NCBI RefSeq assembly: GCF_030127145.1
Contig: NZ_CP126158.1
Span: 1,178,001 to 1,242,000, forward strand
Direction: 5' to 3'
Length of the DNA: 64,000 nt
Source of the DNA: Halobaculum halobium
Lineage (GTDB): Archaea; Halobacteriota; Halobacteria; Halobacteriales; Haloferacaceae
Shown here: positions 1 to 64,000 of the stretch, one piece after another
How the letters are laid out: each line of letters opens with the position of its first letter
How positions within the stretch are numbered: the stretch's first letter is position 1
Translations under genes and position numbers: made by a program
Notes under the pieces: generated by a model
Database searches by the model: none
What the model saw: the letters and a program-made list of their open reading frames with translations, nothing else
What the model was told of the DNA's origin: nothing

Positions 1-1722
1 GTCGAACTGCGCGAGGAGCCGATCTCCGGGTTCGAGAAGACCGGCGGCGGCATCACCTACGAGGACATCGGCGGCCTCCAACAGGAGATTCAGCGCGTCC
101 GCGAGATGGTCGAGCTGCCGATGAAACACCCCCAGATCTTCAAGAAGCTGGGGATCGAGCCGCCACAGGGCGTCCTCTTGCACGGCCCGCCGGGCACCGG
201 CAAGACGCTGCTGGCGAAGGCGGTCGCCAACGAGACCTCCGCGAGCTTCTTCTCCATCGCGGGGCCCGAGATCATCTCGAAGTACTACGGCGAGTCCGAG
301 CAGCAGCTCCGGGAGATCTTCGAGGACGCGAAAGACGAGAGCCCGAGCATCATCTTCATCGACGAGTTGGACTCCATCGCGCCCAAACGCGAGGACGTGA
401 CCGGCGAGGTGGAGCGCCGCGTCGTCGCCCAGCTGTTGACGATGATGGACGGGCTGGAGACCCGCGGGCAGGTGATCGTCATCGCGGCGACGAACCGCGT
501 CGACTCCGTCGACCCCGCGCTCCGGCGCCCGGGTCGCTTCGACCGCGAGATCGAGATCGGCGTCCCCGACGAGGTCGGCCGCAAGGAGATCCTCCAGATC
601 CACACCCGCGGCATGCCGCTGTCGGACGACGTGGGGCTGGACCGCCTGGCCGACGAGACGCACGGCTTCGTCGGCGCCGACATCGAGAGTCTCACGAAGG
701 AGGCGGCGATGAAGGCGCTGCGGCGCTACCTCCCGGAGATCGACCTCGACGAGGAGGACATCCCGCCGAGCCTCATCGACCGGATGATCGTCAAGCGCGA
801 CGACTTCCACGGCGCGCTGGCGGACGTGGAGCCGTCGGCGATGCGCGAGGTGCTCGTCGAGCTCCCGAAGGTCACCTGGGAGGACGTCGGCGGCCTCGAA
901 GAGGCCCAACAGCAGGTTGAGGAGGCCGTCGAGTGGCCCCTCACCAGCCCGGAGAAGTTCGAGCGGATGGGCATCGAGGCGCCGAAGGGCGTTCTGCTGT
1001 ACGGCCCGCCCGGCACCGGCAAGACGCTGATGGCGAAAGCGGTCGCCAACGAGACCAACGCCAACTTCATTTCGGTTCGCGGACCGCAGCTGCTGTCGAA
1101 GTGGGTCGGCGAGTCCGAGAAGGCGATCCGCCAGACGTTCAGGAAGGCCCGGCAGGTCGCCCCCACCGTGATCTTCTTCGACGAGCTCGACAGCCTCGCG
1201 CCCAGCCGCGGCCAGGAGATGGGGAACAACGTCTCCGAGCGGGTCGTCAACCAACTTCTCACCGAACTCGACGGGCTGGAGGAGATGGGCAACGTGATGG
1301 TGATCGGCGCGACGAACCGCCCGGACATGATCGACCCGGCGCTGATCCGCTCGGGTCGGTTCGACCGGCTCGTCATGATCGGCCAGCCCGACGAGGAGGG
1401 TCGCGAGCAGATCCTCAAGATACACACCGACGACACGCCGCTGAGCGCCGACGTGAGCCTGCGCGAGCTCGCCGAGCGCACCGACGGCTACGTCGGGTCC
1501 GACTTGGAGTCGATCGCCCGCGAGGCCGCGATCCAAGCGCTTCGCGAGGACGACGACGCCGAGGACGTGAACATGCGCCACTTCGATCAGGCGATGGAGG
1601 CGGTGCGACCGACTATCTCCGAGGAGATCATGAGCTACTACGCCGACATCGAAGAGCAGTTCAAAGGCGGCGGCACAGACAGCCTCCGCACCGACCGCGG
1701 CGGGCGGATCGGCTTCCAGTGA
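1..1722 (+). CDS. CDC48/VCP-type AAA+ ATPase, 3' part of gene
   Basis: The reading frame is open from base 1, so the gene begins upstream and its N-terminal substrate-binding domain lies outside the window. Two AAA+ modules are visible. The first has Walker A GPPGTGKT near base 187 and Walker B IIFIDELD near 350. The second has Walker A GPPGTGKT near 1006 and Walker B VIFFDELD near 1172. Each is followed by a conserved ATNR and arginine-finger region ([16 protein letters not shown]). Known CDC48 family members form hexameric unfoldases that extract or remodel proteins, often feeding the archaeal proteasome. The C-terminus ends RIGFQ without a eukaryotic-type tail. A stem-loop follows about 50 nt after the stop. 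Confidence 0.95.
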
Positions 1723-1772
1723 ACCTCGTTTAACGGGGCGCTCGACCCCCGCCAAAACCCGTTCATGCGAAA

Positions 1773-1792
1773 AAGGCCGCTCGCTCGGCCTT
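1773..1792 (+). terminator. stem-loop after the CDC48 gene
   Basis: AAGGCCG and CGGCCTT form a perfect 7-bp stem around the 6-nt loop CTCGCT. It lies about 50 nt after the CDC48 stop and is followed by TTC. Its position suggests a transcription terminator; archaeal termination depends mainly on T-tracts, so the role is inferred. Confidence 0.4.
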
Positions 1793-1939
1793 CGACCTCG
1801 CTCGCGGACCAATCGCTGGCGCGAACCGCAACCGCAGGTGATTATCTATTTGTATGCCTGGGAGGATTATTGGAACTCTGTTTCGAGAGCCTCCGGATGT
1901 AATCGCTGATCAGTGTGCCCTGCAAATTGGTTACGTAGT

Positions 1940-2038
1940 TCAGACTATCCCGGCAAACCAGAGAGCTGTATAGGTTACCGTCAGAACGGACAGGACGATG
2001 CTGACGATGCCGAGAAGACGCGCCTGTCGTTCACTCAT
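1940..2038 (-). CDS. 32-residue single-pass membrane protein
   Basis: A short minus-strand ORF starts with ATG at 2038 and stops at 1940. It encodes a basic N-terminus (MSERQARL) followed by about 22 uninterrupted hydrophobic residues (GIVSIVLSVLTV then TYTALWFAGIV). That is one transmembrane helix ending at the C-terminus, with the positively charged end predicted inside the cell. It sits in a lower-GC stretch next to a HalOD1 protein. I do not recognise a function. The clean charge-then-helix pattern argues against a chance ORF, but the length makes it uncertain. Confidence 0.45.
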   Translation of the reverse strand: MSERQARLLGIVSIVLSVLTVTYTALWFAGIV

Positions 2039-2124
2039 ACCAGTACTACGTTACAGTGCGTAATCGTTCTATTGTCGTCGCAACCACTCTGTTGGATACA
2101 AACTCTGTATCTATCGGACGGAAT

Positions 2125-2138
2125 GTAGTGAACACTAC
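2125..2138. repeat. 14-nt palindrome upstream of the small membrane protein
   Basis: GTAGTG-AA-CACTAC is a perfect inverted repeat about 87 nt upstream of the 32-residue ORF and downstream of the HalOD1 gene. Such a site could bind a dimeric regulator. It is short enough to occur by chance. Confidence 0.3.
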
Positions 2139-2259
2139 TCGCTGCGAATCTCTCACCGGTGACGTGCTCTGAGCGGGAGTGTTGTGATCGGTCGACGGGA
2201 CGGATCTACTGCGAAGAGCGGTCACGTGATCGCTGGGTAAGCACGTTGTCTGTGCAGTG

Positions 2260-2595
2260 TCACCCTGCGAAGATTGGCTCGAGATCGGTCTCTATTGTCG
2301 CATCACAGACACGGATGCGGCCGTCGATACTCACGAAAACGTTCCATTTTCTGATCTGAAACGCCAAGATCAACCCCTCTTCAGTATTTTTACCTGAGTG
2401 TTCTATCAACTGGGTCAGTGCGTCAAACTCAACAGACTCGTACAGCGGCGGTAGGTCAGTTGGGGCAACCCCTTCGGCCTCAGCAATTGCATCGGTAAGC
2501 GCCTCCGTGAGTGTCCGCTCTCCACCGCTTTCGAACGTTGTATCACTAACTACCGTACACTTTCTAGACAAGGCCAGTCGGGGGTTCCCCATCAT
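2260..2595 (-). CDS. HalOD1-type output-domain protein
   Basis: This 111-residue protein shows the haloarchaeal output domain pattern. There is a helix with A-x-A-E-A-E-G-V, then TDLPPLYESVEFDAL, and a C-terminal beta pair ending in a short strand that carries a G-R-I-R-V type turn. The domain is usually found C-terminal to sensor modules; stand-alone copies like this one have no assigned biochemical role. A TATA-like box 25 nt upstream of the ATG points to a leaderless transcript and supports the start at 2595. The gene lies in the lowest-GC part of the left end of the window. A second, diverged HalOD1-type protein is at 46184-46456. Confidence 0.75.
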   Translation of the reverse strand: MMGNPRLALSRKCTVVSDTTFESGGERTLTEALTDAIAEAEGVAPTDLPPLYESVEFDALTQLIEHSGKNTEEGLILAFQIRKWNVFVSIDGRIRVCDATIETDLEPIFAG

Positions 2596-2615
2596 AGAAC
2601 ATGCACGATTCTCAT

Positions 2616-2623
2616 GTATAATA
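2616..2623 (-). promoter_or_regulatory. TATA-like box of the HalOD1 gene
   Basis: TATTATAC on the minus strand is centred about 25 nt before the ATG at 2595, the spacing expected for a leaderless haloarchaeal promoter. Confidence 0.5.
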
Positions 2624-2851
2624 CTCTGTCGTGAGGATGTGGGTGAATGAATTTCGACTCACGCGGAGCCAATGATAATTCGTTCTAACGGACAGATTCG
2701 GCGGCTTCAACGGGAACCAGAACGTGCCGGTGTACTGAATTCAGTCTCCGCATCTATTGCTAACTGCCCCTCATTCCAGAGCGGTCCCAAATAGAACACC
2801 TCGTAAGTCGGGACTGCCGAAATAACATCCGCGAGCGAAGCGAGCGGTTCA

Positions 2852-2878
2852 CCGGACCCGACCGGAGGGAGGGTCCGG
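2852..2878. terminator. GC hairpin in the phoU downstream spacer
   Basis: CCGGACCC and GGGTCCGG pair as a perfect 8-bp stem over an 11-nt loop and are followed on the plus strand by CCTTTT. It lies about 90 nt beyond the phoU stop. A terminator role is plausible but inferred. Confidence 0.35.
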
Positions 2879-2917
2879 CCTTTTGGCATCGACGGGGTTT
2901 CGCCGAGGGTTCCCGCA

Positions 2918-2938
2918 GCGGCCGGCTTCGCCGGCCGC
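2918..2938 (-). terminator. perfect hairpin just after phoU
   Basis: GCGGCCGGC-TTC-GCCGGCCGC is a perfect 9-bp stem with a 3-nt loop, beginning 29 nt downstream of the phoU stop codon. It is the most stable short hairpin in this spacer and the best candidate for the end of the phoU transcript. Confidence 0.45.
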
Positions 2939-2966
2939 GAGGAAACCCGAGACGAAAAGAGGTCGG

Positions 2967-3638
2967 TCAGTAGATGAGTTCGTCGTCGTTCTCGACCATG
3001 TACAGCGTCCGGGCGGCGATGTTGACCGCGTGGTCGCCGACGCGTTCGAGGTCGCGGATCGTGAGCAGGAGCCGGGAGACGTCGGCCATCAGGTCGTCGA
3101 CGTCCTCGGCCTCGACGCCTTCGCGTTCGAGCAACTCGCGGACGACGGCGCTGGAGGCGTCTTCACACAGTTCGTCCACGGCGTCGTCGGCGTCGGCGAC
3201 GCCGTAGCACGCCTCGGTGTCCTCCTCCGCGTAGGCGGTCATGGCGTCGTCGAGCATGTCCAAGGTCGCCTCGCCGATGCGCTGGACGTCGACGTCGGGG
3301 AACACGTCTCGCTCCGCCTGCAGGGTGTACCCGCCGAGGTTCGTCGCGAGGTCGCCGATGCGTTCGAGGTCGGTGATGATCTTGAACGACGCCGCGATGA
3401 ACCGGAGGTCGCCCGCGACCGGCTGCTGGAGCGCGAGCAGATCGACGCAGTTCTGTTCCAGTTCGAGATACAGCTGGTTCACCTCCGCGTCCTCGTCGAT
3501 GACGCGCTGGGCGAGCTCCTCGTCTTTCGTCTCGAGGGCGTCCATCCCCATCCGGAGGCGCTCGGCGACGATCTCGCTCATGTAGAGCACGTCCTCTTGG
3601 AGCTCGTTGAGGCGTTCTTGATACTGTTTTCGTGGCAT
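2967..3638 (-). CDS. phoU: phosphate-signalling protein PhoU
   Basis: The 223-residue protein begins MPRKQYQERLNEL and has the two three-helix PhoU repeats. Each carries the acidic metal-binding pattern (DLERIGDLATN near residue 90; DLERVGDHAVN near residue 200). PhoU proteins bind PstB and sensor partners and lower phosphate uptake when phosphate is plentiful. The start at 3638 is chosen because a strong Shine-Dalgarno match (AAGGAG) lies about 8 nt upstream; a longer in-frame extension to 3776 has no PhoU homology. It lies on the same strand as the pst genes but is separated from them by a divergent lipoprotein gene, so it probably has its own promoter. Confidence 0.9.
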   Translation of the reverse strand: MPRKQYQERLNELQEDVLYMSEIVAERLRMGMDALETKDEELAQRVIDEDAEVNQLYLELEQNCVDLLALQQPVAGDLRFIAASFKIITDLERIGDLATNLGGYTLQAERDVFPDVDVQRIGEATLDMLDDAMTAYAEEDTEACYGVADADDAVDELCEDASSAVVRELLEREGVEAEDVDDLMADVSRLLLTIRDLERVGDHAVNIAARTLYMVENDDELIY

Positions 3639-3932
3639 ACTCACGACTCCTTCCGCGCGGGTCGTAAGGGTTTGTGTTCGTCGACTCGTTCGTGTATTGA
3701 GCCCAGCGGACGACTCCCGAGCGGTCCGGAGTGCTCGTCCCGAGAACGGCACGTCGGGGTGCAGACACCGGTTCACAGTGGATCACCTCACCCCGCACGC
3801 GATCGCACATCCGTGGTTCCGCCGCCGTCCGGCCGACCGACCGATCGCCCGACCCGCTCGTCGACGCGGCCGATCGGGTGAAGGGGGCCTCATCGCCGCC
3901 GACGTTATGTCCGTGTCGTCCCTACGGCGGCC

Positions 3933-5039
3933 GTGTTCCGTCGGTCGTTCCTGCTCGCGGGTGCGGCGGCGCTGGCCGGCTGTTCGTCAGCCGGGAGCGA
4001 CGGCAACGGCCAGACGGTCAATCCCGCGCTCCGAGAGACGCCGACGGCGTCGCCGACCCCGACTCCGGAGCCGACCGCCTACGGCGCCGGCGACGCCGAC
4101 GCACTCGATCGGGCTCGCTCGGTCGTCGTTTCGAACCGATTGGTCAGGTCGGAGTCGATCTCGCTTCGGATCGACGCCGACGGGACCGATGTGCTCTCGC
4201 GCGTGCTCACGGTTCCCGCCGCAGAGACGGTCACCATCTCGGGTGTGCTGGGGGCCGCCCGCACGTACACCGTGTCCGTCCGAACCGCGGATAATCGCCG
4301 ACGAGCCGTCGAGTGGACGCCCGGCCCCGGCGGCGACGACCTCGCGATCGACCTCGACGGCGGCGTGGGCGTCCGCGACGCGTACCCCTCGTCTGCGGCC
4401 CGCTCGTTCGTAGAAGGCTCGACCGGCGGGCTCCTCGCGTCGACGACGACCGGGGGGGCCGTTCTCGTGGTCGATGCCCCCGAGGAGGGCGGACGCGTCC
4501 GGATCACCGCGTCAGACGGTGACGGCGCCGCAGGCGTCGACCTCCGTGTCCCCTCGGGGTCGCGCGTGCCGGTGCCGCTGTCGGTGCCGCGCGGGCGGAT
4601 CGCCGTCGCCGCCGAGACCGACGGCGGCGTCGACAGGCGCGAGTGGCGACCGTCCGAGGAGGGACCGCTGTACTGCCTCCTCGGATCGGCCCCGCGGCTG
4701 GTGTGCGATCTGTTGATCCGCGACCTGTTCGTGGAGAACGCGACCGACGCGGACGCCGTCGTCGGCGTTCGCGTCCGCGCTGACGGCGAACGCGTCGTCG
4801 ACCGGACCGTGTACGCCGCCGCCGGCGCGGACGCGCGGATCCCGACGGCGGTGCCGCCGGCGGGCGCGATACGCGTCGCGGCGACGGTCGACGGCGAGGA
4901 GCGACGGTGGACACCGGCGCGGTGCCCGGCGCGTGGCCCGATCGTCGTCCGGGTGGCCGACGGCGGGGTCGAGATCGGCTCGCGGTCTGTGGAGGCGATG
5001 ACGGCGACGCTGACGCCGTCTCAGACGGAATCGGCGTGA
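3933..5039 (+). CDS. Tat-type lipoprotein with three internal beta repeats
   Basis: A GTG start gives 368 residues. The N-terminus has a twin-arginine motif (RRSFLLAG) and lipobox LAGC with lipid-anchor Cys17. A Ser/Thr/Pro-rich spacer beginning TVNPALRETP follows; two other lipoproteins here share it (39334-40230 and 40318-41193). The rest reads as three related beta-rich units at about residues 63-130, 176-240 and 264-328, each ending in a Trp motif (EWTP, EWRP, RWTP). The protein should sit on the outer face of the membrane. No function is recognised. GTTATG about 26 nt upstream of the GTG fits leaderless expression. Lying inside the phosphate cluster does not prove a phosphate role. Confidence 0.75.
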   Translation: MFRRSFLLAGAAALAGCSSAGSDGNGQTVNPALRETPTASPTPTPEPTAYGAGDADALDRARSVVVSNRLVRSESISLRIDADGTDVLSRVLTVPAAETVTISGVLGAARTYTVSVRTADNRRRAVEWTPGPGGDDLAIDLDGGVGVRDAYPSSAARSFVEGSTGGLLASTTTGGAVLVVDAPEEGGRVRITASDGDGAAGVDLRVPSGSRVPVPLSVPRGRIAVAAETDGGVDRREWRPSEEGPLYCLLGSAPRLVCDLLIRDLFVENATDADAVVGVRVRADGERVVDRTVYAAAGADARIPTAVPPAGAIRVAATVDGEERRWTPARCPARGPIVVRVADGGVEIGSRSVEAMTATLTPSQTESA

Positions 5040-5128
5040 GCAAACAAAGCGGCGTCCCTGCACGACGCAACGGTACTGTAGAATTCGACGGGGCCGATAC
5101 CGAACGAGACTGACGCGACTGTGGATCG

Positions 5129-5145
5129 ACCGGGGCTCCCCCGGT
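5129..5145. terminator. bidirectional hairpin between the lipoprotein gene and pstB
   Basis: ACCGGGG-CTC-CCCCGGT is a perfect 7-bp stem with a 3-nt loop in the 133-nt gap between two convergent genes. Its symmetry and location suit termination of both. Confidence 0.45.
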
Positions 5146-5172
5146 AGAAACCGACGGACCGGACGCGCCGAT

Positions 5173-6063
5173 CTACCCGAACTTGCCGGTGATGTAGTCC
5201 TCGACGCGCTGGGACTCGGGGTTCTCGAAGATCTTGTCGGTGTCGTCGAATTCCACGAGTTCGCCGCCGGTGAGGAACACCGCCGTCTTGTCGGAAATCC
5301 GGGCCGCTTGCTGCATGTTGTGGGTGACGATGACGACCGTGTACTCCTCGGCGAGGTCGTCGATGAGGTCCTCGATCTTCGAGGTCGCCACCGGGTCAAG
5401 CGCCGAGGCGGGCTCGTCCATCAGGATGACTTCCGGGTCGGGCGCGATGGCGCGCGCGATGCAGAGGCGCTGTTGTTGCCCCCCCGAGAGGTCCAGCCCC
5501 GACTCGTCGAGTTGGTCTTTTACCTCGTCCCACAGCGCCGCGCGCTTGAGCGATTCCTCGACGATCTGATCGTAGTCCCCCTCCTTGTTCTGGATCTCCA
5601 GCCCGTAGGCGACGTTGTCGTAGATCGATTTGGGGAAGGGATTGGGCTTCTGGAACACCATCCCGACGCGCCGGCGGAGCGCCACCGGATCCACGTCGCC
5701 GTCGTACACGTTCTTCCCGCGGAGGAAGAGGTCGCCCTCGACTCGCGCGGCGTCGATCATGTCGTTCATCCGATTGATGCAGCGGAGGAACGTCGACTTG
5801 CCACAGCCCGAGGGACCGATCATCGCGGTGACGCGGTTCTCGGGGATCTCCATCGTGATGTCGTTGAGCGCGCGGTTGTCGTTGTAGTAGACGCTTACGT
5901 CGCGCGACTCGACGAGCGTGTCGGCATTGTGTGCGTGCCCGGTGTCGCTCACGCTCTCGCTGACATCCGTCTGGATCGACATCTCCGTCGACGGATCGCT
6001 CGTCGTCGCTTCGCCGCCGTCGGGCTCGATTCTGTCGTCCGTCGGTCCGTGTCTGTCAGTCAT
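5173..6063 (-). CDS. pstB: phosphate ABC transporter ATPase PstB
   Basis: The 296-residue ABC ATPase has Walker [10 protein letters not shown] (residues 83-91), signature [15 protein letters not shown], and Walker [14 protein letters not shown]. The PstB-typical stretch [14 protein letters not shown] follows Walker A. A 50-residue Asp/Ser-rich N-terminal extension is a common haloarchaeal addition. PstB powers high-affinity phosphate import through PstA and PstC. It is the last gene of pstS-pstC-pstA-pstB and begins 9 nt after the pstA stop. Confidence 0.95.
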
Positions 6064-6072
6064 GATTGTGGA

Positions 6073-7728
6073 TTACTGCTCACTCTGATACCTGTTTCGC
6101 AGGACGATCGCCACGGAGTTCATCGCCAGCAGGACGCTCACGAGCACGACGACGCCCGCGGGCACCGCCTTCGTGTAGAAGTCCTCACTGGCGAACAGGC
6201 TCGACCACGCGAACACCTGTAGGGGCATGGCGCTCACCTTCGAGGTGAGCTCGGTCGGCAGCGAGAACAGGACGCTGGGCGCACCGATCATGATGAGCGG
6301 AGCGGTCTCACCGATCGCCCGGCCGAGCGCGAGTATCGTCCCCGTGAGGATCCCCGGAAACGCCCGGGGGAGCACGACGTTGCGGACGGTCTGCCACTTC
6401 GTCGCGCCCATGCCGTAGGACGCCTGCCGCATCTCGGAAGGCACGCTGCGGATCGCCTCTCGCGAGGAGATGATGACGATCGGAAGGATGAGCAGCGCCA
6501 ACGTCGCGCCGCCGATGAGCACCGTTCCGGTCGGCTGCCCGAGGTACGTGACGAACACGCCGAGCCCGAGCAGGCCGTACACGACCGAGGGGACGCCCGC
6601 GAGGTTGGAGATGTTCACGTCGATGACCCGCGTGAAGCGGTTGTCGGGGGCGTACTCCTCGAGGTAGACCGCGGCGCCGACCCCGAGCGGGAACGAGAGC
6701 AGCGCGACCGTCACCATCAGCAGGATCGACCCGCCGATCGCGGGGTACAGCCCCGCGTTCTCGGCGGTTCGGCTGTGTGCACTCGTGAGGAACTGCCAGT
6801 CGACCCACGACTGGGGCCCGGCGAACCCGAGTGCGCCGACCGCGAGTTCCCCCACCAGCGCGCCGCCGATGACCGCGAGCGGAACGAGCAGACCGATCCG
6901 GTATCGCGGGCGGTCGACCGCCGTGCTGACCGCGTACGCGACCGTCGGGACCACCGAGACGGACGCGAGCACCACCGCCGGGAGCGGGTCGAGCCCGACG
7001 AACGGGCCGGCCAGAGCGGCGACGACGATCCCGACGAAGGCGGCTCCACCGGCCAGCAGCCCGGTCCGCCGGTCCCGGATCCCGGCAGCGTACCAGCCAA
7101 TAACGGCCGCGACGCCGAGTCCGAGGGTCCCCGCCATGGACATCCAGTCCAGCGGAATGAACGGGGCCACTTGGACCATCTCCGGGACGCCCGGAAGGAT
7201 CTGTGAGCCTCCGACAGCCGTTCCGATCGGTCCGGGCAGGCCGAACAGCGACAGGTAGAACGCCGCAGTCGTCAGTGCCGCCCGGGTGAGAAACGGGATC
7301 CGGTGCGCGCGCCGCTGGAGGGCGAGCACGACCGCGAACGGAGGCGCGAGCGCGACGACGTACGCCAGCCAGACCAGCGGCGGGAGGATGTCGACGAAGA
7401 TCATCGCCGCGCCGCCGCCGAACATGAGCGTCACGACGAGCATCCCGACGGTCAACGACCCGTAGCTGAGCGCGTCGGTGTCGCGTCGGTAGAGGTACGC
7501 GCCGACTCCGATCGTCGGGAGCACGAGCGTGAGCAAGAACGTCAGGTGCCAGCCGGGGTCGGCCGTGAGCGGCTGGATCGCGTCGTTGGCGACGTACACC
7601 AGCAGGACGCCGAGCACGACCAGCCCGAATAGCGTCGCCGCCAGCATGATGTACCGGAAGATCGTGCCGACGGTCCGGCTGACCGTCCCGAAGCTCTCGA
7701 TGTCGCCGGTGGAGGTGTCGGTGGCCAT
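6073..7728 (-). CDS. pstA: phosphate ABC transporter permease PstA with long membrane N-extension
   Basis: At 551 residues this is nearly twice the usual length of PstA. The C-terminal half (about residues 290-545) is a standard permease with the EAA-type cytoplasmic loop REAIRSVPSEMRQASYGMGA and the ALGRAIGETAPL motif. The first half holds about eight extra hydrophobic segments with no recognised domain. With PstC it forms the channel for phosphate. The gene starts 1 nt after pstC ends, so the two are co-transcribed and probably coupled in translation. Confidence 0.92.
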   Translation of the reverse strand: MATDTSTGDIESFGTVSRTVGTIFRYIMLAATLFGLVVLGVLLVYVANDAIQPLTADPGWHLTFLLTLVLPTIGVGAYLYRRDTDALSYGSLTVGMLVVTLMFGGGAAMIFVDILPPLVWLAYVVALAPPFAVVLALQRRAHRIPFLTRAALTTAAFYLSLFGLPGPIGTAVGGSQILPGVPEMVQVAPFIPLDWMSMAGTLGLGVAAVIGWYAAGIRDRRTGLLAGGAAFVGIVVAALAGPFVGLDPLPAVVLASVSVVPTVAYAVSTAVDRPRYRIGLLVPLAVIGGALVGELAVGALGFAGPQSWVDWQFLTSAHSRTAENAGLYPAIGGSILLMVTVALLSFPLGVGAAVYLEEYAPDNRFTRVIDVNISNLAGVPSVVYGLLGLGVFVTYLGQPTGTVLIGGATLALLILPIVIISSREAIRSVPSEMRQASYGMGATKWQTVRNVVLPRAFPGILTGTILALGRAIGETAPLIMIGAPSVLFSLPTELTSKVSAMPLQVFAWSSLFASEDFYTKAVPAGVVVLVSVLLAMNSVAIVLRNRYQSEQ

Positions 7729-7729
7729 C

Positions 7730-8689
7730 TCAGTACTCCTCGCGGTACCGCTGTGCGATCAAGTCGCTGATAACGTTCATGGCGAGCGTGATGAGGAAGA
7801 GCGTCAGTCCGATGGCGAAGAGGCTCCGATAGGCGAGCCCTCCGCCCGTGATATCGCCCAACAGGAGCTGAACCATCGCCGCCGTCATGGGGAGGGCGCC
7901 CTCCTGATAGGCGGTCGGGTCGAGGGGGTTGAGGAACGCCGCCTGCGAACCGGCCGCGATGGTGACGGCCATCGTCTCGCCGATGGCCCGCGAGAGCGCG
8001 AGTATGAACGACGAGAAAATGCCCGACAGCGCTGCGGGGACGACGATTCCAGTCGCCACGTCGAACTTGGTCGCACCCATGCCGTAGCCGGCTTGCCGCA
8101 GGTCGTCCGGGACCGCCGACATCGCGTCCTCGCTGATCGACGCGACCATCGGGATGATCATGATCCCGACGACGATACTCGCAGACAGGAGGTTGAACGT
8201 TCCCGTGTTCGGGAGCACCGTTCGGATAGCGGGCGTGATGTAGATGAGCGCGAAGAATCCGTAGACGACCGTCGGGATCCCCGCGAGCACCTCGAGTGCG
8301 GGCTTGAGGAACGCGCGGTGGCGCGGGGCGGCGTACTCGCTGAGATAGATCGCCGTCGACACCCCAAGCGGGATCGCGATGATCGCAGAGCCGATCGTGA
8401 TCATCAGCGTCGCCGACACGAGCGCGAGCACGCCGAACCGTTGGTTTCCGATCTCCCAGGTCGTCCCGGTGATGAAGTCCACGAGCGAGGCGGTCGCCCC
8501 CTCGACGCCCATCAGCGGCGCGGTGATGGTGAAGAACTTCGCCGCCTCAGTGACCAAGAGGACGACGATACTCACCGTGGTGACGATCGAGAGCACCGCA
8601 CACACGAAGAAGAACGACCGCGTCAACAGCTCCGCAGGCGCGTTCTGCGTGTTTCGAGTGAGGTCATCCACGATGTCGTCGGTGCTCAT
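7730..8689 (-). CDS. pstC: phosphate ABC transporter permease PstC
   Basis: The 319-residue permease has six predicted transmembrane segments, the cytoplasmic loop SAVPDDLRQAGYGMGATKFD and the motif LSRAIGETMAVTIAAG typical of PstC. It pairs with PstA. It follows pstS with an 88-nt spacer, the largest gap in the operon. Such a gap could allow separate control or RNA processing that keeps binding protein more abundant than permease; this is inference. Confidence 0.94.
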   Translation of the reverse strand: MSTDDIVDDLTRNTQNAPAELLTRSFFFVCAVLSIVTTVSIVVLLVTEAAKFFTITAPLMGVEGATASLVDFITGTTWEIGNQRFGVLALVSATLMITIGSAIIAIPLGVSTAIYLSEYAAPRHRAFLKPALEVLAGIPTVVYGFFALIYITPAIRTVLPNTGTFNLLSASIVVGIMIIPMVASISEDAMSAVPDDLRQAGYGMGATKFDVATGIVVPAALSGIFSSFILALSRAIGETMAVTIAAGSQAAFLNPLDPTAYQEGALPMTAAMVQLLLGDITGGGLAYRSLFAIGLTLFLITLAMNVISDLIAQRYREEY

Positions 8690-8777
8690 TCAGATATGGG
8701 GTGGTGTGGGGGAGTGAAAATTTCTCCGTTCTCAGGCTCGTCGTACGCGTGACAGGTGCCTCAAGCCGGAACGGGGC

Positions 8778-9812
8778 TCAAGCGTCGTTGGCCGCTTCGA
8801 TCGCGTTCTCGAGGGTCTCCATCTGCTCGGCCTGCTGGTCGTCGTCGAGGGGGACGTAGCCGACGTCGTTAGCGACGATCTCCTCGTTGGTGGTGTTTTC
8901 AATGAAGTAGCGAGCGAACTCCGCGACGTGGTCCTCGGCGAGCGAGCCCTTCGCGGGGTACGTGAACAGGGGGCGCGACAGCGGGGTGTACTCGCCGGAC
9001 TTCGCCGTCTCCAGCGAGGGCTCGACGGGGCCGTCGCCGTCGTCGACGGCGAGCGCCTTCACCGCGTCGCTGTTCTGGCTGTAGTAGGCGAACCCGAGGT
9101 AGCCGATCGCGTACTGCGATCCCTGGACGCCCTGGACGATGGTGCGGTCCTGCTCGGTCGCGGAGTAGTCCTGGCGGTGACCCGGCCCCTCCTCGCCGAT
9201 GATGGCCTCGATGAAGTAGTCGTAGGTTCCCGAGGCGTCGGAGGGGCCGAACAGCTCGATCTCCTCGTCGGGCCAATCGGCGTTCACGTCGCTCCACAGC
9301 TCGGGCTCCTCCTCGGCGGACCACAGCGTCTGCAGCTCCTCGACGGTGATCTCGTCGAGGAAGTCGGCCTCGTTGTTGACGATGACCGTCAGCGCGTCGG
9401 TCGCGACCGTCAGCTCGACCGGTTCGACGCCGTTGTCGGCGCACGCCTCCTCCTCGTCGGGCTGGATCGGCCGCGAGGCGTTGTTGAAGTCCGTCTCGCC
9501 GGGACAAAAGAAGTTCGCGAACCCGCCGCCCGACCCCGTCGACTGGACGTTGATGTTCACCTCGGAGTGTTCCTGCTGGAACGTCTCGGCGAACGCCGTC
9601 GCCAGCGGGAACACCGTCGAGGAGCCCGCGATGTCGATGGTGCCCGAGAGCTGATCCGAGTTTCCGCCGGAGCCGCCAGATCCGCCATCGGAGCCGCCCG
9701 AACCGCCCGAGTCGGGGTTGCTCGTACAGCCGGCCAGGCCGAGGACGCCCGCCGTTCCCGCAGCAGTCATGAAGGTACGCCGCGTCGCGGAGTCGGGTTG
9801 ATCTCCCATCAC
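8778..9812 (-). CDS. pstS: phosphate-binding lipoprotein PstS
   Basis: The 344-residue protein has a Tat signal (TRRTFMTAAG), lipobox LAGC and a Gly/Ser-rich linker, followed by the PstS fold. The fold shows the phosphate-site signatures AGSSTVFPLA near residue 61, QSTGSGGG near residue 90 and PSDASGTYDYF. It captures phosphate outside the membrane and delivers it to PstC and PstA. Two adjacent ATG codons (9812, 9809) are possible starts. A strong TATA-like element lies about 40-50 nt upstream, giving a short 5' leader. It is the first gene of the pst operon and diverges from the AbrB-PhoU gene. Confidence 0.95.
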   Translation of the reverse strand: MMGDQPDSATRRTFMTAAGTAGVLGLAGCTSNPDSGGSGGSDGGSGGSGGNSDQLSGTIDIAGSSTVFPLATAFAETFQQEHSEVNINVQSTGSGGGFANFFCPGETDFNNASRPIQPDEEEACADNGVEPVELTVATDALTVIVNNEADFLDEITVEELQTLWSAEEEPELWSDVNADWPDEEIELFGPSDASGTYDYFIEAIIGEEGPGHRQDYSATEQDRTIVQGVQGSQYAIGYLGFAYYSQNSDAVKALAVDDGDGPVEPSLETAKSGEYTPLSRPLFTYPAKGSLAEDHVAEFARYFIENTTNEEIVANDVGYVPLDDDQQAEQMETLENAIEAANDA

Positions 9813-9850
9813 CGGATCGGAGCCGCGAGGAACGTAAGTACCCTACTATG

Positions 9851-9862
9851 AGAAATATATAG
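9851..9862 (-). promoter_or_regulatory. TATA-like element of the pst operon
   Basis: CTATATATTTCT on the minus strand lies 39-50 nt upstream of pstS and is the best TATA match in the 279-nt divergent spacer. Initiation would be expected about 25 nt downstream. Confidence 0.5.
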
Positions 9863-10038
9863 AGATAGTGTGAGAACGAGTGATCCGGATCGTCGATTAG
9901 AAAAGACGCGCTCGAACGGCGACAGCTGGCCGACTAGACCTCACACGGGGCACCGACAGCCGAATGTCCCTATAGAGAATACGACAGGTCCGGAAAGACA
10001 TCCGGTCTCACCGGCGGTCATCAACGCATCTCTGCGGA

Positions 10039-10048
10039 TAGTATATAG
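10039..10048 (+). promoter_or_regulatory. TATA-like element of the AbrB-PhoU gene
   Basis: TAGTATATAG lies 44-53 nt before the ATG at 10092 and would place transcription start about 25 nt upstream of the gene. Confidence 0.45.
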
Positions 10049-10091
10049 ATTCTCGACGGATTTAACAGCCCGTCGACCCGACGACACCACG

Positions 10092-11153
10092 ATGGTCGAG
10101 ACACGGAAGGTGCAGGTGACGGGCGGGTCGACGTACACCGTCTCCATCCCGAAGGGATGGGCGACGGACAACGGGGTCAGCGCGGGCACCGAAGTCGAGT
10201 TCTACCCGGAAGGCGACTCGCTGTTTCTCACCCCGGTGAGCGACGAGGGCCGCACGGAGGGGACGCTGGACATCGGCGACTTGGAGGGCGACCAGCTCAC
10301 GCGCGCGGTGATGACGATGTACGTCTCCGGCTTCGACGTCATCGCGCTGGAGGCCGCTCGGATCACCAACGACCAGCGACGCACCATCCGCGACTCCGTC
10401 CAGAGCCTCGTGGGCCTGGAGGTGCTCGAGGAGACGCGCGACCGGATCGTCATCCGCGACCTGCTCGACTCCTCGGAGCTGTCGATCCACAACGCCGTGA
10501 CGCGGATGCGGCTCATCGCCGTCTCCATGCTTGAAGACGCGGTGGACGCGCTCACCACCGGCGACGAGGATATGGCCCTGGACGTGATCCAGCGCGACGA
10601 CGACGTCGACCGCCTCTACATGGTCGTTTCGCGGATCTTCCGAGCGACGCTTCGCACGCCGAAAGCCGCCGAGGACATCGGGCTCTCGCGGGAGGTGTGC
10701 TTCGACTACCACTCCAGCGCGCGTCAACTGGAGCGGGTCGCCGACCACGCGACGAAGATCGCACACCTCACGCTGGAGCTGCTGGGAAGCGAAGCGGCCG
10801 ACGCCGTCGGCGGGGAGGTGCCGGCACCGGAGAACGGCGTCGACGAGGTGCTCCCGGCGGAGTTCAACGAGGCGCTGCAGACGCTCGACGAGGACGCTCG
10901 CGAGGTCGTCGACCGCGCCATGGAGGCGCTGTTCGCCGAGGACAGCGACGAGGCGACGGCGCTGGCGAACGAGGCCCGGGGCGCCGTGCTCGGCGTCGAC
11001 CAGCGCGCCCGCGAGATCGACGAACTGCTCAGGGAGTTGGACCCCGCCCGCGCGCAGCTGCTGGGGCTCATCGTCGACTCCGTCTCGCGCTCGGCCGACT
11101 ACGGCGGCAACATCGCCGAGACCGCGCTCCAGAAGGCCGCGCCGACGCCGTAA
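10092..11153 (+). CDS. AbrB-PhoU fusion phosphate regulator
   Basis: The 353-residue protein starts with a SpoVT/AbrB DNA-binding fold (about residues 1-45, METRKVQVTGGSTYTVSIP-type swapped-hairpin sequence). Two PhoU-like helical units follow, with the second carrying ARQLERVADHATKIA near residue 215. This architecture is known in haloarchaea as a phosphate uptake regulator: the AbrB part could bind promoter DNA while the PhoU part senses the transporter. It is divergent from pstS across a 279-nt promoter region, so the pst operon is its likely target. The ATG at 10092 fits the AbrB domain start; an in-frame extension to 9870 runs through promoter elements and is rejected. Confidence 0.9.
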   Translation: MVETRKVQVTGGSTYTVSIPKGWATDNGVSAGTEVEFYPEGDSLFLTPVSDEGRTEGTLDIGDLEGDQLTRAVMTMYVSGFDVIALEAARITNDQRRTIRDSVQSLVGLEVLEETRDRIVIRDLLDSSELSIHNAVTRMRLIAVSMLEDAVDALTTGDEDMALDVIQRDDDVDRLYMVVSRIFRATLRTPKAAEDIGLSREVCFDYHSSARQLERVADHATKIAHLTLELLGSEAADAVGGEVPAPENGVDEVLPAEFNEALQTLDEDAREVVDRAMEALFAEDSDEATALANEARGAVLGVDQRAREIDELLRELDPARAQLLGLIVDSVSRSADYGGNIAETALQKAAPTP

Positions 11154-11196
11154 CCCGGCGTCGCACCGTTCGGTGCCCGTCGTTTCGACCCGGCGA

Positions 11197-13152
11197 CTAC
11201 CGTCCGTACCCCGCCAGCGTCGCGAACACGTCGTCGCCGTCGGCGATCGCCTCGCGTAGCTGCCGCACGCCCGATTTGTCGGCGCGGGCGGGGTTCGCGT
11301 GGACGCGAACCGCCTCCGATCCCAGCGAGACGAACCCCGTGTCGAGCCGCTCGGCCGTCGCTCGCAAGCCCAGCCCCGCGTCCGCGTCGCCCGCGAGCAC
11401 ACGCCGCGCGGGCGACTCGTGGGCGCGAACCGCGCGGTCGAAGCCGTCGATCGCCTCGGTCAGCTCCCTGCGCGTGGTCCCGCGCTCGTCAGCCACGTCG
11501 GCCAGCGCGTTCGCCAGCGTGGTCCGCACTCCGGCGTTCGAGTCGCGGTTGACGAACCGGAGATCGCGATCCACCAAGTCCGCCAGTCCGGTCACGTCGT
11601 CGGGGTTGCCGGCGGGGACGATCAAGCCCCACTCGCGGGTCCACTCGCCGAGGACCTCCGTCGGAACCGGCTCGTCGTCGCCGGTCGGGTCCGGCGAGGC
11701 GACCGGGTCGCGTCCGGGCTCGCCCGCGACGACAGCGGCGTCGGGGACGCCGTCGCGCAGGCGACGCAGTCCCTGCCGGGAGCCGATCGGGAGGTACCGC
11801 GGCCGCTCGACGCGGTCCAGCAGCCGGGAGAGCGCGGGGTCGTCCTCGCCGACGGCGAACAGCGTCGGCGCGCGCACGTCCGGCGAGAACAGCTGTACCT
11901 CGACTGACTCGCCCGCCGCGAGGTACTCCGTGTCGGGGTCGACGACGACCACGCCGTCGGCCTCGACGAGGCTCGTCGTCGCGCCCGATCCCTTGTCGAC
12001 GGGATACACGAGCGTGTTCCCGTCACTGTCTTCGACTAATCCGGCCGGCATCAGTCGCATCCGGCCCTCCGAGTAGCGCTCCTGTTGAGCCATCCGGCCG
12101 CTCGCGGTCGCCGTCTGCGGCTCCGGCTTCCCGGCCGCACGGCGGACCGCCGGCGCGACGAAGGTGCGGAAGATCGTCAGCGCGGACACCGGGTAGCCGG
12201 GGAGACCGACGTACGCCGATTCCCCCACCCGTCCGACCAGCATCGGCTTCCCGGGCTTGACCGACACGCCGTGGAGCAGGAGGTCGCCGCGCTCCTCGAT
12301 GACCCGGTAGATCACGTCGACCGCGGACGCCGAGGTTGAGCCCGACGAGAGCACCAGATCGCACTCCTCGCTCGCCTCCACGAGCAGGCGCTCCATCTCG
12401 TCGTAGTCGTCGCCGGCGTGAGGGTACAGTCGGGCCTCGCCGCCCGCCTCCTCGACGCCCGCGGCGATGGTGTAGCTGTTCACGTCGTAGATCTGCCCGC
12501 GCTCGCTGTGCAGGTCGCCGCCGGGTCGGACGAGTTCGTCGCCCGTCGAGACGATGCCAACCGTGGGCGTTCCGCGCACGGGCACCGCGTCGACGCCCAG
12601 CGCCGACAGCAGGCCGATTTCCCGGGGCGTAATCTCCGTCCCGGGGCCGAGCGCGCGGCCGCCGGCGGCGATGTCGGCGCCCGCGAACATCACGTGGTCA
12701 CCGGGGGCCACCGAGGTCCGGATCTCGACGGCGTCGACTCCGGCGTCGTCACCGCTCTCGTCCCCGGGTGCGACCTCAGTGGTCCGCTCGACCATCACCA
12801 CCGCGTCCGCGCCGTCGGGCATCACCGCGCCCGTGGAGATCTCCGCGCAGGTGCCCGGCTCGACGGCCACGGCCGGCTCGCTCCCGGCGTGGACCGCGCC
12901 GACCAGATCGAGCGTTGCCGGGTCCACCTCGTCGGCCCCGAACGTGTCGCGCGCGCGGACCGCGTAGCCGTCCATCGATGCGCGGTCGAAGCCGGGTACG
13001 TCCAACTCGGCGTCGATCCGCTCGGCGAGCACGCGACCCCGCGCCTCGCGAAGCGGAACGGTCTCCGGCTCCGGCGCCAGGTCCAGCGAGGCGATCGCCT
13101 CGTGGGCCTCCTCGGGCTCCGCGAGGTCGCGGAACTCCCGGCGGTCGCTCAT
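11197..13152 (-). CDS. MoeA-type molybdotransferase fused to a periplasmic-binding-like domain
   Basis: The 651-residue protein has two parts. Residues 1 to about 405 are MoeA: ASMDGYAVRA, the molybdopterin-binding STGDELVRPG and a C-terminal MoeA domain IV. Residues about 430-651 resemble a LysR-substrate/PBP-like domain (LTGLADLVDRDLRFVNRDSNAG region). MoeA inserts molybdate or tungstate into molybdopterin; the fused domain is thought to bind the oxyanion or a related ligand. The usual TSGGxSxG loop reads SSGSTSASAVDV here, losing several glycines. The start at 13152 overlaps the stop of the upstream moeA by 4 nt (ATGA), so the two are translationally coupled. Confidence 0.88.
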   Translation of the reverse strand: MSDRREFRDLAEPEEAHEAIASLDLAPEPETVPLREARGRVLAERIDAELDVPGFDRASMDGYAVRARDTFGADEVDPATLDLVGAVHAGSEPAVAVEPGTCAEISTGAVMPDGADAVVMVERTTEVAPGDESGDDAGVDAVEIRTSVAPGDHVMFAGADIAAGGRALGPGTEITPREIGLLSALGVDAVPVRGTPTVGIVSTGDELVRPGGDLHSERGQIYDVNSYTIAAGVEEAGGEARLYPHAGDDYDEMERLLVEASEECDLVLSSGSTSASAVDVIYRVIEERGDLLLHGVSVKPGKPMLVGRVGESAYVGLPGYPVSALTIFRTFVAPAVRRAAGKPEPQTATASGRMAQQERYSEGRMRLMPAGLVEDSDGNTLVYPVDKGSGATTSLVEADGVVVVDPDTEYLAAGESVEVQLFSPDVRAPTLFAVGEDDPALSRLLDRVERPRYLPIGSRQGLRRLRDGVPDAAVVAGEPGRDPVASPDPTGDDEPVPTEVLGEWTREWGLIVPAGNPDDVTGLADLVDRDLRFVNRDSNAGVRTTLANALADVADERGTTRRELTEAIDGFDRAVRAHESPARRVLAGDADAGLGLRATAERLDTGFVSLGSEAVRVHANPARADKSGVRQLREAIADGDDVFATLAGYGR

Positions 13153-14420
13153 TCGCTCACCTCCCACAGCTCCACGTCGACGGCCTCGCCCGCGTCGAGC
13201 CCCTCTCGGGACTCGGGAACGACGACCCAGCCGTCCGCCAGCGCGACCGATGAGAGCATCCCCGATCCCGAGGCGCGGGTCGGCGTCGCCTCGAACGCGG
13301 GACCGTCGCCGTCGCGGGCCGCGTCGCTCGCCCCGTCGGTGTCGGCGCCGCGGCCGTCGATCGGGTCCAGTTTCACCCGCGCGAACGTCCGCACCCCGGG
13401 CTCGGAGGACACCTTCCGGGAGAGGGTCGCCGGCCGCGTCGGGTGCGGGTCGTGCGGGAGCGATCCGATCTCGCGGAGCACGGGGCGGAGGAACTGCACG
13501 GCGTTGACGATGCACGCGACCGGGTAGCCCGGCAGCATGATCACCGGCGTCTCCTCGACGACCCCGAGCGCGACGGGGTGGCCCGGCTTGAGCGCGACGC
13601 CGTGGACCAGCACCTCGCCGATCTCGTCGATCACCTCTGGGATCAGGTCCCGTTCGCCGACGGACGAGCCGCCGGTGGTGACGATGACGTCGTGGTCGAG
13701 GTCCCGTTCGACCGCCCCGCGAAGCGCGTCCTCGTCGTCAGTGACGATCTCGCGGTAGGTGGCGTCGCCGCCCCACCGCTCGGCCAGCCGCGAGACGGTG
13801 AGCCCGTTCGTCTCGATGACTTCGCCGGGGTCGGGATCGGCCTGTACCAACTCCTCGCCCGTCGGGATCACCGAAACGCGAGGGCGCTCGGCGACCGCGA
13901 CGTCCTCCAGTCCGACGGACTTCAGGAGGCCCAGATCGGAGGGTCGGAGGCGGTGGGGCGGCTCGTACAGCGTCTGTCCCTCGGCCACGTCTTCCCCGGT
14001 CGGGCCGACGTTCTCGCCCTCGGCGACGGCGTCGAACACCTCGACCTCCTCGCCGACCTCGGTTATCTGTTCGATCTTGACCACGGCGTCCGCGCCGGGC
14101 GGGAGTTCGCTCCCGGTGTGAACGCGGACGGCCCCCTCGGGGGCGACCTCATCGTCCGCGGCGAACAGGACGGCCGGAGAGCGGTCGGAGGCGCCGAACG
14201 TGTCCTCGGCGCGGACGGCCCAGCCGTCCATCGCGGCGCGATCGTAGCCGGGGACGGGCGTCGGCGCAGTCGTCGCGTCCGCGACGGCGCGACCGTCGGC
14301 CGCCGTCAGCGGGACCGTCTCGGTCCGGCCGTGCGGGGCGACGGCCGCGAGGAGGCGCTCGCGCGCGTCGGCGACCCGGGTCCGGTTCTTGAACCCGGCC
14401 CGTGTGCGGTCGTGACTCAT
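13149..14420 (-). CDS. MoeA-type molybdopterin molybdotransferase
   Basis: The 423-residue protein carries RAAMDGWAVRAEDTFG near residue 65, IPTGEELVQ and the intact loop VTTGGSSVGERDL. These form the molybdopterin and metal site of MoeA/gephyrin. It is predicted to ligate molybdate or tungstate to adenylylated molybdopterin in the cytoplasm. It is the first gene of a two-gene operon with the PBP-fused MoeA homologue and diverges from hsp20. Keeping two MoeA genes side by side is common in archaea and may reflect separate Mo and W handling. Confidence 0.9.
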   Translation of the reverse strand: MSHDRTRAGFKNRTRVADARERLLAAVAPHGRTETVPLTAADGRAVADATTAPTPVPGYDRAAMDGWAVRAEDTFGASDRSPAVLFAADDEVAPEGAVRVHTGSELPPGADAVVKIEQITEVGEEVEVFDAVAEGENVGPTGEDVAEGQTLYEPPHRLRPSDLGLLKSVGLEDVAVAERPRVSVIPTGEELVQADPDPGEVIETNGLTVSRLAERWGGDATYREIVTDDEDALRGAVERDLDHDVIVTTGGSSVGERDLIPEVIDEIGEVLVHGVALKPGHPVALGVVEETPVIMLPGYPVACIVNAVQFLRPVLREIGSLPHDPHPTRPATLSRKVSSEPGVRTFARVKLDPIDGRGADTDGASDAARDGDGPAFEATPTRASGSGMLSSVALADGWVVVPESREGLDAGEAVDVELWEVSE

Positions 14421-14571
14421 ACCGTGTCGTTACGGTCCCGGAGTAAAAAGGCCGCCAGTCTGAGAGAGCTCCCCGGAATACTGCAGCACCCGTGTCCGCG
14501 GGAGTCACTCACACGCAACTGTCCCCGCCGCCACCGCGGCCTTTTTCGACGCGCCGCCCCTTTGCCCGTCC

Positions 14572-14928
14572 ATGTCGAAGCTACGCGAGGCGCTCCGAGA
14601 CCTTCCCGAACCGGTGTTCGCCGACCTGCTGGAAAGCGACGACGCGTACCTCCTCGTGATCGACCTCCCCGGCGCAAGCGCTGAGACCACCGACGTCAGC
14701 CTCGAACGCGGTCGCCTCCACGTCGAGGCGCGCCGCGAAAAGGCGCTCGAACCCGAGTTCAGCTACGTCGAAGAGGACCGCCCGCTGTTCCTCGACGCGG
14801 AGGTCCCCCTGCCGCCGGACGCGACCCACGAGGGGAGCGAGGCGGAGATGGAGCGAGGCGTGCTCTCGGTTCGGCTCCCCAAGCGCGCCGCCGCCCCCGA
14901 GCACGACATCACCGTCACGGACGCGTAA
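14572..14928 (+). CDS. Hsp20/alpha-crystallin family small heat-shock protein
   Basis: The 118-residue protein has the alpha-crystallin beta sandwich. Strands run from YLLVIDLPGA to the late GVLSVRLPK signature, the usual A-x-x-x-n-G-v-L motif, here MERGVLSVRLP. It likely acts as an ATP-independent holdase for unfolding proteins. CTTTTTCG about 28 nt before the ATG suggests a leaderless promoter. The next gene (UbiB-like) starts 5 nt after its stop, so the two may share a transcript. Confidence 0.85.
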   Translation: MSKLREALRDLPEPVFADLLESDDAYLLVIDLPGASAETTDVSLERGRLHVEARREKALEPEFSYVEEDRPLFLDAEVPLPPDATHEGSEAEMERGVLSVRLPKRAAAPEHDITVTDA

Positions 14929-14933
14929 CCCGG

Positions 14934-16799
14934 GTGGTGACGCTGGTCTCACTGCGTGCATACCGACGGTTTCCGGTCGTCATCTATCGGTTCCTCCCGC
15001 TGATCTGGGCGTTCCTTCGCGACCGCAAGCGATTCATCGTGGTCGGCGGGTCCCGGAAGGTGACCCGGGAGATGCGGCTCCGACGGGCGGAGGTGCTGCT
15101 CGACACCCTCCTCACGCTCGGGCCGACGTTCATCAAACTCGGACAGATCCTCTCGACTCGCCCGGACGTGCTCCCGGCGTCGTACATCGAGGTGCTGTCG
15201 TCGCTGCAGGACGACGTGCCCCCGGCGCCGTGGACGGAGTCCAGAGCCGTCATCGAGGACGAACTGGGTCCGGTCGATGCGGTGTTCGACGAGTTCGACA
15301 CCGAGCCGATCTCGGGTGCGAGTCTCGGGCAGGTGTACGTCGCGACGTACGACGGCGAGGAGGTCGCGGTGAAGGTTCGCCGCCCGGGGATCGAAGCGCT
15401 CGTCGAGGCGGACCTCCGCGTGATCAAGTGGTCGCTGCCGCTGCTGTCGCGGTTCGTCGGCCAGGGGCAGGCATTCTCGCTGGACAACCTCGCCGAGGAG
15501 TTCGACAAGACGATCCATCAGGAGATGAACTACACGCGCGAGCAGCGCGTGCTCCGAGAGATCCGGGCGAACTTCGAGGGGAACGACCAGATCGTGATTC
15601 CCGAGCCCGTCGCGGCCGCCTCGGGACCGCGCGTGCTGACGATGGAGTACATCCCCGGCACGAAGATCTCCGACACCGCCGCGCTCGACGCGATGGGAGT
15701 CGATCGAACCGAGCTGGCGACGACGCTCCAGCGGACGTACCTCCAGATGATCGCCGAGGACGGCGTCTTTCACGCCGACCCGCACCCGGGCAATCTCTCG
15801 GTAACGCCCGAGGGGCAGATCATCTTCTACGACTTCGGGATGTCCGGCCGGGTCGCCCCGTTCATCCAGGAGAAGATCATCGACTTCTACATCGCCGTCG
15901 CCAATCAGGACATCAACGCCATCCTCGACGCGCTCGTCGAGATGGGAACGCTGTCGCCGGAGGCGGACCGAAAGGTGATGGCCGACGTCATGGAACTGGC
16001 GATCGCCGACGTGCGCGGGGAGGACATCGAGCAGTACCGCGTCCAACAGGTGATCGAGCAGGTGGAGTCGACGATCTACGACTTCCCGTTGCGACTCCCG
16101 CAGAACATGGCCCTCGTGTTGCGCGTCGCGACGGTCGTGGAGGGCGTCTGTGTCACGCTCGACCCGAACTTCGACTTCATCGAAGTCGCCACCGAGTACC
16201 TCTCGGAGGAGGGCTATCTGGAGGACACGGCCCGTCGGCTCGCCGGCGAGGCCGCCGACCAGACCCGCGACACGGCGCGCGCGCTGTTCACGGTCCCGCC
16301 GAAGCTCGACGAGGTGCTCGACACAGTCAACCGAGAGGACCTCGCGGTCAACGTCACCCTCGAGGACGACAACCACGTGCTCGACCGCCTCGCACAGCGG
16401 ATCGCCTACTCCGTACTCACCGCGGTCGGCGGCCTGTCCGCGGCGATCATCTACTCGTTCGGCTCGACCATGCTCGACGTGTACCTCTCGATCGGGATCG
16501 TCATCGCCACCCTGCCGATGGTGTTCTTCCTGTACCGCTCGTTCACGAAGGACAAGCGGGGAATCCGCGCGCAGCCGCAGTTCACCCGGCAAAGCATGCG
16601 AGAGCGACAGTCGGCGGAAGCCGACGACGCAGAGTCCGGCGCCGCCGGCGCGATGATGCCCGGCGCGGTGAGTCAGGCCGATGGAACGGCCGACGCCGGA
16701 GCTACTGGCGAAGCCAGCGAACGCGGCGCACGCGAACGGCGCGACTGGGACGACGGCGACGGCGTCGCGATTGGCGTCGACGACGGCCGCTCGGAGTAG
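14934..16799 (+). CDS. UbiB/ABC1-family atypical kinase
   Basis: The 621-residue protein starts at GTG. It shows the family KxGQ motif (TFIKLGQILSTRPDVLP), an Ala-rich nucleotide loop variant (SGASLGQVYVA), the lysine in EEVAVKVRRPG, the catalytic-loop equivalent FHADPHPGNL and the metal motif YDFGMSG. Two hydrophobic segments near residues 495-545 anchor it to the membrane. A charged, Ala/Asp-rich tail of about 60 residues looks like low-complexity haloarchaeal sequence. Family members support quinone synthesis and lipid-soluble cofactor handling; the haloarchaeal substrate is unknown. Confidence 0.88.
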   Translation: MVTLVSLRAYRRFPVVIYRFLPLIWAFLRDRKRFIVVGGSRKVTREMRLRRAEVLLDTLLTLGPTFIKLGQILSTRPDVLPASYIEVLSSLQDDVPPAPWTESRAVIEDELGPVDAVFDEFDTEPISGASLGQVYVATYDGEEVAVKVRRPGIEALVEADLRVIKWSLPLLSRFVGQGQAFSLDNLAEEFDKTIHQEMNYTREQRVLREIRANFEGNDQIVIPEPVAAASGPRVLTMEYIPGTKISDTAALDAMGVDRTELATTLQRTYLQMIAEDGVFHADPHPGNLSVTPEGQIIFYDFGMSGRVAPFIQEKIIDFYIAVANQDINAILDALVEMGTLSPEADRKVMADVMELAIADVRGEDIEQYRVQQVIEQVESTIYDFPLRLPQNMALVLRVATVVEGVCVTLDPNFDFIEVATEYLSEEGYLEDTARRLAGEAADQTRDTARALFTVPPKLDEVLDTVNREDLAVNVTLEDDNHVLDRLAQRIAYSVLTAVGGLSAAIIYSFGSTMLDVYLSIGIVIATLPMVFFLYRSFTKDKRGIRAQPQFTRQSMRERQSAEADDAESGAAGAMMPGAVSQADGTADAGATGEASERGARERRDWDDGDGVAIGVDDGRSE

Positions 16800-16890
16800 C
16801 CGGCCGTCGGTGGTGTCGACGTTTCCCCCCGTCGGATTCGGGGCCGTTCTCCCGTTCAGGCAATCTCCTCCGTTCGGTCGATTTCCCCGT

Positions 16891-17793
16891 TCAGGCGAGT
16901 TCGTCGATGATCGCGTCTGCGACCGTCACCGGCTGTTCGTGTTGGACCCAGTGGGTCGCCTCGTGGACGTTCGTGACTCGGCCGTCGACGCAGTAGTCGA
17001 TCGAGTCGTACGCCATGCCGTGCTTGAGGAACTGGTCGTGAACGCCCCAGATCAGTCGAGTCGGCACGGTGACCTCGTCGTCGTCGGGCACTGGACGGCG
17101 CCGCGCGGCGGCGCGATACCAGTTCAACATCGCGGTGAACGCGCCCTCGCGGCGCCAGGCGTCGCGGTAGCGGTCGAAGTCGGCCGTGGAGAACGTGCCC
17201 GGCATCGACGACTCGCGCATCATCCGCACCGGGAGGCGCCAGTTCGCGGCCCGCGTCAGCGCCTCGGGCACCTTCGGAACCTGGAAGAACAGCGCGTAGC
17301 TCGACCGGAGAAGCTGGACGGGATCGCCCGATAGCGTCCGGCGGATCACGGTCGGGTGCGGCGCGTTGACGGCGACGAACGACAACAGCCGGTCGGGGTC
17401 GTGGATCGCAGTCCACCAGCCGACGACGCCGCCCCAGTCGTGCCCGACGAGCGCGGCCGTCTCGCGGTCGTACGCGTCGATCAGGCCGGTCACGTCGGCC
17501 GAGAGCGCCTCGATGCGGTAGTCGCGAACGCGGCCGGGTCGTTCGCTCCGGTTGTAGCCCCGCTGGTCGGGGACGACGACGCGATACCCTTCGTTGACGA
17601 GCGGTCGAATCTGGTCGCGCCAGCCGTACCAGAACTCTGGGAACCCGTGTAACAAGAGCACCAGTTCCCCGTCGTCGGGGCCGGCCTCGACGACGTGGAA
17701 CGTCCGGCCGTTCGCCTCGACGAACGTCGACTTCCCCGGAACGTCCGCCGGGAGCGACCCCGAAGTGGTGGCCGCGTTGAGCGAGGAGTGCAT
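16891..17793 (-). CDS. alpha/beta hydrolase, epoxide-hydrolase-like
   Basis: The 300-residue protein has the oxyanion motif LLLHGFPEFWYGWRDQ, the nucleophile elbow VGHDWGGVVG (Asp as nucleophile, as in epoxide hydrolases and haloalkane dehalogenases) and a late catalytic His in ATHWVQHEQP. These features favour an epoxide hydrolase or dehalogenase over an esterase. Substrate is unknown. It follows a two-helix membrane protein and a zinc-type oxidoreductase on the same strand, with a 96-nt gap, and may be read from the same transcript. Confidence 0.85.
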   Translation of the reverse strand: MHSSLNAATTSGSLPADVPGKSTFVEANGRTFHVVEAGPDDGELVLLLHGFPEFWYGWRDQIRPLVNEGYRVVVPDQRGYNRSERPGRVRDYRIEALSADVTGLIDAYDRETAALVGHDWGGVVGWWTAIHDPDRLLSFVAVNAPHPTVIRRTLSGDPVQLLRSSYALFFQVPKVPEALTRAANWRLPVRMMRESSMPGTFSTADFDRYRDAWRREGAFTAMLNWYRAAARRRPVPDDDEVTVPTRLIWGVHDQFLKHGMAYDSIDYCVDGRVTNVHEATHWVQHEQPVTVADAIIDELA

Positions 17794-17889
17794 CTCTCGT
17801 GAGCGTACGCGCTCGGTCGGCCAAAGCGTACCGGCCGGTCGACGGAGTCCGACCGCGTGCGTCCCGTCAACCGCAGGTGCGTCCCGTCA

Positions 17890-18216
17890 TCACTCTCCGC
17901 CGGCGACGAGGCTCCACACCGCCGTCACGCCCAGCAGGAGCGCCGGGAGGAACGGCAGCACGAGCATCGCCGCGAGGAAGCGGAAGCCGAGTTCGCCCGG
18001 CGCCGTCGGGCGGAGGTAGATGATCCCCGGGATGATGAGGAACGCGAGGACGACCACGGCGACCAGTACCCAGCCGGCGCGTCCGAGGTCGTCGTTCGCG
18101 TCCCCGTCGGGGTCGTCGGGGGAGGCCCGATCCGAGTCGTCGTCGTCGACGCGCTCGTAGCCGTCGCCGGTGTTGACGACGCGGCCGGAGTGGGCGGTGG
18201 AGTCCTCAGAGCTCAC
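17890..18216 (-). CDS. two-helix membrane protein, unknown function
   Basis: A GTG start at 18216 gives 108 residues: an acidic N-terminal half (DDDDSDRASPDDPDGDAND), then two hydrophobic segments at about residues 48-68 and 77-103. The GTG overlaps the upstream oxidoreductase stop by 11 nt, which favours it over an ATG at 18243 that would overlap more. I do not recognise the family. The acidic half is predicted to face the cytoplasm. Confidence 0.6.
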   Translation of the reverse strand: MSSEDSTAHSGRVVNTGDGYERVDDDDSDRASPDDPDGDANDDLGRAGWVLVAVVVLAFLIIPGIIYLRPTAPGELGFRFLAAMLVLPFLPALLLGVTAVWSLVAGGE

Positions 18217-19246
18217 TATCCGGCCTAACCACCACCTTCCCAAAGCCTTCTCGGTCCTCGATCATCTCGTGCGCCCGCGCGGCCTCGCTCATCGGGAGCG
18301 TCTCGCGGATCCGCGGCTCGAAGGTGCCGTCCCACACGAGTTCGAGCACGTCGTCGACCTCGCCGGGCGTCGCCATCGTCGATCCGATGACCTTGAGCTG
18401 GTTCCAGAAGATGCGGTTGATGTCCGTCTCCGGGCGTCCGCCGGTCGTCGCCCCGCAGGTGACGACGCGGCCGCCCTTCGCGAGGCTCTTGAGCGAGTCG
18501 TGCCACGTCGCCGCGCCGATGTGGTCGACGACCATGTCGACGCCGCGGCGACCCGTCAGGTCGCGGATCTCGGCTGCGAAGTCGTCCTCCTCGTAGTTGA
18601 TGACGTGTTCGGCGCCGCAGTCTTCGGCGTACCTGAGCTTCTCCTCGGTCGAGGCGGTGGCGTACACCTCCGCGCCGACGTAGTCGGCGATCTGGACGGC
18701 CGCGTGGCCGACGCCGCCGGAGGCGCCGAGCACGAGGATCTTCTCGCCGGGCGCGAGTTCGCCCTGCGAGAGGAGCATTCGCCACGCCGTCTGGAACACG
18801 AGCGAGGCGGAGCCGGCGACCTCCCAGTCGACGTGGTCCGGGACGGGGACGAGATTGTCCTGCGGGACGGCCGCCAGCTCGGAGTGGACGCCGCGCTGGT
18901 GCTCGCCGATGATCGAGAAGCGGACGCACTGTGACTCCTCGCCGTGACGGCAGAACTCACACTCCCCGCAGGAGACACCCGCAGAGACGGCGACGTGGTC
19001 GCCTTCCTCGAAGCGGGTGACGCCCTCGCCCGTCCCGACGACGACGCCCGCCGCGTCGGAGCCGGGGATGTGCGGCATCTCCAGGTCGACTCCCGGGAGC
19101 CCCTTTCGGGTCCAGATGTCGAGGTGGTTGAGCGCGCCAGCCTTCACGTCGATCAGCACTTCTCCCCGACTCGGGTCGGGGTCCGGGAAGTCGCCATACT
19201 CGATCACGTCGCGGTCGCCGTGCTCCGAGAACTGGACTGCCTTCAT
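18206..19246 (-). CDS. zinc-type medium-chain dehydrogenase / quinone oxidoreductase
   Basis: The 346-residue MDR-family protein has an N-terminal GroES-like fold, a structural-zinc cysteine cluster (CGECEFCRHGEESQC, near residues 93-107) and the Rossmann motif LVLGASGGVGHAAVQ near residue 170. It likely reduces or oxidises a small carbonyl, alcohol or quinone with NAD(P)H; substrate is not predictable. It heads a minus-strand group with the two-helix membrane protein and the hydrolase, and diverges from the Xre operon. Confidence 0.88.
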   Translation of the reverse strand: MKAVQFSEHGDRDVIEYGDFPDPDPSRGEVLIDVKAGALNHLDIWTRKGLPGVDLEMPHIPGSDAAGVVVGTGEGVTRFEEGDHVAVSAGVSCGECEFCRHGEESQCVRFSIIGEHQRGVHSELAAVPQDNLVPVPDHVDWEVAGSASLVFQTAWRMLLSQGELAPGEKILVLGASGGVGHAAVQIADYVGAEVYATASTEEKLRYAEDCGAEHVINYEEDDFAAEIRDLTGRRGVDMVVDHIGAATWHDSLKSLAKGGRVVTCGATTGGRPETDINRIFWNQLKVIGSTMATPGEVDDVLELVWDGTFEPRIRETLPMSEAARAHEMIEDREGFGKVVVRPDSEL

Positions 19247-19322
19247 GCGTGTCCACCTCTGCCACGCCGGGGGACTAAACCCTACTCCCCGCGGCGAACC
19301 GAAACCGATCGGATCGGCGACA

Positions 19323-19330
19323 GATATAAG
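19323..19330 (+). promoter_or_regulatory. TATA-like box of the Xre operon
   Basis: GATATAAG lies just upstream of the tandem palindromes. A start site about 25 nt downstream would fall inside them. Confidence 0.5.
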
Positions 19331-19337
19331 TCAGTGT

Positions 19338-19370
19338 GTAAAGTTTCCTTTACTGTAAAGCTCGCTTTAC
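19338..19370 (+). promoter_or_regulatory. two tandem palindromes, probable Xre operator
   Basis: GTAAAG-TTTC-CTTTAC is followed after one base (T) by GTAAAG-CTCG-CTTTAC. Both are perfect 6-bp inverted repeats with 4-nt centres, repeating with a 17-nt period. They cover the expected transcription start of the operon encoding an Xre-type repressor. Two dimers binding here would block initiation, so autorepression is the simplest reading. This is inferred from position and symmetry. Confidence 0.6.
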
Positions 19371-19387
19371 ATGCGGAGGGACACACG

Positions 19388-19468
19388 ATGTCACACACGA
19401 TCCCGACTCGACGGCCGAGAAGAACAGGAGCGCAGAACGATGCGACACCGACGGGTGGTCGCCGATGA
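19388..19468 (+). CDS. 26-residue Arg-rich leader ORF of the Xre operon
   Basis: ATG at 19388 is preceded by a good Shine-Dalgarno sequence (GGAGG, 8 nt upstream). The ORF encodes 26 residues beginning MSHTIPTRRPRR and stops with a TGA that overlaps the ATG of the next gene (ATGA). The peptide is basic and has no hydrophobic segment. It could be a coupling leader that loads ribosomes onto the membrane-protein gene, or a functional small protein. Confidence 0.5.
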   Translation: MSHTIPTRRPRRTGAQNDATPTGGRR

Positions 19469-19899
19469 CCGAGACCGGCGTCGGTTCCGCTGGTGCGCCC
19501 GGCGGGACATCGACAGTCGCCGCACGTCGACGCTATCGGCGGCTGCTGTTCGGCTCGATCGGCGTCGGGGTGGTCGCGAACGTCGCGCTCAGACTCCTCT
19601 CGTACCCCGTCGCGGCCGAGGCGGTCTACTGGGTCGGAATCGTCGGCTTCCTCGCGGTGTGGCGGTTCAGCCCCGTGACGCTGTTCGACGAGCGCGACGC
19701 CGAACTGGAACGGCACGCGAGCACCGTTACGCTGGTCGTAGCCGCAGTCGTCCTCGTGGTCGGCGCCTCCGGCGCGCGAACGCTGAGCGCGCTCGGGGTC
19801 TACGACGCACCGCCGTTCGTCAACGGCGTGCTGTACGGCTACGTCGGGCTGTTCGTCGTGTTCGCGGTCGCCTACGGGTGGGCCGCCAGGACACGATGA
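19465..19899 (+). CDS. four-helix membrane protein, DUF2178-like
   Basis: The 144-residue protein has four hydrophobic segments at about residues 27-46, 52-66, 88-105 and 121-140, with a conserved-looking DERDAELERHAS loop between helices 2 and 3. That loop and the pairing with a small Xre regulator resemble DUF2178-type proteins found beside YozG/Xre-like regulators. It is coupled to the genes on both sides by ATGA overlaps. Function of the family is unknown; a membrane sensor for the repressor is one possibility. Confidence 0.7.
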   Translation: MTETGVGSAGAPGGTSTVAARRRYRRLLFGSIGVGVVANVALRLLSYPVAAEAVYWVGIVGFLAVWRFSPVTLFDERDAELERHASTVTLVVAAVVLVVGASGARTLSALGVYDAPPFVNGVLYGYVGLFVVFAVAYGWAARTR

Positions 19900-20102
19900 A
19901 CAACGACGTGCGCGCCCGCCGCGAGGATCGGAACATGAGTCAGGCGGGGTTGGCCGAGGCGGTCGGCGTCACCCGCCAGACGATCAACAGCATCGAGCGC
20001 GGGCGCTACGACCCGTCGCTCGAACTCGCGTTCGCGCTCGCCGACTTCTTCGACTGCCGGATCGAGGCCCTGTTCGACCCCGACGGCGACGACGCGAGGT
20101 GA
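19896..20102 (+). CDS. compact Xre-family HTH regulator
   Basis: The 68-residue protein is little more than one helix-turn-helix: RRDRNMSQ-type helix 1, LAEAVGVTRQTINSIERGRY as helices 2-3, then SLELAFALADFFDCRIEALF. It matches the YozG-like Xre group, which bind DNA as dimers. The start at 19896 overlaps the membrane-protein stop (ATGA). The tandem palindromes at the operon start are the obvious candidate operator. Confidence 0.88.
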   Translation: MNNDVRARREDRNMSQAGLAEAVGVTRQTINSIERGRYDPSLELAFALADFFDCRIEALFDPDGDDAR

Positions 20103-20148
20103 GGCGGACACCCCAAAGCCCATCATCGGTCGCGAGCGAGCGACGGTC

Positions 20149-20610
20149 GTGAATCGCCCCGCGCTCCTCGCCGCCCTCCGAGTCGCTGTCGTCGCAGTCG
20201 GGCTCGCCGGCCACGTCGCCGTCGCGGCATTCGTATTCGACCTGCCGCCGCCGCCGGAGACCGGCGACGGCGTCCCCGCCGGGTTCGCGTTCGCGTTCGC
20301 CCTGATCGGGACCGCCGTCGCCGGCGTCGTCACCGTCGTCGGCTACGGTCTTCCGGCCGGCGAGGGCCGCTTCCGGGTCGGGCCACTCGCGGACCGGTCG
20401 AGTACGTACCGCCTCGTCGCCGGCGGCGCGACCGGCGCGGTCGGCGGACTCGCGCTCGCCACCGGCCTCGCGTTCCTCACCTCGGGAACGGTCAGCGTGG
20501 CCGTGTGGGTCACCGGCGTCGGGTTCGTCGTGGGCGGGCTCGTCGCCCTCGCGCTCGGCGGTCTCGCCGTCGGGCTTCGGCTCGTCGCCGACGCAGTCAC
20601 GGGCGAATGA
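20149..20610 (+). CDS. four-helix membrane protein, unknown function
   Basis: A GTG start gives 153 residues with four hydrophobic segments (about residues 5-28, 43-66, 89-109 and 115-145) rich in Gly, Ala and Val. No motif suggests an activity. It starts 46 nt after the Xre gene on the same strand and could be transcribed with it. Confidence 0.65.
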   Translation: MNRPALLAALRVAVVAVGLAGHVAVAAFVFDLPPPPETGDGVPAGFAFAFALIGTAVAGVVTVVGYGLPAGEGRFRVGPLADRSSTYRLVAGGATGAVGGLALATGLAFLTSGTVSVAVWVTGVGFVVGGLVALALGGLAVGLRLVADAVTGE

Positions 20611-20655
20611 CCCGCGAGCCGAGGGTTGAAGCGGTCGCGGCCGGTAGGCTGGGCG

Positions 20656-21252
20656 ATGAGTGACGGCCACAGTCACGAAGCGGACACGCACGATCACGAC
20701 CACGGCGGCCACGGCGACGGGCACGAGGCCGACGGCGCCCACGCCCACGACGATCACGACCACCACGCCCACGACATCGAGAGCCTCAGATATGCGGTCG
20801 TGACGGTCACCTCGTCGCGGGGGCACGAAGACGACACCGCGGGCGACGCCATCGAGTCGGCCGTCGAGGACGCCGGCGACGAGGTCGTCGTCCGCGAGGT
20901 CGTCGGCGACGACTTCGACGGCGTTCAGGGGACCGTCGATCGGCTCGTCGACCGCGACGACGTTGACTGCGTCGTGACGACCGGCGGCACGGGCGTGACC
21001 CCGGACGACGTGACCGTCGAGGCGGTCGCGCCGCTGTTCGACAAGGAACTGCCGGGGTTCGGCGAGCTGTTCCGGTCGCTGAGTCGCGAGGAGATCGGCA
21101 CGATGATCGTGGGGACGCGCGCGACCGCCGGCATCGCCGGTGGGGTTCCCGTGTTCTGTCTCCCCGGGAGCGAGAACGCGGCGCGGCTCGGGAGCGAGGA
21201 GATTATCACGGCGGAAGCCGGGCACCTCGCGGGGCTAGCGAGACGGGAGTGA
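20656..21252 (+). CDS. MoaB/Mog-type molybdopterin-binding protein with His-rich N-terminus
   Basis: Residues about 45-195 form a MoaB/MogA fold with the molybdopterin-binding motif [15 protein letters not shown] and later [11 protein letters not shown]. Such proteins adenylylate molybdopterin before metal insertion by MoeA. The first 40 residues contain 13 histidines mixed with Asp and Gly, a likely metal-binding or storage tail not needed for the fold. The ATG at 20656 is the first plausible start; upstream in-frame sequence is not domain-like. The MoeA pair at 11197-14420 is the expected downstream partner. Confidence 0.87.
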
Positions 21253-21520
21253 CGGCGCGAAGCGAGAGGGAGCGTCTCACCTCGCAAGGCGTCGACGGAT
21301 CGCGACGCGCGGTCGAGGACTGGTGAACAGCGCGCGGGGCGAACGCACCGACTCACAGGGTCGGCGGCTGGAGGGCCGATCGGTCGGCGGGACCGAAGTG
21401 GAGGCGGATCACAGTACAGCGGTGCCACACATTACTTCACCGTCCGGTGGATCTCCCACCGATCGGGAACGTGTCCGATAAGCGGAACACACATTTGCCG
21501 GCCGACCGTTCGCCCGACGA

Positions 21521-22354
21521 ATGACGACCGGCGACGCGGCGGAGATCGCGAGCGTCCTCGCCAAGCGGCGCGACATCCTCGCGGCGCTGTGCGACGGTCC
21601 GGTCCGGAAGCGAACCCTCGTCGAGGAGCTCGAGGTGCCGCGGACGACGCTCGACCGTGCCGTCCGCGAACTCCTCGACGCCGGCCTCGTGCGTCGGGTC
21701 GACGGCGGCGTGCGCGCGACGACGGTCGGGGAGAGAGTGCTCGCCGAGCGCGATCGGTATCGCACGCGCCTCGACGGCCTCAAGCGGGGCGAGCTGCTGT
21801 TCGAGGCGCTCCCCGACGACACCGAACTGGACGCCCGCTTCCTGGCCGGGGCCTCGGTCAGCCGCCCGGACCCGAGCCTCCCCGACGGCGTCGTCGAGCG
21901 CCTGTTCGAGTCGGTGCGGGCGGCCGACGAGGTGTACGGCGTCGCGCCCGCGGCGCTGTCGGGGCACCTCGACACGTTTGACGCGGAGGCGACCGCCGGC
22001 GGCGCGGTGCCGCAGATGGTCGTCACGCCCGCGGTGTTGGATCACCTGGTCGAGCGCCGGCCCGAGCGGTTCGCCCGCGAGCTCCGCGCGGGAGGGCTCG
22101 AGTTCTTTTGCGCCCCCATCGAGATCGCCTTCGGGCTCTGGATCGCCGCACACGACGACCGCGACGACGAAGCCGGCGTGGTCGTCTACACCGACACCGG
22201 CGTCGGCGGCGTGGCGGTCAACGACGACCCGACCGCCGTAGCGTGGGCCCGCGAACGGTTCGACCGGGCGCGCGCAGACGCCGAGCGGGTGACACCCGAG
22301 GCCGTGCTCGACGGGCGACGCACGCCGGATATCGACGCCGAGGACGCGAAGTGA
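21521..22354 (+). CDS. winged-helix transcriptional regulator with FilR1-like C-domain
   Basis: The 277-residue protein has an N-terminal winged helix (about residues 12-80: LCDGPVRKRTLVEELEVPRT and LVRRVDGGVRATTVG). A larger C-terminal domain resembles the methanogenesis-regulator (FilR1) type found in many archaeal single-component regulators. It probably senses a small ligand or protein and binds promoter DNA. GATAAGC about 40 nt upstream is a possible TATA element. No operon partner is evident, so the target is unknown. Confidence 0.75.
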   Translation: MTTGDAAEIASVLAKRRDILAALCDGPVRKRTLVEELEVPRTTLDRAVRELLDAGLVRRVDGGVRATTVGERVLAERDRYRTRLDGLKRGELLFEALPDDTELDARFLAGASVSRPDPSLPDGVVERLFESVRAADEVYGVAPAALSGHLDTFDAEATAGGAVPQMVVTPAVLDHLVERRPERFARELRAGGLEFFCAPIEIAFGLWIAAHDDRDDEAGVVVYTDTGVGGVAVNDDPTAVAWARERFDRARADAERVTPEAVLDGRRTPDIDAEDAK

Positions 22355-22494
22355 GCCGGAGGGCCAGCGAGGGGGGATGTGGCGATCGATCCGCTGGACC
22401 CCACCGGCGGGGCCGGGAGGGCGGCCCACGCGAGCGCGCCACACACTGAGGGAGACATGGACGCCTTTTTGACCGCGACGGGCCGAGTATCGTT

Positions 22495-23073
22495 ATGTTG
22501 CTAACGGTCTCCGGCCCGCCGGGAAGCGGGAAGAGCACCACCGCCGCCGCGCTCGCGGAGGCGTTCGACCTCGAACACGTCTCCGGCGGCGACATCTTCC
22601 GCGAACTCGCCGCCGAGCGCGACATGACGCCCGTCGAGTTCAACGAGCTCGCCGAGGAGGACGACCAGATCGACCGGGACCTCGACCGGCGCCTGCGCAC
22701 CGTCGCCGTCGAGCGCGACGACGTGCTGCTGGAGTCGCGGCTCGCCGGCTGGCTCGCGGGCGATCACGCGGACCTGCGGATCTGGCTCGACGCGCCCCTC
22801 GACGTTCGCTGTGAGCGGATCGTCGACCGCGAGGAGAAACCACTCGATCAGGTGATCGAGGAGACGCGCCGCCGCGAGAGCAGCGAGGCGAAGCGCTACC
22901 GCGAGTACTACAACATCCACATCGACGACCTGAGTATCTACGATCTCGTGTACAACACGGCCCGGTGGTCGCCGGAGGGGATGCTCGGGATGCTCACCAC
23001 GGCCGTCGACTCCTACGACCCCGACACCGACGAGGGGAAGATCTCCGTCGAGGGCGTCGACTACGACTTCTGA
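22495..23073 (+). CDS. cmk: archaeal cytidylate kinase
   Basis: The 192-residue P-loop kinase has Walker A GPPGSGKSTTA at residues 7-17, the CMP/dCMP-binding region VSGGDIFRELAAERDM and lid residues RRRESSEAKRYREYYNI. It phosphorylates CMP and dCMP using ATP. CTTTTTGA about 28 nt upstream of the ATG suggests leaderless expression. The next gene, cbf5, begins 5 nt after the stop; this cmk-cbf5 pairing is widespread in archaea. Confidence 0.92.
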   Translation: MLLTVSGPPGSGKSTTAAALAEAFDLEHVSGGDIFRELAAERDMTPVEFNELAEEDDQIDRDLDRRLRTVAVERDDVLLESRLAGWLAGDHADLRIWLDAPLDVRCERIVDREEKPLDQVIEETRRRESSEAKRYREYYNIHIDDLSIYDLVYNTARWSPEGMLGMLTTAVDSYDPDTDEGKISVEGVDYDF

Positions 23074-23078
23074 CCGTC

Positions 23079-23978
23079 ATGCGACCCGCACCCGAGAACC
23101 GCTCGGTCGGCGACCTCGCCGACTTCGGCGTCGTCAACCTCGACAAGCCCGCCGGCCCGTCGGCCCATCAGGTGGCGGGCTGGGTCCGCGACGTCCTCGG
23201 CGTCGACCGCGCGGCACACTCGGGGACGCTCGACCCGAAAGTGACGGGCTGCCTCCCCACACTGACGGGCGATGCGACGCGGATGGCGCAGGTGTTTCTC
23301 GAGGGCGCCAAGGAGTACGTCGCCGTGCTGGAACTCCACGGGACGGCGCCCACGGACCTCGAACGCGTCGTCGGCGAGTTCGAGGGCGAACTGTTCCAGA
23401 AACCGCCGCGAAAGTCCGCGGTGAACCGGCAGCTGCGAACGCGCGAGGTGCACGACCTCGACGTGCTCGACCGGACGGAGCGGCAGGTACTGCTCCGAGT
23501 CCGGTGTGAGTCGGGCACCTACATCCGAAAGCTGTGTCACGACATCGGGCTCGCACTCGGTACCGGCGGCCACATGGGCCACCTCCGCCGCACCGCCACC
23601 GACCCGTTCGACGACCGCGACCTCCACACCCTCCACGACCTCGTCGACGGCGTCGCGTTCGCGGAGGGTGAAGACACCGCAGACGGCGAACCGGACGAGT
23701 CGCTCGTGCGCGAGGTGCTCCGCCCGGCGGAGGAGGCGCTGACCGGGCTGCCGTCGCTCACGATCGCCGACTCGGCCGCCCGCGAGGTCGCCAACGGCGC
23801 GCCGGTGTACGCGCCCGGCGTGCTCGCCGCCGGCGAGGTGGGCGCGGGAGAGCCGGCTGGAGACGGTCTCCTCACCTGCTACACGCCGAATGGGTCGGCG
23901 GTCTGTCTGGGTCGGCTCGTGGGCGATCCGGACGCCGAGTCGGGCGAAGTCGTTGCGTTGGAGCGCGTGTTGGTCTGA
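23079..23978 (+). CDS. cbf5: H/ACA RNA-guided pseudouridine synthase Cbf5
   Basis: The 299-residue TruB-family enzyme has the catalytic Asp in HSGTLDPKVTG (near residue 48), YVAVLELHG, CESGTYIRKLCHDIG and a C-terminal PUA domain beginning near LPSLTIADSA. With Nop10, L7Ae and Gar1 it converts uridine to pseudouridine in rRNA guided by H/ACA RNAs, and can act on tRNA U55 alone. The ATG at 23079 directly follows cmk. Confidence 0.94.
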   Translation: MRPAPENRSVGDLADFGVVNLDKPAGPSAHQVAGWVRDVLGVDRAAHSGTLDPKVTGCLPTLTGDATRMAQVFLEGAKEYVAVLELHGTAPTDLERVVGEFEGELFQKPPRKSAVNRQLRTREVHDLDVLDRTERQVLLRVRCESGTYIRKLCHDIGLALGTGGHMGHLRRTATDPFDDRDLHTLHDLVDGVAFAEGEDTADGEPDESLVREVLRPAEEALTGLPSLTIADSAAREVANGAPVYAPGVLAAGEVGAGEPAGDGLLTCYTPNGSAVCLGRLVGDPDAESGEVVALERVLV

Positions 23979-24065
23979 GTCGACGCCGGGAGACGGCATC
24001 GAGACCGTCGCCGCGTCGTCTGCCGACTCTCGGGGCTTTTTCGGCCGTCGGTCCCTCCCGCCCCC

Positions 24066-25166
24066 ATGGACGACACACTCGCGGTCGGCACCGCGATCGC
24101 GGAGCCTGGCGAGCGCGCGGACGGCTGGATCGAGGCGACGGACCTCCCGACCGGCGGCACCGAACGGCTTCCCGTGATCGTCGTGAACGGCGCCGCGGAC
24201 GGCCCGGTGCTGTGGGTCACAGGCGGCGTCCACGGCGACGAGGCCACGGGCGTCGCCGTCGCGCAGGACGCGGCCGCGTCGGTCGACGATGCGAGCGCGG
24301 AACTCGCGGGCGCAGTCGTCTCCGTGCCGGTCGTCAACCCGGCCGGCCTCCGCCGAACCGAGCGCACCTCCTACTACGGCGGCGACGACCCGAACCGCTA
24401 CTTCCCCGACACGGAACGCGGGGACTCGCGCCCGCCGGAGACCCAAGAGCGTATCGACGCCCGGCTGTTCGATCTCCTCGCGGAATCGGCCGACCTGCTC
24501 GTCGACTGCCACACCGCACAGGCGGGGTCGATGCCGTTCACCATCCGCGACCGAGTCCTCTACGGCCAGGAGCGCACGGAGACCGAGGCGGCGGCGCTGG
24601 CAGCGGACCTCGATCGACTCGCGTCCGCGCTCGATCTCCCGGTGCTCACGGAGTATCCCGCCGAGGAGTACGTCGAGCAGTCGCTGCAGCGCTCGACGGC
24701 CGGTGCGGCGTTGAACACGGCGGGGATCCCGGCGGTCACGGCCGAGCTCGGCGGCCATCGCGTCGTCGAAGAGGACGCCCGCACCGCCGGCGTCGCCGGG
24801 ATCGTCGCCGCCGCAGTCGAGTTCGGACTCCTCGACTCGCCACCCGCCGGCGTCGCTGACGCCGGCGACGGCGTCCCGGACGCACCGGTCGAGTACGCGG
24901 TCCGGCGCTCCGTTGGCCCGCGCGTCGAGGAAGCGGGGCTGGTGCGCCACCGCGTCGCGGTCGGGGACACCGTCGACGCCGGCGAGGTCGTCGCCGAGGT
25001 CGTGACACCCCACGGCGACGTGGTGGAGGCCGTCGAGAGCGAGCGCGACGGGTACGTGATCGCTCGGTCCGAGGGCTTGGCCGCCTACGAAGGCCAGGCG
25101 GTCGCGAGTATGGCGGTCCGCGACGACGGCGACGTGGTGGTTCCGAGAGACGCCGCCGAGGAGTGA
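24066..25166 (+). CDS. AstE/aspartoacylase-like M14-type deacylase
   Basis: The 366-residue protein has the zinc-site motif GGVHGDEATG (HxxE, near residue 57) and the third ligand in VDCHTAQ (near residue 144), as in succinylglutamate desuccinylase/aspartoacylase. A C-terminal barrel-sandwich domain (GDTVDAGEVVAEVVTPHG) resembles a lipoyl domain. It should cleave an N-acyl amino acid or related amide; substrate is not assigned. CTTTTTCG about 27 nt upstream suggests a leaderless transcript. A second family member is at 60122-61183. Confidence 0.85.
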   Translation: MDDTLAVGTAIAEPGERADGWIEATDLPTGGTERLPVIVVNGAADGPVLWVTGGVHGDEATGVAVAQDAAASVDDASAELAGAVVSVPVVNPAGLRRTERTSYYGGDDPNRYFPDTERGDSRPPETQERIDARLFDLLAESADLLVDCHTAQAGSMPFTIRDRVLYGQERTETEAAALAADLDRLASALDLPVLTEYPAEEYVEQSLQRSTAGAALNTAGIPAVTAELGGHRVVEEDARTAGVAGIVAAAVEFGLLDSPPAGVADAGDGVPDAPVEYAVRRSVGPRVEEAGLVRHRVAVGDTVDAGEVVAEVVTPHGDVVEAVESERDGYVIARSEGLAAYEGQAVASMAVRDDGDVVVPRDAAEE

Positions 25167-25246
25167 GTCGTGCCGTCTGATCGCACGACGACGCCGCATC
25201 GATGAAGCGAAGCCCTTAACCCCGGCGCTCGTTTCTGTCCGGTTAC

Positions 25247-25317
25247 GGGACCGTAGGGTAGTGGTATCCTCTGCGGATGGGGTCCGTAGGACCTGAGTTC
25301 GAATCTCGGCGGTCCCA
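25247..25317 (+). tRNA. tRNA-Pro (GGG)
   Basis: A 71-nt cloverleaf with acceptor stem GGGACCG/CGGTCCC and discriminator A. The anticodon stem is TGCGG/CCGTA with loop ATGGGGT, giving anticodon GGG (25279-25281). The T-arm is CTGAG-TTCGAAT-CTCGG. The D-arm is short with GG in the loop. No intron and no encoded CCA. A decayed membrane-protein remnant lies just downstream. Confidence 0.95.
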
Positions 25318-25754
25318 TTCCCCTTCTGACAACAACCATCCGGCACAGTGTAACTGCCACCAGACGGCGTCGGGGTGGGGCCTGTGACGGCCCGACTCGA
25401 CTCCGACCGGGCCGATACGGGCTGCCTCCATTGCGGGGCGCACGCCACGGGTGTGAACATACACCCCGTTTGTAGTTTCTCGCCCTCCAAGCCCTCCTGA
25501 TATCTGCGGGGCTCGCCGTCGCCGCGTTCGTGACCCCTCCCGATCCCTACACACAGGTCCTCGCCGCTGTGGAGATCTCTCGGCGACCATCCCGATATCG
25601 TACTGGGCAGTCTATCGGCGGGGCGCTCGGTCTGAGATCGCGTCCGAACACGACACCCCAGCGGCCATCCAGGCCCACGGCGGGAAGCGACAGCGCCGAC
25701 GGCCGCCGTCGGAGCCGACCGACGATTTATGCGGGTTAGTCACGATGATGACAT
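25318..25754. other. 437-nt gap after tRNA-Pro
   Basis: No intact gene is seen. The right part contains a decayed membrane-protein fragment (separate entry) and the TATA-like box ATTTATGC (25725-25732), 26 nt before the UbiA-fusion start. I found no second copy of the tRNA 3' end that would mark an integrated element. Confidence 0.5.
25476..25680 (+). pseudogene. decayed membrane-protein C-terminus with TatC-like motif
   Basis: Frame 3 reads FLALQALLISAGLAVAAFVT then PPDPYTQVLAAV. Near 25568 the coding sense moves to frame 2, which reads GDLSATIPISYWAVYRRGAR and SEIASEHDTPAAIQ. Together this looks like the last hydrophobic segments and tail of a membrane protein. The TPPDP-x-[TS]-Q pattern after a helix resembles TatC C-termini, but the match is from memory and short. 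A stop codon (25473) and one frameshift mark it as non-functional. Confidence 0.3.
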
Positions 25755-26963
25755 ATGGCACTCGCGCGCCACGGCCACGGTCCGCGGGCGGTCGCGCGAG
25801 CGTACGCCTCGCAGGTCCACCCGGTATTCATGCTCCCGCCGGTGGCGACGGCGCTGGTCGGGGCGGCGCTCGTTGGCGACTTCGACCCCGCGCTCGCGCT
25901 CGTCCACGCGGGCACGGCCTTCTTCGCCGTCTACACCGCCCACGTGAAGGACGGCTACGTCGACTTCCACCGCCGCGGCGAGGACGACGATCACCCGATG
26001 ACCGAACGAGGCTGTCGCCTCGGCCTCCTCGGGTCGACAGCAGGCTTCCTCGCGTGTCTCGCGGGGGTGGCCGTCCTCGCGGATTCGGCGGCGGCGCCGC
26101 TTGCGGTCGCGCTGGCGGCGCCGACGTGGGCGATCGGCTACCTCCACGCGCCGCAGCTCGACACGAACCCCGTGACGACGACGCTGGGATACCCCGTCGG
26201 GATCGCACTGTGCCTGCTCGGCGGCTACGCCGCGCAGACCGGGCGACTCGCGACGGCGCCGATCGCGCTTGCGGCGGTGCTCGTCGTCACGCTCGCGGGC
26301 GTGAAGGTGATAGACGACGCGCAAGACTACGAGTACGACCGGTCCATCGACAAGCGGACCGTCGCCGTCGCGGTCGGTCGACGTCGCGCCCGACTGCTCG
26401 CGATCGCGGCGCTGACGGGCGGGCTGTTCGCGGTCGTTCCCCTCGCGATCACGGGAGTGCTTCCGCCGAGCGCGCCCGCGGCGAGCCTCGCGTTCGGCGC
26501 CGTCGCCGCGGTGGCGCTCGGGAAGGACCCGACGACGGCGACGATGCTGCTCGTGCGCGGCGCGTACCTCTTTCTCGCGGGCGTGCTCGTCGCCGTCGTG
26601 TTCCGGCCGCTGGTGACCGCCGGCGTCGGGTTACCGGATATCACCGTGTTCGGGTCGTACACCTACCTCGCGACAGAAGTCGCGTTCGGCGCGCTCGCGC
26701 TCGCGCTGCTCGTGCGAGCCGGCTGGGGAGCGCTCCGGCGATCGGCGGTCACGGTCGCCGCGGCGTACCCGATCGGATACGTCTGGGACTGGTACACGCT
26801 GGAGGTGGGCGTGTTCTCCATTCCGATGCGGACGGGGATCGAACTGCTCGCGATCCCGCTGGAGGAGCACTTGTTCATGATCGTCGTGCCGGCGCTCGTG
26901 CTCGGGATACACGAGACGGTCCACCCCCGACGCGACGCCGAACAGGCCGGCGACGGGACCTGA
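25755..26963 (+). CDS. UbiA prenyltransferase fused to a lycopene-cyclase-like domain
   Basis: The 402-residue membrane protein has two parts. Residues 1 to about 285 are UbiA-like, with Asp-rich motifs KDGYVDFHRRGEDDDHP (65-81) and VIDDAQDYEYDRSIDKR for prenyl-diphosphate and Mg binding. Residues about 300-390 match the small archaeal/fungal lycopene cyclase type (YPIGYVWDWYTLEVGVFSIP, then PLEEHLF at 368-374). UbiA enzymes in haloarchaea include lycopene elongase for C50 bacterioruberin; the cyclase type makes ionone rings. A joint carotenoid or terpenoid role is inferred. A TATA-like box 26 nt upstream supports the start. Confidence 0.82.
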   Translation: MALARHGHGPRAVARAYASQVHPVFMLPPVATALVGAALVGDFDPALALVHAGTAFFAVYTAHVKDGYVDFHRRGEDDDHPMTERGCRLGLLGSTAGFLACLAGVAVLADSAAAPLAVALAAPTWAIGYLHAPQLDTNPVTTTLGYPVGIALCLLGGYAAQTGRLATAPIALAAVLVVTLAGVKVIDDAQDYEYDRSIDKRTVAVAVGRRRARLLAIAALTGGLFAVVPLAITGVLPPSAPAASLAFGAVAAVALGKDPTTATMLLVRGAYLFLAGVLVAVVFRPLVTAGVGLPDITVFGSYTYLATEVAFGALALALLVRAGWGALRRSAVTVAAAYPIGYVWDWYTLEVGVFSIPMRTGIELLAIPLEEHLFMIVVPALVLGIHETVHPRRDAEQAGDGT

Positions 26964-27029
26964 TTGCGCGCCTCGGCGGTCGCGAGGGGGTCGGCATGGA
27001 CGGTGTCGTCGGTCCCTTCCGGTCGCCGG

Positions 27030-27911
27030 TCAGACACCAGGCGCGTCCGACCGCAGTTCCCCCTTCACGGTTACGAGCAGCGGGAGGTCCCGGTCGCCCT
27101 CGAAGCGCCACCGGCCGCGGTCGTCTTGAACCATCTCCGAGGAGCGCCGGATGGGCGAGAACGGATATTCGTGGACGAACCGGATCCGGATACCGGCGTC
27201 GGCGAGCGCTGTCAGGATCTCGCCCAGCCCGTGTGGCCACTTGTGGGTGGAGCCGTCCGGGGCCGTCACCGGGTCGTCGGTCGAGAAGTACGGATGTTCG
27301 ACCGAGAGCGGTTCGCCGCCCGTCCCGAGGTCGTCCGAGAGCGCGGTCGCGATCGGGTGGTGTTCGGCGAGGTAGAACGTCCCGCCGGGTTCGAGCAGCT
27401 CCGCCGCCACCGCCGCCCAGCGGTCGAGATCGGGGAGCCAACACAACACGCCGAAGTTCGTGACGACCGTATCGTACCGCCGGTCGTGTCCGTCGGGGAG
27501 ATCGTACACGTTCGAGCGGACGAACTCGGCGCGGTCGGCCAGCCCGGCCTCGTCTGCGAGCTCCCGGGCCACGCGCACGCTCTCGGCCGAGATGTCTGCG
27601 CCGGTCACCGTCGCCCCCTCGCGCGCCCACGAGAGCGTGCGGGTCCCGATCGAACACTGGAGGTCCAACAGCCGGGCCCCGTCGACGTCCCCGAGTTCCT
27701 CGCGTTGGACGGGGAGCAGCGCCGACTCCCCCGCGAGGAACGACTCGATCTCGGCTGTTCCGTCTGTCGCCGAGACCGGCTCGACCATGGACTCCCAGTG
27801 CTCGCGGTTCGCCTCGAAGCGCGCTCGGTGGGGGTCTCCGGACTCGAACGCTTCTCCGGACGTGGACTCTTCTCCGAGCTCGGACGCTTCCCCAGACGCA
27901 GGCCCGTCCAT
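27030..27911 (-). CDS. class I SAM-dependent methyltransferase
   Basis: The 293-residue protein has motif I LLDLQCSIGTRTLSWA (near residue 84), the acidic motif VTGADISAES and the post-motif TVVTNFGVLCWLPD. It probably methylates a small molecule; substrate is unknown. Motif I has Gln-Cys-Ser where Gly-Cys-Gly is usual, so the SAM loop is slightly altered. The first 27 residues are Ser/Glu-rich low-complexity sequence, and the true start may lie further in. It ends 67 nt from the convergent UbiA fusion. Confidence 0.78.
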   Translation of the reverse strand: MDGPASGEASELGEESTSGEAFESGDPHRARFEANREHWESMVEPVSATDGTAEIESFLAGESALLPVQREELGDVDGARLLDLQCSIGTRTLSWAREGATVTGADISAESVRVARELADEAGLADRAEFVRSNVYDLPDGHDRRYDTVVTNFGVLCWLPDLDRWAAVAAELLEPGGTFYLAEHHPIATALSDDLGTGGEPLSVEHPYFSTDDPVTAPDGSTHKWPHGLGEILTALADAGIRIRFVHEYPFSPIRRSSEMVQDDRGRWRFEGDRDLPLLVTVKGELRSDAPGV

Positions 27912-27951
27912 GGGGTCGGCTGACCGCGACGGGACTTGTTCGTTTCGCGGC

Positions 27952-29748
27952 TCAGTCGCGCTTGGCCTTCGGATTCGTGACGGCGCCGTTGGCGGCGCTG
28001 CCGAAGTCGCGGGCGAACTTCGCGAACACACCGCCCCGGTAGGCCGGCTCCGGGCGCTCGTACTCGTCGCCGCGGCGCTCCAGTTCCCCGTCGCTCACGT
28101 CGACCGACAGTTCGCGTTCCGGGATGTCGACCGTGACGGTGTCGCCCTCCTCGACGAGCCCGATCGGGCCGCCCTCGACGGACTCGGGAGCGACGTGGCC
28201 GATCATCGGCCCGCGGGTCGCCCCCGAGAAGCGCCCGTCGGTGAGCAGCGCCACGTCGTCCTCGTGGCCCGCGCCGACGACGGCGGCGGTGACGCCGAGC
28301 ATCTCACGCATGCCCGGCCCACCGCGCGGCCCCTCGTTGCGAATGACGATCACGTCGCCCGACTCGATCCCGCCGGACTGGACGTACTCCATGGCGTCCT
28401 CCTCGGCCTCGAACACGCGGGCGGGCCCCTCGTGGTGGAACTTGTCGTCGCCGGTCACCTTCAGCACCGCGCCGTCGGGCGCGAGGTTGCCCGTCAGGAT
28501 CTTGATCGCGCCCTCCTCGGTGTAGGGCTCGTCGACGCCGTACAGGAAATCCGCCTCGATGTCGTCGTCCGCAGGGAGGTGCCCCTCGGCCTCGAGGTGG
28601 GCGATCTCCTCGGCCATCGTCCGCCCGGTGACGGTCATCGCGTCGCCGTGCATGTACCCGCCAGCTATCAGCCGGCGGATCACGACCGGCACGCCGCCGA
28701 TCGCGTCGAGGTCCTGCATCACGCGCGTTCCGCCGGGCTGGAGGTTCGCGATCTTCGGCGTCCGCCGGGAGATCTCGTCGAACTCGGTGATGTTCAACTC
28801 GATGTCGGCCTCCGCCGCCAGCGCGAGCAAGTGGAGGACGGCGTTCGTCGACCCGCCCATCGCCACCTGTACCGCGATGGCGTTCTCGAACGACTCCTTG
28901 GAGAGAATGTCCGACGGACGGCGGTCCTGCTCGACGCACTCGAGCGCGAGTTCGCCCGCGCGCTTCGCCACGTCGTAGCGCTCCTCGGATTCGGCCATCG
29001 GCGACGCGGAACCGAGGGGCGCCATCCCGAGCGCCTCGGAAATGCTTGCCATCGTGTTCGCGGTGAACATCCCGCCACACGACCCCGCGCCGGGGCAGGC
29101 GTGGCGCTCCATCTCGTCCAGTTCGTCGGCGCTCATATCGCCCTCCGCGTACGTGCCGACGCCCTCGAAGACGTTCTGGACGGTCACGTCGCGGCCGTCG
29201 TGCTCGCCGGGCTTGATCGACCCGCCGTACAGGAACACCGAGGGGAGGTCCGTCCGGATGGAGGCCATCAGCATCCCGGGGAGGTTCTTGTCACAGCCGG
29301 CGACCGTCACCAGCGCGTCCATTCGCTCGCCGAAGGAGACCAACTCGACGGAGTCGGCGATCACCTCGCGGGAGATGAGGCTCGCTTTCATCCCCTCCGT
29401 CCCCATCGAGATGGCGTCGGAGATGGTGACCGTGCCGAACTCGATCGGCATCCCCTCCGCGCCCTCGACTCCCTCGCGGGCGGCGTCGGCCACGTCGTCG
29501 AGGTGGACGTTACACGGCGTGATGTCGGCCGCGGGGTTCGGGATGCCGACCATCGGGGAGGACAGGTCTTGGTCGTCGTACCCCATCGCGCGGAACATCG
29601 CGCGGTGCGGCGCGCGCTCGGCGCCCGCGGTCACCTCGCGGCTGCGGAGCGACTCGTCCTTCTCGCCGGCGAACGCGTCCGCGTCTGCCTCGGCGTCGCT
29701 GCGGGCGGCCGCGTCGCCGGCGCGCTCGGGCGGCTCCTGGTTGCTCAT
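27952..29748 (-). CDS. ilvD: dihydroxy-acid dehydratase
   Basis: The 598-residue protein has the IlvD iron-sulfur cysteines in GCDKNLPGM and [16 protein letters not shown] and the late segment [16 protein letters not shown]. It converts 2,3-dihydroxy-3-methylbutanoate or -pentanoate to the 2-oxo acids for valine, isoleucine and leucine synthesis. About 40 extra acidic residues precede the conserved core. On the minus strand CAGTTTATC about 25 nt before the ATG is its likely TATA box; this box lies in a short sequence repeated at 31835-31855. Confidence 0.94.
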
Positions 29749-29771
29749 ATCACGGGGTCGGCGTCCGCCCT

Positions 29772-29792
29772 GATAAACTGCCGCACACGGAC
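29772..29792. repeat. 21-nt repeat, copy 1 (overlaps the ilvD promoter)
   Basis: GATAAACTGCC followed by GCACACGGAC. It differs from the copy at 31835-31855 at two of 21 positions. The two copies are in the same orientation and flank the histidine kinase gene. Confidence 0.55.
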
Positions 29793-29986
29793 AGATGTTG
29801 CTGTCGGGGGATGGTCACCGCGTCGAGGCCACCGAATCACCGCGGCACGATCTCGGACGTGAGCAGAGATTAGGGAAAACGGTACGTTTAAACTCGTCTG
29901 ATCAGTGAGACGTGGTATCCGTCACGGTCGCGCTCGTCGGCCACGCGTCGGGGCGTGGCGCCGGCGGCCGACCGGACTGAACACGC

Positions 29987-31792
29987 ATGACCGTCCTCAC
30001 CTACGTCGTCCCGTTGCTGGTACTCGGAGGCGCCGCATCCGTGGGCGTGCTGCTGCTCGTGTTGTGGCGACGGTCGGTGACTGTCGGCGGGCCGGAGATA
30101 CTCGGCTTCCTGGGACTGGCCGTCGGAGCGACGGTGTGGTCGTGGTCGTACGCGCTCCAACTGCGGGCGTCCACGCTGCCGGCGATCCTCGGGTACAACA
30201 ACCTCCTGTGGATCGGCACGGGCATCGTCGGCGCGTCGTGGCCGATCTTCGCGTTCGCGATCGCCGGGGACGACCAGTGGCTCACGCGACGGCGACTCCC
30301 GATCGTCTCCGGCGTTCCGCTGGTGTTCGCTCTGCTGGCGATTTCGAACCCGGCGCACGGACTGATCTACGCGGACGTGTCGCTCGTGACGGGCGAGGCC
30401 GTCCAGTCGACGGTGACGCCCGGGATCGGGTTCGGACTGTTCCTGCTGTGGTCGTTCGGCGTGAACACGTACGTCCTGTGGCGGCTCGCGCGCAGTTTCC
30501 TCCGTTCGACCGGGGTTGCGCGCTCGCGCAGGCTCGCCGTCTTCGCGGCCGGACTGTTGCCGATGATCGCCGGTATCGGGAGCGTCGTCGTCCGCCCGGT
30601 CGGCGACCCGCCGATCGATTTCACGCCGGTTATGTTCGCGGTGACGACGGTGCTCACCGGCGTCGCGATCACCCGGTACCGGCTCCTCGACTCGATCGCG
30701 GTCGCACAGGACCACATCGTCACCCACCTCTCTGATCCCGTGGTGATCGTCGACGGCGACGGGACGGTTCGGGCGGCGAACGAGGCGGCCGATCGCCTGT
30801 TCGCGACGGCAGACCCGATCGGCCGGCCGGTCGAGGAGGTGTTCCGGTCGCAGCCCGAACTCGTCGAGGCGGTCAGTCGGTGTCCGAACCACGGGACAGC
30901 GGAGGTGACCGTCTCGCTCGACGTGGCCGATCCAGCCGACTCGGCGGGGGACGCAGAAGCCGGTATCGCACTCGATTCCGAGGAGACGACACCTCCCGTG
31001 CGGCGGACGTTCACCACGTCGGTGGGCGCGCTCGAACGCACGAGCGCGACCGTACTCGTGTTCAGGGACATCACCGAACGCCGGACGGCCGAGCGACGCG
31101 TCGAGGTGCTCAACCGGGTGTTGCGACACGACCTCCGGAACGACATCGCAGTGGTCGACGGCTATCTGCGCCTGCTCCGGGAGGAACTCGACGACTGCGA
31201 CTCGGCGGCCGTCGCGGACGCGCTGGACGTGCTGTCCGCCCGAACCGACGGGATGACCGAGGTCACCGAGCAGGCCGCCCTCGCGGAGAGCCTCGCGGAC
31301 GGCGAGCCAGACGTTCGGGAGTTCGACCTGGCGGCCGTGGTTCGGCGGCGCGTGGAGCAGGCCCGGACCGAACACCCCGAGGTGCGCCTCGAGGCGACGG
31401 TTCCCGACTCCGCGGTTCCGATCGAGGCCGTCTCGGTGTTCCCGTCCGCGGTCGACAACCTGATCGAGAACGCGATCGAACACTCGGACCGAGATCGCCC
31501 GCACCTGGTCGTGACCCTCGACGGCGACGCCGGCGAGGGAACCGCCGAACTGCGCGTCGCCGACGACGGCCCCGGCCTCCCGCCGGACGACCGGGCCGTC
31601 CTCGTGGGCGAGGAACCGTCGCTCGAGGAGGCCAACGGGCTCGGGCTGTGGCTCATCAATCGGATCGTCCGAACGTCCGGCGGAGCGGTGCGCGTCGAGG
31701 ACGCGACGGAGGGAACGGCCATCACCGTGCGGCTCCCCGTCGCCGATCCGTCGCGGGAGTCCCCGAAGCCCTCGTCCGTGCAGACGACCTGA
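29987..31792 (+). CDS. membrane sensor histidine kinase (7TM, PAS, HATPase)
   Basis: The 601-residue protein has seven hydrophobic segments in residues 1-230 (histidine-kinase N-terminal 7TM type). A PAS domain follows at about 245-365 (ITHLSDPVVIVDGDGTVRAA-like). The phospho-acceptor His is in RVLRHDLRNDIAV near residue 384, the N-box is VDNLIENAIEHS, and the ATP lid is VADDGPGLP then NGLGLWLINRIV. It should sense a membrane or extracellular signal and phosphorylate a response regulator; none is encoded nearby, so the partner is elsewhere. The gene is flanked by a 21-nt direct repeat and its end overlaps the convergent hydrolase ORF. Confidence 0.88.
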   Translation: MTVLTYVVPLLVLGGAASVGVLLLVLWRRSVTVGGPEILGFLGLAVGATVWSWSYALQLRASTLPAILGYNNLLWIGTGIVGASWPIFAFAIAGDDQWLTRRRLPIVSGVPLVFALLAISNPAHGLIYADVSLVTGEAVQSTVTPGIGFGLFLLWSFGVNTYVLWRLARSFLRSTGVARSRRLAVFAAGLLPMIAGIGSVVVRPVGDPPIDFTPVMFAVTTVLTGVAITRYRLLDSIAVAQDHIVTHLSDPVVIVDGDGTVRAANEAADRLFATADPIGRPVEEVFRSQPELVEAVSRCPNHGTAEVTVSLDVADPADSAGDAEAGIALDSEETTPPVRRTFTTSVGALERTSATVLVFRDITERRTAERRVEVLNRVLRHDLRNDIAVVDGYLRLLREELDDCDSAAVADALDVLSARTDGMTEVTEQAALAESLADGEPDVREFDLAAVVRRRVEQARTEHPEVRLEATVPDSAVPIEAVSVFPSAVDNLIENAIEHSDRDRPHLVVTLDGDAGEGTAELRVADDGPGLPPDDRAVLVGEEPSLEEANGLGLWLINRIVRTSGGAVRVEDATEGTAITVRLPVADPSRESPKPSSVQTT

Positions 31793-32789
31793 CCTGGGGC
31801 GAAACCGTGCGTGCCGGTGGTCCGCCCCCGTCCGGATAAACTGCCACACGCGGACGGTCACGGCTGCCCGGTTCGCTCATTCGGCCAAGGAGACGGGCGC
31901 GCGGCTCAGTCGCCTGCGCCGGGGGCGACGCGGCCGCCGGTCCCGGCCCCGCCTCGTGGCGCGGCGAGTAGTGGGGCCACACGCGCCGGAGGTGTCCGCG
32001 GATCGCGCCGTCGACGAACGCCTCGTTGCCGAGGTTGGACGCGTGGCCCGCGTGCGGAACCGCGAGCAGGGTCGCGTGTTCGATCAGCGACGCGAGACTG
32101 CGCATCTGCCGCCGGATGAACTCCGCGTCGTGTTCGCCGTACAGCGCCAGGGTCGGCACGTCGATCGCCGAGAGGTCGACCACCGACCGCTCGAACGTCG
32201 CGAGCGCGCGGATGACCTTCGGGAACTCGGCGGTCGACATGGTCGGTCCCCGTTCGCGCAGCGTCTCGATCCGATCGTACTCGCCGGCGACGCCCTCGTC
32301 GGACCCTCGCTGCTGGAGCCACACCATCGCACGCTCGACCCGCTCGTAGCCGATCAGGCGCGCCGGCGGGATCGTCGCGCGCAGCCCCAGTCGCTGCACC
32401 CGTTCGCCGAACGTGAGCGGAACCGGGCCGAACGTGTCGGCGAGCACGAGCCCCGAGAGCTGGTCCGGGTACTCGGCCGCGAACGCCATCGCGATACAGC
32501 CGCCCATCGAGAGCCCGCAGACGACCGGAGCCTCGAGGTCGAGCGCGTCGATCAGCGCCGCGAGATCGGTTGCGAACAGGTCGATCGAGTACGCCTCCCG
32601 GTCGGAGCCGCCCGTCCGGCCGTGCCCGCGAACGTCGTAGGCGACGACCGTGTACTCGTCGGCGAGCGCCTCGAATTGCGGTTCCCACTGCGCGTGGTCG
32701 ACGGCCGCGCCGTGGACGAACACCACCGGCGGGCCGTCGCCGCGGCGCTCGTAGTACGTCTCGATGTCGTTCGTGGCGACGCTGGGCAT
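31722..32789 (-). CDS. alpha/beta hydrolase with overlong C-terminal tail
   Basis: Residues 1 to about 280 form a complete hydrolase: VVFVHGAAVDHAQWEPQ, serine elbow CGLSMGGCIAM (Ser near residue 95), acid in LYGEHDAEF and late His in VPHAGHASN. Family members include carboxylesterases and lactonases; the substrate is unknown. The remaining 75 residues are Pro/Arg/Ala-rich, unlike a hydrolase, and run antisense into the last 71 nt of the histidine kinase gene. A one-base shift in the GC-rich stretch near 31950 would end the protein at 31906, so the tail may reflect an indel. Confidence 0.8.
   Translation of the reverse strand: MPSVATNDIETYYERRGDGPPVVFVHGAAVDHAQWEPQFEALADEYTVVAYDVRGHGRTGGSDREAYSIDLFATDLAALIDALDLEAPVVCGLSMGGCIAMAFAAEYPDQLSGLVLADTFGPVPLTFGERVQRLGLRATIPPARLIGYERVERAMVWLQQRGSDEGVAGEYDRIETLRERGPTMSTAEFPKVIRALATFERSVVDLSAIDVPTLALYGEHDAEFIRRQMRSLASLIEHATLLAVPHAGHASNLGNEAFVDGAIRGHLRRVWPHYSPRHEAGPGPAAASPPAQATEPRARLLGRMSEPGSRDRPRVAVYPDGGGPPARTVSPQVRSSARTRASGTPATDRRRGAAR
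31835..31855. repeat. 21-nt repeat, copy 2
   Basis: GATAAACTGCC followed by ACACGCGGAC, 43 nt after the histidine kinase stop. It matches the ilvD promoter copy at 29772-29792 at 19 of 21 positions, and both have GTCCGCCC a few bases before the repeat. Confidence 0.55.
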
Positions 32790-32914
32790 ATCACGTCGTA
32801 CGCGTACCGCCGGGATACCTGTTTCTCGGATCTCACGAGCGCGAGAAGACGAGTCCGCACGTCGATCGGCGATCGGAACCGTGGGCGGGAGGCGTCGGAC
32901 GCCTCAGTCCCGGC

Positions 32915-35900
32915 TCAGCACTCGGACCAGCCGCACGACTCGCACGTCTTGCAGCCCTCCGAGTAGTACAGCGTCATGCTGCCGCAGTCGGGGCACTCGG
33001 GCGACTCGCCGTTCGCGATCAGCTCGTCGACCGCGTCCGTCTGCGCGTCGACGTCGCCGGCGTCCTCCGGACCGGGCGCGCCCGCGTCGGCGGGCGGTTG
33101 CCCGGGGTCGGAGCCCCCGCTTTCGACGGCCGTTCCGCCGTCGGATTCGGGCGCGGGCGCGTCGACGCCCCCGCCGACCTCGTCGAGGCTCGTCTGCTCT
33201 GGGTAGCCCTTCTCCACCTCGTCGTCGAGGTAGCGGCGCATCGCCGTGCCGATCGCGTCCGGGATGGACTGGATCTGCTCGCCCTTGTCCCAGGCGATCT
33301 TCGGCGATCGGGTGCCCTGCAGTTCGTCGACGATCTCGCGCGGGTCGACCCCCGAGCGCAGCGCCGTCGAGATGACCTTCGCAAGCGACTCCGTGAAGGA
33401 GTTCGTGAAGCCGCCGGAGTGGCCGATGTTGGCGAACAGCTCGAACGGCTCGCCGCTCTCGGGGTCCTCGTTGATCGTGATGTACATCTTCCCGTAGCCG
33501 GTCTCGATGAGCTGGGTGACCCCGCGCAGCGAGTCCGGCCGGGCGCGCTTCTCGGTGTAGTCGATGTGGACCGTGCGCTCGTCGGCGGCCTCCAGCAGGT
33601 CATCGACCTCGGCGTCGAGGGCGGCCTGGACGTCCTCGTTCTCCAGGAAGCCCTCGATGCCCCCGAAGATATCCGAGATCTGCTCGACGAGCGCCTCGGC
33701 GGCCTCGCTCTCGTCGGCGAAGTCGGTGTTGTCCGCGCGCGTGGTGAGCACCTGCTTCGAACGGGTGCCGTCGCGGTAGTAGGTGACGCCCTTGCCGCCG
33801 TGCTCGTAGATGTACTCGAAGACCTCCTGTGCGTCCTCCAGCGTCGAGTCGTTTGGCGCGTTGACCGTCTTCGAGATGGCGGAGTCGACCCCCGTCTGGC
33901 AGGCGACCTGCACGCCGGCGTGGTCCTTCGCATCGAGGTCGCCGGTGACGACGAACAGCTCGCCGATGGCGTCCGGGACCGTCTCCAGCCCGTCGACGCC
34001 GTCGAACTCGTTGGTCGCCATCTGTTCTTGCGCCTCCGCTTTCACGGCGTCGACGTCGATGTCGTTCGCCTCCAGCGTGCGCAGGAAGTAGTCGTCGAAC
34101 TCGACGAGCATCTCGTCGCCCTGCACGTCGTCGGAGACGTTCTTGTAGTAGGCGACGTTGTAGATTGGCTCGCAGCCGCCGGTGGTGTTGCCGACCATCG
34201 ACGTGGTGCCCGTCGGCGCGATCGTCGTCGTGTTGTGGTTGCGGATCGGGTAGCCGTCCGCCCAGTCCTCGGGGTCCTCCCCGACGTACTGCTCGAACCA
34301 GTCGGCGTAGCGGACGGGGTCGGCGTACTTCGAGTCCGCCCAGTCGTTGAAGGTGCCGCGCTCCTCGGCGAGGTCGTGGCTGGCGGCCTTCGACTCGTGG
34401 TTGATGTGGGTCATCAGCTCCTCGGCGATGCGGTTGCCCGTCTCAGAGCCGTAGCGGACGCCGAGTTGGATGTACAGCTGCGCGAGGCCCATGACGCCGA
34501 GGCCGATCTTCCGCATGTCGCGGACCTTCTGTTCGATCTCGGGGACCGGGAAGTCCGACATGGTGACGACGTTCTCCAGGAAGCGCGTCCCCATCTCGAC
34601 GCGGTAGTCGAACTCCTCCCAGTCGATGGCGTCCTCGAGGAACGCCTCGACTGCGGCCTGCTCGCTGTCGTACTCGTCGCCGTGCTCGTCGACCCAGACG
34701 CGCCAGTCGGGGGCGTCGAGGTCCGCGAGCGTCGAGAGGTTGATGTGCCCGAGGTTGCACGCCTCGTACTCCTCCAGCGGCTGCTCGCCGCAGGGGTTGG
34801 TGGCGAGGATGCGGTGGTCGGGGTGCTCCTCCACGTCGAAGCTGTGGAGCTTGTTGATGCGTTCGAGGTAGACGACGCCGGGTTCGCCGTTCTCGTGGGC
34901 GCCCTCGACGATGTGGTCCCAGATCTCGGCGGCCGGCACCGACAGTACCTCGCCGACCTCGACGTGCTCGCCGAGGCCGAACATGTCGTACAGTTCCTTC
35001 GTCTCGGGGGTGGCGACGTGGGGCTCCTCCGTGCGGGGGTTGGTGAAGGTGAACTCCTCGCCGGCGTCGAGCGCGTCCATGAAGTCGTCGGTGACGCCGA
35101 CGGAGATGTTGAAGTTCGAGAGGTGGCCCTCGACGGCGTTACGGAGGTGCTTGGGCACCTTCCCGTCGTCGTCGATGAGCTCGCGCGCCTCGTCGAGCGC
35201 GTCGGCGAAGGAGGTGTGCGTGAAGTCGTCGGGGTCGTTCAGCCGGAGCGTGTTCGCCAGCGAGACGTCCTTGTTCTTCGCGTGGAGGAACTGGATGACG
35301 TCCGGGTGGGAGACGCGCATCACGCCCATCTGGGCGCCGCGGCGCGCGCCGCCCTGCGCGATCGTCTCGCACATCTGGTCGAACGTCCGCATGAACGTGA
35401 TCGGGCCGGAGGCGATGCCACCGGTGGAGCCGACCGCGTCGCCGTACGGGCGGAGCTTCCAGAACGCGTAGCCCATGCCGCCGCCGGACTGGAACACCTG
35501 GGCGGCCTCCTTGGCGGTCTGGTGGATGTCGTCGATGTCGTCGTCAGGGGAGTCGACGAAGCAGGCCGACAGCTGCTGGAGCTCGTCGCCGGCGTTCATC
35601 AGCGTCGGCGAGTTCGGCATGAAGGAGAGCCGCTCCATCAGCTCCTGGAACTCGTCGGCCGTCTCCTCGACGTGCGAGCGCACGTCGTCGGGGAGCTCGG
35701 GGACGACCGTCTCGTAGGCGAACTTGTTGACGTTGTAGACGCTCAGCTCGGTCTCGGCGTCGTCGTCCGCCGTGACGCCGGCGCCGAAGACCTCCTCGGC
35801 GAGTTCGTCGCGGCGCGGGTGGTCGGGCTTGAGCTGGTCGGGCGTGACGGTAACGGGGTCGTCGGCCTCGTACACGGCCTCCGCGAGCGCGACGTTGCGG

Positions 35901-36082
35901 CCGACGCGCTCGAACAGCTCCTCTTGCGTTTCGGTGGGCTCGCCGTCCGCGTTCTTGCGGAGGTAGCGCGCCGGCAGGATGTTGTCGTACGCGTTGGAGG
36001 TGAGCCGCGCTTGCAGCGTGTCGCCCTCGGTTCGTTTGATCGGCAGTTCGAGCTCGTCGGCGTCGAGGTCGGCGCGACTCAT
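32915..36082 (-). CDS. nrdJ: adenosylcobalamin-dependent (class II) ribonucleotide reductase
   Basis: The 1055-residue enzyme has the first redox Cys in LSACFVDS (Cys174), the radical loop NPCGEQPLEEYEACNLG (429-445, with partner Cys442), and PTGTTSMVGNTTGG. It reduces ribonucleotides to deoxyribonucleotides using a B12-generated thiyl radical. A Gly/Pro/Asp-rich linker precedes a C-terminal Cys cluster (CPDCG, CKTCESCG, SEC) that serves as a zinc-ribbon or redox shuttle. No intein is present. The ATG at 36082 overlaps the stop of a 23-codon upstream ORF (ATGA). Confidence 0.95.
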   Translation of the reverse strand: MSRADLDADELELPIKRTEGDTLQARLTSNAYDNILPARYLRKNADGEPTETQEELFERVGRNVALAEAVYEADDPVTVTPDQLKPDHPRRDELAEEVFGAGVTADDDAETELSVYNVNKFAYETVVPELPDDVRSHVEETADEFQELMERLSFMPNSPTLMNAGDELQQLSACFVDSPDDDIDDIHQTAKEAAQVFQSGGGMGYAFWKLRPYGDAVGSTGGIASGPITFMRTFDQMCETIAQGGARRGAQMGVMRVSHPDVIQFLHAKNKDVSLANTLRLNDPDDFTHTSFADALDEARELIDDDGKVPKHLRNAVEGHLSNFNISVGVTDDFMDALDAGEEFTFTNPRTEEPHVATPETKELYDMFGLGEHVEVGEVLSVPAAEIWDHIVEGAHENGEPGVVYLERINKLHSFDVEEHPDHRILATNPCGEQPLEEYEACNLGHINLSTLADLDAPDWRVWVDEHGDEYDSEQAAVEAFLEDAIDWEEFDYRVEMGTRFLENVVTMSDFPVPEIEQKVRDMRKIGLGVMGLAQLYIQLGVRYGSETGNRIAEELMTHINHESKAASHDLAEERGTFNDWADSKYADPVRYADWFEQYVGEDPEDWADGYPIRNHNTTTIAPTGTTSMVGNTTGGCEPIYNVAYYKNVSDDVQGDEMLVEFDDYFLRTLEANDIDVDAVKAEAQEQMATNEFDGVDGLETVPDAIGELFVVTGDLDAKDHAGVQVACQTGVDSAISKTVNAPNDSTLEDAQEVFEYIYEHGGKGVTYYRDGTRSKQVLTTRADNTDFADESEAAEALVEQISDIFGGIEGFLENEDVQAALDAEVDDLLEAADERTVHIDYTEKRARPDSLRGVTQLIETGYGKMYITINEDPESGEPFELFANIGHSGGFTNSFTESLAKVISTALRSGVDPREIVDELQGTRSPKIAWDKGEQIQSIPDAIGTAMRRYLDDEVEKGYPEQTSLDEVGGGVDAPAPESDGGTAVESGGSDPGQPPADAGAPGPEDAGDVDAQTDAVDELIANGESPECPDCGSMTLYYSEGCKTCESCGWSEC

Positions 36083-36150
36083 ACGTCGCGCTCCTCCCCG
36101 CGAGCGCCGGCGGATCGACAGACGTCGGTGTGGATATCGTGGCGTTCCAT
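36079..36150 (-). CDS. 23-codon upstream ORF overlapping the nrdJ start
   Basis: ATG at 36150 opens a 23-residue ORF (MERHDIHTDVCRSAG...) whose TGA overlaps the nrdJ ATG by the ATGA arrangement. No similarity is recognised. It could couple translation initiation of nrdJ or be a chance ORF in GC-rich sequence. Confidence 0.35.
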   Translation of the reverse strand: MERHDIHTDVCRSAGARGEERDV

Positions 36151-36568
36151 TGTGGGTTCGGACGGACGTTCGGTACCGGACCCACGCTCATAAACGGCGT
36201 GGATTCCGGTAGGCTTGTGTTAATTCAAGCCAGCTTGACATAGACGTGGCTTACCGGTGTGAGCCTGAACGCGTCTGATCGGGTCCGTATCAGCGTTGTA
36301 CGAGCGGCAGTATAAGGGTGTTCAGAGCGGAGTGAAAGTGGTCAACAATCGGATCAGAACGCGGAACCAACAGACGCGAGCAGGAGTGCACGATCGTGTC
36401 GATGCACGTCCGTGGATCTGCGGCCGGCCGACGGAGATCCGCAGCCGTTCGCTGCGGTCGGTGGCGCCGGTCCGCACGGCGGTACTACGGAGCGGTTCGT
36501 CGGTTTGGTCGCCGGACGCCGGGGAAAGGGATACCACGGGTGCGTGAGTACGCGCTGGCGTGACTGGT
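36151..36568. other. 418-nt gap upstream of nrdJ
   Basis: No gene is seen. TTTATGAG on the minus strand near 36187-36194 could be the nrdJ TATA box, and an inverted repeat lies just beyond it (36212-36231). The rest, up to the small membrane-protein gene, shows no further structure that I can support. Confidence 0.45.
36212..36231. promoter_or_regulatory. inverted repeat upstream of nrdJ
   Basis: GGCTTG-TGTTAATT-CAAGCC has 6-bp arms and an AT-rich 8-nt centre, located about 130 nt upstream of the nrdJ ATG and just beyond the probable TATA box. Its shape suits a dimeric regulator. It does not resemble the bacterial NrdR box or a B12 riboswitch. Confidence 0.35.
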
Positions 36569-36778
36569 ATGAACGTCCTCGCGCTTACTGCATCGGCCGC
36601 ACTGCTCCAGCTTCCCGGACCGCTCGACTCGACGCTGGGAACCGTCTTCCTCGCGCTAGTCGGCTTCCTCGTCGTCCTGTTCGTCGGTCGGATCGTCCTC
36701 AGCATCGCCTGGCGGCTGGCGCTGATCGCAGCGTTCGCCGCCGGGGTATTCCTCCTCGTGACGACGTACCTCGTGTGA
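36569..36778 (+). CDS. 69-residue two-helix membrane protein
   Basis: Starting at ATG 36569, the protein has a hydrophobic N-terminus (MNVLALTASAALLQL) and two strong transmembrane segments at about residues 24-44 and 49-68, separated by a short Arg-containing turn. An upstream GTG at 36560 would add three residues. Function is unknown. It stands alone on the plus strand between nrdJ and a frameshifted histidine kinase. Confidence 0.6.
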   Translation: MNVLALTASAALLQLPGPLDSTLGTVFLALVGFLVVLFVGRIVLSIAWRLALIAAFAAGVFLLVTTYLV

Positions 36779-36902
36779 ACTCGGCGCGCGGGAGAGGCCG
36801 AACCCGGTAGCGGTCGCGCGCAGCGGCCCGTCTGCGGCGGATCGTGTCCCTCGACTGCAACGAGGAGACGTGCTTATCCGTCCGAGCCGCCTCTGAGCCA
36901 TA

Positions 36903-38553
36903 ATGACTCACAGCGTGGAGGCCGGCGTCGGGGACGCCGACCTCCTTGCGCTCCGCCGCGTCGGGCGACGGATGGCGCGCGCCGACGACACCGACGCCGT
37001 CGCCGAGGCGTTCGTCGACACCTGCGAGCGGGAGCTGGCCGTCGCGCTGGCGGCCGTCCGCGCCTACGATCCCCGACGCGACGCGCTGAGCGTCGTCGTC
37101 GCGGCCGACGACGCCGCCCCGTACCTCGACGACTGGGACGCTCACCGCCGCGGGGACGACCAGAGCGCGGCGTGGCGCGCGTACACCTCCGGAGCCCCGG
37201 AGCACGTCGAACGTCCGCGGTCCGGAGCCGACGCCGAGGAGGTCGCACACGCTCTGTACCTGCCGTTCGGAACCCACGGCGTCGCGGCGGCGGCGACGCT
37301 CGACGACGACGGGTTCGACGACCGCACGCGGTACCTCCTCGAGACGCTCGCTTCCGACGCCACGGCCGCGCTCGACGCCGCCGCCGACCGCCGGGGGCTC
37401 AGAGGGCTCCACGACGCAACCCGCGCAATGCAGGCGGCGGACAACCCCGAGGACATCGCGGCCGTCACCGTCGACGCAACCGAGGCGGTGTTGGGCATCC
37501 CCTACAGCGGCGTGCGCCTGTGCGACGGCGACGGCGGGCTCCCGATCGCGGCGGTGTCGGACGCCGCGGCGCGGGACGTCGGCATCGGCGGCGACAGCGA
37601 CGGAGCGCGGCGCGCACGCGAGGCGTTCGAGCGCGGCGAGCCCGTAGTGTTCGACGAGATCGACGACGACGGGGGCGCGCCGTCGACCCCCGCGTTCTCG
37701 GAGGCCGCGGTGTACCCGCTGGGCGACCACGGGACGCTCGCCGTCGCGCTCCCCGAGGGGATGCCCCTCGACAGCCGCCGTCGGGACCTCGCGCGAGTCC
37801 TCGCGGACAACGCGACCGCCGCGCTCGACCGAGCTGATCGGTCGGCCCGCCTCCGCGAGCAGGCGTCGACGATCGCCGCGCAGGACGAGCGACTGGAGGA
37901 GTTCGCGAACGTCGTCTCACACGACCTTCGCAACCCGCTGAACGTCGCGCAAGGGCGCCTTCAGATGGCACGCGAGCGCGTCAACGACTCCCAAACCGGA
38001 TCCGATCTGGCGACCGTACGCGAGGCGCTCGACCGCATGGACGCCATCGTCGAGGACGCCCGCGGGCTCGCGGTCGGCGAGACGGCCGGCGACGCCGAGC
38101 GGCTGTCGATCGGTGACGCCGCGACGCGCGCGCGTGGGGCGCCGTCGAGACCGGGGACGCCGAGTTGACCGTCGAGGCGACCCAGACGGTGGAAGCCGAC
38201 AGGGGCTGCTCGCGCAGTTGTTCGAGAACGTCTTCCGCAACGCGGTGGAACACGCCGGCGAGGCGCCGCGCGTGCTCGTGACCGATACCGCCGCGAGCGA
38301 CGCGGCGGCCGCTCCCGATTCGACAGCCGACCGCGACGCGACCGACGACGCCGGCGGGTTCGCGATCGAGGACGACGGCCCGGGCGTCCCCGAGGACGAG
38401 CGGGGCGCGGTGTTCCGCGTCGGGTACTCCGGCCGCGACGGCACCGGCCTCGGCCTCGGAATCGTCGCCCGCGTCGCCGAGGCCCACGGGTGGAGCGTCC
38501 GCATCGAGGACGGTGACCGGCTCGGTGGCGCCCGGTTCGTCGTCGAGCCGTGA
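36903..38553 (+). pseudogene. GAF-domain histidine kinase with two frameshifts
   Basis: The first frame (36903-38168) encodes two GAF-like sensor regions and the phospho-acceptor motif FANVVSHDLRNPLNVAQG. Coding sense then moves in two steps. Near the CG repeat at 38119-38137 it shifts to a frame reading WGAVETGDAELTVEATQTVE. At the GGGG run 38202-38205 it shifts again to GLLAQLFENVFRNAVEHAGE, followed by a complete ATP lid (DDGPGVP, GTGLGLGIVARV) ending at 38553. Every domain is well preserved apart from the shifts. That fits either a very recent pseudogene or two sequencing indels in G/C runs. As assembled, the kinase lacks its ATPase domain. Confidence 0.75.
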
Positions 38554-38658
38554 GACGGTGAGCGGAGCGCAGGGCGGCGGGCCGAACGGAGACAGGGACT
38601 GCACCGACGCGTAAGCGGTAGGAGTAAACCTCCGGCGCGACCACTCACGAACCGACAG

Positions 38659-39273
38659 ATGCTCCTCACGCTCGAAGGGCTCGACGGGAGCGGGAAGACC
38701 ACCGCCTGGGAGGCCCTCCAGCCGGCGTACCCCGACGCGACGTTCACCCGCGAACCGACCGACTCGTGGTACGGCGAGGCCGTTCGCCGGTCGCTCGGCG
38801 ACGACGACACCGACCCGCTGGCGGACCTGTTCTGCTTCGTCGCGGATCACGCCGACCACCTCTCTCGGGTGGTTCGCCCGGCGCTCGCCGACGGCGACGT
38901 GGTGATCTCTGACCGCTACACCGACTCTCGATACGCCTACCAGGCCGCGACGCTGGCCGACACGGACCTCCAGCGCCCGCTCGAATACGTCCGCGGTATC
39001 CACGGGGCCTTCACCCGCGAGCCAGACGCGACCATCTACCTCGACGTGGACCCGGAGACGGCGGCCGCCCGCGCCGGCGCGACAGACAAGTACGAGCGCG
39101 CCTCGTTCCTCTCGGAGGTGCAGTCGAACTACGAGCGCCTGATCGACGCCGAGCCAGAGCGGTTCGTCCGCGTCGACGCCGGCCGCTCGCCCGAAGCGGT
39201 GCTCGACGCCGTGGAGGACACCGTCGAACGGCTCGTCGAGGCGCACCGAGACGGCGCCCGCGACGACCGCTGA
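38659..39273 (+). CDS. tmk: thymidylate kinase
   Basis: The 204-residue kinase has P-loop [11 protein letters not shown] (residues 4-14), the dTMP-site motif [11 protein letters not shown] and the [11 protein letters not shown] (DRY-type) motif. It phosphorylates dTMP to dTDP. Its core matches archaeal and bacterial Tmk in length. It lies directly after the broken histidine kinase, with a short spacer containing GTAAACC as a possible TATA element. Confidence 0.92.
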
Positions 39274-39333
39274 GGCCGTCGAGAGATCGGCGCACGTCCC
39301 CTCGTTTTTGACGGCTCGGCCCGTGGATAGCCT

Positions 39334-40230
39334 GTGTCGCGTCGCGACCGCGGTTCGGCCGGCAGGCGGCGCGGAGCCGCCGCCCTCGCGCTCGCACTCC
39401 TTCTCGTGTCCGCCGGCTGTGCGGACGCGGTCACCTCCGGCGGCGACGCGAGCGGGCGGACGGTGAACCCCGCGCTCGCGGACACGCCGACGGCGACGCC
39501 GACGCCTCGGGGCGGCTTCCCCGCCGGCGTCGACCGCGGCGGCGTCGACGTCGAGCGCGTCATCGACGCCCACCGCGCGGCGCTTGCGAACGGCTCGTGG
39601 ACGGTCGGGTTCACGCGAACTGTGACGGGGCCGAACGGGACGGTCGAACGGAGTCGCGCCCGGGTTGTCGCGAACGGGTCGCGGACGCTGTCGACGTTCG
39701 AGCGGATCCGCGGCGACGACCGCCTCGCGTCGGCCCACTGGAGCAACGGCACCGCCGCCGCGAGTCGCCGCGTGGACTGGGAGGGCGCCGTCAGCCTGGA
39801 GGGGCGCCCCGGCGAGCCGGGGGTTCCCACGGGGCTCGATCCGACCGGCGGGGCCTGGCTGTACGCGGCGTTCCTCGACGTCGATCCCCGCTATGCGGGC
39901 AGCGAGTCGACCGACAACGGAACCGTGACCGTGCTTCGGGGGGAGGCGGGTCGGATCGAGCGTTCCGGAGTCCCCGACCGAACGTCGGTCCGACTCCGCG
40001 CGCGAGTCGACGCCGACGGCGTCGTTCGCTCGCTGACCCTCCGGTATGAGGTCTTCCTCGGGGACGACCCCGGCGTCGTCAGGATCGAACTCCGGACGAG
40101 TGCCGTCGGCACGACGACCGTCCCCCGCCCCGGGTGGGTCGATCGCGCGCTGGCGAACGCGAGCGCCGGCGCGCGGGGACCCGACGACGGTGCGGGCGCC
40201 ACCGAGACCACCGACACCCCGGGAGGGTGA
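39334..40230 (+). CDS. lipoprotein of the TVNPAL family, copy 2
   Basis: A GTG start gives 298 residues. It has an Arg-rich N-region, a hydrophobic stretch and lipobox SAGC (Cys near residue 29), then the spacer RTVNPALADTPTATPTP. The rest is a beta-rich extracellular domain with repeated Asn-Gly-(Thr/Ser) sites. A TTTTTG box 25-30 nt upstream of the GTG suits leaderless expression. It shares spacer and domain style (HRAALANGSWTVGFTRT; ARVDADGVVRSLTLRY) with the next gene, so they are tandem paralogues. Function is unknown. Confidence 0.75.
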   Translation: MSRRDRGSAGRRRGAAALALALLLVSAGCADAVTSGGDASGRTVNPALADTPTATPTPRGGFPAGVDRGGVDVERVIDAHRAALANGSWTVGFTRTVTGPNGTVERSRARVVANGSRTLSTFERIRGDDRLASAHWSNGTAAASRRVDWEGAVSLEGRPGEPGVPTGLDPTGGAWLYAAFLDVDPRYAGSESTDNGTVTVLRGEAGRIERSGVPDRTSVRLRARVDADGVVRSLTLRYEVFLGDDPGVVRIELRTSAVGTTTVPRPGWVDRALANASAGARGPDDGAGATETTDTPGG

Positions 40231-40317
40231 CCGCGCACCCGACCAGCGTGCATCGACCGCGGATACGCGGCGGTCGGCACCGTCCGAACTTATGCGTCGC
40301 AGGCCCGTGACCAACGT

Positions 40318-41193
40318 ATGACCCGCGCCGTCCCCGTCCCAGTGCTCGTCGTCGCGGTCGCGGTCCTCCTCGCCGGGTGCGGCGCCGGGACCGGCAGCGA
40401 CGGCGGGCGAACGGTGAACCCCGCGCTCGCGGACACGCCGACCGCGTCGCCGACGCCGACGGCGCAGCCGAGCTATCCGCCCGGCGTCACGGCCGAGCGC
40501 GTCGACGTGCGGACGCTCGCGAGGAGCCACGACCGGGCGCTTCGCGACGTGAACTCGACCGTCCGGTTCCGGCGGACCGCGGTCGCGGCGAACGGAACGG
40601 TGCTGTCGACGCGCCGCAGCGTCATCGAGCGCGCGAGCGGCCGGCTCGGTGGCGACTACGTGCGAAACGGGAGCCTGCCTGGCGAAGACGCGCCGCCGAT
40701 CCGAGGGTTCGCGTTCTGGACGAACGGGAGCGTCACCGCGCTGCGGACGGTCGATGACGACGGCACCGTCAGCTATCGGGCGGTCCCGGGCGAGCCGCCG
40801 ACGGTCGCCAGCACCGACGACAGCGGCGAGGGGCTGCTCGTCGCCGCGTTCGACGGGACGGGCGTTCGGCTCACCGACACGGTCGCCATCGCCGGCGAGC
40901 GGCTGTACGTGCTCACCGCCGAGCGCGAGCGACTCAATCGGAGCGGGACCCGGGTGGAGAACTTCAGCGCCACGGCGTACATCACCGAAGAGGGAGTCGT
41001 CCGCGGGTACGAGCTCAGTTACACCGCGACGTACGAAACCGAGAACGAGTCGGTCACCGCGACCGTCGCCGAGCGCTTCCGCACGACGACCGGCGACACC
41101 GACGCGGCGCCGCCGGCGTGGATCGACGAGGCATTCGACACCGAGAGAGAGACGGGCGAAGGAGACGAAACAGAGACCGAGGGCTCCCGCTGA
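40318..41193 (+). CDS. lipoprotein of the TVNPAL family, copy 3
   Basis: The 291-residue protein has a signal peptide with lipobox LAGC (Cys20), spacer RTVNPALADTPTASPTPTA and a domain parallel to the previous gene: HDRALRDVNSTVRFRRT, YITEEGVVRGYELSYTATY and a closing PPAWIDEAF. The two sequences align along their whole length but have diverged widely. It is predicted to be lipid-anchored outside the membrane. CTTATG 26-30 nt before the ATG suggests its own leaderless promoter. Confidence 0.78.
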   Translation: MTRAVPVPVLVVAVAVLLAGCGAGTGSDGGRTVNPALADTPTASPTPTAQPSYPPGVTAERVDVRTLARSHDRALRDVNSTVRFRRTAVAANGTVLSTRRSVIERASGRLGGDYVRNGSLPGEDAPPIRGFAFWTNGSVTALRTVDDDGTVSYRAVPGEPPTVASTDDSGEGLLVAAFDGTGVRLTDTVAIAGERLYVLTAERERLNRSGTRVENFSATAYITEEGVVRGYELSYTATYETENESVTATVAERFRTTTGDTDAAPPAWIDEAFDTERETGEGDETETEGSR

Positions 41194-41227
41194 CTCGGCC
41201 ACGAAGCGCCGCTGAAGGGCGGGACCG

Positions 41228-41542
41228 CTACTCCGCCGCGGGGAGGTCGTACTCCTCGGGGGGCGGCACGTACAGCAGGTCGATCGTGAACCCGAGCGCG
41301 AGCGGAACGCCGACGAACACAGCGAGGAACAGCCCCGCGGCGCCCTCGAACAACGGCGGGATCACCGACCCCTGCACGAGTCCGAGCACGGTCAGGACGA
41401 CCGGCGAGACGAGCATCGTGTACGTCACCCAGCCCCACTGCGTCTTCAGTCGGATACGGAAGAAGCGCGAGAGCACCGCGACGACGAGCGTGTTCACCGC
41501 GAGCGCGACGAGGGTGAGCACGAGCGCGAGCGCAGAGACCAT
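41228..41542 (-). CDS. three-helix membrane protein, unknown function
   Basis: The 104-residue protein has three hydrophobic segments at about residues 3-26, 40-61 and 66-92, with RFFRIRLKTQWGWVTY between helices 1 and 2 and an acidic tail PPPEEYDLPAAE. No enzymatic motif is visible. It converges with lipoprotein copy 3 and diverges from the E1-alpha gene. Confidence 0.7.
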   Translation of the reverse strand: MVSALALVLTLVALAVNTLVVAVLSRFFRIRLKTQWGWVTYTMLVSPVVLTVLGLVQGSVIPPLFEGAAGLFLAVFVGVPLALGFTIDLLYVPPPEEYDLPAAE

Positions 41543-41686
41543 ACCCCGCGTAGGGCGCGGTCGCTCTTTGGCCTGTCGGGGCCGGCGCGGGTCGACGCTC
41601 GACCGATCACCGACGCGACGGCTACCGCCCCCGCACTCGCGACCGTCCCGCCGCAATTTATGCCGGATGCCGCGACAGGTGGGGTC

Positions 41687-42748
41687 ATGAGCGACGACGT
41701 GACGCGGATCGTCGGGGCGCGCGACCTCGACGAGACGCGCTTCGACGCCGAGGACGCCCGCGCGGCCCTGCGCGATATCGTCCGAACGCGGCGGTTCGAC
41801 GAGCGCGCGCTCGCCCTCCAGCGGCGCGGGTGGATGAGCGGCTACCCCCCGTACGAGGGCCAGGAGGCCGCGCAGGTCGGCGCCGCCCACGCGATGGACG
41901 CCGACGACCGCCTGTTCCCGACCTACCGCTCGAACGCCCTCCAGATCGCCCGCGGCGTCCCGATGAGCGACATCCTCCTGTTCCGACGCGGGTTCCCGGA
42001 GTACCACTCCGACCACGATATCCCCGTCTTCCCGCAGGCGGTGCCCATCGCCAGCCAGATCCCCCACGCCGCCGGCGCGGGGATGGCGGCGAACTACGCG
42101 GACGAGGAGTGGGCGAGTCTGGTCTGCTTCGGCGACGGCGCGACCTCGGAGGGCGACTTCCACGAGGGGCTGAACTTCGCGGGCGTGTTCGACGCCCCGA
42201 CCGTCTTCTTCTGTGAGAACAACGGCTGGGCGATCTCGCTGCCGCGCGACCGCCAGACAGCAAGCGAGTCGATCGCGGTCAAGGCCGACGCTTACGGCAT
42301 CGAGGGCGTGCAGGTCGACGGAAACGACCCGCTGGCGACGCGGGCGGTCGTCGAGGACGCGCTGTCCCGCGCCCGCGACGGCGATCCGGTGCTCGTCGAG
42401 GCGCTGACGTACCGCCGGGGTGCCCACACCACCGCCGACGACCCGAGTCAGTACCGCGACGGCGACCCGGACCTGCCCGAGTGGCGCCTGCGCGACCCCC
42501 TCGACCGCTTCGCCGAGTGGTGTCGCGATCAGGAGATCGTCGACGACGGCTTCGTCGAGGATGTCGCCGAGGCGGCGAACGATGAACTCGCCGAGGCCGT
42601 CGACACCGCCGAGGCGGTGCCGCGACCGGACCCGGAAGAACTGTTCGACTCGCTGTCCGAGGAGCTCCCCGCGGACGTGCGACGCCAGCGCGAGGCCGCC
42701 AGCGCGGTCGCCGACGAGCACCCCGAGACGTACGAGTTGGATCGGTAA
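41687..42748 (+). CDS. 2-oxoacid dehydrogenase E1 component, alpha subunit (orphan)
   Basis: The 353-residue protein has the thiamine-diphosphate motif from GDGATSEGDFHEG to ENNGWAIS and the E1-alpha entry motif YPPYEGQEAAQVGAAHAM. It should decarboxylate a branched-chain or other 2-oxo acid together with an E1-beta subunit. No E1-beta, E2 or E3 gene follows; the next genes are regulatory. AATTTATG 25-30 nt before the ATG at 41687 supports this start over an in-frame ATG at 41660. Confidence 0.88.
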   Translation: MSDDVTRIVGARDLDETRFDAEDARAALRDIVRTRRFDERALALQRRGWMSGYPPYEGQEAAQVGAAHAMDADDRLFPTYRSNALQIARGVPMSDILLFRRGFPEYHSDHDIPVFPQAVPIASQIPHAAGAGMAANYADEEWASLVCFGDGATSEGDFHEGLNFAGVFDAPTVFFCENNGWAISLPRDRQTASESIAVKADAYGIEGVQVDGNDPLATRAVVEDALSRARDGDPVLVEALTYRRGAHTTADDPSQYRDGDPDLPEWRLRDPLDRFAEWCRDQEIVDDGFVEDVAEAANDELAEAVDTAEAVPRPDPEELFDSLSEELPADVRRQREAASAVADEHPETYELDR

Positions 42749-42818
42749 CCCCATCGGCCCCGCTCCTCCGGGGTTCGCCGCGTCACTCGACCCCCGCCCC
42801 GCACTCGCGCTCGGTCGC

Positions 42819-43055
42819 TCACTCCGTCATCGACACGTACGTCCGGGTGTCGGTGACGCCGTCGACGCCGCGGACCGCGTCGGCGACGGTGTCGAGCACG
42901 GTGTACATGTCGGGCGCGTCGACCTCCGCGATCACGTCGAAGTCTCCGGCGACGACGTGCGCCTCCGTGACCGTCTCGATCCCCGAGACCGCGTCTGCGA
43001 CGCCCTGCGTGTCCGCGTCCCCGCTCACCTTCACCATCACGAACGCGTGAACCAT
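42819..43055 (-). CDS. stand-alone Lrp/AsnC ligand-binding (RAM) domain protein
   Basis: The 78-residue protein is only the alpha-beta ligand domain of Lrp/AsnC regulators: HAFVMVKVSGDAD, then VTEAHVVAGDFDVIAEVDA and a final TRTYVSMTE. It has no HTH. Such small proteins can bind amino acids and assemble with full regulators or enzymes. A T-rich TATA-like box 27 nt upstream suggests leaderless transcription. It diverges from trkA across an 82-nt gap and is about 45% identical by eye to the RAM protein on the other side of trkA. Confidence 0.82.
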   Translation of the reverse strand: MVHAFVMVKVSGDADTQGVADAVSGIETVTEAHVVAGDFDVIAEVDAPDMYTVLDTVADAVRGVDGVTDTRTYVSMTE

Positions 43056-43137
43056 AGTGTGTGAACATGTACCACAGTCAAAAACCTTCCTGCGCGTCGG
43101 AGGTAGCGTTATATTCTCCCGTGGTAATTGGTAGCAC

Positions 43138-43842
43138 ATGCGTTTCATTGTCATCGGAGGCGGTCGCGTCGGCCTGCGCACGGCGCGGGTGCTCCGCGAG
43201 GAGGGCCACGACGTGACGGTCGTCGAGCGCGACGCCGATCGGGCGGACCGGGCCCGAGCCGACGGCTTCAGCGTCGTCGAGGGCGACGGCGCCCGCGAGG
43301 GCGTGCTGTCGGAGGCGGCCGTCGAGCGCGCGGACGCCGTCGGCGCGCTGACGGGCGATCTGAACGTGAACTTCGCGGCGTGCATGATCGCGAAGCACCA
43401 CGGCTGTCGCACCGTGATGCGCATCGATGAGGACTACCGCGAGGAGATCTACCAGAAGTACGCCGACGAGGTCGACGAGATCATCTACCCCGAGCGCCTG
43501 GGCGCGATCGGCGCGAAGAACGCCCTGTTGGGCGGGAACGTCCGCGCAATCGCCGACATCGCCGAGCACCTGCAGGTGTTGTTGTTCACGATCCCCGAGG
43601 CGTCCCCGATGCGCGGGTACACCCTCTCGGAGGTCGAACTGCCCGCGAACGCGCGGCTGCTGGCGTTCGGCAAGCGCGACGAGCCGATGGGGATCCCGCT
43701 GCCAGACAACTCCCTGGAGACGGGCGACCGCGTCGCCGTCCTCGCGGACTTCGACGTGCTCGACGACGTGCGTCAGCTGCTCGTCGGCGACGACGCCGGC
43801 GAGACGCTCGCCTCGGCCGCGAGCGCGGGGGGTGGTGCCTGA
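43138..43842 (+). CDS. TrkA-type potassium-channel regulatory protein (RCK)
   Basis: The 234-residue protein has an N-terminal NAD-binding RCK domain (VIGGGRVGLRTARVL, residues 5-19; acidic VVERDADRA at the second strand end) and a C-terminal TrkA-C domain (about residues 145-220). Family members gate Trk/Ktr potassium transporters or channels in response to NAD(H) or nucleotides. No transporter subunit is adjacent. The next ORF starts directly after its stop. TTATATTC 26 nt upstream is a good TATA element. Confidence 0.88.
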   Translation: MRFIVIGGGRVGLRTARVLREEGHDVTVVERDADRADRARADGFSVVEGDGAREGVLSEAAVERADAVGALTGDLNVNFAACMIAKHHGCRTVMRIDEDYREEIYQKYADEVDEIIYPERLGAIGAKNALLGGNVRAIADIAEHLQVLLFTIPEASPMRGYTLSEVELPANARLLAFGKRDEPMGIPLPDNSLETGDRVAVLADFDVLDDVRQLLVGDDAGETLASAASAGGGA

Positions 43843-44073
43843 ATGGTCGTCGCGTACGTGATGGTGAAAGCCACCTCCGGCGACGCAGACCGGATCTGCG
43901 ACGCGATCCTCGATCTCGAGGGGGTGGTCGAAGCGCACGTCGTCGCCGGCGACATGGACTTCGTCGTGAAAGTCGACGTGGCCGAACCGGCCGAGGTGAA
44001 GCGCGTCGCCGCCGACGGCGTCCAAGGAATCTCCGGCGTCGAGGACACTCACACCTACATCGCGATGGGGTGA
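43843..44073 (+). CDS. stand-alone Lrp/AsnC ligand-binding (RAM) domain protein, operon partner of trkA
   Basis: The 76-residue protein is another isolated RAM domain (VAYVMVKATSGDAD; VVEAHVVAGDMDFVVKVDV; DTHTYIAMG). Its ATG follows the trkA TGA with no gap, so the two are translated together. The pairing suggests it helps the TrkA protein sense an amino acid or osmolyte; this is inference from operon structure. Confidence 0.83.
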   Translation: MVVAYVMVKATSGDADRICDAILDLEGVVEAHVVAGDMDFVVKVDVAEPAEVKRVAADGVQGISGVEDTHTYIAMG

Positions 44074-44115
44074 ACGGCGGGGACCGATCGAGCGCGAGCC
44101 CGCTCACCGCCCGAA

Positions 44116-44643
44116 TCAGAACGTCCCGTCGCCCTCGTCGCCGGCGGCGGCTCGCGCCCGACCGATGAGCCCGGTCACCGGCTCGCCGTACTCGTAGCCG
44201 GGAATCACGCCCTGCACGTACGTCCCTTCGACGAAGTCGACGATCGCGACCGCGTCGTTCAGGCCGCGACGCTCGTTCACGTCCCGGATCGATTCCGCGA
44301 CGGTCACCTCGTCGCCGGCGCGCTCGACCGCGGGGGCCAGGTCGTGGCCGGCGGCTGTCACGTCGCCGACGGCCGCGATCCGGCGCTCGAAGGTGTCGAG
44401 CCAGCCGTCCTCGACCACGTCCGCCACGTCGTCCTCGGCGACGGCCGAGAGCGTCGGGACGGAGACGGTCACGTCGAACTCGACGCGGCCGTCGTCGGCC
44501 TCGGCGACGGCGAGCGCGGCGTCGAACGGTGTCGACGTGACCGCGAGCGTGCCGTCGGGGGCGTCGTCCTCGACGGCGTCGTGGTCGCGGGCGGCGCGGC
44601 GGACGCGGCCGGGGAGGGCGGAGTCTGCGTCGGTGTCGCTCAT
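44116..44643 (-). CDS. DUF5813-like haloarchaeal protein
   Basis: The 175-residue acidic protein has the pattern LPGRVRRAARDHDAV, TSTPFDAALAVAE, VTVSVPTLSAVAEDDVADVVEDGW and a tail IPGYEYGEPVTGLIGRAR. I recall this pattern from the haloarchaeal DUF5813 group. No function is known. It converges with the trkA operon and diverges from the ATP-grasp gene. Confidence 0.65.
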   Translation of the reverse strand: MSDTDADSALPGRVRRAARDHDAVEDDAPDGTLAVTSTPFDAALAVAEADDGRVEFDVTVSVPTLSAVAEDDVADVVEDGWLDTFERRIAAVGDVTAAGHDLAPAVERAGDEVTVAESIRDVNERRGLNDAVAIVDFVEGTYVQGVIPGYEYGEPVTGLIGRARAAAGDEGDGTF

Positions 44644-44788
44644 GCCCGTTCGATGGGGAGGAGTCCGGATAAACGGCGCGCTCGCGGGAGGCGGTCGCGT
44701 CGCCGACGATCGCGGCGCGCTCGACAGCGTCGCGGCAGTCGACGCCGCCGAACGCGGGGCTTTAGCCCGCCGGGTCAAACGCCGGGAC

Positions 44789-46042
44789 ATGGCCGACACG
44801 TTCCACGACACCGACGCGCTCGTCGCGGCGCTTTCGGACGCCGACCTCGACCGCCCGCCGGCGCTCGTCGCCAACGCGCACATCACGGGCGTGAGCGTCG
44901 CCCGCGCCCTCTCGGCGCACGACGTGCCCGTGATCGCGCTGGATCGCACCGATTCGGGGGTGGCGCCGCCCTCCGACGCAGTCGACTACGCCGGGCAGGT
45001 CACGTACCCGCTGGACGACGCCGACGGCTTCCGGGCGGACGTGGAGCGCATCGCCGGCGCCCTCGCCTTCGAACCGGTCGCGTTCGCCTGTATGGACGAG
45101 TGGGTCCGCGGGTTCGCCGAGACCGAGCCCGCGGGCGTCCGCCTCCCCTTCTCGGATCTCGCGGGCGTCGAACGCGTGCTCGACAAGGCGAACCTCTACG
45201 CGCTGTGTGAAGAGCTGGGCGTCCCGTACCCCGAGACGTACGAGGTCGGGGAGACCGATGCCGACGAGATCGTCGAACGCCTGGCGTTCCCGTTCGTCGT
45301 CAAGCCCGCGCACAAGCGGAAGTTCGAGGAGGCGTTCGGAACGAACGTCATCGAGGTCGAAGACCGCGGGGAGTTCGAAGACGTCGTCGCCGAGGCCGAG
45401 GAGTACGGCGCGACCGTGCTCGCACAAGAGAGGGTGAACGTGGCGGTCGGCGCCGACACCTCCCTCGCGAGCTACGTGCCGCCCGAGTCGGCCGACCGCG
45501 ACCCGTTGGCGGTCGTCGGCAACGCGGCCGTCAGGTACCCCGAGTTCGGGAGTTCCTGTCTCGTCGAGCGCGTCGAGGAGCCCGCGGTGCGCGAGCACGC
45601 GCTGACGGTGCTGGAGGAGACGGGCTATCACGGCATCAGCGAGTCGGAGTTCGTGTACGACGCGGACCGCGAGGAGTACGTGCTGCTCGACGTGAACACG
45701 CGGCCCTGGAAGTGGATCTCCATGCCCGTCGCCGCCGGCGCGAACCTCCCGATGGCCGCCTACGCCGACGCGGTGGCTGAGGAGGAGTACGAGGCCGAGG
45801 CGGCGACGGACGGCCCGCGCGACGGGCGCTGGGTGTACCTCCCGGACTACGTCCGCCGGTGTCTCACCGACGAGGCGTTCTGGGACGTGCTCTCCGAGGA
45901 CGATTGGAGGAGCCTGTTCTCGGGCGAGTTCGAGCGCGAGGGGGAGCTGACGACCGGACTCTACCGCCCGAGCGACCCCGCCCCCGCGGTGAGGTATCTA
46001 ACCGGGGAATTCACCGACCGCGAGTACTACTGCTCGTGTTGA
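44789..46042 (+). CDS. ATP-grasp carboxylate-amine ligase
   Basis: The 417-residue protein has an ATP-grasp core: N-terminal pre-ATP domain (LVANAHITGVSVARAL), FPFVVKPAHKRKFEEAFGTN with the ATP-binding Lys, and the metal-site region YVLLDVNTRPWKWIS. Such enzymes join a carboxylate to an amine via an acyl-phosphate. Substrate is unknown; the C-terminal part (CLTDEAFWDVLSEDDWRSLF) resembles haloarchaeal members annotated as carboxylate-amine ligases. A CTTTAG element about 28 nt before ATG 44789 supports the start. Confidence 0.8.
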   Translation: MADTFHDTDALVAALSDADLDRPPALVANAHITGVSVARALSAHDVPVIALDRTDSGVAPPSDAVDYAGQVTYPLDDADGFRADVERIAGALAFEPVAFACMDEWVRGFAETEPAGVRLPFSDLAGVERVLDKANLYALCEELGVPYPETYEVGETDADEIVERLAFPFVVKPAHKRKFEEAFGTNVIEVEDRGEFEDVVAEAEEYGATVLAQERVNVAVGADTSLASYVPPESADRDPLAVVGNAAVRYPEFGSSCLVERVEEPAVREHALTVLEETGYHGISESEFVYDADREEYVLLDVNTRPWKWISMPVAAGANLPMAAYADAVAEEEYEAEAATDGPRDGRWVYLPDYVRRCLTDEAFWDVLSEDDWRSLFSGEFEREGELTTGLYRPSDPAPAVRYLTGEFTDREYYCSC

Positions 46043-46183
46043 GCGAGGGCCGGTCAGGGGAGTAAGGCGACCCCTCGGCGGCAGCGCAGTCGCAGGCGCG
46101 GGTCGGGTCCGATCGAGTCGCGTCGGGTCAGGTCGGGTTGGACCAGATCGGATCGGTCCCGCCGATCGATCCGGCGCTGCCGG

Positions 46184-46456
46184 TCAGTTCGTCTTCACGA
46201 AGGTCGCCTCGCCGTCCTGATGCACGGTGATCCGGTACGACTCGTAGCTGAACTCGATCTGCATCTGTGCCTGCGGCGACGGCGGCGTGGAGAAGACGTG
46301 ATCGAGCACGCCGTCGACGCACTCGTAGATGGTCGACAGGTCAGTCGCCTCCTTCTCCTCGATGTCCTGAACGATCTCGGCTATCTGCACCCCCGGGTTC
46401 TCCACGTCCGTCTCGAGTTTGCGGTGGATGATCTGTGACTCGGAGTCGTTACTCAT
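46184..46456 (-). CDS. HalOD1-type output-domain protein, second copy
   Basis: The 90-residue protein has IAEIVQDIEEKEATDLSTIY, VDGVLDHVF and a C-terminal beta pair (IEFSYESYRITVHQDG) matching the HalOD1 pattern. There is no sensor domain attached. A CCTATTATTCC element 26 nt upstream of the ATG (46454-46456) supports this start, giving a leaderless transcript. It is more diverged from the copy at 2260-2595 than a recent duplicate would be. Confidence 0.72.
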   Translation of the reverse strand: MSNDSESQIIHRKLETDVENPGVQIAEIVQDIEEKEATDLSTIYECVDGVLDHVFSTPPSPQAQMQIEFSYESYRITVHQDGEATFVKTN

Positions 46457-46576
46457 GCGGGGGGAATCAGTACCCGGAATAATAGGCGTGGCTCTCACGT
46501 AACCGATCGATCGTCGGACTGCATCGGGTCGATCGCCAGACGTAGCCATACGACGGTCTTTTCTGTAGAAGTAGTA

Positions 46577-46603
46577 TTCAACCGACAGTCCGTTGAAGTC
46601 AAC
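46577..46603. repeat. overlapping inverted and direct TCAACCGA repeats upstream of the HalOD1 gene
   Basis: TTCAACCGAC and GTCCGTTGAA flank a single A as a 21-nt palindrome with one mismatch pair (46577-46597). The right arm also forms GTTGA-AG-TCAAC (46592-46603). The block TCAACCGA therefore appears twice directly and once inverted. It lies 120-150 nt upstream of the HalOD1 ATG. An operator role is inferred. Confidence 0.4.
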
Positions 46604-46650
46604 CGATCCGGGGACCGCGATCGATGGTTGCGACGGCGAGCCGACGCGCC

Positions 46651-47556
46651 TCAGATCACTCGCAGCCGCGCCGTCCAGAACTCTGCGAACGCCTCGTCCA
46701 GGGCGGGCTCCGGTTTTCCGGTCGCGTCGCTCCCAGCCGTGTAGTCGGCGAACTCCGCCAGCCGCTTCACCACCCCGCGTTCGCCGACCAGCACCGTGCG
46801 GTCGAGACCCGCCGGCACCCCGGACAGCGCCTCGCGACACTCGTCGAGGTGCTCGTCGATCTGCTCCTCACGCAGCCGCTCGTAGCGGGCCTGCGAGAAG
46901 CCGCCCTTGTCGTGCTCGTCCATCACGTCCGTCCGCACCGTCTCCAGGTCGACGCGCTCGTCGCCCTCGTACACGCCGACGGCGAACGTGTCCGAGCGGA
47001 CCAGTCCGAACGCGAACGTTCCCATCGGGCGGAACCAGTCGTCCTCGACCCGAAACGAGTCGTCCCACCCGCAGAACGGCTCGGGGTCGAGTGCCGGTTC
47101 CAGCGCGCACGACACGAGCCCCGCGTCATCGAGGTACACCAGCGTCGGCGCCGCTCGCCGGACGAGCGACGCGCGCTCGCCGAGCGCCTCGCTCACCGCG
47201 TCGGGCACGTCGCCGTCGGCGGCGACAAACGCCGAGAGCGCGCCCTCCGCCCCCGTCTCTAGGCTCCGCAAGCGCGCGAGGACGTCGTCGCGGCGACCCG
47301 GACGGAGCGTCTCGACGCGGCGGAAGTCGACGCTCCCCGCCGCCTCTCGCGTCTCGGCGCGTTCCAGTCTGTCCTCCAACTCCGTGACACGCGTCTCCAA
47401 CTCGTTGACGCGCTTTTCGGCCGCCTGACGCTTGCGCGCCGCCTCGCCGCGGCGCCGCTCCTCGGCTTCCATGTGCGCGACTGCGTCGTCGCGCTCCCCC
47501 TCCAACTCGGCGATGCGCTCCTTCAGTCGCTTACGGCCGAGGAGTCGATCGATCAT
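46651..47556 (-). CDS. Vms1-like release-factor-fold protein (probable peptidyl-tRNA hydrolase)
   Basis: The 301-residue protein begins with a coiled coil (about residues 8-70, charged heptads). It then has an eRF1/Vms1-type domain with HDKGGFSQARYERL at residues 215-228. The Gly-Gly-x-x-Gln of this motif is the counterpart of the GGQ loop that hydrolyses peptidyl-tRNA in Vms1/ANKZF1. It likely rescues stalled ribosomal products by cutting the nascent chain from tRNA. It is monocistronic, upstream of a HalOD1 gene. Confidence 0.78.
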   Translation of the reverse strand: MIDRLLGRKRLKERIAELEGERDDAVAHMEAEERRRGEAARKRQAAEKRVNELETRVTELEDRLERAETREAAGSVDFRRVETLRPGRRDDVLARLRSLETGAEGALSAFVAADGDVPDAVSEALGERASLVRRAAPTLVYLDDAGLVSCALEPALDPEPFCGWDDSFRVEDDWFRPMGTFAFGLVRSDTFAVGVYEGDERVDLETVRTDVMDEHDKGGFSQARYERLREEQIDEHLDECREALSGVPAGLDRTVLVGERGVVKRLAEFADYTAGSDATGKPEPALDEAFAEFWTARLRVI

Positions 47557-47691
47557 ACGCGGGACGGCGAACCCCGAGGCAAAAACGGTGCGGGGATCGG
47601 TCGGCCACGCGATCGCGCGAAGAGAGTCGCTGCTCGTCGCTGGCCGTCCATCGCCGACCCCTGTCGGCCGCCGTCGGCCGCGACTCGCCGC

Positions 47692-48066
47692 TCAGGCGTA
47701 CTCCGCGGGGTCGCCGGTGTCGCCCTCCCACCCGGTGAACCGGATCAGGTCGCGGGCGCGCTCGGCGTTGGCGAGGAACACTTCGCTGCGGCCCGGCAGG
47801 CGGTACTTGAGGTCTTCCGGCACCGCGGGTTCGGGCAGCGCAAGCGTCCCGGAAGGAACGTCCTCGTCGCCGACGACCGGGAAGTGCTTGGTCCCGACCT
47901 TCATCACGAGCGGGTTGTCGAGTCGAGTGATCCCCTCCTCGTCACCGTACAACTGTTCGTTCACGTGCTCGTGGTCCGCCCGCTTGATCGCCGCCGCGCC
48001 ATCGTCGCCGCTGGGCTGCACGTACAGTTCGCCCAGGTAGTAGCCGTGTGAGAACCGTTCGAACAT
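47692..48066 (-). CDS. DUF5802-like haloarchaeal protein
   Basis: From ATG 48066 the protein has 124 residues beginning MFERFSHGYYLGELYVQP. It has LDNPLVMKVGTKHFPV in the middle and PEDLKYRLPGRSEVFLANAERAR near the end. I recall this as the haloarchaeal DUF5802 family, function unknown. An in-frame ATG at 48093 would add nine residues that do not fit the family start. No transmembrane or catalytic motif is visible. Confidence 0.68.
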   Translation of the reverse strand: MFERFSHGYYLGELYVQPSGDDGAAAIKRADHEHVNEQLYGDEEGITRLDNPLVMKVGTKHFPVVGDEDVPSGTLALPEPAVPEDLKYRLPGRSEVFLANAERARDLIRFTGWEGDTGDPAEYA

Positions 48067-48289
48067 GCGGTACACCCGATATGCAGTCGGCATCCGTGTT
48101 AAGCGTTAGCACGAACCATTAAGTCGGACCGCATTCCGGGGAGCCCGATGCTCGCCGTCGAACAGTCGAGTCGACGAGCGGTCCGGCGCGACGCGGCGAC
48201 CGCCGGGGACGGCCGCGGCCCCGGCGCGCGATCCGGCGTCGCCCGCCGACACCGACGCTTTGAGGGTCGGCGCGGCGGAGCGTCCGAGT

Positions 48290-49096
48290 ATGACCGACTT
48301 CCAGCGGTTCGGCCTCGGCACGTACCAGCTCACCGGCCCCCAGTGCGTCGACAGCGTCGCGACCGCCGTCGAGGCGGGCTACGAGTGCATCGACACCGCG
48401 CAGGGCTACCAGAACGAAGCGCTCGTCCGCGAGGGGATCGAGGCCGCCGGCGCCGACCCCGAGGACCTGTTCGTCGCCACGAAGCTCAAGACAGACAACC
48501 TTGCCTACGACGACGCCTACGACACCGCCCACGAGTCCGCCGCGCGCCTCGGCGTCGACGCCATCGACTTGCTGTACGTCCACTGGCCGATCAACAGCTA
48601 CGACGCCGAGGAGACGGCCCGAGCGCTGAACGATCTCGTCGCCGAGGGCACCGTCGACCGCGTCGGCCTGTCGAACTTCCGCCCCGACCAACTCGACGAG
48701 GCGCGTGAGCATCTCGACGTGGACATCTTCGCCCATCAGGTCGAGTGTCACCCGATGCTCCAGCAGGAAGCGCTGCGTGAGTACGCCCGCGAGGACGGCC
48801 ACTGGCTCGTCGCCTACTGTCCGATCGCGCGCAACCAAGTCGCGGACATCGACGAGATCGTCGCGATCGCCGAGGCTCACGACGCGACGCCCGCGCAGGT
48901 GTCGATCGCGTGGCTGCTCGCGCACGACGAGCTCGCCGCCATCCCGAAGGCGACGAGCGCAGAGCACATCCGCGACAACCTCGCCGCCACCGAGCTGACG
49001 CTGGCCGACGAGGAGGTCGCGACGATCGACGACCTCGCCGAGGAGCACCGCATCGTCGACTTCGATGAAGCGCCCTGGAATCAGGCCGACGCCTGA
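48290..49096 (+). CDS. aldo/keto reductase
   Basis: The 268-residue AKR has the TIM-barrel signatures: catalytic Asp/Tyr region ECIDTAQGYQNE, Lys in FVATKLKTDN, His in LLYVHWPI, and the NADPH-site ending AIPKATSAEHIRDNL. It reduces carbonyls with NADPH. A GNE-type tetrad (Tyr near residue 45, Lys, His) is intact, so it should be active; substrate is unknown. Confidence 0.9.
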   Translation: MTDFQRFGLGTYQLTGPQCVDSVATAVEAGYECIDTAQGYQNEALVREGIEAAGADPEDLFVATKLKTDNLAYDDAYDTAHESAARLGVDAIDLLYVHWPINSYDAEETARALNDLVAEGTVDRVGLSNFRPDQLDEAREHLDVDIFAHQVECHPMLQQEALREYAREDGHWLVAYCPIARNQVADIDEIVAIAEAHDATPAQVSIAWLLAHDELAAIPKATSAEHIRDNLAATELTLADEEVATIDDLAEEHRIVDFDEAPWNQADA

Positions 49097-49237
49097 ACAC
49101 CAAGTCGACGCCTGAATACCGAATCGACGACCGAACGGACACCCTCATCGAGTGGCGGATCTGACTTCGTCCGAGCTTTACTTTCACTCCGGACATGGCC
49201 GATAGTTAACCCTGGTCGGCCCGTTTGGTCGAGTACG

Positions 49238-49477
49238 ATGCGACGAATCCCCAGCGGAGACGGCGAGCGAGCCGATCGCGAGGACCCGCCTGCTCGGCTG
49301 CTCTTGGCGGTCGCGGTGGTGTTCACAGTGCTGGGTGGCGCACTCGTTCGGTTCGCGACCGTCGAGTCGCCTCCGGACGTCGTGTGGACCGCGATGGCTG
49401 TGGTCGTCGTTGCGGCCGCTGTCGCGCTGTTCGGCGGCGACGCGGTTCGGGCGGCGGTCCGTGTGCTCGGGCGGTGA
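49238..49477 (+). CDS. 79-residue two-helix membrane protein
   Basis: A charged N-terminus (RRIPSGDGERADREDP) precedes two hydrophobic segments at about residues 20-38 and 48-65. The ATG lies about 30 nt after AGTTAACC, a possible TATA element. Function is unknown. It is convergent with ppc. Confidence 0.6.
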   Translation: MRRIPSGDGERADREDPPARLLLAVAVVFTVLGGALVRFATVESPPDVVWTAMAVVVVAAAVALFGGDAVRAAVRVLGR

Positions 49478-49523
49478 TCCGGTCGGAGTGACTGCCCGCC
49501 CTTCACTCGCCCGCCGGTGGGTA

Positions 49524-52226
49524 TTATCCGGTGTTCTTCATCCCCGCCGCGATGCCCTTCACCGTCAGGCGAAGCGCCCGCTCCTCCGGTTCCGTCAGGT
49601 GGGTCCGCGAGAGCAGGTCGATCTGCAGGAGGTTCAGCGGGTCGACGTAGGGGTTCCGGCGGTCGAGGCTCTCGTCGAGCCACTCGCGATTGACCAGTTC
49701 GTCGCGACCGGAGATCTCGCGGACCAACTCGACGGCGCGCTCGTACTCGGCTTCGATCCGCGGGAAGAACTCCTCGCGGAGTTCCTCGGGGGCGAGATCG
49801 GCGTACTCGGCGGCGATCTCCAGTTCCGTGCGGGCCAGCGACAGCGCGACGTGGTCGATCGTCGTCCGGAAGAACGGCCACTCGTCGTACATCTCCCGAA
49901 GCGTGTCGAGGTCGCCGCCGTCGTTCAGGTACGTCTCAAGCCCGGAGGCGGTCGAGAACCAGCCGGGGAGGATGGCGCGGCTCTGCGTCCACGAGAACAC
50001 CCACGGGATGGCGCGCAGGTCCTCGACCGTCCGCTCGCCCGAGCGCGAGGCCGGCCGCGAGCCCATGTTGAGGTCCTCGATGACGGTGATGGGCGTGGCC
50101 GTCTCGAAGAACTCGACGAAGCCGTCGGTCTCCAACAGGTCCTGATACGCCTCGCGGGCGCCCTCGCCGGCCGCGTTCATCGCCGCCTCCCACTCGTCGT
50201 GGACCGGCTGGGCGTTCCCCTGGAGCGCGCGCAGTCGCGCGCGGACCTGCGCGTCGAGCATCTGCTCCAGTTCGCGCTCGGCGACGCGCGGGTTCGCGAA
50301 CTTCTCTGCGATCGCCTCGCCTTGCTCGGTGAACTTGATCTCGCCGGTCGCCGTCTCGGGTGGCAGCGCGAGCATCGCCTCGTTCATCGGGCCGCCGCCG
50401 CGGGAGATGGAGCCGCCGCGACCGTGGAACAGCCGCAGTTCGACGCCCAGGTCGTCGGCGACCTCCGCGAGCCGTCGGGCGTTCTGGTGGAGGTCCCAGG
50501 CGGCCGCCAGCGGACCGTTCTCCTTGTTGGAGTCGGAGTACCCGAGCATCACTTCTTGGAGGTTCCCGCGCGCGCTCAACGCCGCGCCGTAGGCGTCGTT
50601 GTTCACGAGCGTGCCGAGGATGTCGCGGGCGTTCGCCAGCGCCGACGCCGTCTCCAGCAGCGGCACCACGTCGAGGCCGCAGTGGTCCGGGAGGTCGACG
50701 ACGCCAGCCAGGTCTGCGAGGTACAGCACTTCGAGCACGTGCGACGGGTGCTCGGTCATCGAGATGCAGTACGCGTCGATCGCCTCCTCGCCGTACTCGC
50801 GGTGCCAGTCGGCCAGCGCGCGGAACCGCCGGCAGACGCGTTCGCTGGTCTCCGAGAACGCCTCGCCGGGGTCGAGGCTGCCGACCGCGTCGTCGACGAC
50901 GGACTCCGTGAGCACCGCCACGCGCTCGTCTTCGTCCATGGCCTCGTAGTCGAGCCCCTCGCGAGCGAGCACGTCCGCGACCGTCTCGGTGTGGTTCTCG
51001 CGGTGGTCGCGCAGGTCCAGCGCCGCGAGCGAGAAGCCGAACGTCTCGACGCGACGCACCAGCGGGTCGACGCGCTCGGCGGCGGTCGTCTCGTGACCGT
51101 TGGCGCGCAGGTCGGCCGCGAGCGCCCGCAGCGACGCGACGAATTCGTCGGGGTCCTCGTAGCCGCCGGGCCGGAGGTCGTCGACCCGTTCGACGCGGGC
51201 GCGAATCGCCGTCGCGGCGCGGCGGTACGGCTCTTCGGGGTAACGCTCGTCGGCGTCGTCCGCGACCGCCGGCACTGCCTCGCGGTCGACGGCGACGCGC
51301 TCGGTGAACTCGTCGGTGTGCTCGAGGCGCCCGCCCTCCTGGCTGAGCGCGCCGCGAACGTCGGAGAGAGCGTCTACGTAGCGGTCGAGCACGGCGTCTC
51401 GCTGTGCCTCCAGCGTGTCGCTGGTCACCTCCGGCGTGACGAACGGGTTGCCGTCGCGGTCCGAGCCGGCCCACGACCGGAAGTCGAGCGTGCCCGCGGC
51501 GTCGGCAGCGTCGGCCGCGTCCAGGTCCGGGTGCGCCTCAGTCACGCGGTCCGCCAGCGCCGCCTCGGCCTCCGCGGCCACGTCGAACAGCGTGTTCTCC
51601 AGGTACCAGCGGACGTCGCGGGCCTCGTCCGTGGGCGTGGGCCGCCGGGGGCGGACCTGTCGCGTCGACCACAGCGTCTCGACTTCCGACTCCAGGTCGC
51701 GTTCGAGCCCGTCGAACTCGCTGTCGGTGAGCCGCCGCTCGTCGAGGTCACGGAGGACCTCCGCGATGCGTCGGAGCTTCGCTTTCACCGTCTTTCGCCG
51801 CGCCTCCGTCGGGTGGGCGGTGAACGTCGGGATCACCCGCACGTCCTCCAGCACCTGCTGGGCGGTGTCGGCGTCCACCTCGGCGAGCGCCTCGGCGGTT
51901 CGGTCGAGCCCGTCGCCAAGGTCCCCCTCCGCACGCCCTCGGCGGACAGCGCGAACCCGCTCGCGCTCCTCGGCGACGTTGACCAGTTCGAAGTACGCCG
52001 CGTACGCCCGTGCGACGGTCCGGATCGTCTCCGGGTCCAGTCCCGAGAGCCGCTCGCGAACCGGATCGCGAGACGGCGCGTCGCCGCGCCGGTAGTCGAT
52101 AGACGCCCGACGAACGTCTTCGACGGTGTCGAACGCGTCCTTCGACGTCTGGCGTTCGAGCACCTCGCCCAACAGCGCAGCCAACTCGCGGATGTCGCGA
52201 CCGACATCCCGCTCATCGAATGACAT
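49524..52226 (-). CDS. ppc: phosphoenolpyruvate carboxylase
   Basis: The 900-residue protein has the catalytic His in FTAHPTEARRKT (near residue 135), the bicarbonate/PEP site motifs GYSDSNKENGPLAAAW and FHGRGGSISRGGGP, and the C-terminal IPWVFSWTQSRAILPGW. It carboxylates PEP to oxaloacetate to refill the citric-acid cycle. The start at 52226 is the first residue of the family alignment (MSFDERDVGRD). A TATA-like TTTATCGC lies 55-61 nt upstream, and further in-frame extension upstream is not PEPC-like. Confidence 0.95.
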   Translation of the reverse strand: MSFDERDVGRDIRELAALLGEVLERQTSKDAFDTVEDVRRASIDYRRGDAPSRDPVRERLSGLDPETIRTVARAYAAYFELVNVAEERERVRAVRRGRAEGDLGDGLDRTAEALAEVDADTAQQVLEDVRVIPTFTAHPTEARRKTVKAKLRRIAEVLRDLDERRLTDSEFDGLERDLESEVETLWSTRQVRPRRPTPTDEARDVRWYLENTLFDVAAEAEAALADRVTEAHPDLDAADAADAAGTLDFRSWAGSDRDGNPFVTPEVTSDTLEAQRDAVLDRYVDALSDVRGALSQEGGRLEHTDEFTERVAVDREAVPAVADDADERYPEEPYRRAATAIRARVERVDDLRPGGYEDPDEFVASLRALAADLRANGHETTAAERVDPLVRRVETFGFSLAALDLRDHRENHTETVADVLAREGLDYEAMDEDERVAVLTESVVDDAVGSLDPGEAFSETSERVCRRFRALADWHREYGEEAIDAYCISMTEHPSHVLEVLYLADLAGVVDLPDHCGLDVVPLLETASALANARDILGTLVNNDAYGAALSARGNLQEVMLGYSDSNKENGPLAAAWDLHQNARRLAEVADDLGVELRLFHGRGGSISRGGGPMNEAMLALPPETATGEIKFTEQGEAIAEKFANPRVAERELEQMLDAQVRARLRALQGNAQPVHDEWEAAMNAAGEGAREAYQDLLETDGFVEFFETATPITVIEDLNMGSRPASRSGERTVEDLRAIPWVFSWTQSRAILPGWFSTASGLETYLNDGGDLDTLREMYDEWPFFRTTIDHVALSLARTELEIAAEYADLAPEELREEFFPRIEAEYERAVELVREISGRDELVNREWLDESLDRRNPYVDPLNLLQIDLLSRTHLTEPEERALRLTVKGIAAGMKNTG

Positions 52227-52652
52227 ACACTCACATGCTCGTCCTGGGGGACAACGCTCCCGATAGGGGGCAATATTGCGATAAATTCCTTCACGATCGA
52301 GTAAGTCAATCGTGGAGAGGCGAGCGAACCGCTCGACGGAGAACGACTCGACGGCCCCGGCCGGGCGTGGCTGTACCGCCCGGCGGGGAATGGACACGGA
52401 ACCGGCGGACCGAGTCGGCGGGACGCGGCCGCCATCGGCTGCATGCGGCGGGAGAACAAGAACCTCGCTATGATGACTGTGGAGGGGTCCGGAGCGCTCG
52501 GTTGTGCCTCGGTGCGGAACCGAGCCAGCGGGGCGGGTCGCCATCGCGATCCCGTTTCGATACCGCCCGGTTGGCGTGCGACAGAATCGGCGGAAGGCGC
52601 CCGAGTTCGCCCTTTCGTCAGGCTTTTGCGTGGTGGCTACCGAGAAGGAGAT
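52227..52652. other. 426-nt divergent spacer between ppc and the Rieske gene
   Basis: Promoters for both genes are expected here. TTTATCGC on the minus strand (52281-52288) suits ppc. GCTTTTGCG near 52622 and the Shine-Dalgarno sequence AAGGAG (52645-52650) serve the Rieske gene. Open frames cross the spacer in phase with both genes but have no domain content. I see no other structure. Confidence 0.5.
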
Positions 52653-53543
52653 ATGAGCGCAGACGACGACAAGTACCCCGGCGAGTCCGGTCGTCGCCGG
52701 TTCGTCAAGGGCGTCGTGGGCGGAGCGGCCCTCGCGGGCGTCGGGGCCACCGGGTCGGCTGCCGTCAACAGCCTCACCACCTCCCCCGGACGCGGTGGGG
52801 GTGCCACCGAGGCGATGGCTATCGAGAACACCGCAGGGCCGGCGCCACGCGGCATGCCGCAGGTCCCCGTCGAGATCCAAAGCGACGGCACAATCAAGGG
52901 AGTCTGGCCGGAGGTGTCGACCCGTGAGCAAGGCGGGGTCACGATCAACATCGCCGAGATGGACATGGGCGGCAAGACGTACTCCTCCGAGTGGTTCCAG
53001 TACTGCGGCGTCGAGACGTACGAGGGGATCCAGCCGCAGTACGAGTCGGACAACGTGTTCTACGTCGGCGGCTCCCCGGGCTTCGAATGGCAGAGCGACA
53101 TCGAGTCGGGCACCGCCCTCAACATCGACATGTTCGACGACTACGAGACCTGGGGCAACGGGATCGGCGTCGAGGGCATCGGGAAGGCCGGAACCGCCAA
53201 CTGGCGCTCGCAGGACACCGAGGACACGATCCCCGTGAATATCCTCCGGTCGACGGTCATCGAACAGCTCGCGGAGAACGGGGAGGCGCCCGCCCCGGAC
53301 CAGGACGAGCCGTACACCGTCACCTCCGACGTGCAGCAGTGGCTCCAGGCGTCGACCTCTCAGGGCGTCATCGCGTGGCTCAACAAGTGTACGCACTTCT
53401 GCTGTGTCCCCGCGTTCAAGGCCGAGGGCGGCGTGAAGTTCAACGCCTCGAACGAGGTCTACTGCCCGTGCCACCAGTCGGTGTACGAGCCGTTCAGCAT
53501 CGTCTCGACGCTGTTCACCGCGCGTCCGCGCCCCGACGAGTAG
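52653..53543 (+). CDS. Tat-exported Rieske iron-sulfur protein
   Basis: The 296-residue protein has a twin-arginine signal (GRRRFVKGVVGGAALAG). Its C-terminal Rieske fold carries the cluster ligands in CTHFCCVP (first Cys and His) and YCPCHQSVYEP (second Cys and His). It is likely the quinol-oxidising 2Fe-2S subunit of a cytochrome bc or related complex on the outer membrane face. A strong Shine-Dalgarno sequence precedes the ATG. No cytochrome b gene is next to it here, which is unusual for a bc-complex subunit. Confidence 0.85.
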   Translation: MSADDDKYPGESGRRRFVKGVVGGAALAGVGATGSAAVNSLTTSPGRGGGATEAMAIENTAGPAPRGMPQVPVEIQSDGTIKGVWPEVSTREQGGVTINIAEMDMGGKTYSSEWFQYCGVETYEGIQPQYESDNVFYVGGSPGFEWQSDIESGTALNIDMFDDYETWGNGIGVEGIGKAGTANWRSQDTEDTIPVNILRSTVIEQLAENGEAPAPDQDEPYTVTSDVQQWLQASTSQGVIAWLNKCTHFCCVPAFKAEGGVKFNASNEVYCPCHQSVYEPFSIVSTLFTARPRPDE

Positions 53544-53598
53544 TCGAGCGCCGACCGCACCCGACCGGTTTTTCCTCGCTGCCCGCGACGACCCGACC

Positions 53599-53961
53599 GT
53601 GAGCGACGACACTCCCGACGCGACCGACGACGACACCGCCGGCGGCGACCCGCCCGCGGACCGAACGTTCGATCGCGAGCTCGCGGCCGCCCGCGCCCTC
53701 CTCGACGACGCCGACGACCTCGCCGCGTTCCACGTCGGCGTGGTCCGCGGCGACCGCGTGGACACCACGACCGCCCGCCGCAGCGAGGGCGAACAGGCTG
53801 GACTGGAGACGCTGTCGCTGTTGGCCTCCCACCTCCGCACCGTCGCCGACGAGGCGGGCGTCGACGCCGAGACGGTCGCGGCCGACGCCGCCAGCCTCGC
53901 GAACGCGGTCGAGGAGTTCCCGACAGACCCGGACACCGCTCGCGACGACGACGGAGAGTAG
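53599..53961 (+). CDS. acidic protein, unknown function
   Basis: A GTG start gives 120 residues. Very Asp-rich ends surround a central core (AAARALLDDADDLAAFHVGV and GLETLSLLASHLRTVADEAG) that looks like an alpha-beta fold of about 70 residues. A TTTTTCC element about 27-30 nt upstream supports the leaderless GTG start. It follows the Rieske gene but probably has its own promoter. No family is recognised. Confidence 0.6.
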   Translation: MSDDTPDATDDDTAGGDPPADRTFDRELAAARALLDDADDLAAFHVGVVRGDRVDTTTARRSEGEQAGLETLSLLASHLRTVADEAGVDAETVAADAASLANAVEEFPTDPDTARDDDGE

Positions 53962-54073
53962 GCCGCCGACGGCTGTCCGCCTCACGTTCGATCCCCGCTC
54001 CGCGTTCGGCCGCCAGCGCCGGCCACGCACCGGTCGCCCGTCACCCGCGACAGCCTTATTGCGATGCACACAT

Positions 54074-54088
54074 TCGTACATCGTACGA
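54074..54088 (+). promoter_or_regulatory. TCGTAC repeat at the expected trp start site
   Basis: TCGTAC-A-TCGTACGA contains a direct repeat with a 7-nt period, and its second half is the palindrome TCGTACGA. With the TATA-like CTTATTG at 54055-54061, transcription would start near 54083, inside this element. It is a candidate operator for trpDFEG. Confidence 0.35.
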
Positions 54089-54113
54089 CCAACACCGACA
54101 CCGGTGACATATA

Positions 54114-55112
54114 ATGAGTATACAAGAGTACATCGAGCGCGCGACCGAGGGAGAGAACCTGAGCGTCGCAGAGGCGCGGGAAGCGTCGACACGGGTCTTC
54201 GAGGGGGCGACGGAGGCGCAGATCGGCGCGCTGCTGGCGGCGCTGCGCGCGAAGGGGGAAACCGAGGCGGAGATCGCCGGGTTCGCGCAGGGGATGCGCG
54301 AGGCCGCGCGGACGATCGAGCCCGACGCCGGCCCGCTCGTCGACACCTGCGGCACCGGCGGCGACGACTACAACACGATCAACGTCTCGACCACGTCGGC
54401 GATCGCCGCCGCCGGCGCGGGCGTCACCGTCGCCAAACACGGGAACTACTCCGTCTCCTCGTCGTCCGGGTCGGCGGACGTGCTTGAGGTCGCGGGGGTC
54501 GAGGTCGACGCCGAACCACCGGCGGTGGAGGACGCCATCGAGCGCGACGGCATCGGCTTCATGCTCGCGACGGTGTTCCACCCCGCGATGAAGGCCGTCA
54601 TCGGCCCGCGAAAGGAACTGGGAATGCGCACGGTCTTCAACGTCCTCGGCCCGCTGACGAACCCCGCGGGCGCCGACGCGCAGGTGCTCGGGGTGTACGA
54701 CCCCGACCTCGTGCCGACCATCGCCGAGTCGCTCACCCACATGGACGTCGAGCGGGCGCTCGTCGTCCACGGCGACGGCATGGACGAGATCGCTCTCCAC
54801 GGTCCGACGACGGTCGCCGAGGTCGACGGCGACGAGGTGACGGAGTTCACGCTCACGCCCGAGGACATCGGGCTGGAGCGCGCCCCTGTCGCCGACATCG
54901 CCGGCGGCACGCCCGAGGAGAACGCCGAGGACCTGGCGGGAATCGTCGAGGGCGACGTGACCGGCCCCAAGCGCGACGTGATCCTCGCGAACGCCGGCGC
55001 CGCCGTCTACGTCGCCGGCCTCGCCGACTCGATCGACGAGGGCGCCACCGTCGCCGCGAACGCGATCGACGAGGGCGACGCCGCCGCGACGTTCGAGGCG
55101 CTCCGGGACTGA
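54114..55112 (+). CDS. trpD: anthranilate phosphoribosyltransferase
   Basis: The 332-residue protein has the PRPP-site motif DTCGTGGDDYNTINVSTTSA, KHGNYSVSSSSGSADVLE and FHPAMKAVIGPRKELGMRTVFN. It transfers phosphoribosyl to anthranilate in tryptophan synthesis. It is the first gene of trpDFEG, the gene order known from other haloarchaea. Its TGA shares its last base with the ATG of trpF (TGATG). Confidence 0.95.
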   Translation: MSIQEYIERATEGENLSVAEAREASTRVFEGATEAQIGALLAALRAKGETEAEIAGFAQGMREAARTIEPDAGPLVDTCGTGGDDYNTINVSTTSAIAAAGAGVTVAKHGNYSVSSSSGSADVLEVAGVEVDAEPPAVEDAIERDGIGFMLATVFHPAMKAVIGPRKELGMRTVFNVLGPLTNPAGADAQVLGVYDPDLVPTIAESLTHMDVERALVVHGDGMDEIALHGPTTVAEVDGDEVTEFTLTPEDIGLERAPVADIAGGTPEENAEDLAGIVEGDVTGPKRDVILANAGAAVYVAGLADSIDEGATVAANAIDEGDAAATFEALRD

Positions 55113-55768
55113 TGGTCCGCGTGAAGATCTGCGGCGTCACCAACGGCGCCGACCTCCGCGCGGTCGCCGACGCGGGCGCCGACGCCGTCGGCGTCATCTC
55201 CGAGGTGACGGTGGACACCCCCGCGAGGTCGACCTCGCGCAGGCCGCCGAGTTGACCTCGACGGCGCCGCCGCTGCTCACGACGGTGCTCGTCACGATGC
55301 CCGAGACGCCCGAGAACGCCGTCGATGCCGCCCGGACGGTGACGCCCGACGTGGTCCAGCTCCACGGGGAGTTCTCCCCGGACGAGATCGGCTACATCCG
55401 CGCGGAAACGGAGGCGAAGGTCGTGCCCGTCGTCGACTACGACGAGCCAGAACGCGTGCGGGCCCTCGACGAGGCGGCCGACGCGCTGCTGGTCGACTCC
55501 ACCGACGCGGACGGCGGCGGCGGCACCGGCGAGACAGGCGACTGGGGCGCCGCGGCCGACCTCCGACGCGAACTCATCTCCCCCGTGATCCTCGCGGGGG
55601 GCTCACCCCGAGAACGTCGCCGAGGCGGCCGCGACGGTCGAGCCGTTTGCCGTCGACGTGGCCAGCGGCGTCGAGCGCTCGCCCGGCGCGAAGGACCACG
55701 CCGCGGTCTCGCGGTTCGTTCGCAACGCCGGGCGCGCGCTCGGCGAGGCGGAGGAGGTGTACGAGTGA
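55112..55768 (+). pseudogene. trpF: phosphoribosylanthranilate isomerase, two compensating frameshifts
   Basis: The TrpF sequence is spread over two frames. It begins MVRVKICGVTNGADLRAVAD in the trpD-coupled frame. It loses one C in the run 55218-55222 and continues as AAELTSTAPPLLTTVLVTMP, VVQLHGEFSPDEIGYI and VVDYDEPERVR. It returns to the first frame within 55594-55610 to read [20 protein letters not shown], then ERSPG and the end at 55768. All motifs are otherwise intact, including the catalytic Cys in KICG. The enzyme isomerises phosphoribosylanthranilate. Either the assembly has indels in G/C runs or the gene is newly broken, which would make the cell dependent on tryptophan. Confidence 0.8.
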
Positions 55769-57489
55769 GCGACGGTGCGGACGTCGAAACCGACCACCTC
55801 TCGCGCTCGCGCGAGGAGTTCGTCGACCTGGTCGAGTCGGCCGACGGCGCCGACCCTCGGGTCGTCCACGAGACGGCGACGCTCGACGTGGACGTGGAAC
55901 CGCTGACCGCCTACGCCGCGCTCGCGGACCGGTCGGACCACTCGTTCCTGCTTGAGAGCGCCGAGAAGGTCGCTTCCAGCGACCCGGACGGCGCGTTCGC
56001 CCCGAGTTCGCACGGTCGCGGTCGCGACCGCGACGGCGCCCGCGGCGACGGCGGCGCCGCCGGGACCGACGGCAGCGCCGAGCGCCACGCCCGCTACTCG
56101 TTCGTCGGCTACGACCCGGACGCGGTGATCGCGGTCGGCCCCGACGGCACCGACCTGGATCGGCTGGGACCAGCCGCCGACCACGTCGACCTCCGCGGTC
56201 CCGAGGCCGGGGACACGGTCGACCGCGTGCGCGCGGCGCTGCCCGACGTGACGCGGGTCGGCTTCCCCGACAACGACCGACAGACGCTCGACGGCGGCCT
56301 CGTCGGCTTCCTCGCGTACGACGCGGTGTACGACCTGTGGCTCGAAGAGGTCGGCGTCGACCGCCCCGACCCGGTCGTCCCCGACGCCGAGTTCGTGCTC
56401 ACGACCCGGACGCTCGCGTTCGACGACCGCGAGGGGAGCGTCTCGCTCGTCTTCACGCCGATCGTCGGCGGCGACGACGACCCCCGGGCGGTGTACGACC
56501 GCCTGTCGGCCGAGGCGGCCGACGTGGCGGCGACGCTGCGCGACGCCGACGCGCCGGACGCGGGCGGCGTCCGCGTCGACCGCGAGACCGCCGGCCCGCG
56601 CGAGGAGTACGAGGAGGCCGTCCGCGAGACGAAGGAGGCCGTCCTCGACGGCGAGGTGTATCAGGGCGTCATCTCCCGGACGCGGACGCTGGAGGGCGCC
56701 GTCGACGACCTCGGCCTCTACGAGTCGCTGCGGGCGGTGAACCCCTCGCCGTACATGTACCTGCTGCGCCACGGCGACCGCTCGGTGATCGGCGCCTCTC
56801 CGGAGACGCTCGTCTCCGTCGACGGCGACTGCGTCGTCTCCAACCCCATCGCGGGCACCATCCGCCGCGGCGCCTCGCCCGTCGAGGACCGCCGGCTGGC
56901 CGGCGAACTGCTGGCGGACGGGAAGGAGCGCGCAGAGCACACGATGCTCGTGGACCTGGCGCGAAACGACGTGCGTCGGGTGAGCGAGGCGGGGAGCGTC
57001 CGCGTCGAGGAGTTCATGAACGTCCTGAAGTACAGCCACGTCCAGCACATCGAATCGACCGTCACGGGCACGCTCGCGGCCGACGCCGACGCGTTCGACG
57101 CGACCCGGGCGACGTTCCCCGCCGGCACCCTCACGGGCGCGCCGAAGGTCCGCGCGATGGAGCTGATCGACGACCTGGAACTGGAGCCGCGGGGCGTGTA
57201 CGGCGGCGGCGTCGGCTACTACTCGTGGAACGGCGACGCCGACTTCGCCATCGTGATCCGGACGGCGACAGTGGATCACGGGGTGGACAGCGGCGGGGTG
57301 GACTCGCTCACGGTTCGCGCAGGCGCCGGCATCGTCGCCGACTCCGACCCGGCCGCCGAGTACGAGGAGACCGAACAGAAGATGGCGGGCGTGCTCGACG
57401 CCGTCGACCGGATCCGCGTCGGCGCCGACGGCGGCGGCTCCGACCGCGAAACCGGATCCGACGGCGACGCGCCGGAGGTGGAGCGGTGA
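55765..57489 (+). CDS. trpE: anthranilate synthase component I
   Basis: A GTG start overlapping the trpF stop (GTGA) gives 574 residues. The chorismate-binding domain shows [52 protein letters not shown] and [19 protein letters not shown]. With TrpG it makes anthranilate from chorismate and glutamine. A Gly/Asp/Arg-rich insertion (about residues 75-110) is absent from typical TrpE and looks like low-complexity haloarchaeal sequence. The feedback region LLESAEKV at the N-terminus is present, so Trp inhibition is expected. Confidence 0.93.
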
Positions 57490-58082
57490 ACGTCACCGTC
57501 GTCGACAACTACGACTCGTTCACGTACAACCTCGTGGAGTACGTCTCGGACCTCCGAGTCGGCGGCGACACGCCCGAGATCACGGTGTTGAAAAACGCCG
57601 CGACGCTTGCGGCGGTGCGCGACACCGATCCCGACGCGGTGATCATCTCGCCGGGACCGGGCCACCCGAAGCACGACCGCGACGTGGGCGTGACGATGGC
57701 CGTCCTCCGGGAGCTCTCTCCCGAGGTTCCGACGCTCGGCGTCTGTCTCGGCCTCGAGGCCGCGGTGTACGAGTACGGCGGGACCGTCGGCCACGCCCCC
57801 GAGCCGGTCCACGGGAAGGCGTTCCCCGTCGATCACGACGGCGACGGCGTGTTCGCCGGGCTGGATCAGGGCTTTCGGGCCGGCCGCTACCACTCGCTCG
57901 TCGCCACCGAGGTGCCCGACTGCTTCGCGATCACGGCGACGACCGACCACGACGGCGAGGAGCTTGTGATGGGCGTGCGCCACCGCGATCACCCGATCGA
58001 GGCGGTGCAGTTCCACCCCGAGTCCGTGTTGACGGCGGTCGGCCACGACGTGATCGAGAACTTCCTGGCCGAGTGCGTCTGA
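57486..58082 (+). CDS. trpG: anthranilate synthase component II (glutamine amidotransferase)
   Basis: The 198-residue class I amidotransferase starts at GTG overlapping the trpE stop (GTGA). It has DNYDSFTYNLVEYV, ISPGPGHPKHDRDVG, the nucleophile in GVCLGLEAAV and the His/Glu dyad in FHPESV. The usual CLGHQ is CLGLE here. Glu at the Gln position is an unusual change close to the active Cys. It supplies ammonia to TrpE. It ends the operon. Confidence 0.93.
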   Translation: MNVTVVDNYDSFTYNLVEYVSDLRVGGDTPEITVLKNAATLAAVRDTDPDAVIISPGPGHPKHDRDVGVTMAVLRELSPEVPTLGVCLGLEAAVYEYGGTVGHAPEPVHGKAFPVDHDGDGVFAGLDQGFRAGRYHSLVATEVPDCFAITATTDHDGEELVMGVRHRDHPIEAVQFHPESVLTAVGHDVIENFLAECV

Positions 58083-58123
58083 GTAGGAGAAGACCTATCA
58101 GTCGCCAGTGAGGACCACGCGGT

Positions 58124-59410
58124 ATGGTCCCCGACCTCCCCTCCCCGAGCAGGCGTGGCTTCATCGCGGGCGCCGGCCTCGCGCTCGTCGGCGCGACGGC
58201 AGCCGTCGGCGCGACGAAGCCGACCGCCCTCCCCGACCCCCTGACCGATCACGCGTCGAAGTACCTCCCCGATCCCACCGACCACCAGTGGCGGCCACCG
58301 GTGCGCGAGGCGCACGCCCGCGACGCCGTCGAGCGGCTGGCGAGCGAGGTCGAGCGGGGTCGCGACCTGTGGGACGACCTCGACACCGACGAACGGTTCA
58401 CCGGCGACGGCGGCTGGCTGGAGGACGCCCGGGAGTACCTCCAAGCGGGGCGCTACCGCGAGGCCACGGTGTACGCCACCGGCGGGATGCAGTTCGCCGC
58501 CGAGGACGTCGGCTTCGCGCTCGCCGAGCTCGACCGCCCGGAGGCCGACCCCGAGCGGCTCGCCGAGCGTGGCGAGGCGCTCCGGGACCGAGCGACCCGG
58601 CTCGGCGAGGAGATCAGCGACTACCGAGTCGTCGAGCCCGGCCGCGACCTCGGGTGGTACCACGAGATCGAGCGGCGGATCCGACTCGTTCGGCTCGACG
58701 CCCACGAACGCGACCCGAACCGCGAGCGCGAGTACGACGCAGACGAGATCGGGTCGATCCGCGCCGGAAACCGCCAGGCCGCACAACGCGTCCGCGACGC
58801 CGAGCACTACCGCGAGCAGCTGGACAAGCTCGTCGGCGACGACGAGGGCGAGCCGTGGGCCGACCGGGTCGAACGGCTCGACGCGCGGTATCGCGAGGCG
58901 ATCGCCGAGTTCCCGAGCCGAGACGACGTCCGCGAGTCGGTCGAGGCGATCGAAGACGAGCACGGTCCCGGCCCGTACTACACGGCCCGCTGGAAGCTCT
59001 CGATGTGGTGTTACGACGGCGACTACTACGTCGCGGAGTGGGACGAGGGGCTGAGTCTGGTGAACGCGGTCGCGGCCGCGCAGGCCCTCGTCCAGCGGCG
59101 GGCCCACGACCGCGCCGTCGACGCGCTCGTGATCGACCCCGAGGACGACGGGTTCGACTCGGGCCACGTCGTCGGCGAGAAACGGGCTGCGATGAAGCGG
59201 TTCCGGCGGGTCGTCGGCGACGATCCGGCGCCGCTGCTGGCGGTTCTCACGGCCCGCGCTGGCGAGGACATCGACGTCGCGGAGGTGGGATTCGCCGGGA
59301 GCTACGAACGCCCGATCTGGCGCGACCGCGTCGACGCCTACTGCTACGCGCTGATCGCCCGGATGAAACTGAAGGAGTACCCGCAGGTGTACGGGCGGTT
59401 CGTCGAATAG
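58124..59410 (+). CDS. Tat-exported alpha-helical protein, unknown function
   Basis: The 428-residue protein has a twin-arginine signal (SRRGFIAGAGLALVGATAAVG) without a lipobox Cys, so it should be released or held by other means. The mature part is mostly charged helices, with repeated RDAVERLASEVERG-like and YREATVYATGGMQF segments suggesting a helical-repeat fold. No enzymatic motif is recognised. It starts 42 nt after trpG; transcription together with trp is possible but functional linkage is not evident. Confidence 0.7.
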   Translation: MVPDLPSPSRRGFIAGAGLALVGATAAVGATKPTALPDPLTDHASKYLPDPTDHQWRPPVREAHARDAVERLASEVERGRDLWDDLDTDERFTGDGGWLEDAREYLQAGRYREATVYATGGMQFAAEDVGFALAELDRPEADPERLAERGEALRDRATRLGEEISDYRVVEPGRDLGWYHEIERRIRLVRLDAHERDPNREREYDADEIGSIRAGNRQAAQRVRDAEHYREQLDKLVGDDEGEPWADRVERLDARYREAIAEFPSRDDVRESVEAIEDEHGPGPYYTARWKLSMWCYDGDYYVAEWDEGLSLVNAVAAAQALVQRRAHDRAVDALVIDPEDDGFDSGHVVGEKRAAMKRFRRVVGDDPAPLLAVLTARAGEDIDVAEVGFAGSYERPIWRDRVDAYCYALIARMKLKEYPQVYGRFVE

Positions 59411-59449
59411 AACCGGCGGGTCGGTGGCGTCCGAGACGCCGAGGTCGGC

Positions 59450-60001
59450 CTACCGGTCGACGGTGACGCGCTCGATCTTCACTTCCTCTCGAGGCTCGTC
59501 GTTGCGGTCGGTCGGCACCGAGCCGATCTCCTCGACCACGTCCATCCCGTCGACGACCTCGCCGAAGACGGCGTGGCGGCCGTCGAGGTGGGGCTGGGCT
59601 GCGAGCGTGATGAAGAACTGCGAGCCGTTCGTGTCCGGGCCGGAGTTCGCCATCGAGAGGACGCCCGCGCCGTCGTGCGTGAGGTCGTCGTGGAACTCGT
59701 CGTCGAACTCGTAGCCGGGGCCGCCGCGGCCGGTCCCGGTCGGGTCGCCGCCCTGGAGCATGAAGTCGGAGATGATCCGGTGGAAGACGACGCCCTCGTA
59801 CAGCGAGTCGCCGCGGATCTCGCCGCTTTCGGGGTCCTCCCACGTCGTCGTCTCGACGTCGGGCTCCTCGCTTGCGGCGGGGTCGTGCTCGGCGAGGTTG
59901 AGGAAGTTCTCGACCGTCGTCGGGGCGCGGTCGGCATACAGCTCGATGTCGATGTCGCCGTGAGTCGTGTGCAGCGTGACGTGCGGCAGGTCGTCGCTCA
60001 T
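59450..60001 (-). CDS. cyclophilin-type peptidylprolyl isomerase
   Basis: The 183-residue cyclophilin has the active-site pattern VFHRIISDFMLQGGDPTGTG, NGSQFFITLAAQPHLDGRHAVFG and GMDVVEEIGS. A 15-residue insertion near EEPDVETTTWEDPESG lengthens one loop. It catalyses proline cis-trans isomerisation during folding. It is convergent with the Tat-exported protein and divergent from the second AstE-like gene. Confidence 0.92.
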   Translation of the reverse strand: MSDDLPHVTLHTTHGDIDIELYADRAPTTVENFLNLAEHDPAASEEPDVETTTWEDPESGEIRGDSLYEGVVFHRIISDFMLQGGDPTGTGRGGPGYEFDDEFHDDLTHDGAGVLSMANSGPDTNGSQFFITLAAQPHLDGRHAVFGEVVDGMDVVEEIGSVPTDRNDEPREEVKIERVTVDR

Positions 60002-60121
60002 ACCACCCTCCAGACGGCGAGCGGGGGAAAGTCGTTCGGCTTCGGCTTCGGCGGTCGGATCCCTGTCCGTGCACGGGACGACGAGCCACAGCTACAAGCC
60101 GCCGGCCGCGGAAGTCCCGCC

Positions 60122-61183
60122 ATGGCAGACCACGAAGCCGAGCGCGTCACGCTCGCGCGCCTCCCCTCGGGCGTCGCCATCGAGACCACCGTCCACACCT
60201 ACACGCCCGAGTCTGGCGTCGACGGCGACGAGTCGAACGCCCGCCCCGCGGTCTACGTGCAGGCGGCCCAGCACGGCCGCGAGATCAACGGCGCCGCCGT
60301 GTGTCGCCAGCTCCACGACGACCTCGTCGCCGCCGACCTCGCGGGCGCCGTCCACGTCGTTCCCGTCGCGGACCCGCTCACCTTCGATACGGTCTCGTAC
60401 ACCACCCCGGAGGCGTACGACTCGGTGAACCCGAACATGAACCGCTGTTGGCCCGGCGACGCGGACGGCACCCTCCACGAGCGGATGGCGGCGACGCTGT
60501 GGGAGTACGCCGGCGCCGCGGACTTCATCGTCGACCTCCACACCGGGAGCCGCGACATGCTCACCCACACAGTCTACCTCCGGGGCGACGACGACTGCCG
60601 CCGGCTCGCGGAGGCGTTCGGCACGGACCTCCTGCTGGCGGAGTCGGCCGGCGAGGACGCCGACGAGGAGTGGGCCAGTCGGAACTTCGGCGGGAAGCTC
60701 CGCGTCGCGGCGACCCGGGAGGGGATCCCCTCGATCACCCCCGAGTTAGCCCACAACAAGGAACTCGTCGACGACGCGATCGAGACGGGGGTCGAGGGGA
60801 CGAAGCGGGCGCTCCGACACGCGGGCGTGCTTGACGACGCCGAGGCGAGCGAAGCGAGCCGAGGCTCGTCGGACTCGTCCGACGGAGGGGGAGCCGTCCC
60901 CGCGTGGGACGGCACCCGCGCTCGCAACCACCTCGGTCGGGTGACCGCGAGCGAGTCGGGGCTGTTCCGCGCGGCCGCCGACATCGCCGTCGGCGACGAG
61001 GTCGTCGAGGGAAGATACGTGGGGGAAGTGTACGACCCGACGACCTACGAGGTGCGCCAGGAGGCGACGGCCGACCGCTCGGGGATCGTTTACTCGGTCG
61101 CCCGCGAGGCGACCGTCACCGCGGGCCAGACGCTCGTCGGTATCGCGATTCGGCTGGACGACGAGGAGCGAGAGATGGAGTGA
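60122..61183 (+). CDS. AstE/aspartoacylase-like M14-type deacylase, second copy
   Basis: The 353-residue protein has zinc motif AAQHGREINGAAV (HxxE near residue 46), NPNMNRCWPGD and the third ligand in IVDLHTGSRDM. A C-terminal barrel-sandwich domain (GDEVVEGRYVGEVYDP to GQTLVGIAI) matches the layout of the copy at 24066-25166, though the sequences differ widely. The two may act on different acylated substrates. Between the domains is a Ser/Glu-rich linker (EASEASRGSSDSSDGGG). Confidence 0.85.
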   Translation: MADHEAERVTLARLPSGVAIETTVHTYTPESGVDGDESNARPAVYVQAAQHGREINGAAVCRQLHDDLVAADLAGAVHVVPVADPLTFDTVSYTTPEAYDSVNPNMNRCWPGDADGTLHERMAATLWEYAGAADFIVDLHTGSRDMLTHTVYLRGDDDCRRLAEAFGTDLLLAESAGEDADEEWASRNFGGKLRVAATREGIPSITPELAHNKELVDDAIETGVEGTKRALRHAGVLDDAEASEASRGSSDSSDGGGAVPAWDGTRARNHLGRVTASESGLFRAAADIAVGDEVVEGRYVGEVYDPTTYEVRQEATADRSGIVYSVAREATVTAGQTLVGIAIRLDDEEREME

Positions 61184-61186
61184 AGC

Positions 61187-61208
61187 CTCGGGTACCGCCC
61201 GACCCGAG
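61187..61208. terminator. hairpin between the AstE-like gene and the membrane protein
   Basis: CTCGGGT-ACCGCCCG-ACCCGAG is a perfect 7-bp stem with an 8-nt loop in the 41-nt gap between convergent genes. It suits termination in both directions. Confidence 0.45.
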
Positions 61209-61224
61209 CGATCGTGAAGTCGAC

Positions 61225-61749
61225 TCAGCCGCCGGCGACGACGGGTGAGGCCTCGCCGTCGCCCCGCTTGAGCAGGACGAGGGTAAACCCGCCGGCGACG
61301 ACCCCGAGCGCCGTCATATAACCGAGGAAGCCGACGTACCACTCGACGCCGAAGAGACCGGGCGTCCAGCCGATGAGCGCCGGCAGCGACGCGCCCGCCG
61401 CTTGCGTGACGAGTGCGACGACGAGCGCGGCCATCCAGCCGCCGATGAGGAGGCGACACACCTCCCGCCACGGCGCCACCGAGACGCCCTTGGCCACGGC
61501 GCCGCCGATGCCGACCGGGACGTACAGAAACGCGAACCCGAGCGCGAGCGGGAGCGCCGCGGCGTCGGGCGGGAGCCCGAAGCCGGCCCCGGTGCCGGTG
61601 AAGACGCCGACGAGCGCCAGCATCGCGCCCAGCGCGCGGTCGTGGCCGATCAGCCTGCCGAGGACGTACGTCGACAGCGCGAGCAGGACGACCACGGCGC
61701 TGGCCGCGAGGAAGAACAGTTGATACAGACTCGCCGGTCCCACGGCCAT
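61225..61749 (-). CDS. multi-helix membrane protein, unknown function
   Basis: The 174-residue protein has five hydrophobic segments at about residues 8-30, 38-58, 64-88, 100-122 and 137-160, rich in Gly, Ala and Val. No motif indicates transport or catalysis. It is downstream of the TrpD2-like gene on the same strand with an 86-nt gap and may share its transcript. Confidence 0.65.
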   Translation of the reverse strand: MAVGPASLYQLFFLAASAVVVLLALSTYVLGRLIGHDRALGAMLALVGVFTGTGAGFGLPPDAAALPLALGFAFLYVPVGIGGAVAKGVSVAPWREVCRLLIGGWMAALVVALVTQAAGASLPALIGWTPGLFGVEWYVGFLGYMTALGVVAGGFTLVLLKRGDGEASPVVAGG

Positions 61750-61835
61750 GCTGCGTGGACGGGTGCGACGCGAGGGCTTAATCCTCACGCGCCGTATTTC
61801 ACGCCTGAGAACCGGGGATCGTCGGACCGCACCTC

Positions 61836-62945
61836 TCAGAACGCGCGGAGGTCCTCGAGCACGGCCGCCGCGGCGCCGTCGTCGATCGCCTCGTGTGCGA
61901 GGTCGAGGCCCTCCTCGATGCTGTCGGCGTCGTCCCCGGCGTAGAGACGGAAGGCGGCGTTGAGCGCGACCGCGTCGCGCCAGTGGTCCTCCCGCTCGCC
62001 CGCGAGGACCTCCTCGGTGAGCGTCGCCGAATCGACGGCCACGTCGTCGACCTCCAGGTCGGCCTCCTCGAAGTCCATGCCGTACTCGGCCGTCTCGATC
62101 TCGAAGTCGGTGAACGAGTCGCCCTCGCTGCCGTCGGCACCGTCCGCGTCGCCTCCCGCGTTCCACTCCGCGACTTTCGTGTACCCGGGACGGATGTCGT
62201 CGTAGCCCTCCATCCCTTGGAACATGATGACGCGGTCGAGGTCGTGGAAGTCGCTCTCGACGAAGGTGTCGACGACCTTCTTCGCGAACGCGAGGTGGTA
62301 GAACGAGCCTAGGTGCGTCGAGGCGCCCGCGGGGTTGGCGAGCGTCTCGATCGTGTTGACGAACGACCGGACGCCCATCATGTCGCGGCGCTCCCACAGG
62401 TCGTCGATCGCGGGGTTGAACGTCGGCTGGTAGTAGAAGCCGAAGCCGGTGTCGTCGACCATCTCGGCGGAGTCGCGCGGCGTCAGCTCGGTCGCGATCC
62501 CCAGTTCGTCGAGGACGTGCTTGTAGGCGTCCTGTTTTTGCGTGGGGACGCGGTCGCCGGAGTGGACGACGACGGGCGTGCCGGCGCCGGCGGCGACGAT
62601 GCCCGCGGCGGCGCCGAGGATCGCCGTCTCCCCTTTGCCGTCGTAGTTGGCGCCACAGTCGACGGGGTCGACCTCGGGCTCGGCGTACTCGACGCGCGCG
62701 CACATCTCGTCGACGTACGCCGCGAGCTCCTCGGGGTTGTTGCGCTTCCAGCGGTTCGCCAGCCAGAAGGCGCCGAGCGTCGTGTGATCGGGTTCGCCCG
62801 CGAAGATCCGGCGCATGGCCTCGGTCGCTTGGGCGCGGGTCATGTCGTCGGCCGACTTCGGCCCGGAGCCACACACCTCGGTCATGAGCCGCTTGAGCGG
62901 CCACTCGCCGAACGCCTCGTCTTCCTCGGTGGTCGCCTTCGCCAT
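61836..62945 (-). CDS. TrpD2-like (anthranilate phosphoribosyltransferase-related) protein
   Basis: The 369-residue protein shows the TrpD-type fold: DMTRAQATEAMRRIFAGEP at the N-terminus, CGANYDGKGETAILGAAAGI where TrpD has CGTGGD, then VVVHSGDRVPTQKQDAYKH and MMGVRSFVNTIETLANPAG. The PRPP loop is clearly altered, as in TrpD2/YbiB-type proteins that bind nucleic acid and do not make phosphoribosyl anthranilate. A true trpD is at 54114-55112. An acidic insertion (DADGADGSEGDSFTD) is near residue 265. Confidence 0.8.
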   Translation of the reverse strand: MAKATTEEDEAFGEWPLKRLMTEVCGSGPKSADDMTRAQATEAMRRIFAGEPDHTTLGAFWLANRWKRNNPEELAAYVDEMCARVEYAEPEVDPVDCGANYDGKGETAILGAAAGIVAAGAGTPVVVHSGDRVPTQKQDAYKHVLDELGIATELTPRDSAEMVDDTGFGFYYQPTFNPAIDDLWERRDMMGVRSFVNTIETLANPAGASTHLGSFYHLAFAKKVVDTFVESDFHDLDRVIMFQGMEGYDDIRPGYTKVAEWNAGGDADGADGSEGDSFTDFEIETAEYGMDFEEADLEVDDVAVDSATLTEEVLAGEREDHWRDAVALNAAFRLYAGDDADSIEEGLDLAHEAIDDGAAAAVLEDLRAF

Positions 62946-63091
62946 GCTCGATCGAAGGGACGTTCGCCGCAAAAACCACCCGGTTGCTCGCAGAACCCGA
63001 GATCGATCCCGAGGGACCGAGGACGGGCCCGATTGATCGGCGCCCCGGTACGAGCGAAACCGGTAGGTGCCGCCGGTCCCTACGACGGGTA

Positions 63092-64000
63092 ATGAGTAGC
63101 GCCGAGGGCGACGGGGCGGACGCGGATCCAGCTGACGACTGGCGCGCCGGGCTCGACGACATCGACGCGCGGTTGATCGACGACTACCAGAGCGGCTTCC
63201 CGGTCGTCGAGCGCCCGTTCGAGGTCGTCGGCGAGGAACTCGGGATCGACGAGGCCGAGGCGCTGGATCGAGTGAAGCGGCTCCGCGAACGGGGCGTCTT
63301 CCGGCGCTTCGGCGCGGTGCTCAATCCACCCGTGATCGGCTCCTCGACGCTGGCGGCCGTCTCGGCGCCCGAGGACCGCTTCGACGAGATCGCGGAGGTG
63401 ATCAACGGCTACCGGCAGGTGAACCACAACTACCGCCGCGATCACGAGTGGAACCAGTGGTTCGTCGTCACCGCCGCGAGCCGGGAGACGCGCGACCGGA
63501 TCCTCGCGGACATCGAGGAGCGCACCGGCTGTGCGGTGCTGAACCTCCCGATGCTGACCGACTACTACATCGACTTAGAGTTCCCCGTCTGGAACGACGA
63601 CGCGTTCGCGAGAGAGTCGCTCGACTCGACGGACGCCGGAGCGACCCGCATCTCCGAGAACGCGACCGGGGACCTCTCCGCGCTGGATCGGGCGCTCCTC
63701 GTCGAGATCCAAGACGGCTTCCCGCTGACGGCGACGCCGTACCGCGACGTGGCCGACGCCCTCGACGCCGACGTGTCGGACGTGCTCGCGGCGATCGAGC
63801 GCCTGCTGGCGGACGGCTGCATCAAGCGGATCGGCTGCGTCGTGAACCACATCGTCACCGGTTTCCGGAACAACTGCATGGTCGTGTGGAACGTCCCCGA
63901 CGACCGCCTCGACGAGTTGGGGGAGTCGGTGGGCGAACTCCCGTACGTGACGCTGTGTTATCACCGGCCGCGCCGTCCCGAGCAGGACTGGGAGTACAAC
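63092..64000 (+). CDS. two-domain AhbA/AhbB-like siroheme decarboxylase or Lrp-type regulator, 5' part
   Basis: The frame is open to the window end (303 codons). Residues 22-160 form an AsnC/Lrp-like unit: HTH (DARLIDDYQSGFPV..., RVKRLRERGVFRRFG) and a ligand domain with the siroheme-decarboxylase signature NYRRDHEWNQWFVV. A second unit begins near LDRALLVEIQDGFPLTATPY, with KRIGCVVNHIVTGFRNNCMV and YHRPRRPEQDWEYN. In AhbA and AhbB, such His residues bind heme and remove carboxyl groups of siroheme on the alternative heme pathway. Having both halves in one chain suggests an AhbA-AhbB fusion. Confidence 0.8.
   Translation, partial: MSSAEGDGADADPADDWRAGLDDIDARLIDDYQSGFPVVERPFEVVGEELGIDEAEALDRVKRLRERGVFRRFGAVLNPPVIGSSTLAAVSAPEDRFDEIAEVINGYRQVNHNYRRDHEWNQWFVVTAASRETRDRILADIEERTGCAVLNLPMLTDYYIDLEFPVWNDDAFARESLDSTDAGATRISENATGDLSALDRALLVEIQDGFPLTATPYRDVADALDADVSDVLAAIERLLADGCIKRIGCVVNHIVTGFRNNCMVVWNVPDDRLDELGESVGELPYVTLCYHRPRRPEQDWEYN

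What the first reader, a model, noticed from the sequence alone, without database searches (positions are those of the whole stretch)
19338..19370. Tandem perfect palindromes at the start of an Xre operon
Two copies of GTAAAG-N4-CTTTAC, 17 nt apart, sit 8 nt after a TATA-like box and cover the expected transcription start of an operon whose last gene is a compact Xre regulator. This is the clearest regulator-operator pair in the window. It suggests an autoregulated switch in which the membrane protein may act as the sensor.
Basis: partly seen in the sequence, partly recalled or inferred. Interest (0 to 1): 0.62.

Follow-up and report, generated by a model that had tools for sequence, protein, structure and literature searches.

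The report
Shared operator code in archaea and bacteria
A pair of mirror-image DNA sites in front of a small membrane-protein-and-repressor gene pair is most likely the repressor's own binding site, and almost the same site precedes related gene pairs across salt-loving archaea and several bacterial phyla, so one on/off switch appears wired to two different transcription machineries.

Summary
Two perfect GTAAAG-N4-CTTTAC palindromes (start-to-start 17 bp) at 19338-19370 are the only exact copies in the genome. They follow a BRE/TATA promoter and precede a membrane-protein (MP) plus 68-aa Xre operon.

The site passes it. All 63 homologous MP loci in the family carry the Xre directly downstream, and 61 carry the tandem site. 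The 25 core bases average 95% pairwise identity; flanks average about 30%. Across the class the tandem site occurs in 160/391 genomes (reversed control 0).

The code extends to Bacteria. Relatives in several phyla have the same 6-N4-6 palindrome (GWMAAG-N4-CTTKWC) before their own MP-Xre operon, with the -35 TTGACA apparently built into it. In haloarchaea the tandem straddles the predicted start site. Regulators with Thr/Ser29 to Ala in the recognition helix have a matching change at operator base 5, which argues for direct binding by the Xre.

Secondary sites in some haloarchaea precede an ABC exporter and secreted hydrolases; some bacterial operons contain similar genes. Best reading: a CylR2-like autorepressor with a membrane partner. 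Binding, repression and the MP's role are inferred, not measured.

The parts
19315..19323 (+). BRE-like element CGGCGACAG
   Evidence: Aligned position is conserved across 61 haloarchaeal loci (C at -20, G at -19, A at -16 in 75-82%); sequence
19324..19330 (+). TATA box ATATAAG
   Evidence: TATA-like hexamer starts at -13 relative to the operator in 40 of 61 loci; sequence
19338..19353 (.). Operator dyad 1, GTAAAG-TTTC-CTTTAC
   Evidence: tandem conserved in 61 of 63 loci
19355..19370 (.). Operator dyad 2, GTAAAG-CTCG-CTTTAC
   Evidence: tandem conserved in 61 of 63 loci
19354..19355 (+). Predicted transcription start (T at -1, G at +1) at the junction of the two dyads; T is invariant in gene orientation in 61/61
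   Evidence: Inference from the fixed TATA distance (30 nt from hexamer start) and the invariant central T; not mapped
19388..19468 (+). 26-aa ORF that looks like an in-frame-deleted remnant of a second, 133-aa membrane protein still intact in sister species; overlaps the MP start by ATGA
   Evidence: full-length in L006, L010, L011, L014, L017; reduced in L005, L007-L009, L012, L013
19465..19899 (+). 144-aa four-helix membrane protein (MP, DUF2178-like, invariant D75-E76), candidate sensor/partner
19896..20102 (+). 68-aa CylR2-like Xre regulator, recognition helix RQTIN (residues 27-31)

Best explanation
The 33-bp element is the operator of the 68-aa Xre protein encoded in the operon just downstream. 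One Xre dimer binds each GTAAAG-N4-CTTTAC dyad (half-site centres 10 bp apart, one DNA turn). [quoted passage not shown] The four-helix membrane protein is the constant partner and most likely tunes or relieves the Xre in response to an envelope-borne signal. In genomes with extra operator copies the same Xre probably also controls an ABC exporter and secreted hydrolases, so the module is probably an envelope-stress or antimicrobial-peptide response. Bacterial relatives use the same half-site with the -35 hexamer inside it. Shown by sequence: site, conservation, pairing, co-variation, neighbours of the extra sites. Inferred: binding, repression, dimer stoichiometry, signal, role of the MP.
For: Xre lies directly downstream of MP in 63/63 loci. 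Tandem site in 61/63 loci, 39 perfect at all 25 positions. Core identity 95% vs flanks 29-32% over 61 loci. In the family, 53/59 MP-positive genomes have the exact dyad against 2/108 others, p=4e-34, usually exactly two copies. Class: 160/391 genomes, 55/86 genera, reversed control 0 in all listed. Bacteria: 67 exact GWMAAG-N4-CTTKWC sites in 44/80 loci upstream, 1 elsewhere, reversed control 0; in 6 of 11 genomes searched whole the only GTMAAG-N4-CTTKAC sites are one adjacent pair. Recognition-helix residue 29 T/S to A goes with operator base 5 A to G/T: GWMAAG exact in 0/12 vs 45/68 loci, GTCAKG exact in 7/12 vs 0/68. BRE/TATA at fixed distance places the start at the dyad junction. Bacterial first site ends CTTGAC in 43/53 pairs; the next base is A in 40/53. 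Neighbours of extra sites. Xre model pLDDT 91, nearest folds DR_2454 and CylR2.
Against: No binding, transcript or phenotype data exist here. The residue-29 contrast is confined to one bacterial order, so ancestry is a partial confounder; RQS-type Sphingomonas loci of the same order (L158, L165, L191) each keep one exact GWMAAG-type site. Four of 68 non-RQA bacterial loci lack the site even at one mismatch, and two of 63 haloarchaeal loci lack the tandem (L061; L067 keeps one dyad). Methanogen DUF2178-Xre pairs mostly lack it. The MP profile link between domains is modest (hhalign probability 52%, E=1.5e-4). Some secondary-site neighbours (L122, L124, L225) do not fit the hydrolase/exporter list cleanly.
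Confidence: 0.82

Rival explanations
1. The Xre binds the site but activates, or switches between activation and repression, for example by recruiting TFB/RNAP with the MP as co-regulator.
For: Binding alone does not give the sign; the BRE/TATA of these promoters is not perfect in every locus.
Against: In haloarchaea the sites lie downstream of TATA and over the predicted start. In bacteria they contain the -35 and often lie on or beside the -10. Both positions are typical of repressors.
Confidence: 0.1
2. MP and Xre form a toxin-antitoxin pair: the membrane protein is toxic, the Xre represses the operon and neutralises it.
For: Two overlapping co-transcribed genes, a conserved operator, small proteins; patchy distribution.
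Against: No match to a toxin family. The regulator has no extra antitoxin domain. The same operator also precedes an exporter and hydrolases elsewhere in the genome, and some MP genes carry the operator without an adjacent Xre (L236, L240).
Confidence: 0.05
3. The palindromes act as RNA hairpins in the 5' leader (attenuator or stability element).
For: Each dyad could form a 6-bp stem with a 4-nt loop.
Against: Departures are one-sided: 1 compensatory change versus 39 one-sided, 30 of them pair-breaking, in haloarchaea. Of 67 exact bacterial sites, 30 have a mismatched third pair. Dyad 1 lies upstream of the predicted start.
Confidence: 0.02
4. Another, more global regulator binds the palindrome and the Xre gene is only a neighbour.
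For: Co-location alone could be coincidence in one genome.
Against: Presence of the site tracks presence of MP-Xre. Sites are confined to this operon in most genomes. Operator base 5 changes with Xre residue 29.
Confidence: 0.03

Closest known systems
CylR2/CylR1 regulators of Enterococcus faecalis (PMC3709268; PDB 1utx, 2xiu)
   Same: 66-aa Xre repressor of the same subfamily (profile E 1e-23; fold TM 0.85), encoded with a small predicted membrane protein (CylR1, three TM helices) needed for induction; the repressor sits on the promoter.
   Different: CylR2 controls another operon in a Gram-positive bacterium; here the target is the pair's own operon, in an archaeon, with a tandem operator over the predicted start site. 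CylR2's operator sequence was not compared here.
LtnR with LtnI and LtnFE, lacticin 3147 immunity (McAuliffe et al. 2001, cited in PMC4239024; details from own knowledge)
   Same: Small PbsX/Xre-type autorepressor in an operon with a small membrane protein and an ABC exporter (ATPase plus permease); same cast as the extended regulon found here.
   Different: No sequence test of LtnR was run here; the haloarchaeal module has no known peptide target and adds secreted serine or alpha/beta hydrolases.
DR_2454, PbsX-family regulator of Deinococcus radiodurans (PDB 9k3w)
   Same: Closest solved structure by sequence (E 1e-32) and fold (TM 0.85-0.90).
   Different: No function or operator found in the held literature.
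Pfam PF09946 (DUF2178), predicted membrane protein
   Same: Recognised in orthologues; 30/30 fetched DUF2178 loci, mostly from outside the haloarchaea, also have a small Xre nearby.
   Different: The window's own protein is below the Pfam cut-off; those other pairs mostly lack this operator.

Membership tests
Cro/C1-type HTH (Xre) regulators, CylR2-like subfamily | 65-70 aa, HTH_3 domain, short N- and C-terminal beta strands | tested here: met
   HTH_3 E 7e-18; model pLDDT 91 with strands near residues 2-3 and 60-61; CylR2 and DR_2454 best folds
Cro/C1-type HTH (Xre) regulators, CylR2-like subfamily | Binds an inverted repeat in its target promoter | not testable with these tools
   Indirect only: footprint, co-occurrence, and co-variation of residue 29 with base 5
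CylR1/CylR2-type regulatory pair | Small membrane protein encoded with the regulator | tested here: met
   63/63 loci in the family; four-helix model of moderate confidence
CylR1/CylR2-type regulatory pair | Membrane protein required for induction | not testable with these tools
   Needs genetics
CylR1/CylR2-type regulatory pair | MP homologous to CylR1 | not tested
   The cytolysin locus was deliberately not fetched
LtnR-type immunity operon | Regulator controls an ABC exporter | tested here: inconclusive
   No second operator in the window genome; shared operator before ABC exporters in several other haloarchaea and a shared gene string in some bacteria
Pfam DUF2178 | Score above gathering cut-off | tested here: not met
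   12.7 bits against 22.8 for the window protein
Type II toxin-antitoxin | Recognisable toxin in the operon | tested here: not met
   No toxin family for the MP

The most novel reading that the evidence does not exclude
A regulator-operator code conserved between Archaea and Bacteria: one CylR2-like Xre subfamily recognises G[TA][CA]AAG half-sites in both domains, while the layout has been refitted to each basal machinery (TBP/TFB start-site blockade with 17-bp tandem dyads in haloarchaea; dyads containing the -35 TTGACA and spaced by near-whole helical turns in bacteria). A single recognition-helix change (T/S29 to A) has rewritten base 5 in one lineage. The pair controls a defence-like export and hydrolase response in both domains.
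Probability: 0.7. Interest if true: 0.75.

Novelty: new variant of a known kind. Interest (0 to 1): 0.63.

Why it matters
Bacterial-type regulators are common in archaea, but cases where one operator sequence can be followed across both domains and onto two different promoter machineries are few (own knowledge). This one gives a predicted operator for a common but uncharacterised gene pair (MP plus a roughly 65-aa Xre), a natural specificity variant that suggests which protein residue reads which base, and a first functional clue for DUF2178-like proteins through the genes that share the operator (exporter, secreted hydrolases). It can be tested in laboratory haloarchaea and in harmless bacteria.

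Tried and rejected
RNA hairpin reading: rejected by one-sided changes. Chance palindrome: rejected. Inner dyad CTTTAC-T-GTAAAG as the true unit: it is the most conserved stretch in haloarchaea, but bacteria use the 6-N4-6 unit at other spacings, so 6-N4-6 is taken as the dimer site. A larger regulon in the window's own genome: not found. Fold search with the MP model: no significant hit. Extension to methanogen-type DUF2178-Xre pairs: only 3 of 7 with an RQTIN helix, and few others, show a related site. The 133-aa protein as a close paralogue of MP: only the FDERD stretch aligns. Literature: no held paper mentions DUF2178; no description of this operator turned up in the held library. The original CylR2 paper is not held, so its operator could not be compared.

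Full report
OBSERVATION. Up to two mismatches give only these two hits in 64 kb against 0.08 expected. In the 3.46-Mb genome they are the only exact copies, and weaker copies are no commoner than the reversed pattern. They follow a BRE-like stretch and an ATATAAG box and precede a translationally coupled operon: a 26-aa ORF (19388-19468), the membrane protein MP (19465-19899) and the 68-aa Xre (19896-20102), each overlapping the next by ATGA.

CONSERVATION IN THE FAMILY. A search with the MP over 170 family genomes found it in 59. All 63 loci examined have the Xre directly downstream. The full 25-position tandem consensus GTAAAGNNNNCTTTACTGTAAAGNNNNCTTTAC was found in 61 of 63 (at most 4 mismatches), 39 without any mismatch, although MP identity falls to about 27%. 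Mean pairwise identity is 95% in the core, 53% in the two spacers and 29-32% in the flanks, so the conservation is not explained by shared ancestry of the surrounding DNA. Exact dyads occur in 53 of 59 MP-positive genomes and in 2 of 108 others (p = 4e-34). One of those two exceptions proved to have a diverged MP-Xre pair (L099).

ACROSS THE CLASS. Allowing 3 mismatches of 24, the tandem is present in 160 of 391 genomes and 55 of 86 genera; the reversed control was 0 in every listed genome. It is also present in named strains: perfect in Haladaptatus sp. DYSN1, and with 2 mismatches plus a third dyad in Halalkalicoccus jeotgali B3.

PROMOTER GEOMETRY. Aligned on the operator, the only clearly conserved flanking features are a BRE-like element around -23 to -15 and a TATA box at -13 to -10. 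These resemble the haloarchaeal elements CGAAA and TTWT reported in PMC4983044. The TATA hexamer starts 30 nt before the G of the central TG of the tandem; the T is invariant in gene orientation (61/61). The predicted start is therefore the junction of the two dyads. This is inference; no 5' end was mapped.

BACTERIA. A search from a CylR2-like alignment returned 80 bacterial loci (Alpha- and Gammaproteobacteria, Bacteroidota, Chloroflexota, Acidobacteriota and others). The same 6-N4-6 palindrome appeared upstream of their own MP-Xre operons. GWMAAG-N4-CTTKWC has 67 exact sites in 44 of 80 loci in the upstream zone, 1 elsewhere in 221 kb, and 0 for the reversed pattern; 64 of 80 loci have a site within 1 mismatch. 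The degenerate letters were chosen after seeing these loci, so the reversed pattern and the rest of each locus are the controls. In 11 bacterial genomes searched whole with GTMAAGNNNNCTTKAC, six had only two sites, lying next to one another, and a seventh had such a pair plus one more. Site spacings cluster at 21, 32-34 and 43-47 bp, near 2, 3 and 4 helical turns. The right arm of the first site is CTTGAC in 43 of 53 pairs and the next base is A in 40, i.e. the -35 hexamer TTGACA is part of the operator, with -10-like hexamers about 17 nt on in many loci. An Arthrobacter plasmid has three dyads at 16-17 bp spacing, close to the haloarchaeal layout.

DIRECT REGULATOR-OPERATOR LINK. Twelve bacterial Xre proteins, of sphingomonad type as far as the records name them, have RQA instead of RQT/RQS at residues 27-29. 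None has an exact GWMAAG site (0/12 vs 45/68, p = 1.4e-5), but seven have exact GTCAKG-N4-CMTGAC, which no other locus has (7/12 vs 0/68, p = 2.5e-7). Half-site base 5 is A in about 90% of RQT/RQS half-sites and in 21% of RQA ones. The GTCAKG pattern was read off these loci, so its p-value is descriptive. Ancestry is a partial confounder, softened by RQS Sphingomonas loci (L158, L165, L191) that each keep one exact GWMAAG-type site.

PROTEINS. The Xre model is confident (pLDDT 91.3). Its nearest folds are DR_2454 of Deinococcus and CylR2, which are also the nearest by sequence. The MP model has four helices at moderate confidence (pLDDT 73.7) and no structural match. Archaeal and bacterial MPs share an invariant Asp-Glu pair and a modest profile match (probability 52%, E 1.5e-4).

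REGULON. In haloarchaea with additional tandem sites, these precede an ABC ATPase plus a roughly 580-aa permease (L107, L113-L116, L120, L229), a DUF3887 alpha/beta-hydrolase lipoprotein (L106, L109, L112, L116, L120, L229), or beta-lactamase-like serine hydrolases (L123, L237); L118 has such a hydrolase directly after MP-Xre. In H. jeotgali a serine hydrolase also follows the pair. In bacteria, MP-Xre-alpha/beta hydrolase-ABC ATPase is one gene string in Dyella and Anaerolineales loci (L147, L162, L188, L201), and MP-Xre-hydrolase in L157 and L194. This points to envelope or antimicrobial-peptide stress. It is an inference from neighbours, and the window's own genome has no second site.

MECHANISM AND RIVALS. 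Best reading: dimers of Xre occupy both dyads and block initiation of their own operon; the membrane partner modulates this. Confidence about 0.9 for direct binding, 0.85 for repression, 0.5 for the MP as sensor. Activation, toxin-antitoxin, RNA hairpin and a foreign regulator are less likely for the reasons listed under the rivals.

COMPARISON. It works like CylR2/CylR1 (PMC3709268) and like the LtnR immunity operon (cited in PMC4239024; details from own knowledge). Membership in the CylR2-like Xre subfamily is met by sequence and fold; membership in the CylR1/CylR2 functional system is not established. The new elements are the archaeal tandem operator, its spread, the same half-site in bacteria, the embedded -35 and the residue-29/base-5 switch. 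No description of these was found in the held papers, which is a partial library.

Noticed in passing
window 19388-19468: 26-aa ORF between operator and MP; in sister species the same place holds a 133-aa membrane protein with an FDERD motif, and several relatives show the same in-frame shortening (L012 vs L014).
   Followed up: partly
L273 (Haloferax lucentense plasmid pSVX82-2) 868-3195: A variant MP-Xre pair (recognition helix RQTIY, single weak dyad) lies close to a MarR regulator and a gene annotated as halocin C8-like, a possible link to archaeal bacteriocins.
   Followed up: no
L236 and L240: MP genes with the tandem operator but no Xre found next to them, in genomes that carry an MP-Xre pair elsewhere.
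   Followed up: no
L041 (G132:C2): Possibly decayed copy: Xre with Q28R and a run-on C-terminus alongside an operator with three mismatches.
   Followed up: no
L274 (Halobacterium salinarum R1 plasmid PHS1) 1102-1698: A gene of about 131 codons directly before a small Xre is annotated as ISH7A transposase; its position suggests it may be a misannotated partner gene. No operator found.
   Followed up: no
L275 (Arthrobacter plasmid pA40H1) 944-992: Three dyads at 16-17 bp spacing in an actinomycete, close to the haloarchaeal layout.
   Followed up: partly
L241-L270: DUF2178 genes from outside the haloarchaea are all paired with a small Xre, but mostly with other recognition helices (RQTIH, RQTIL, RQTII, RRETIV) and mostly without this operator; their operators are unknown and may extend the code.
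   Followed up: partly
window 18206-19246: Divergent zinc-type alcohol dehydrogenase/quinone reductase-like gene shares the intergenic region with the operator; whether the Xre affects it is unknown.
   Followed up: no
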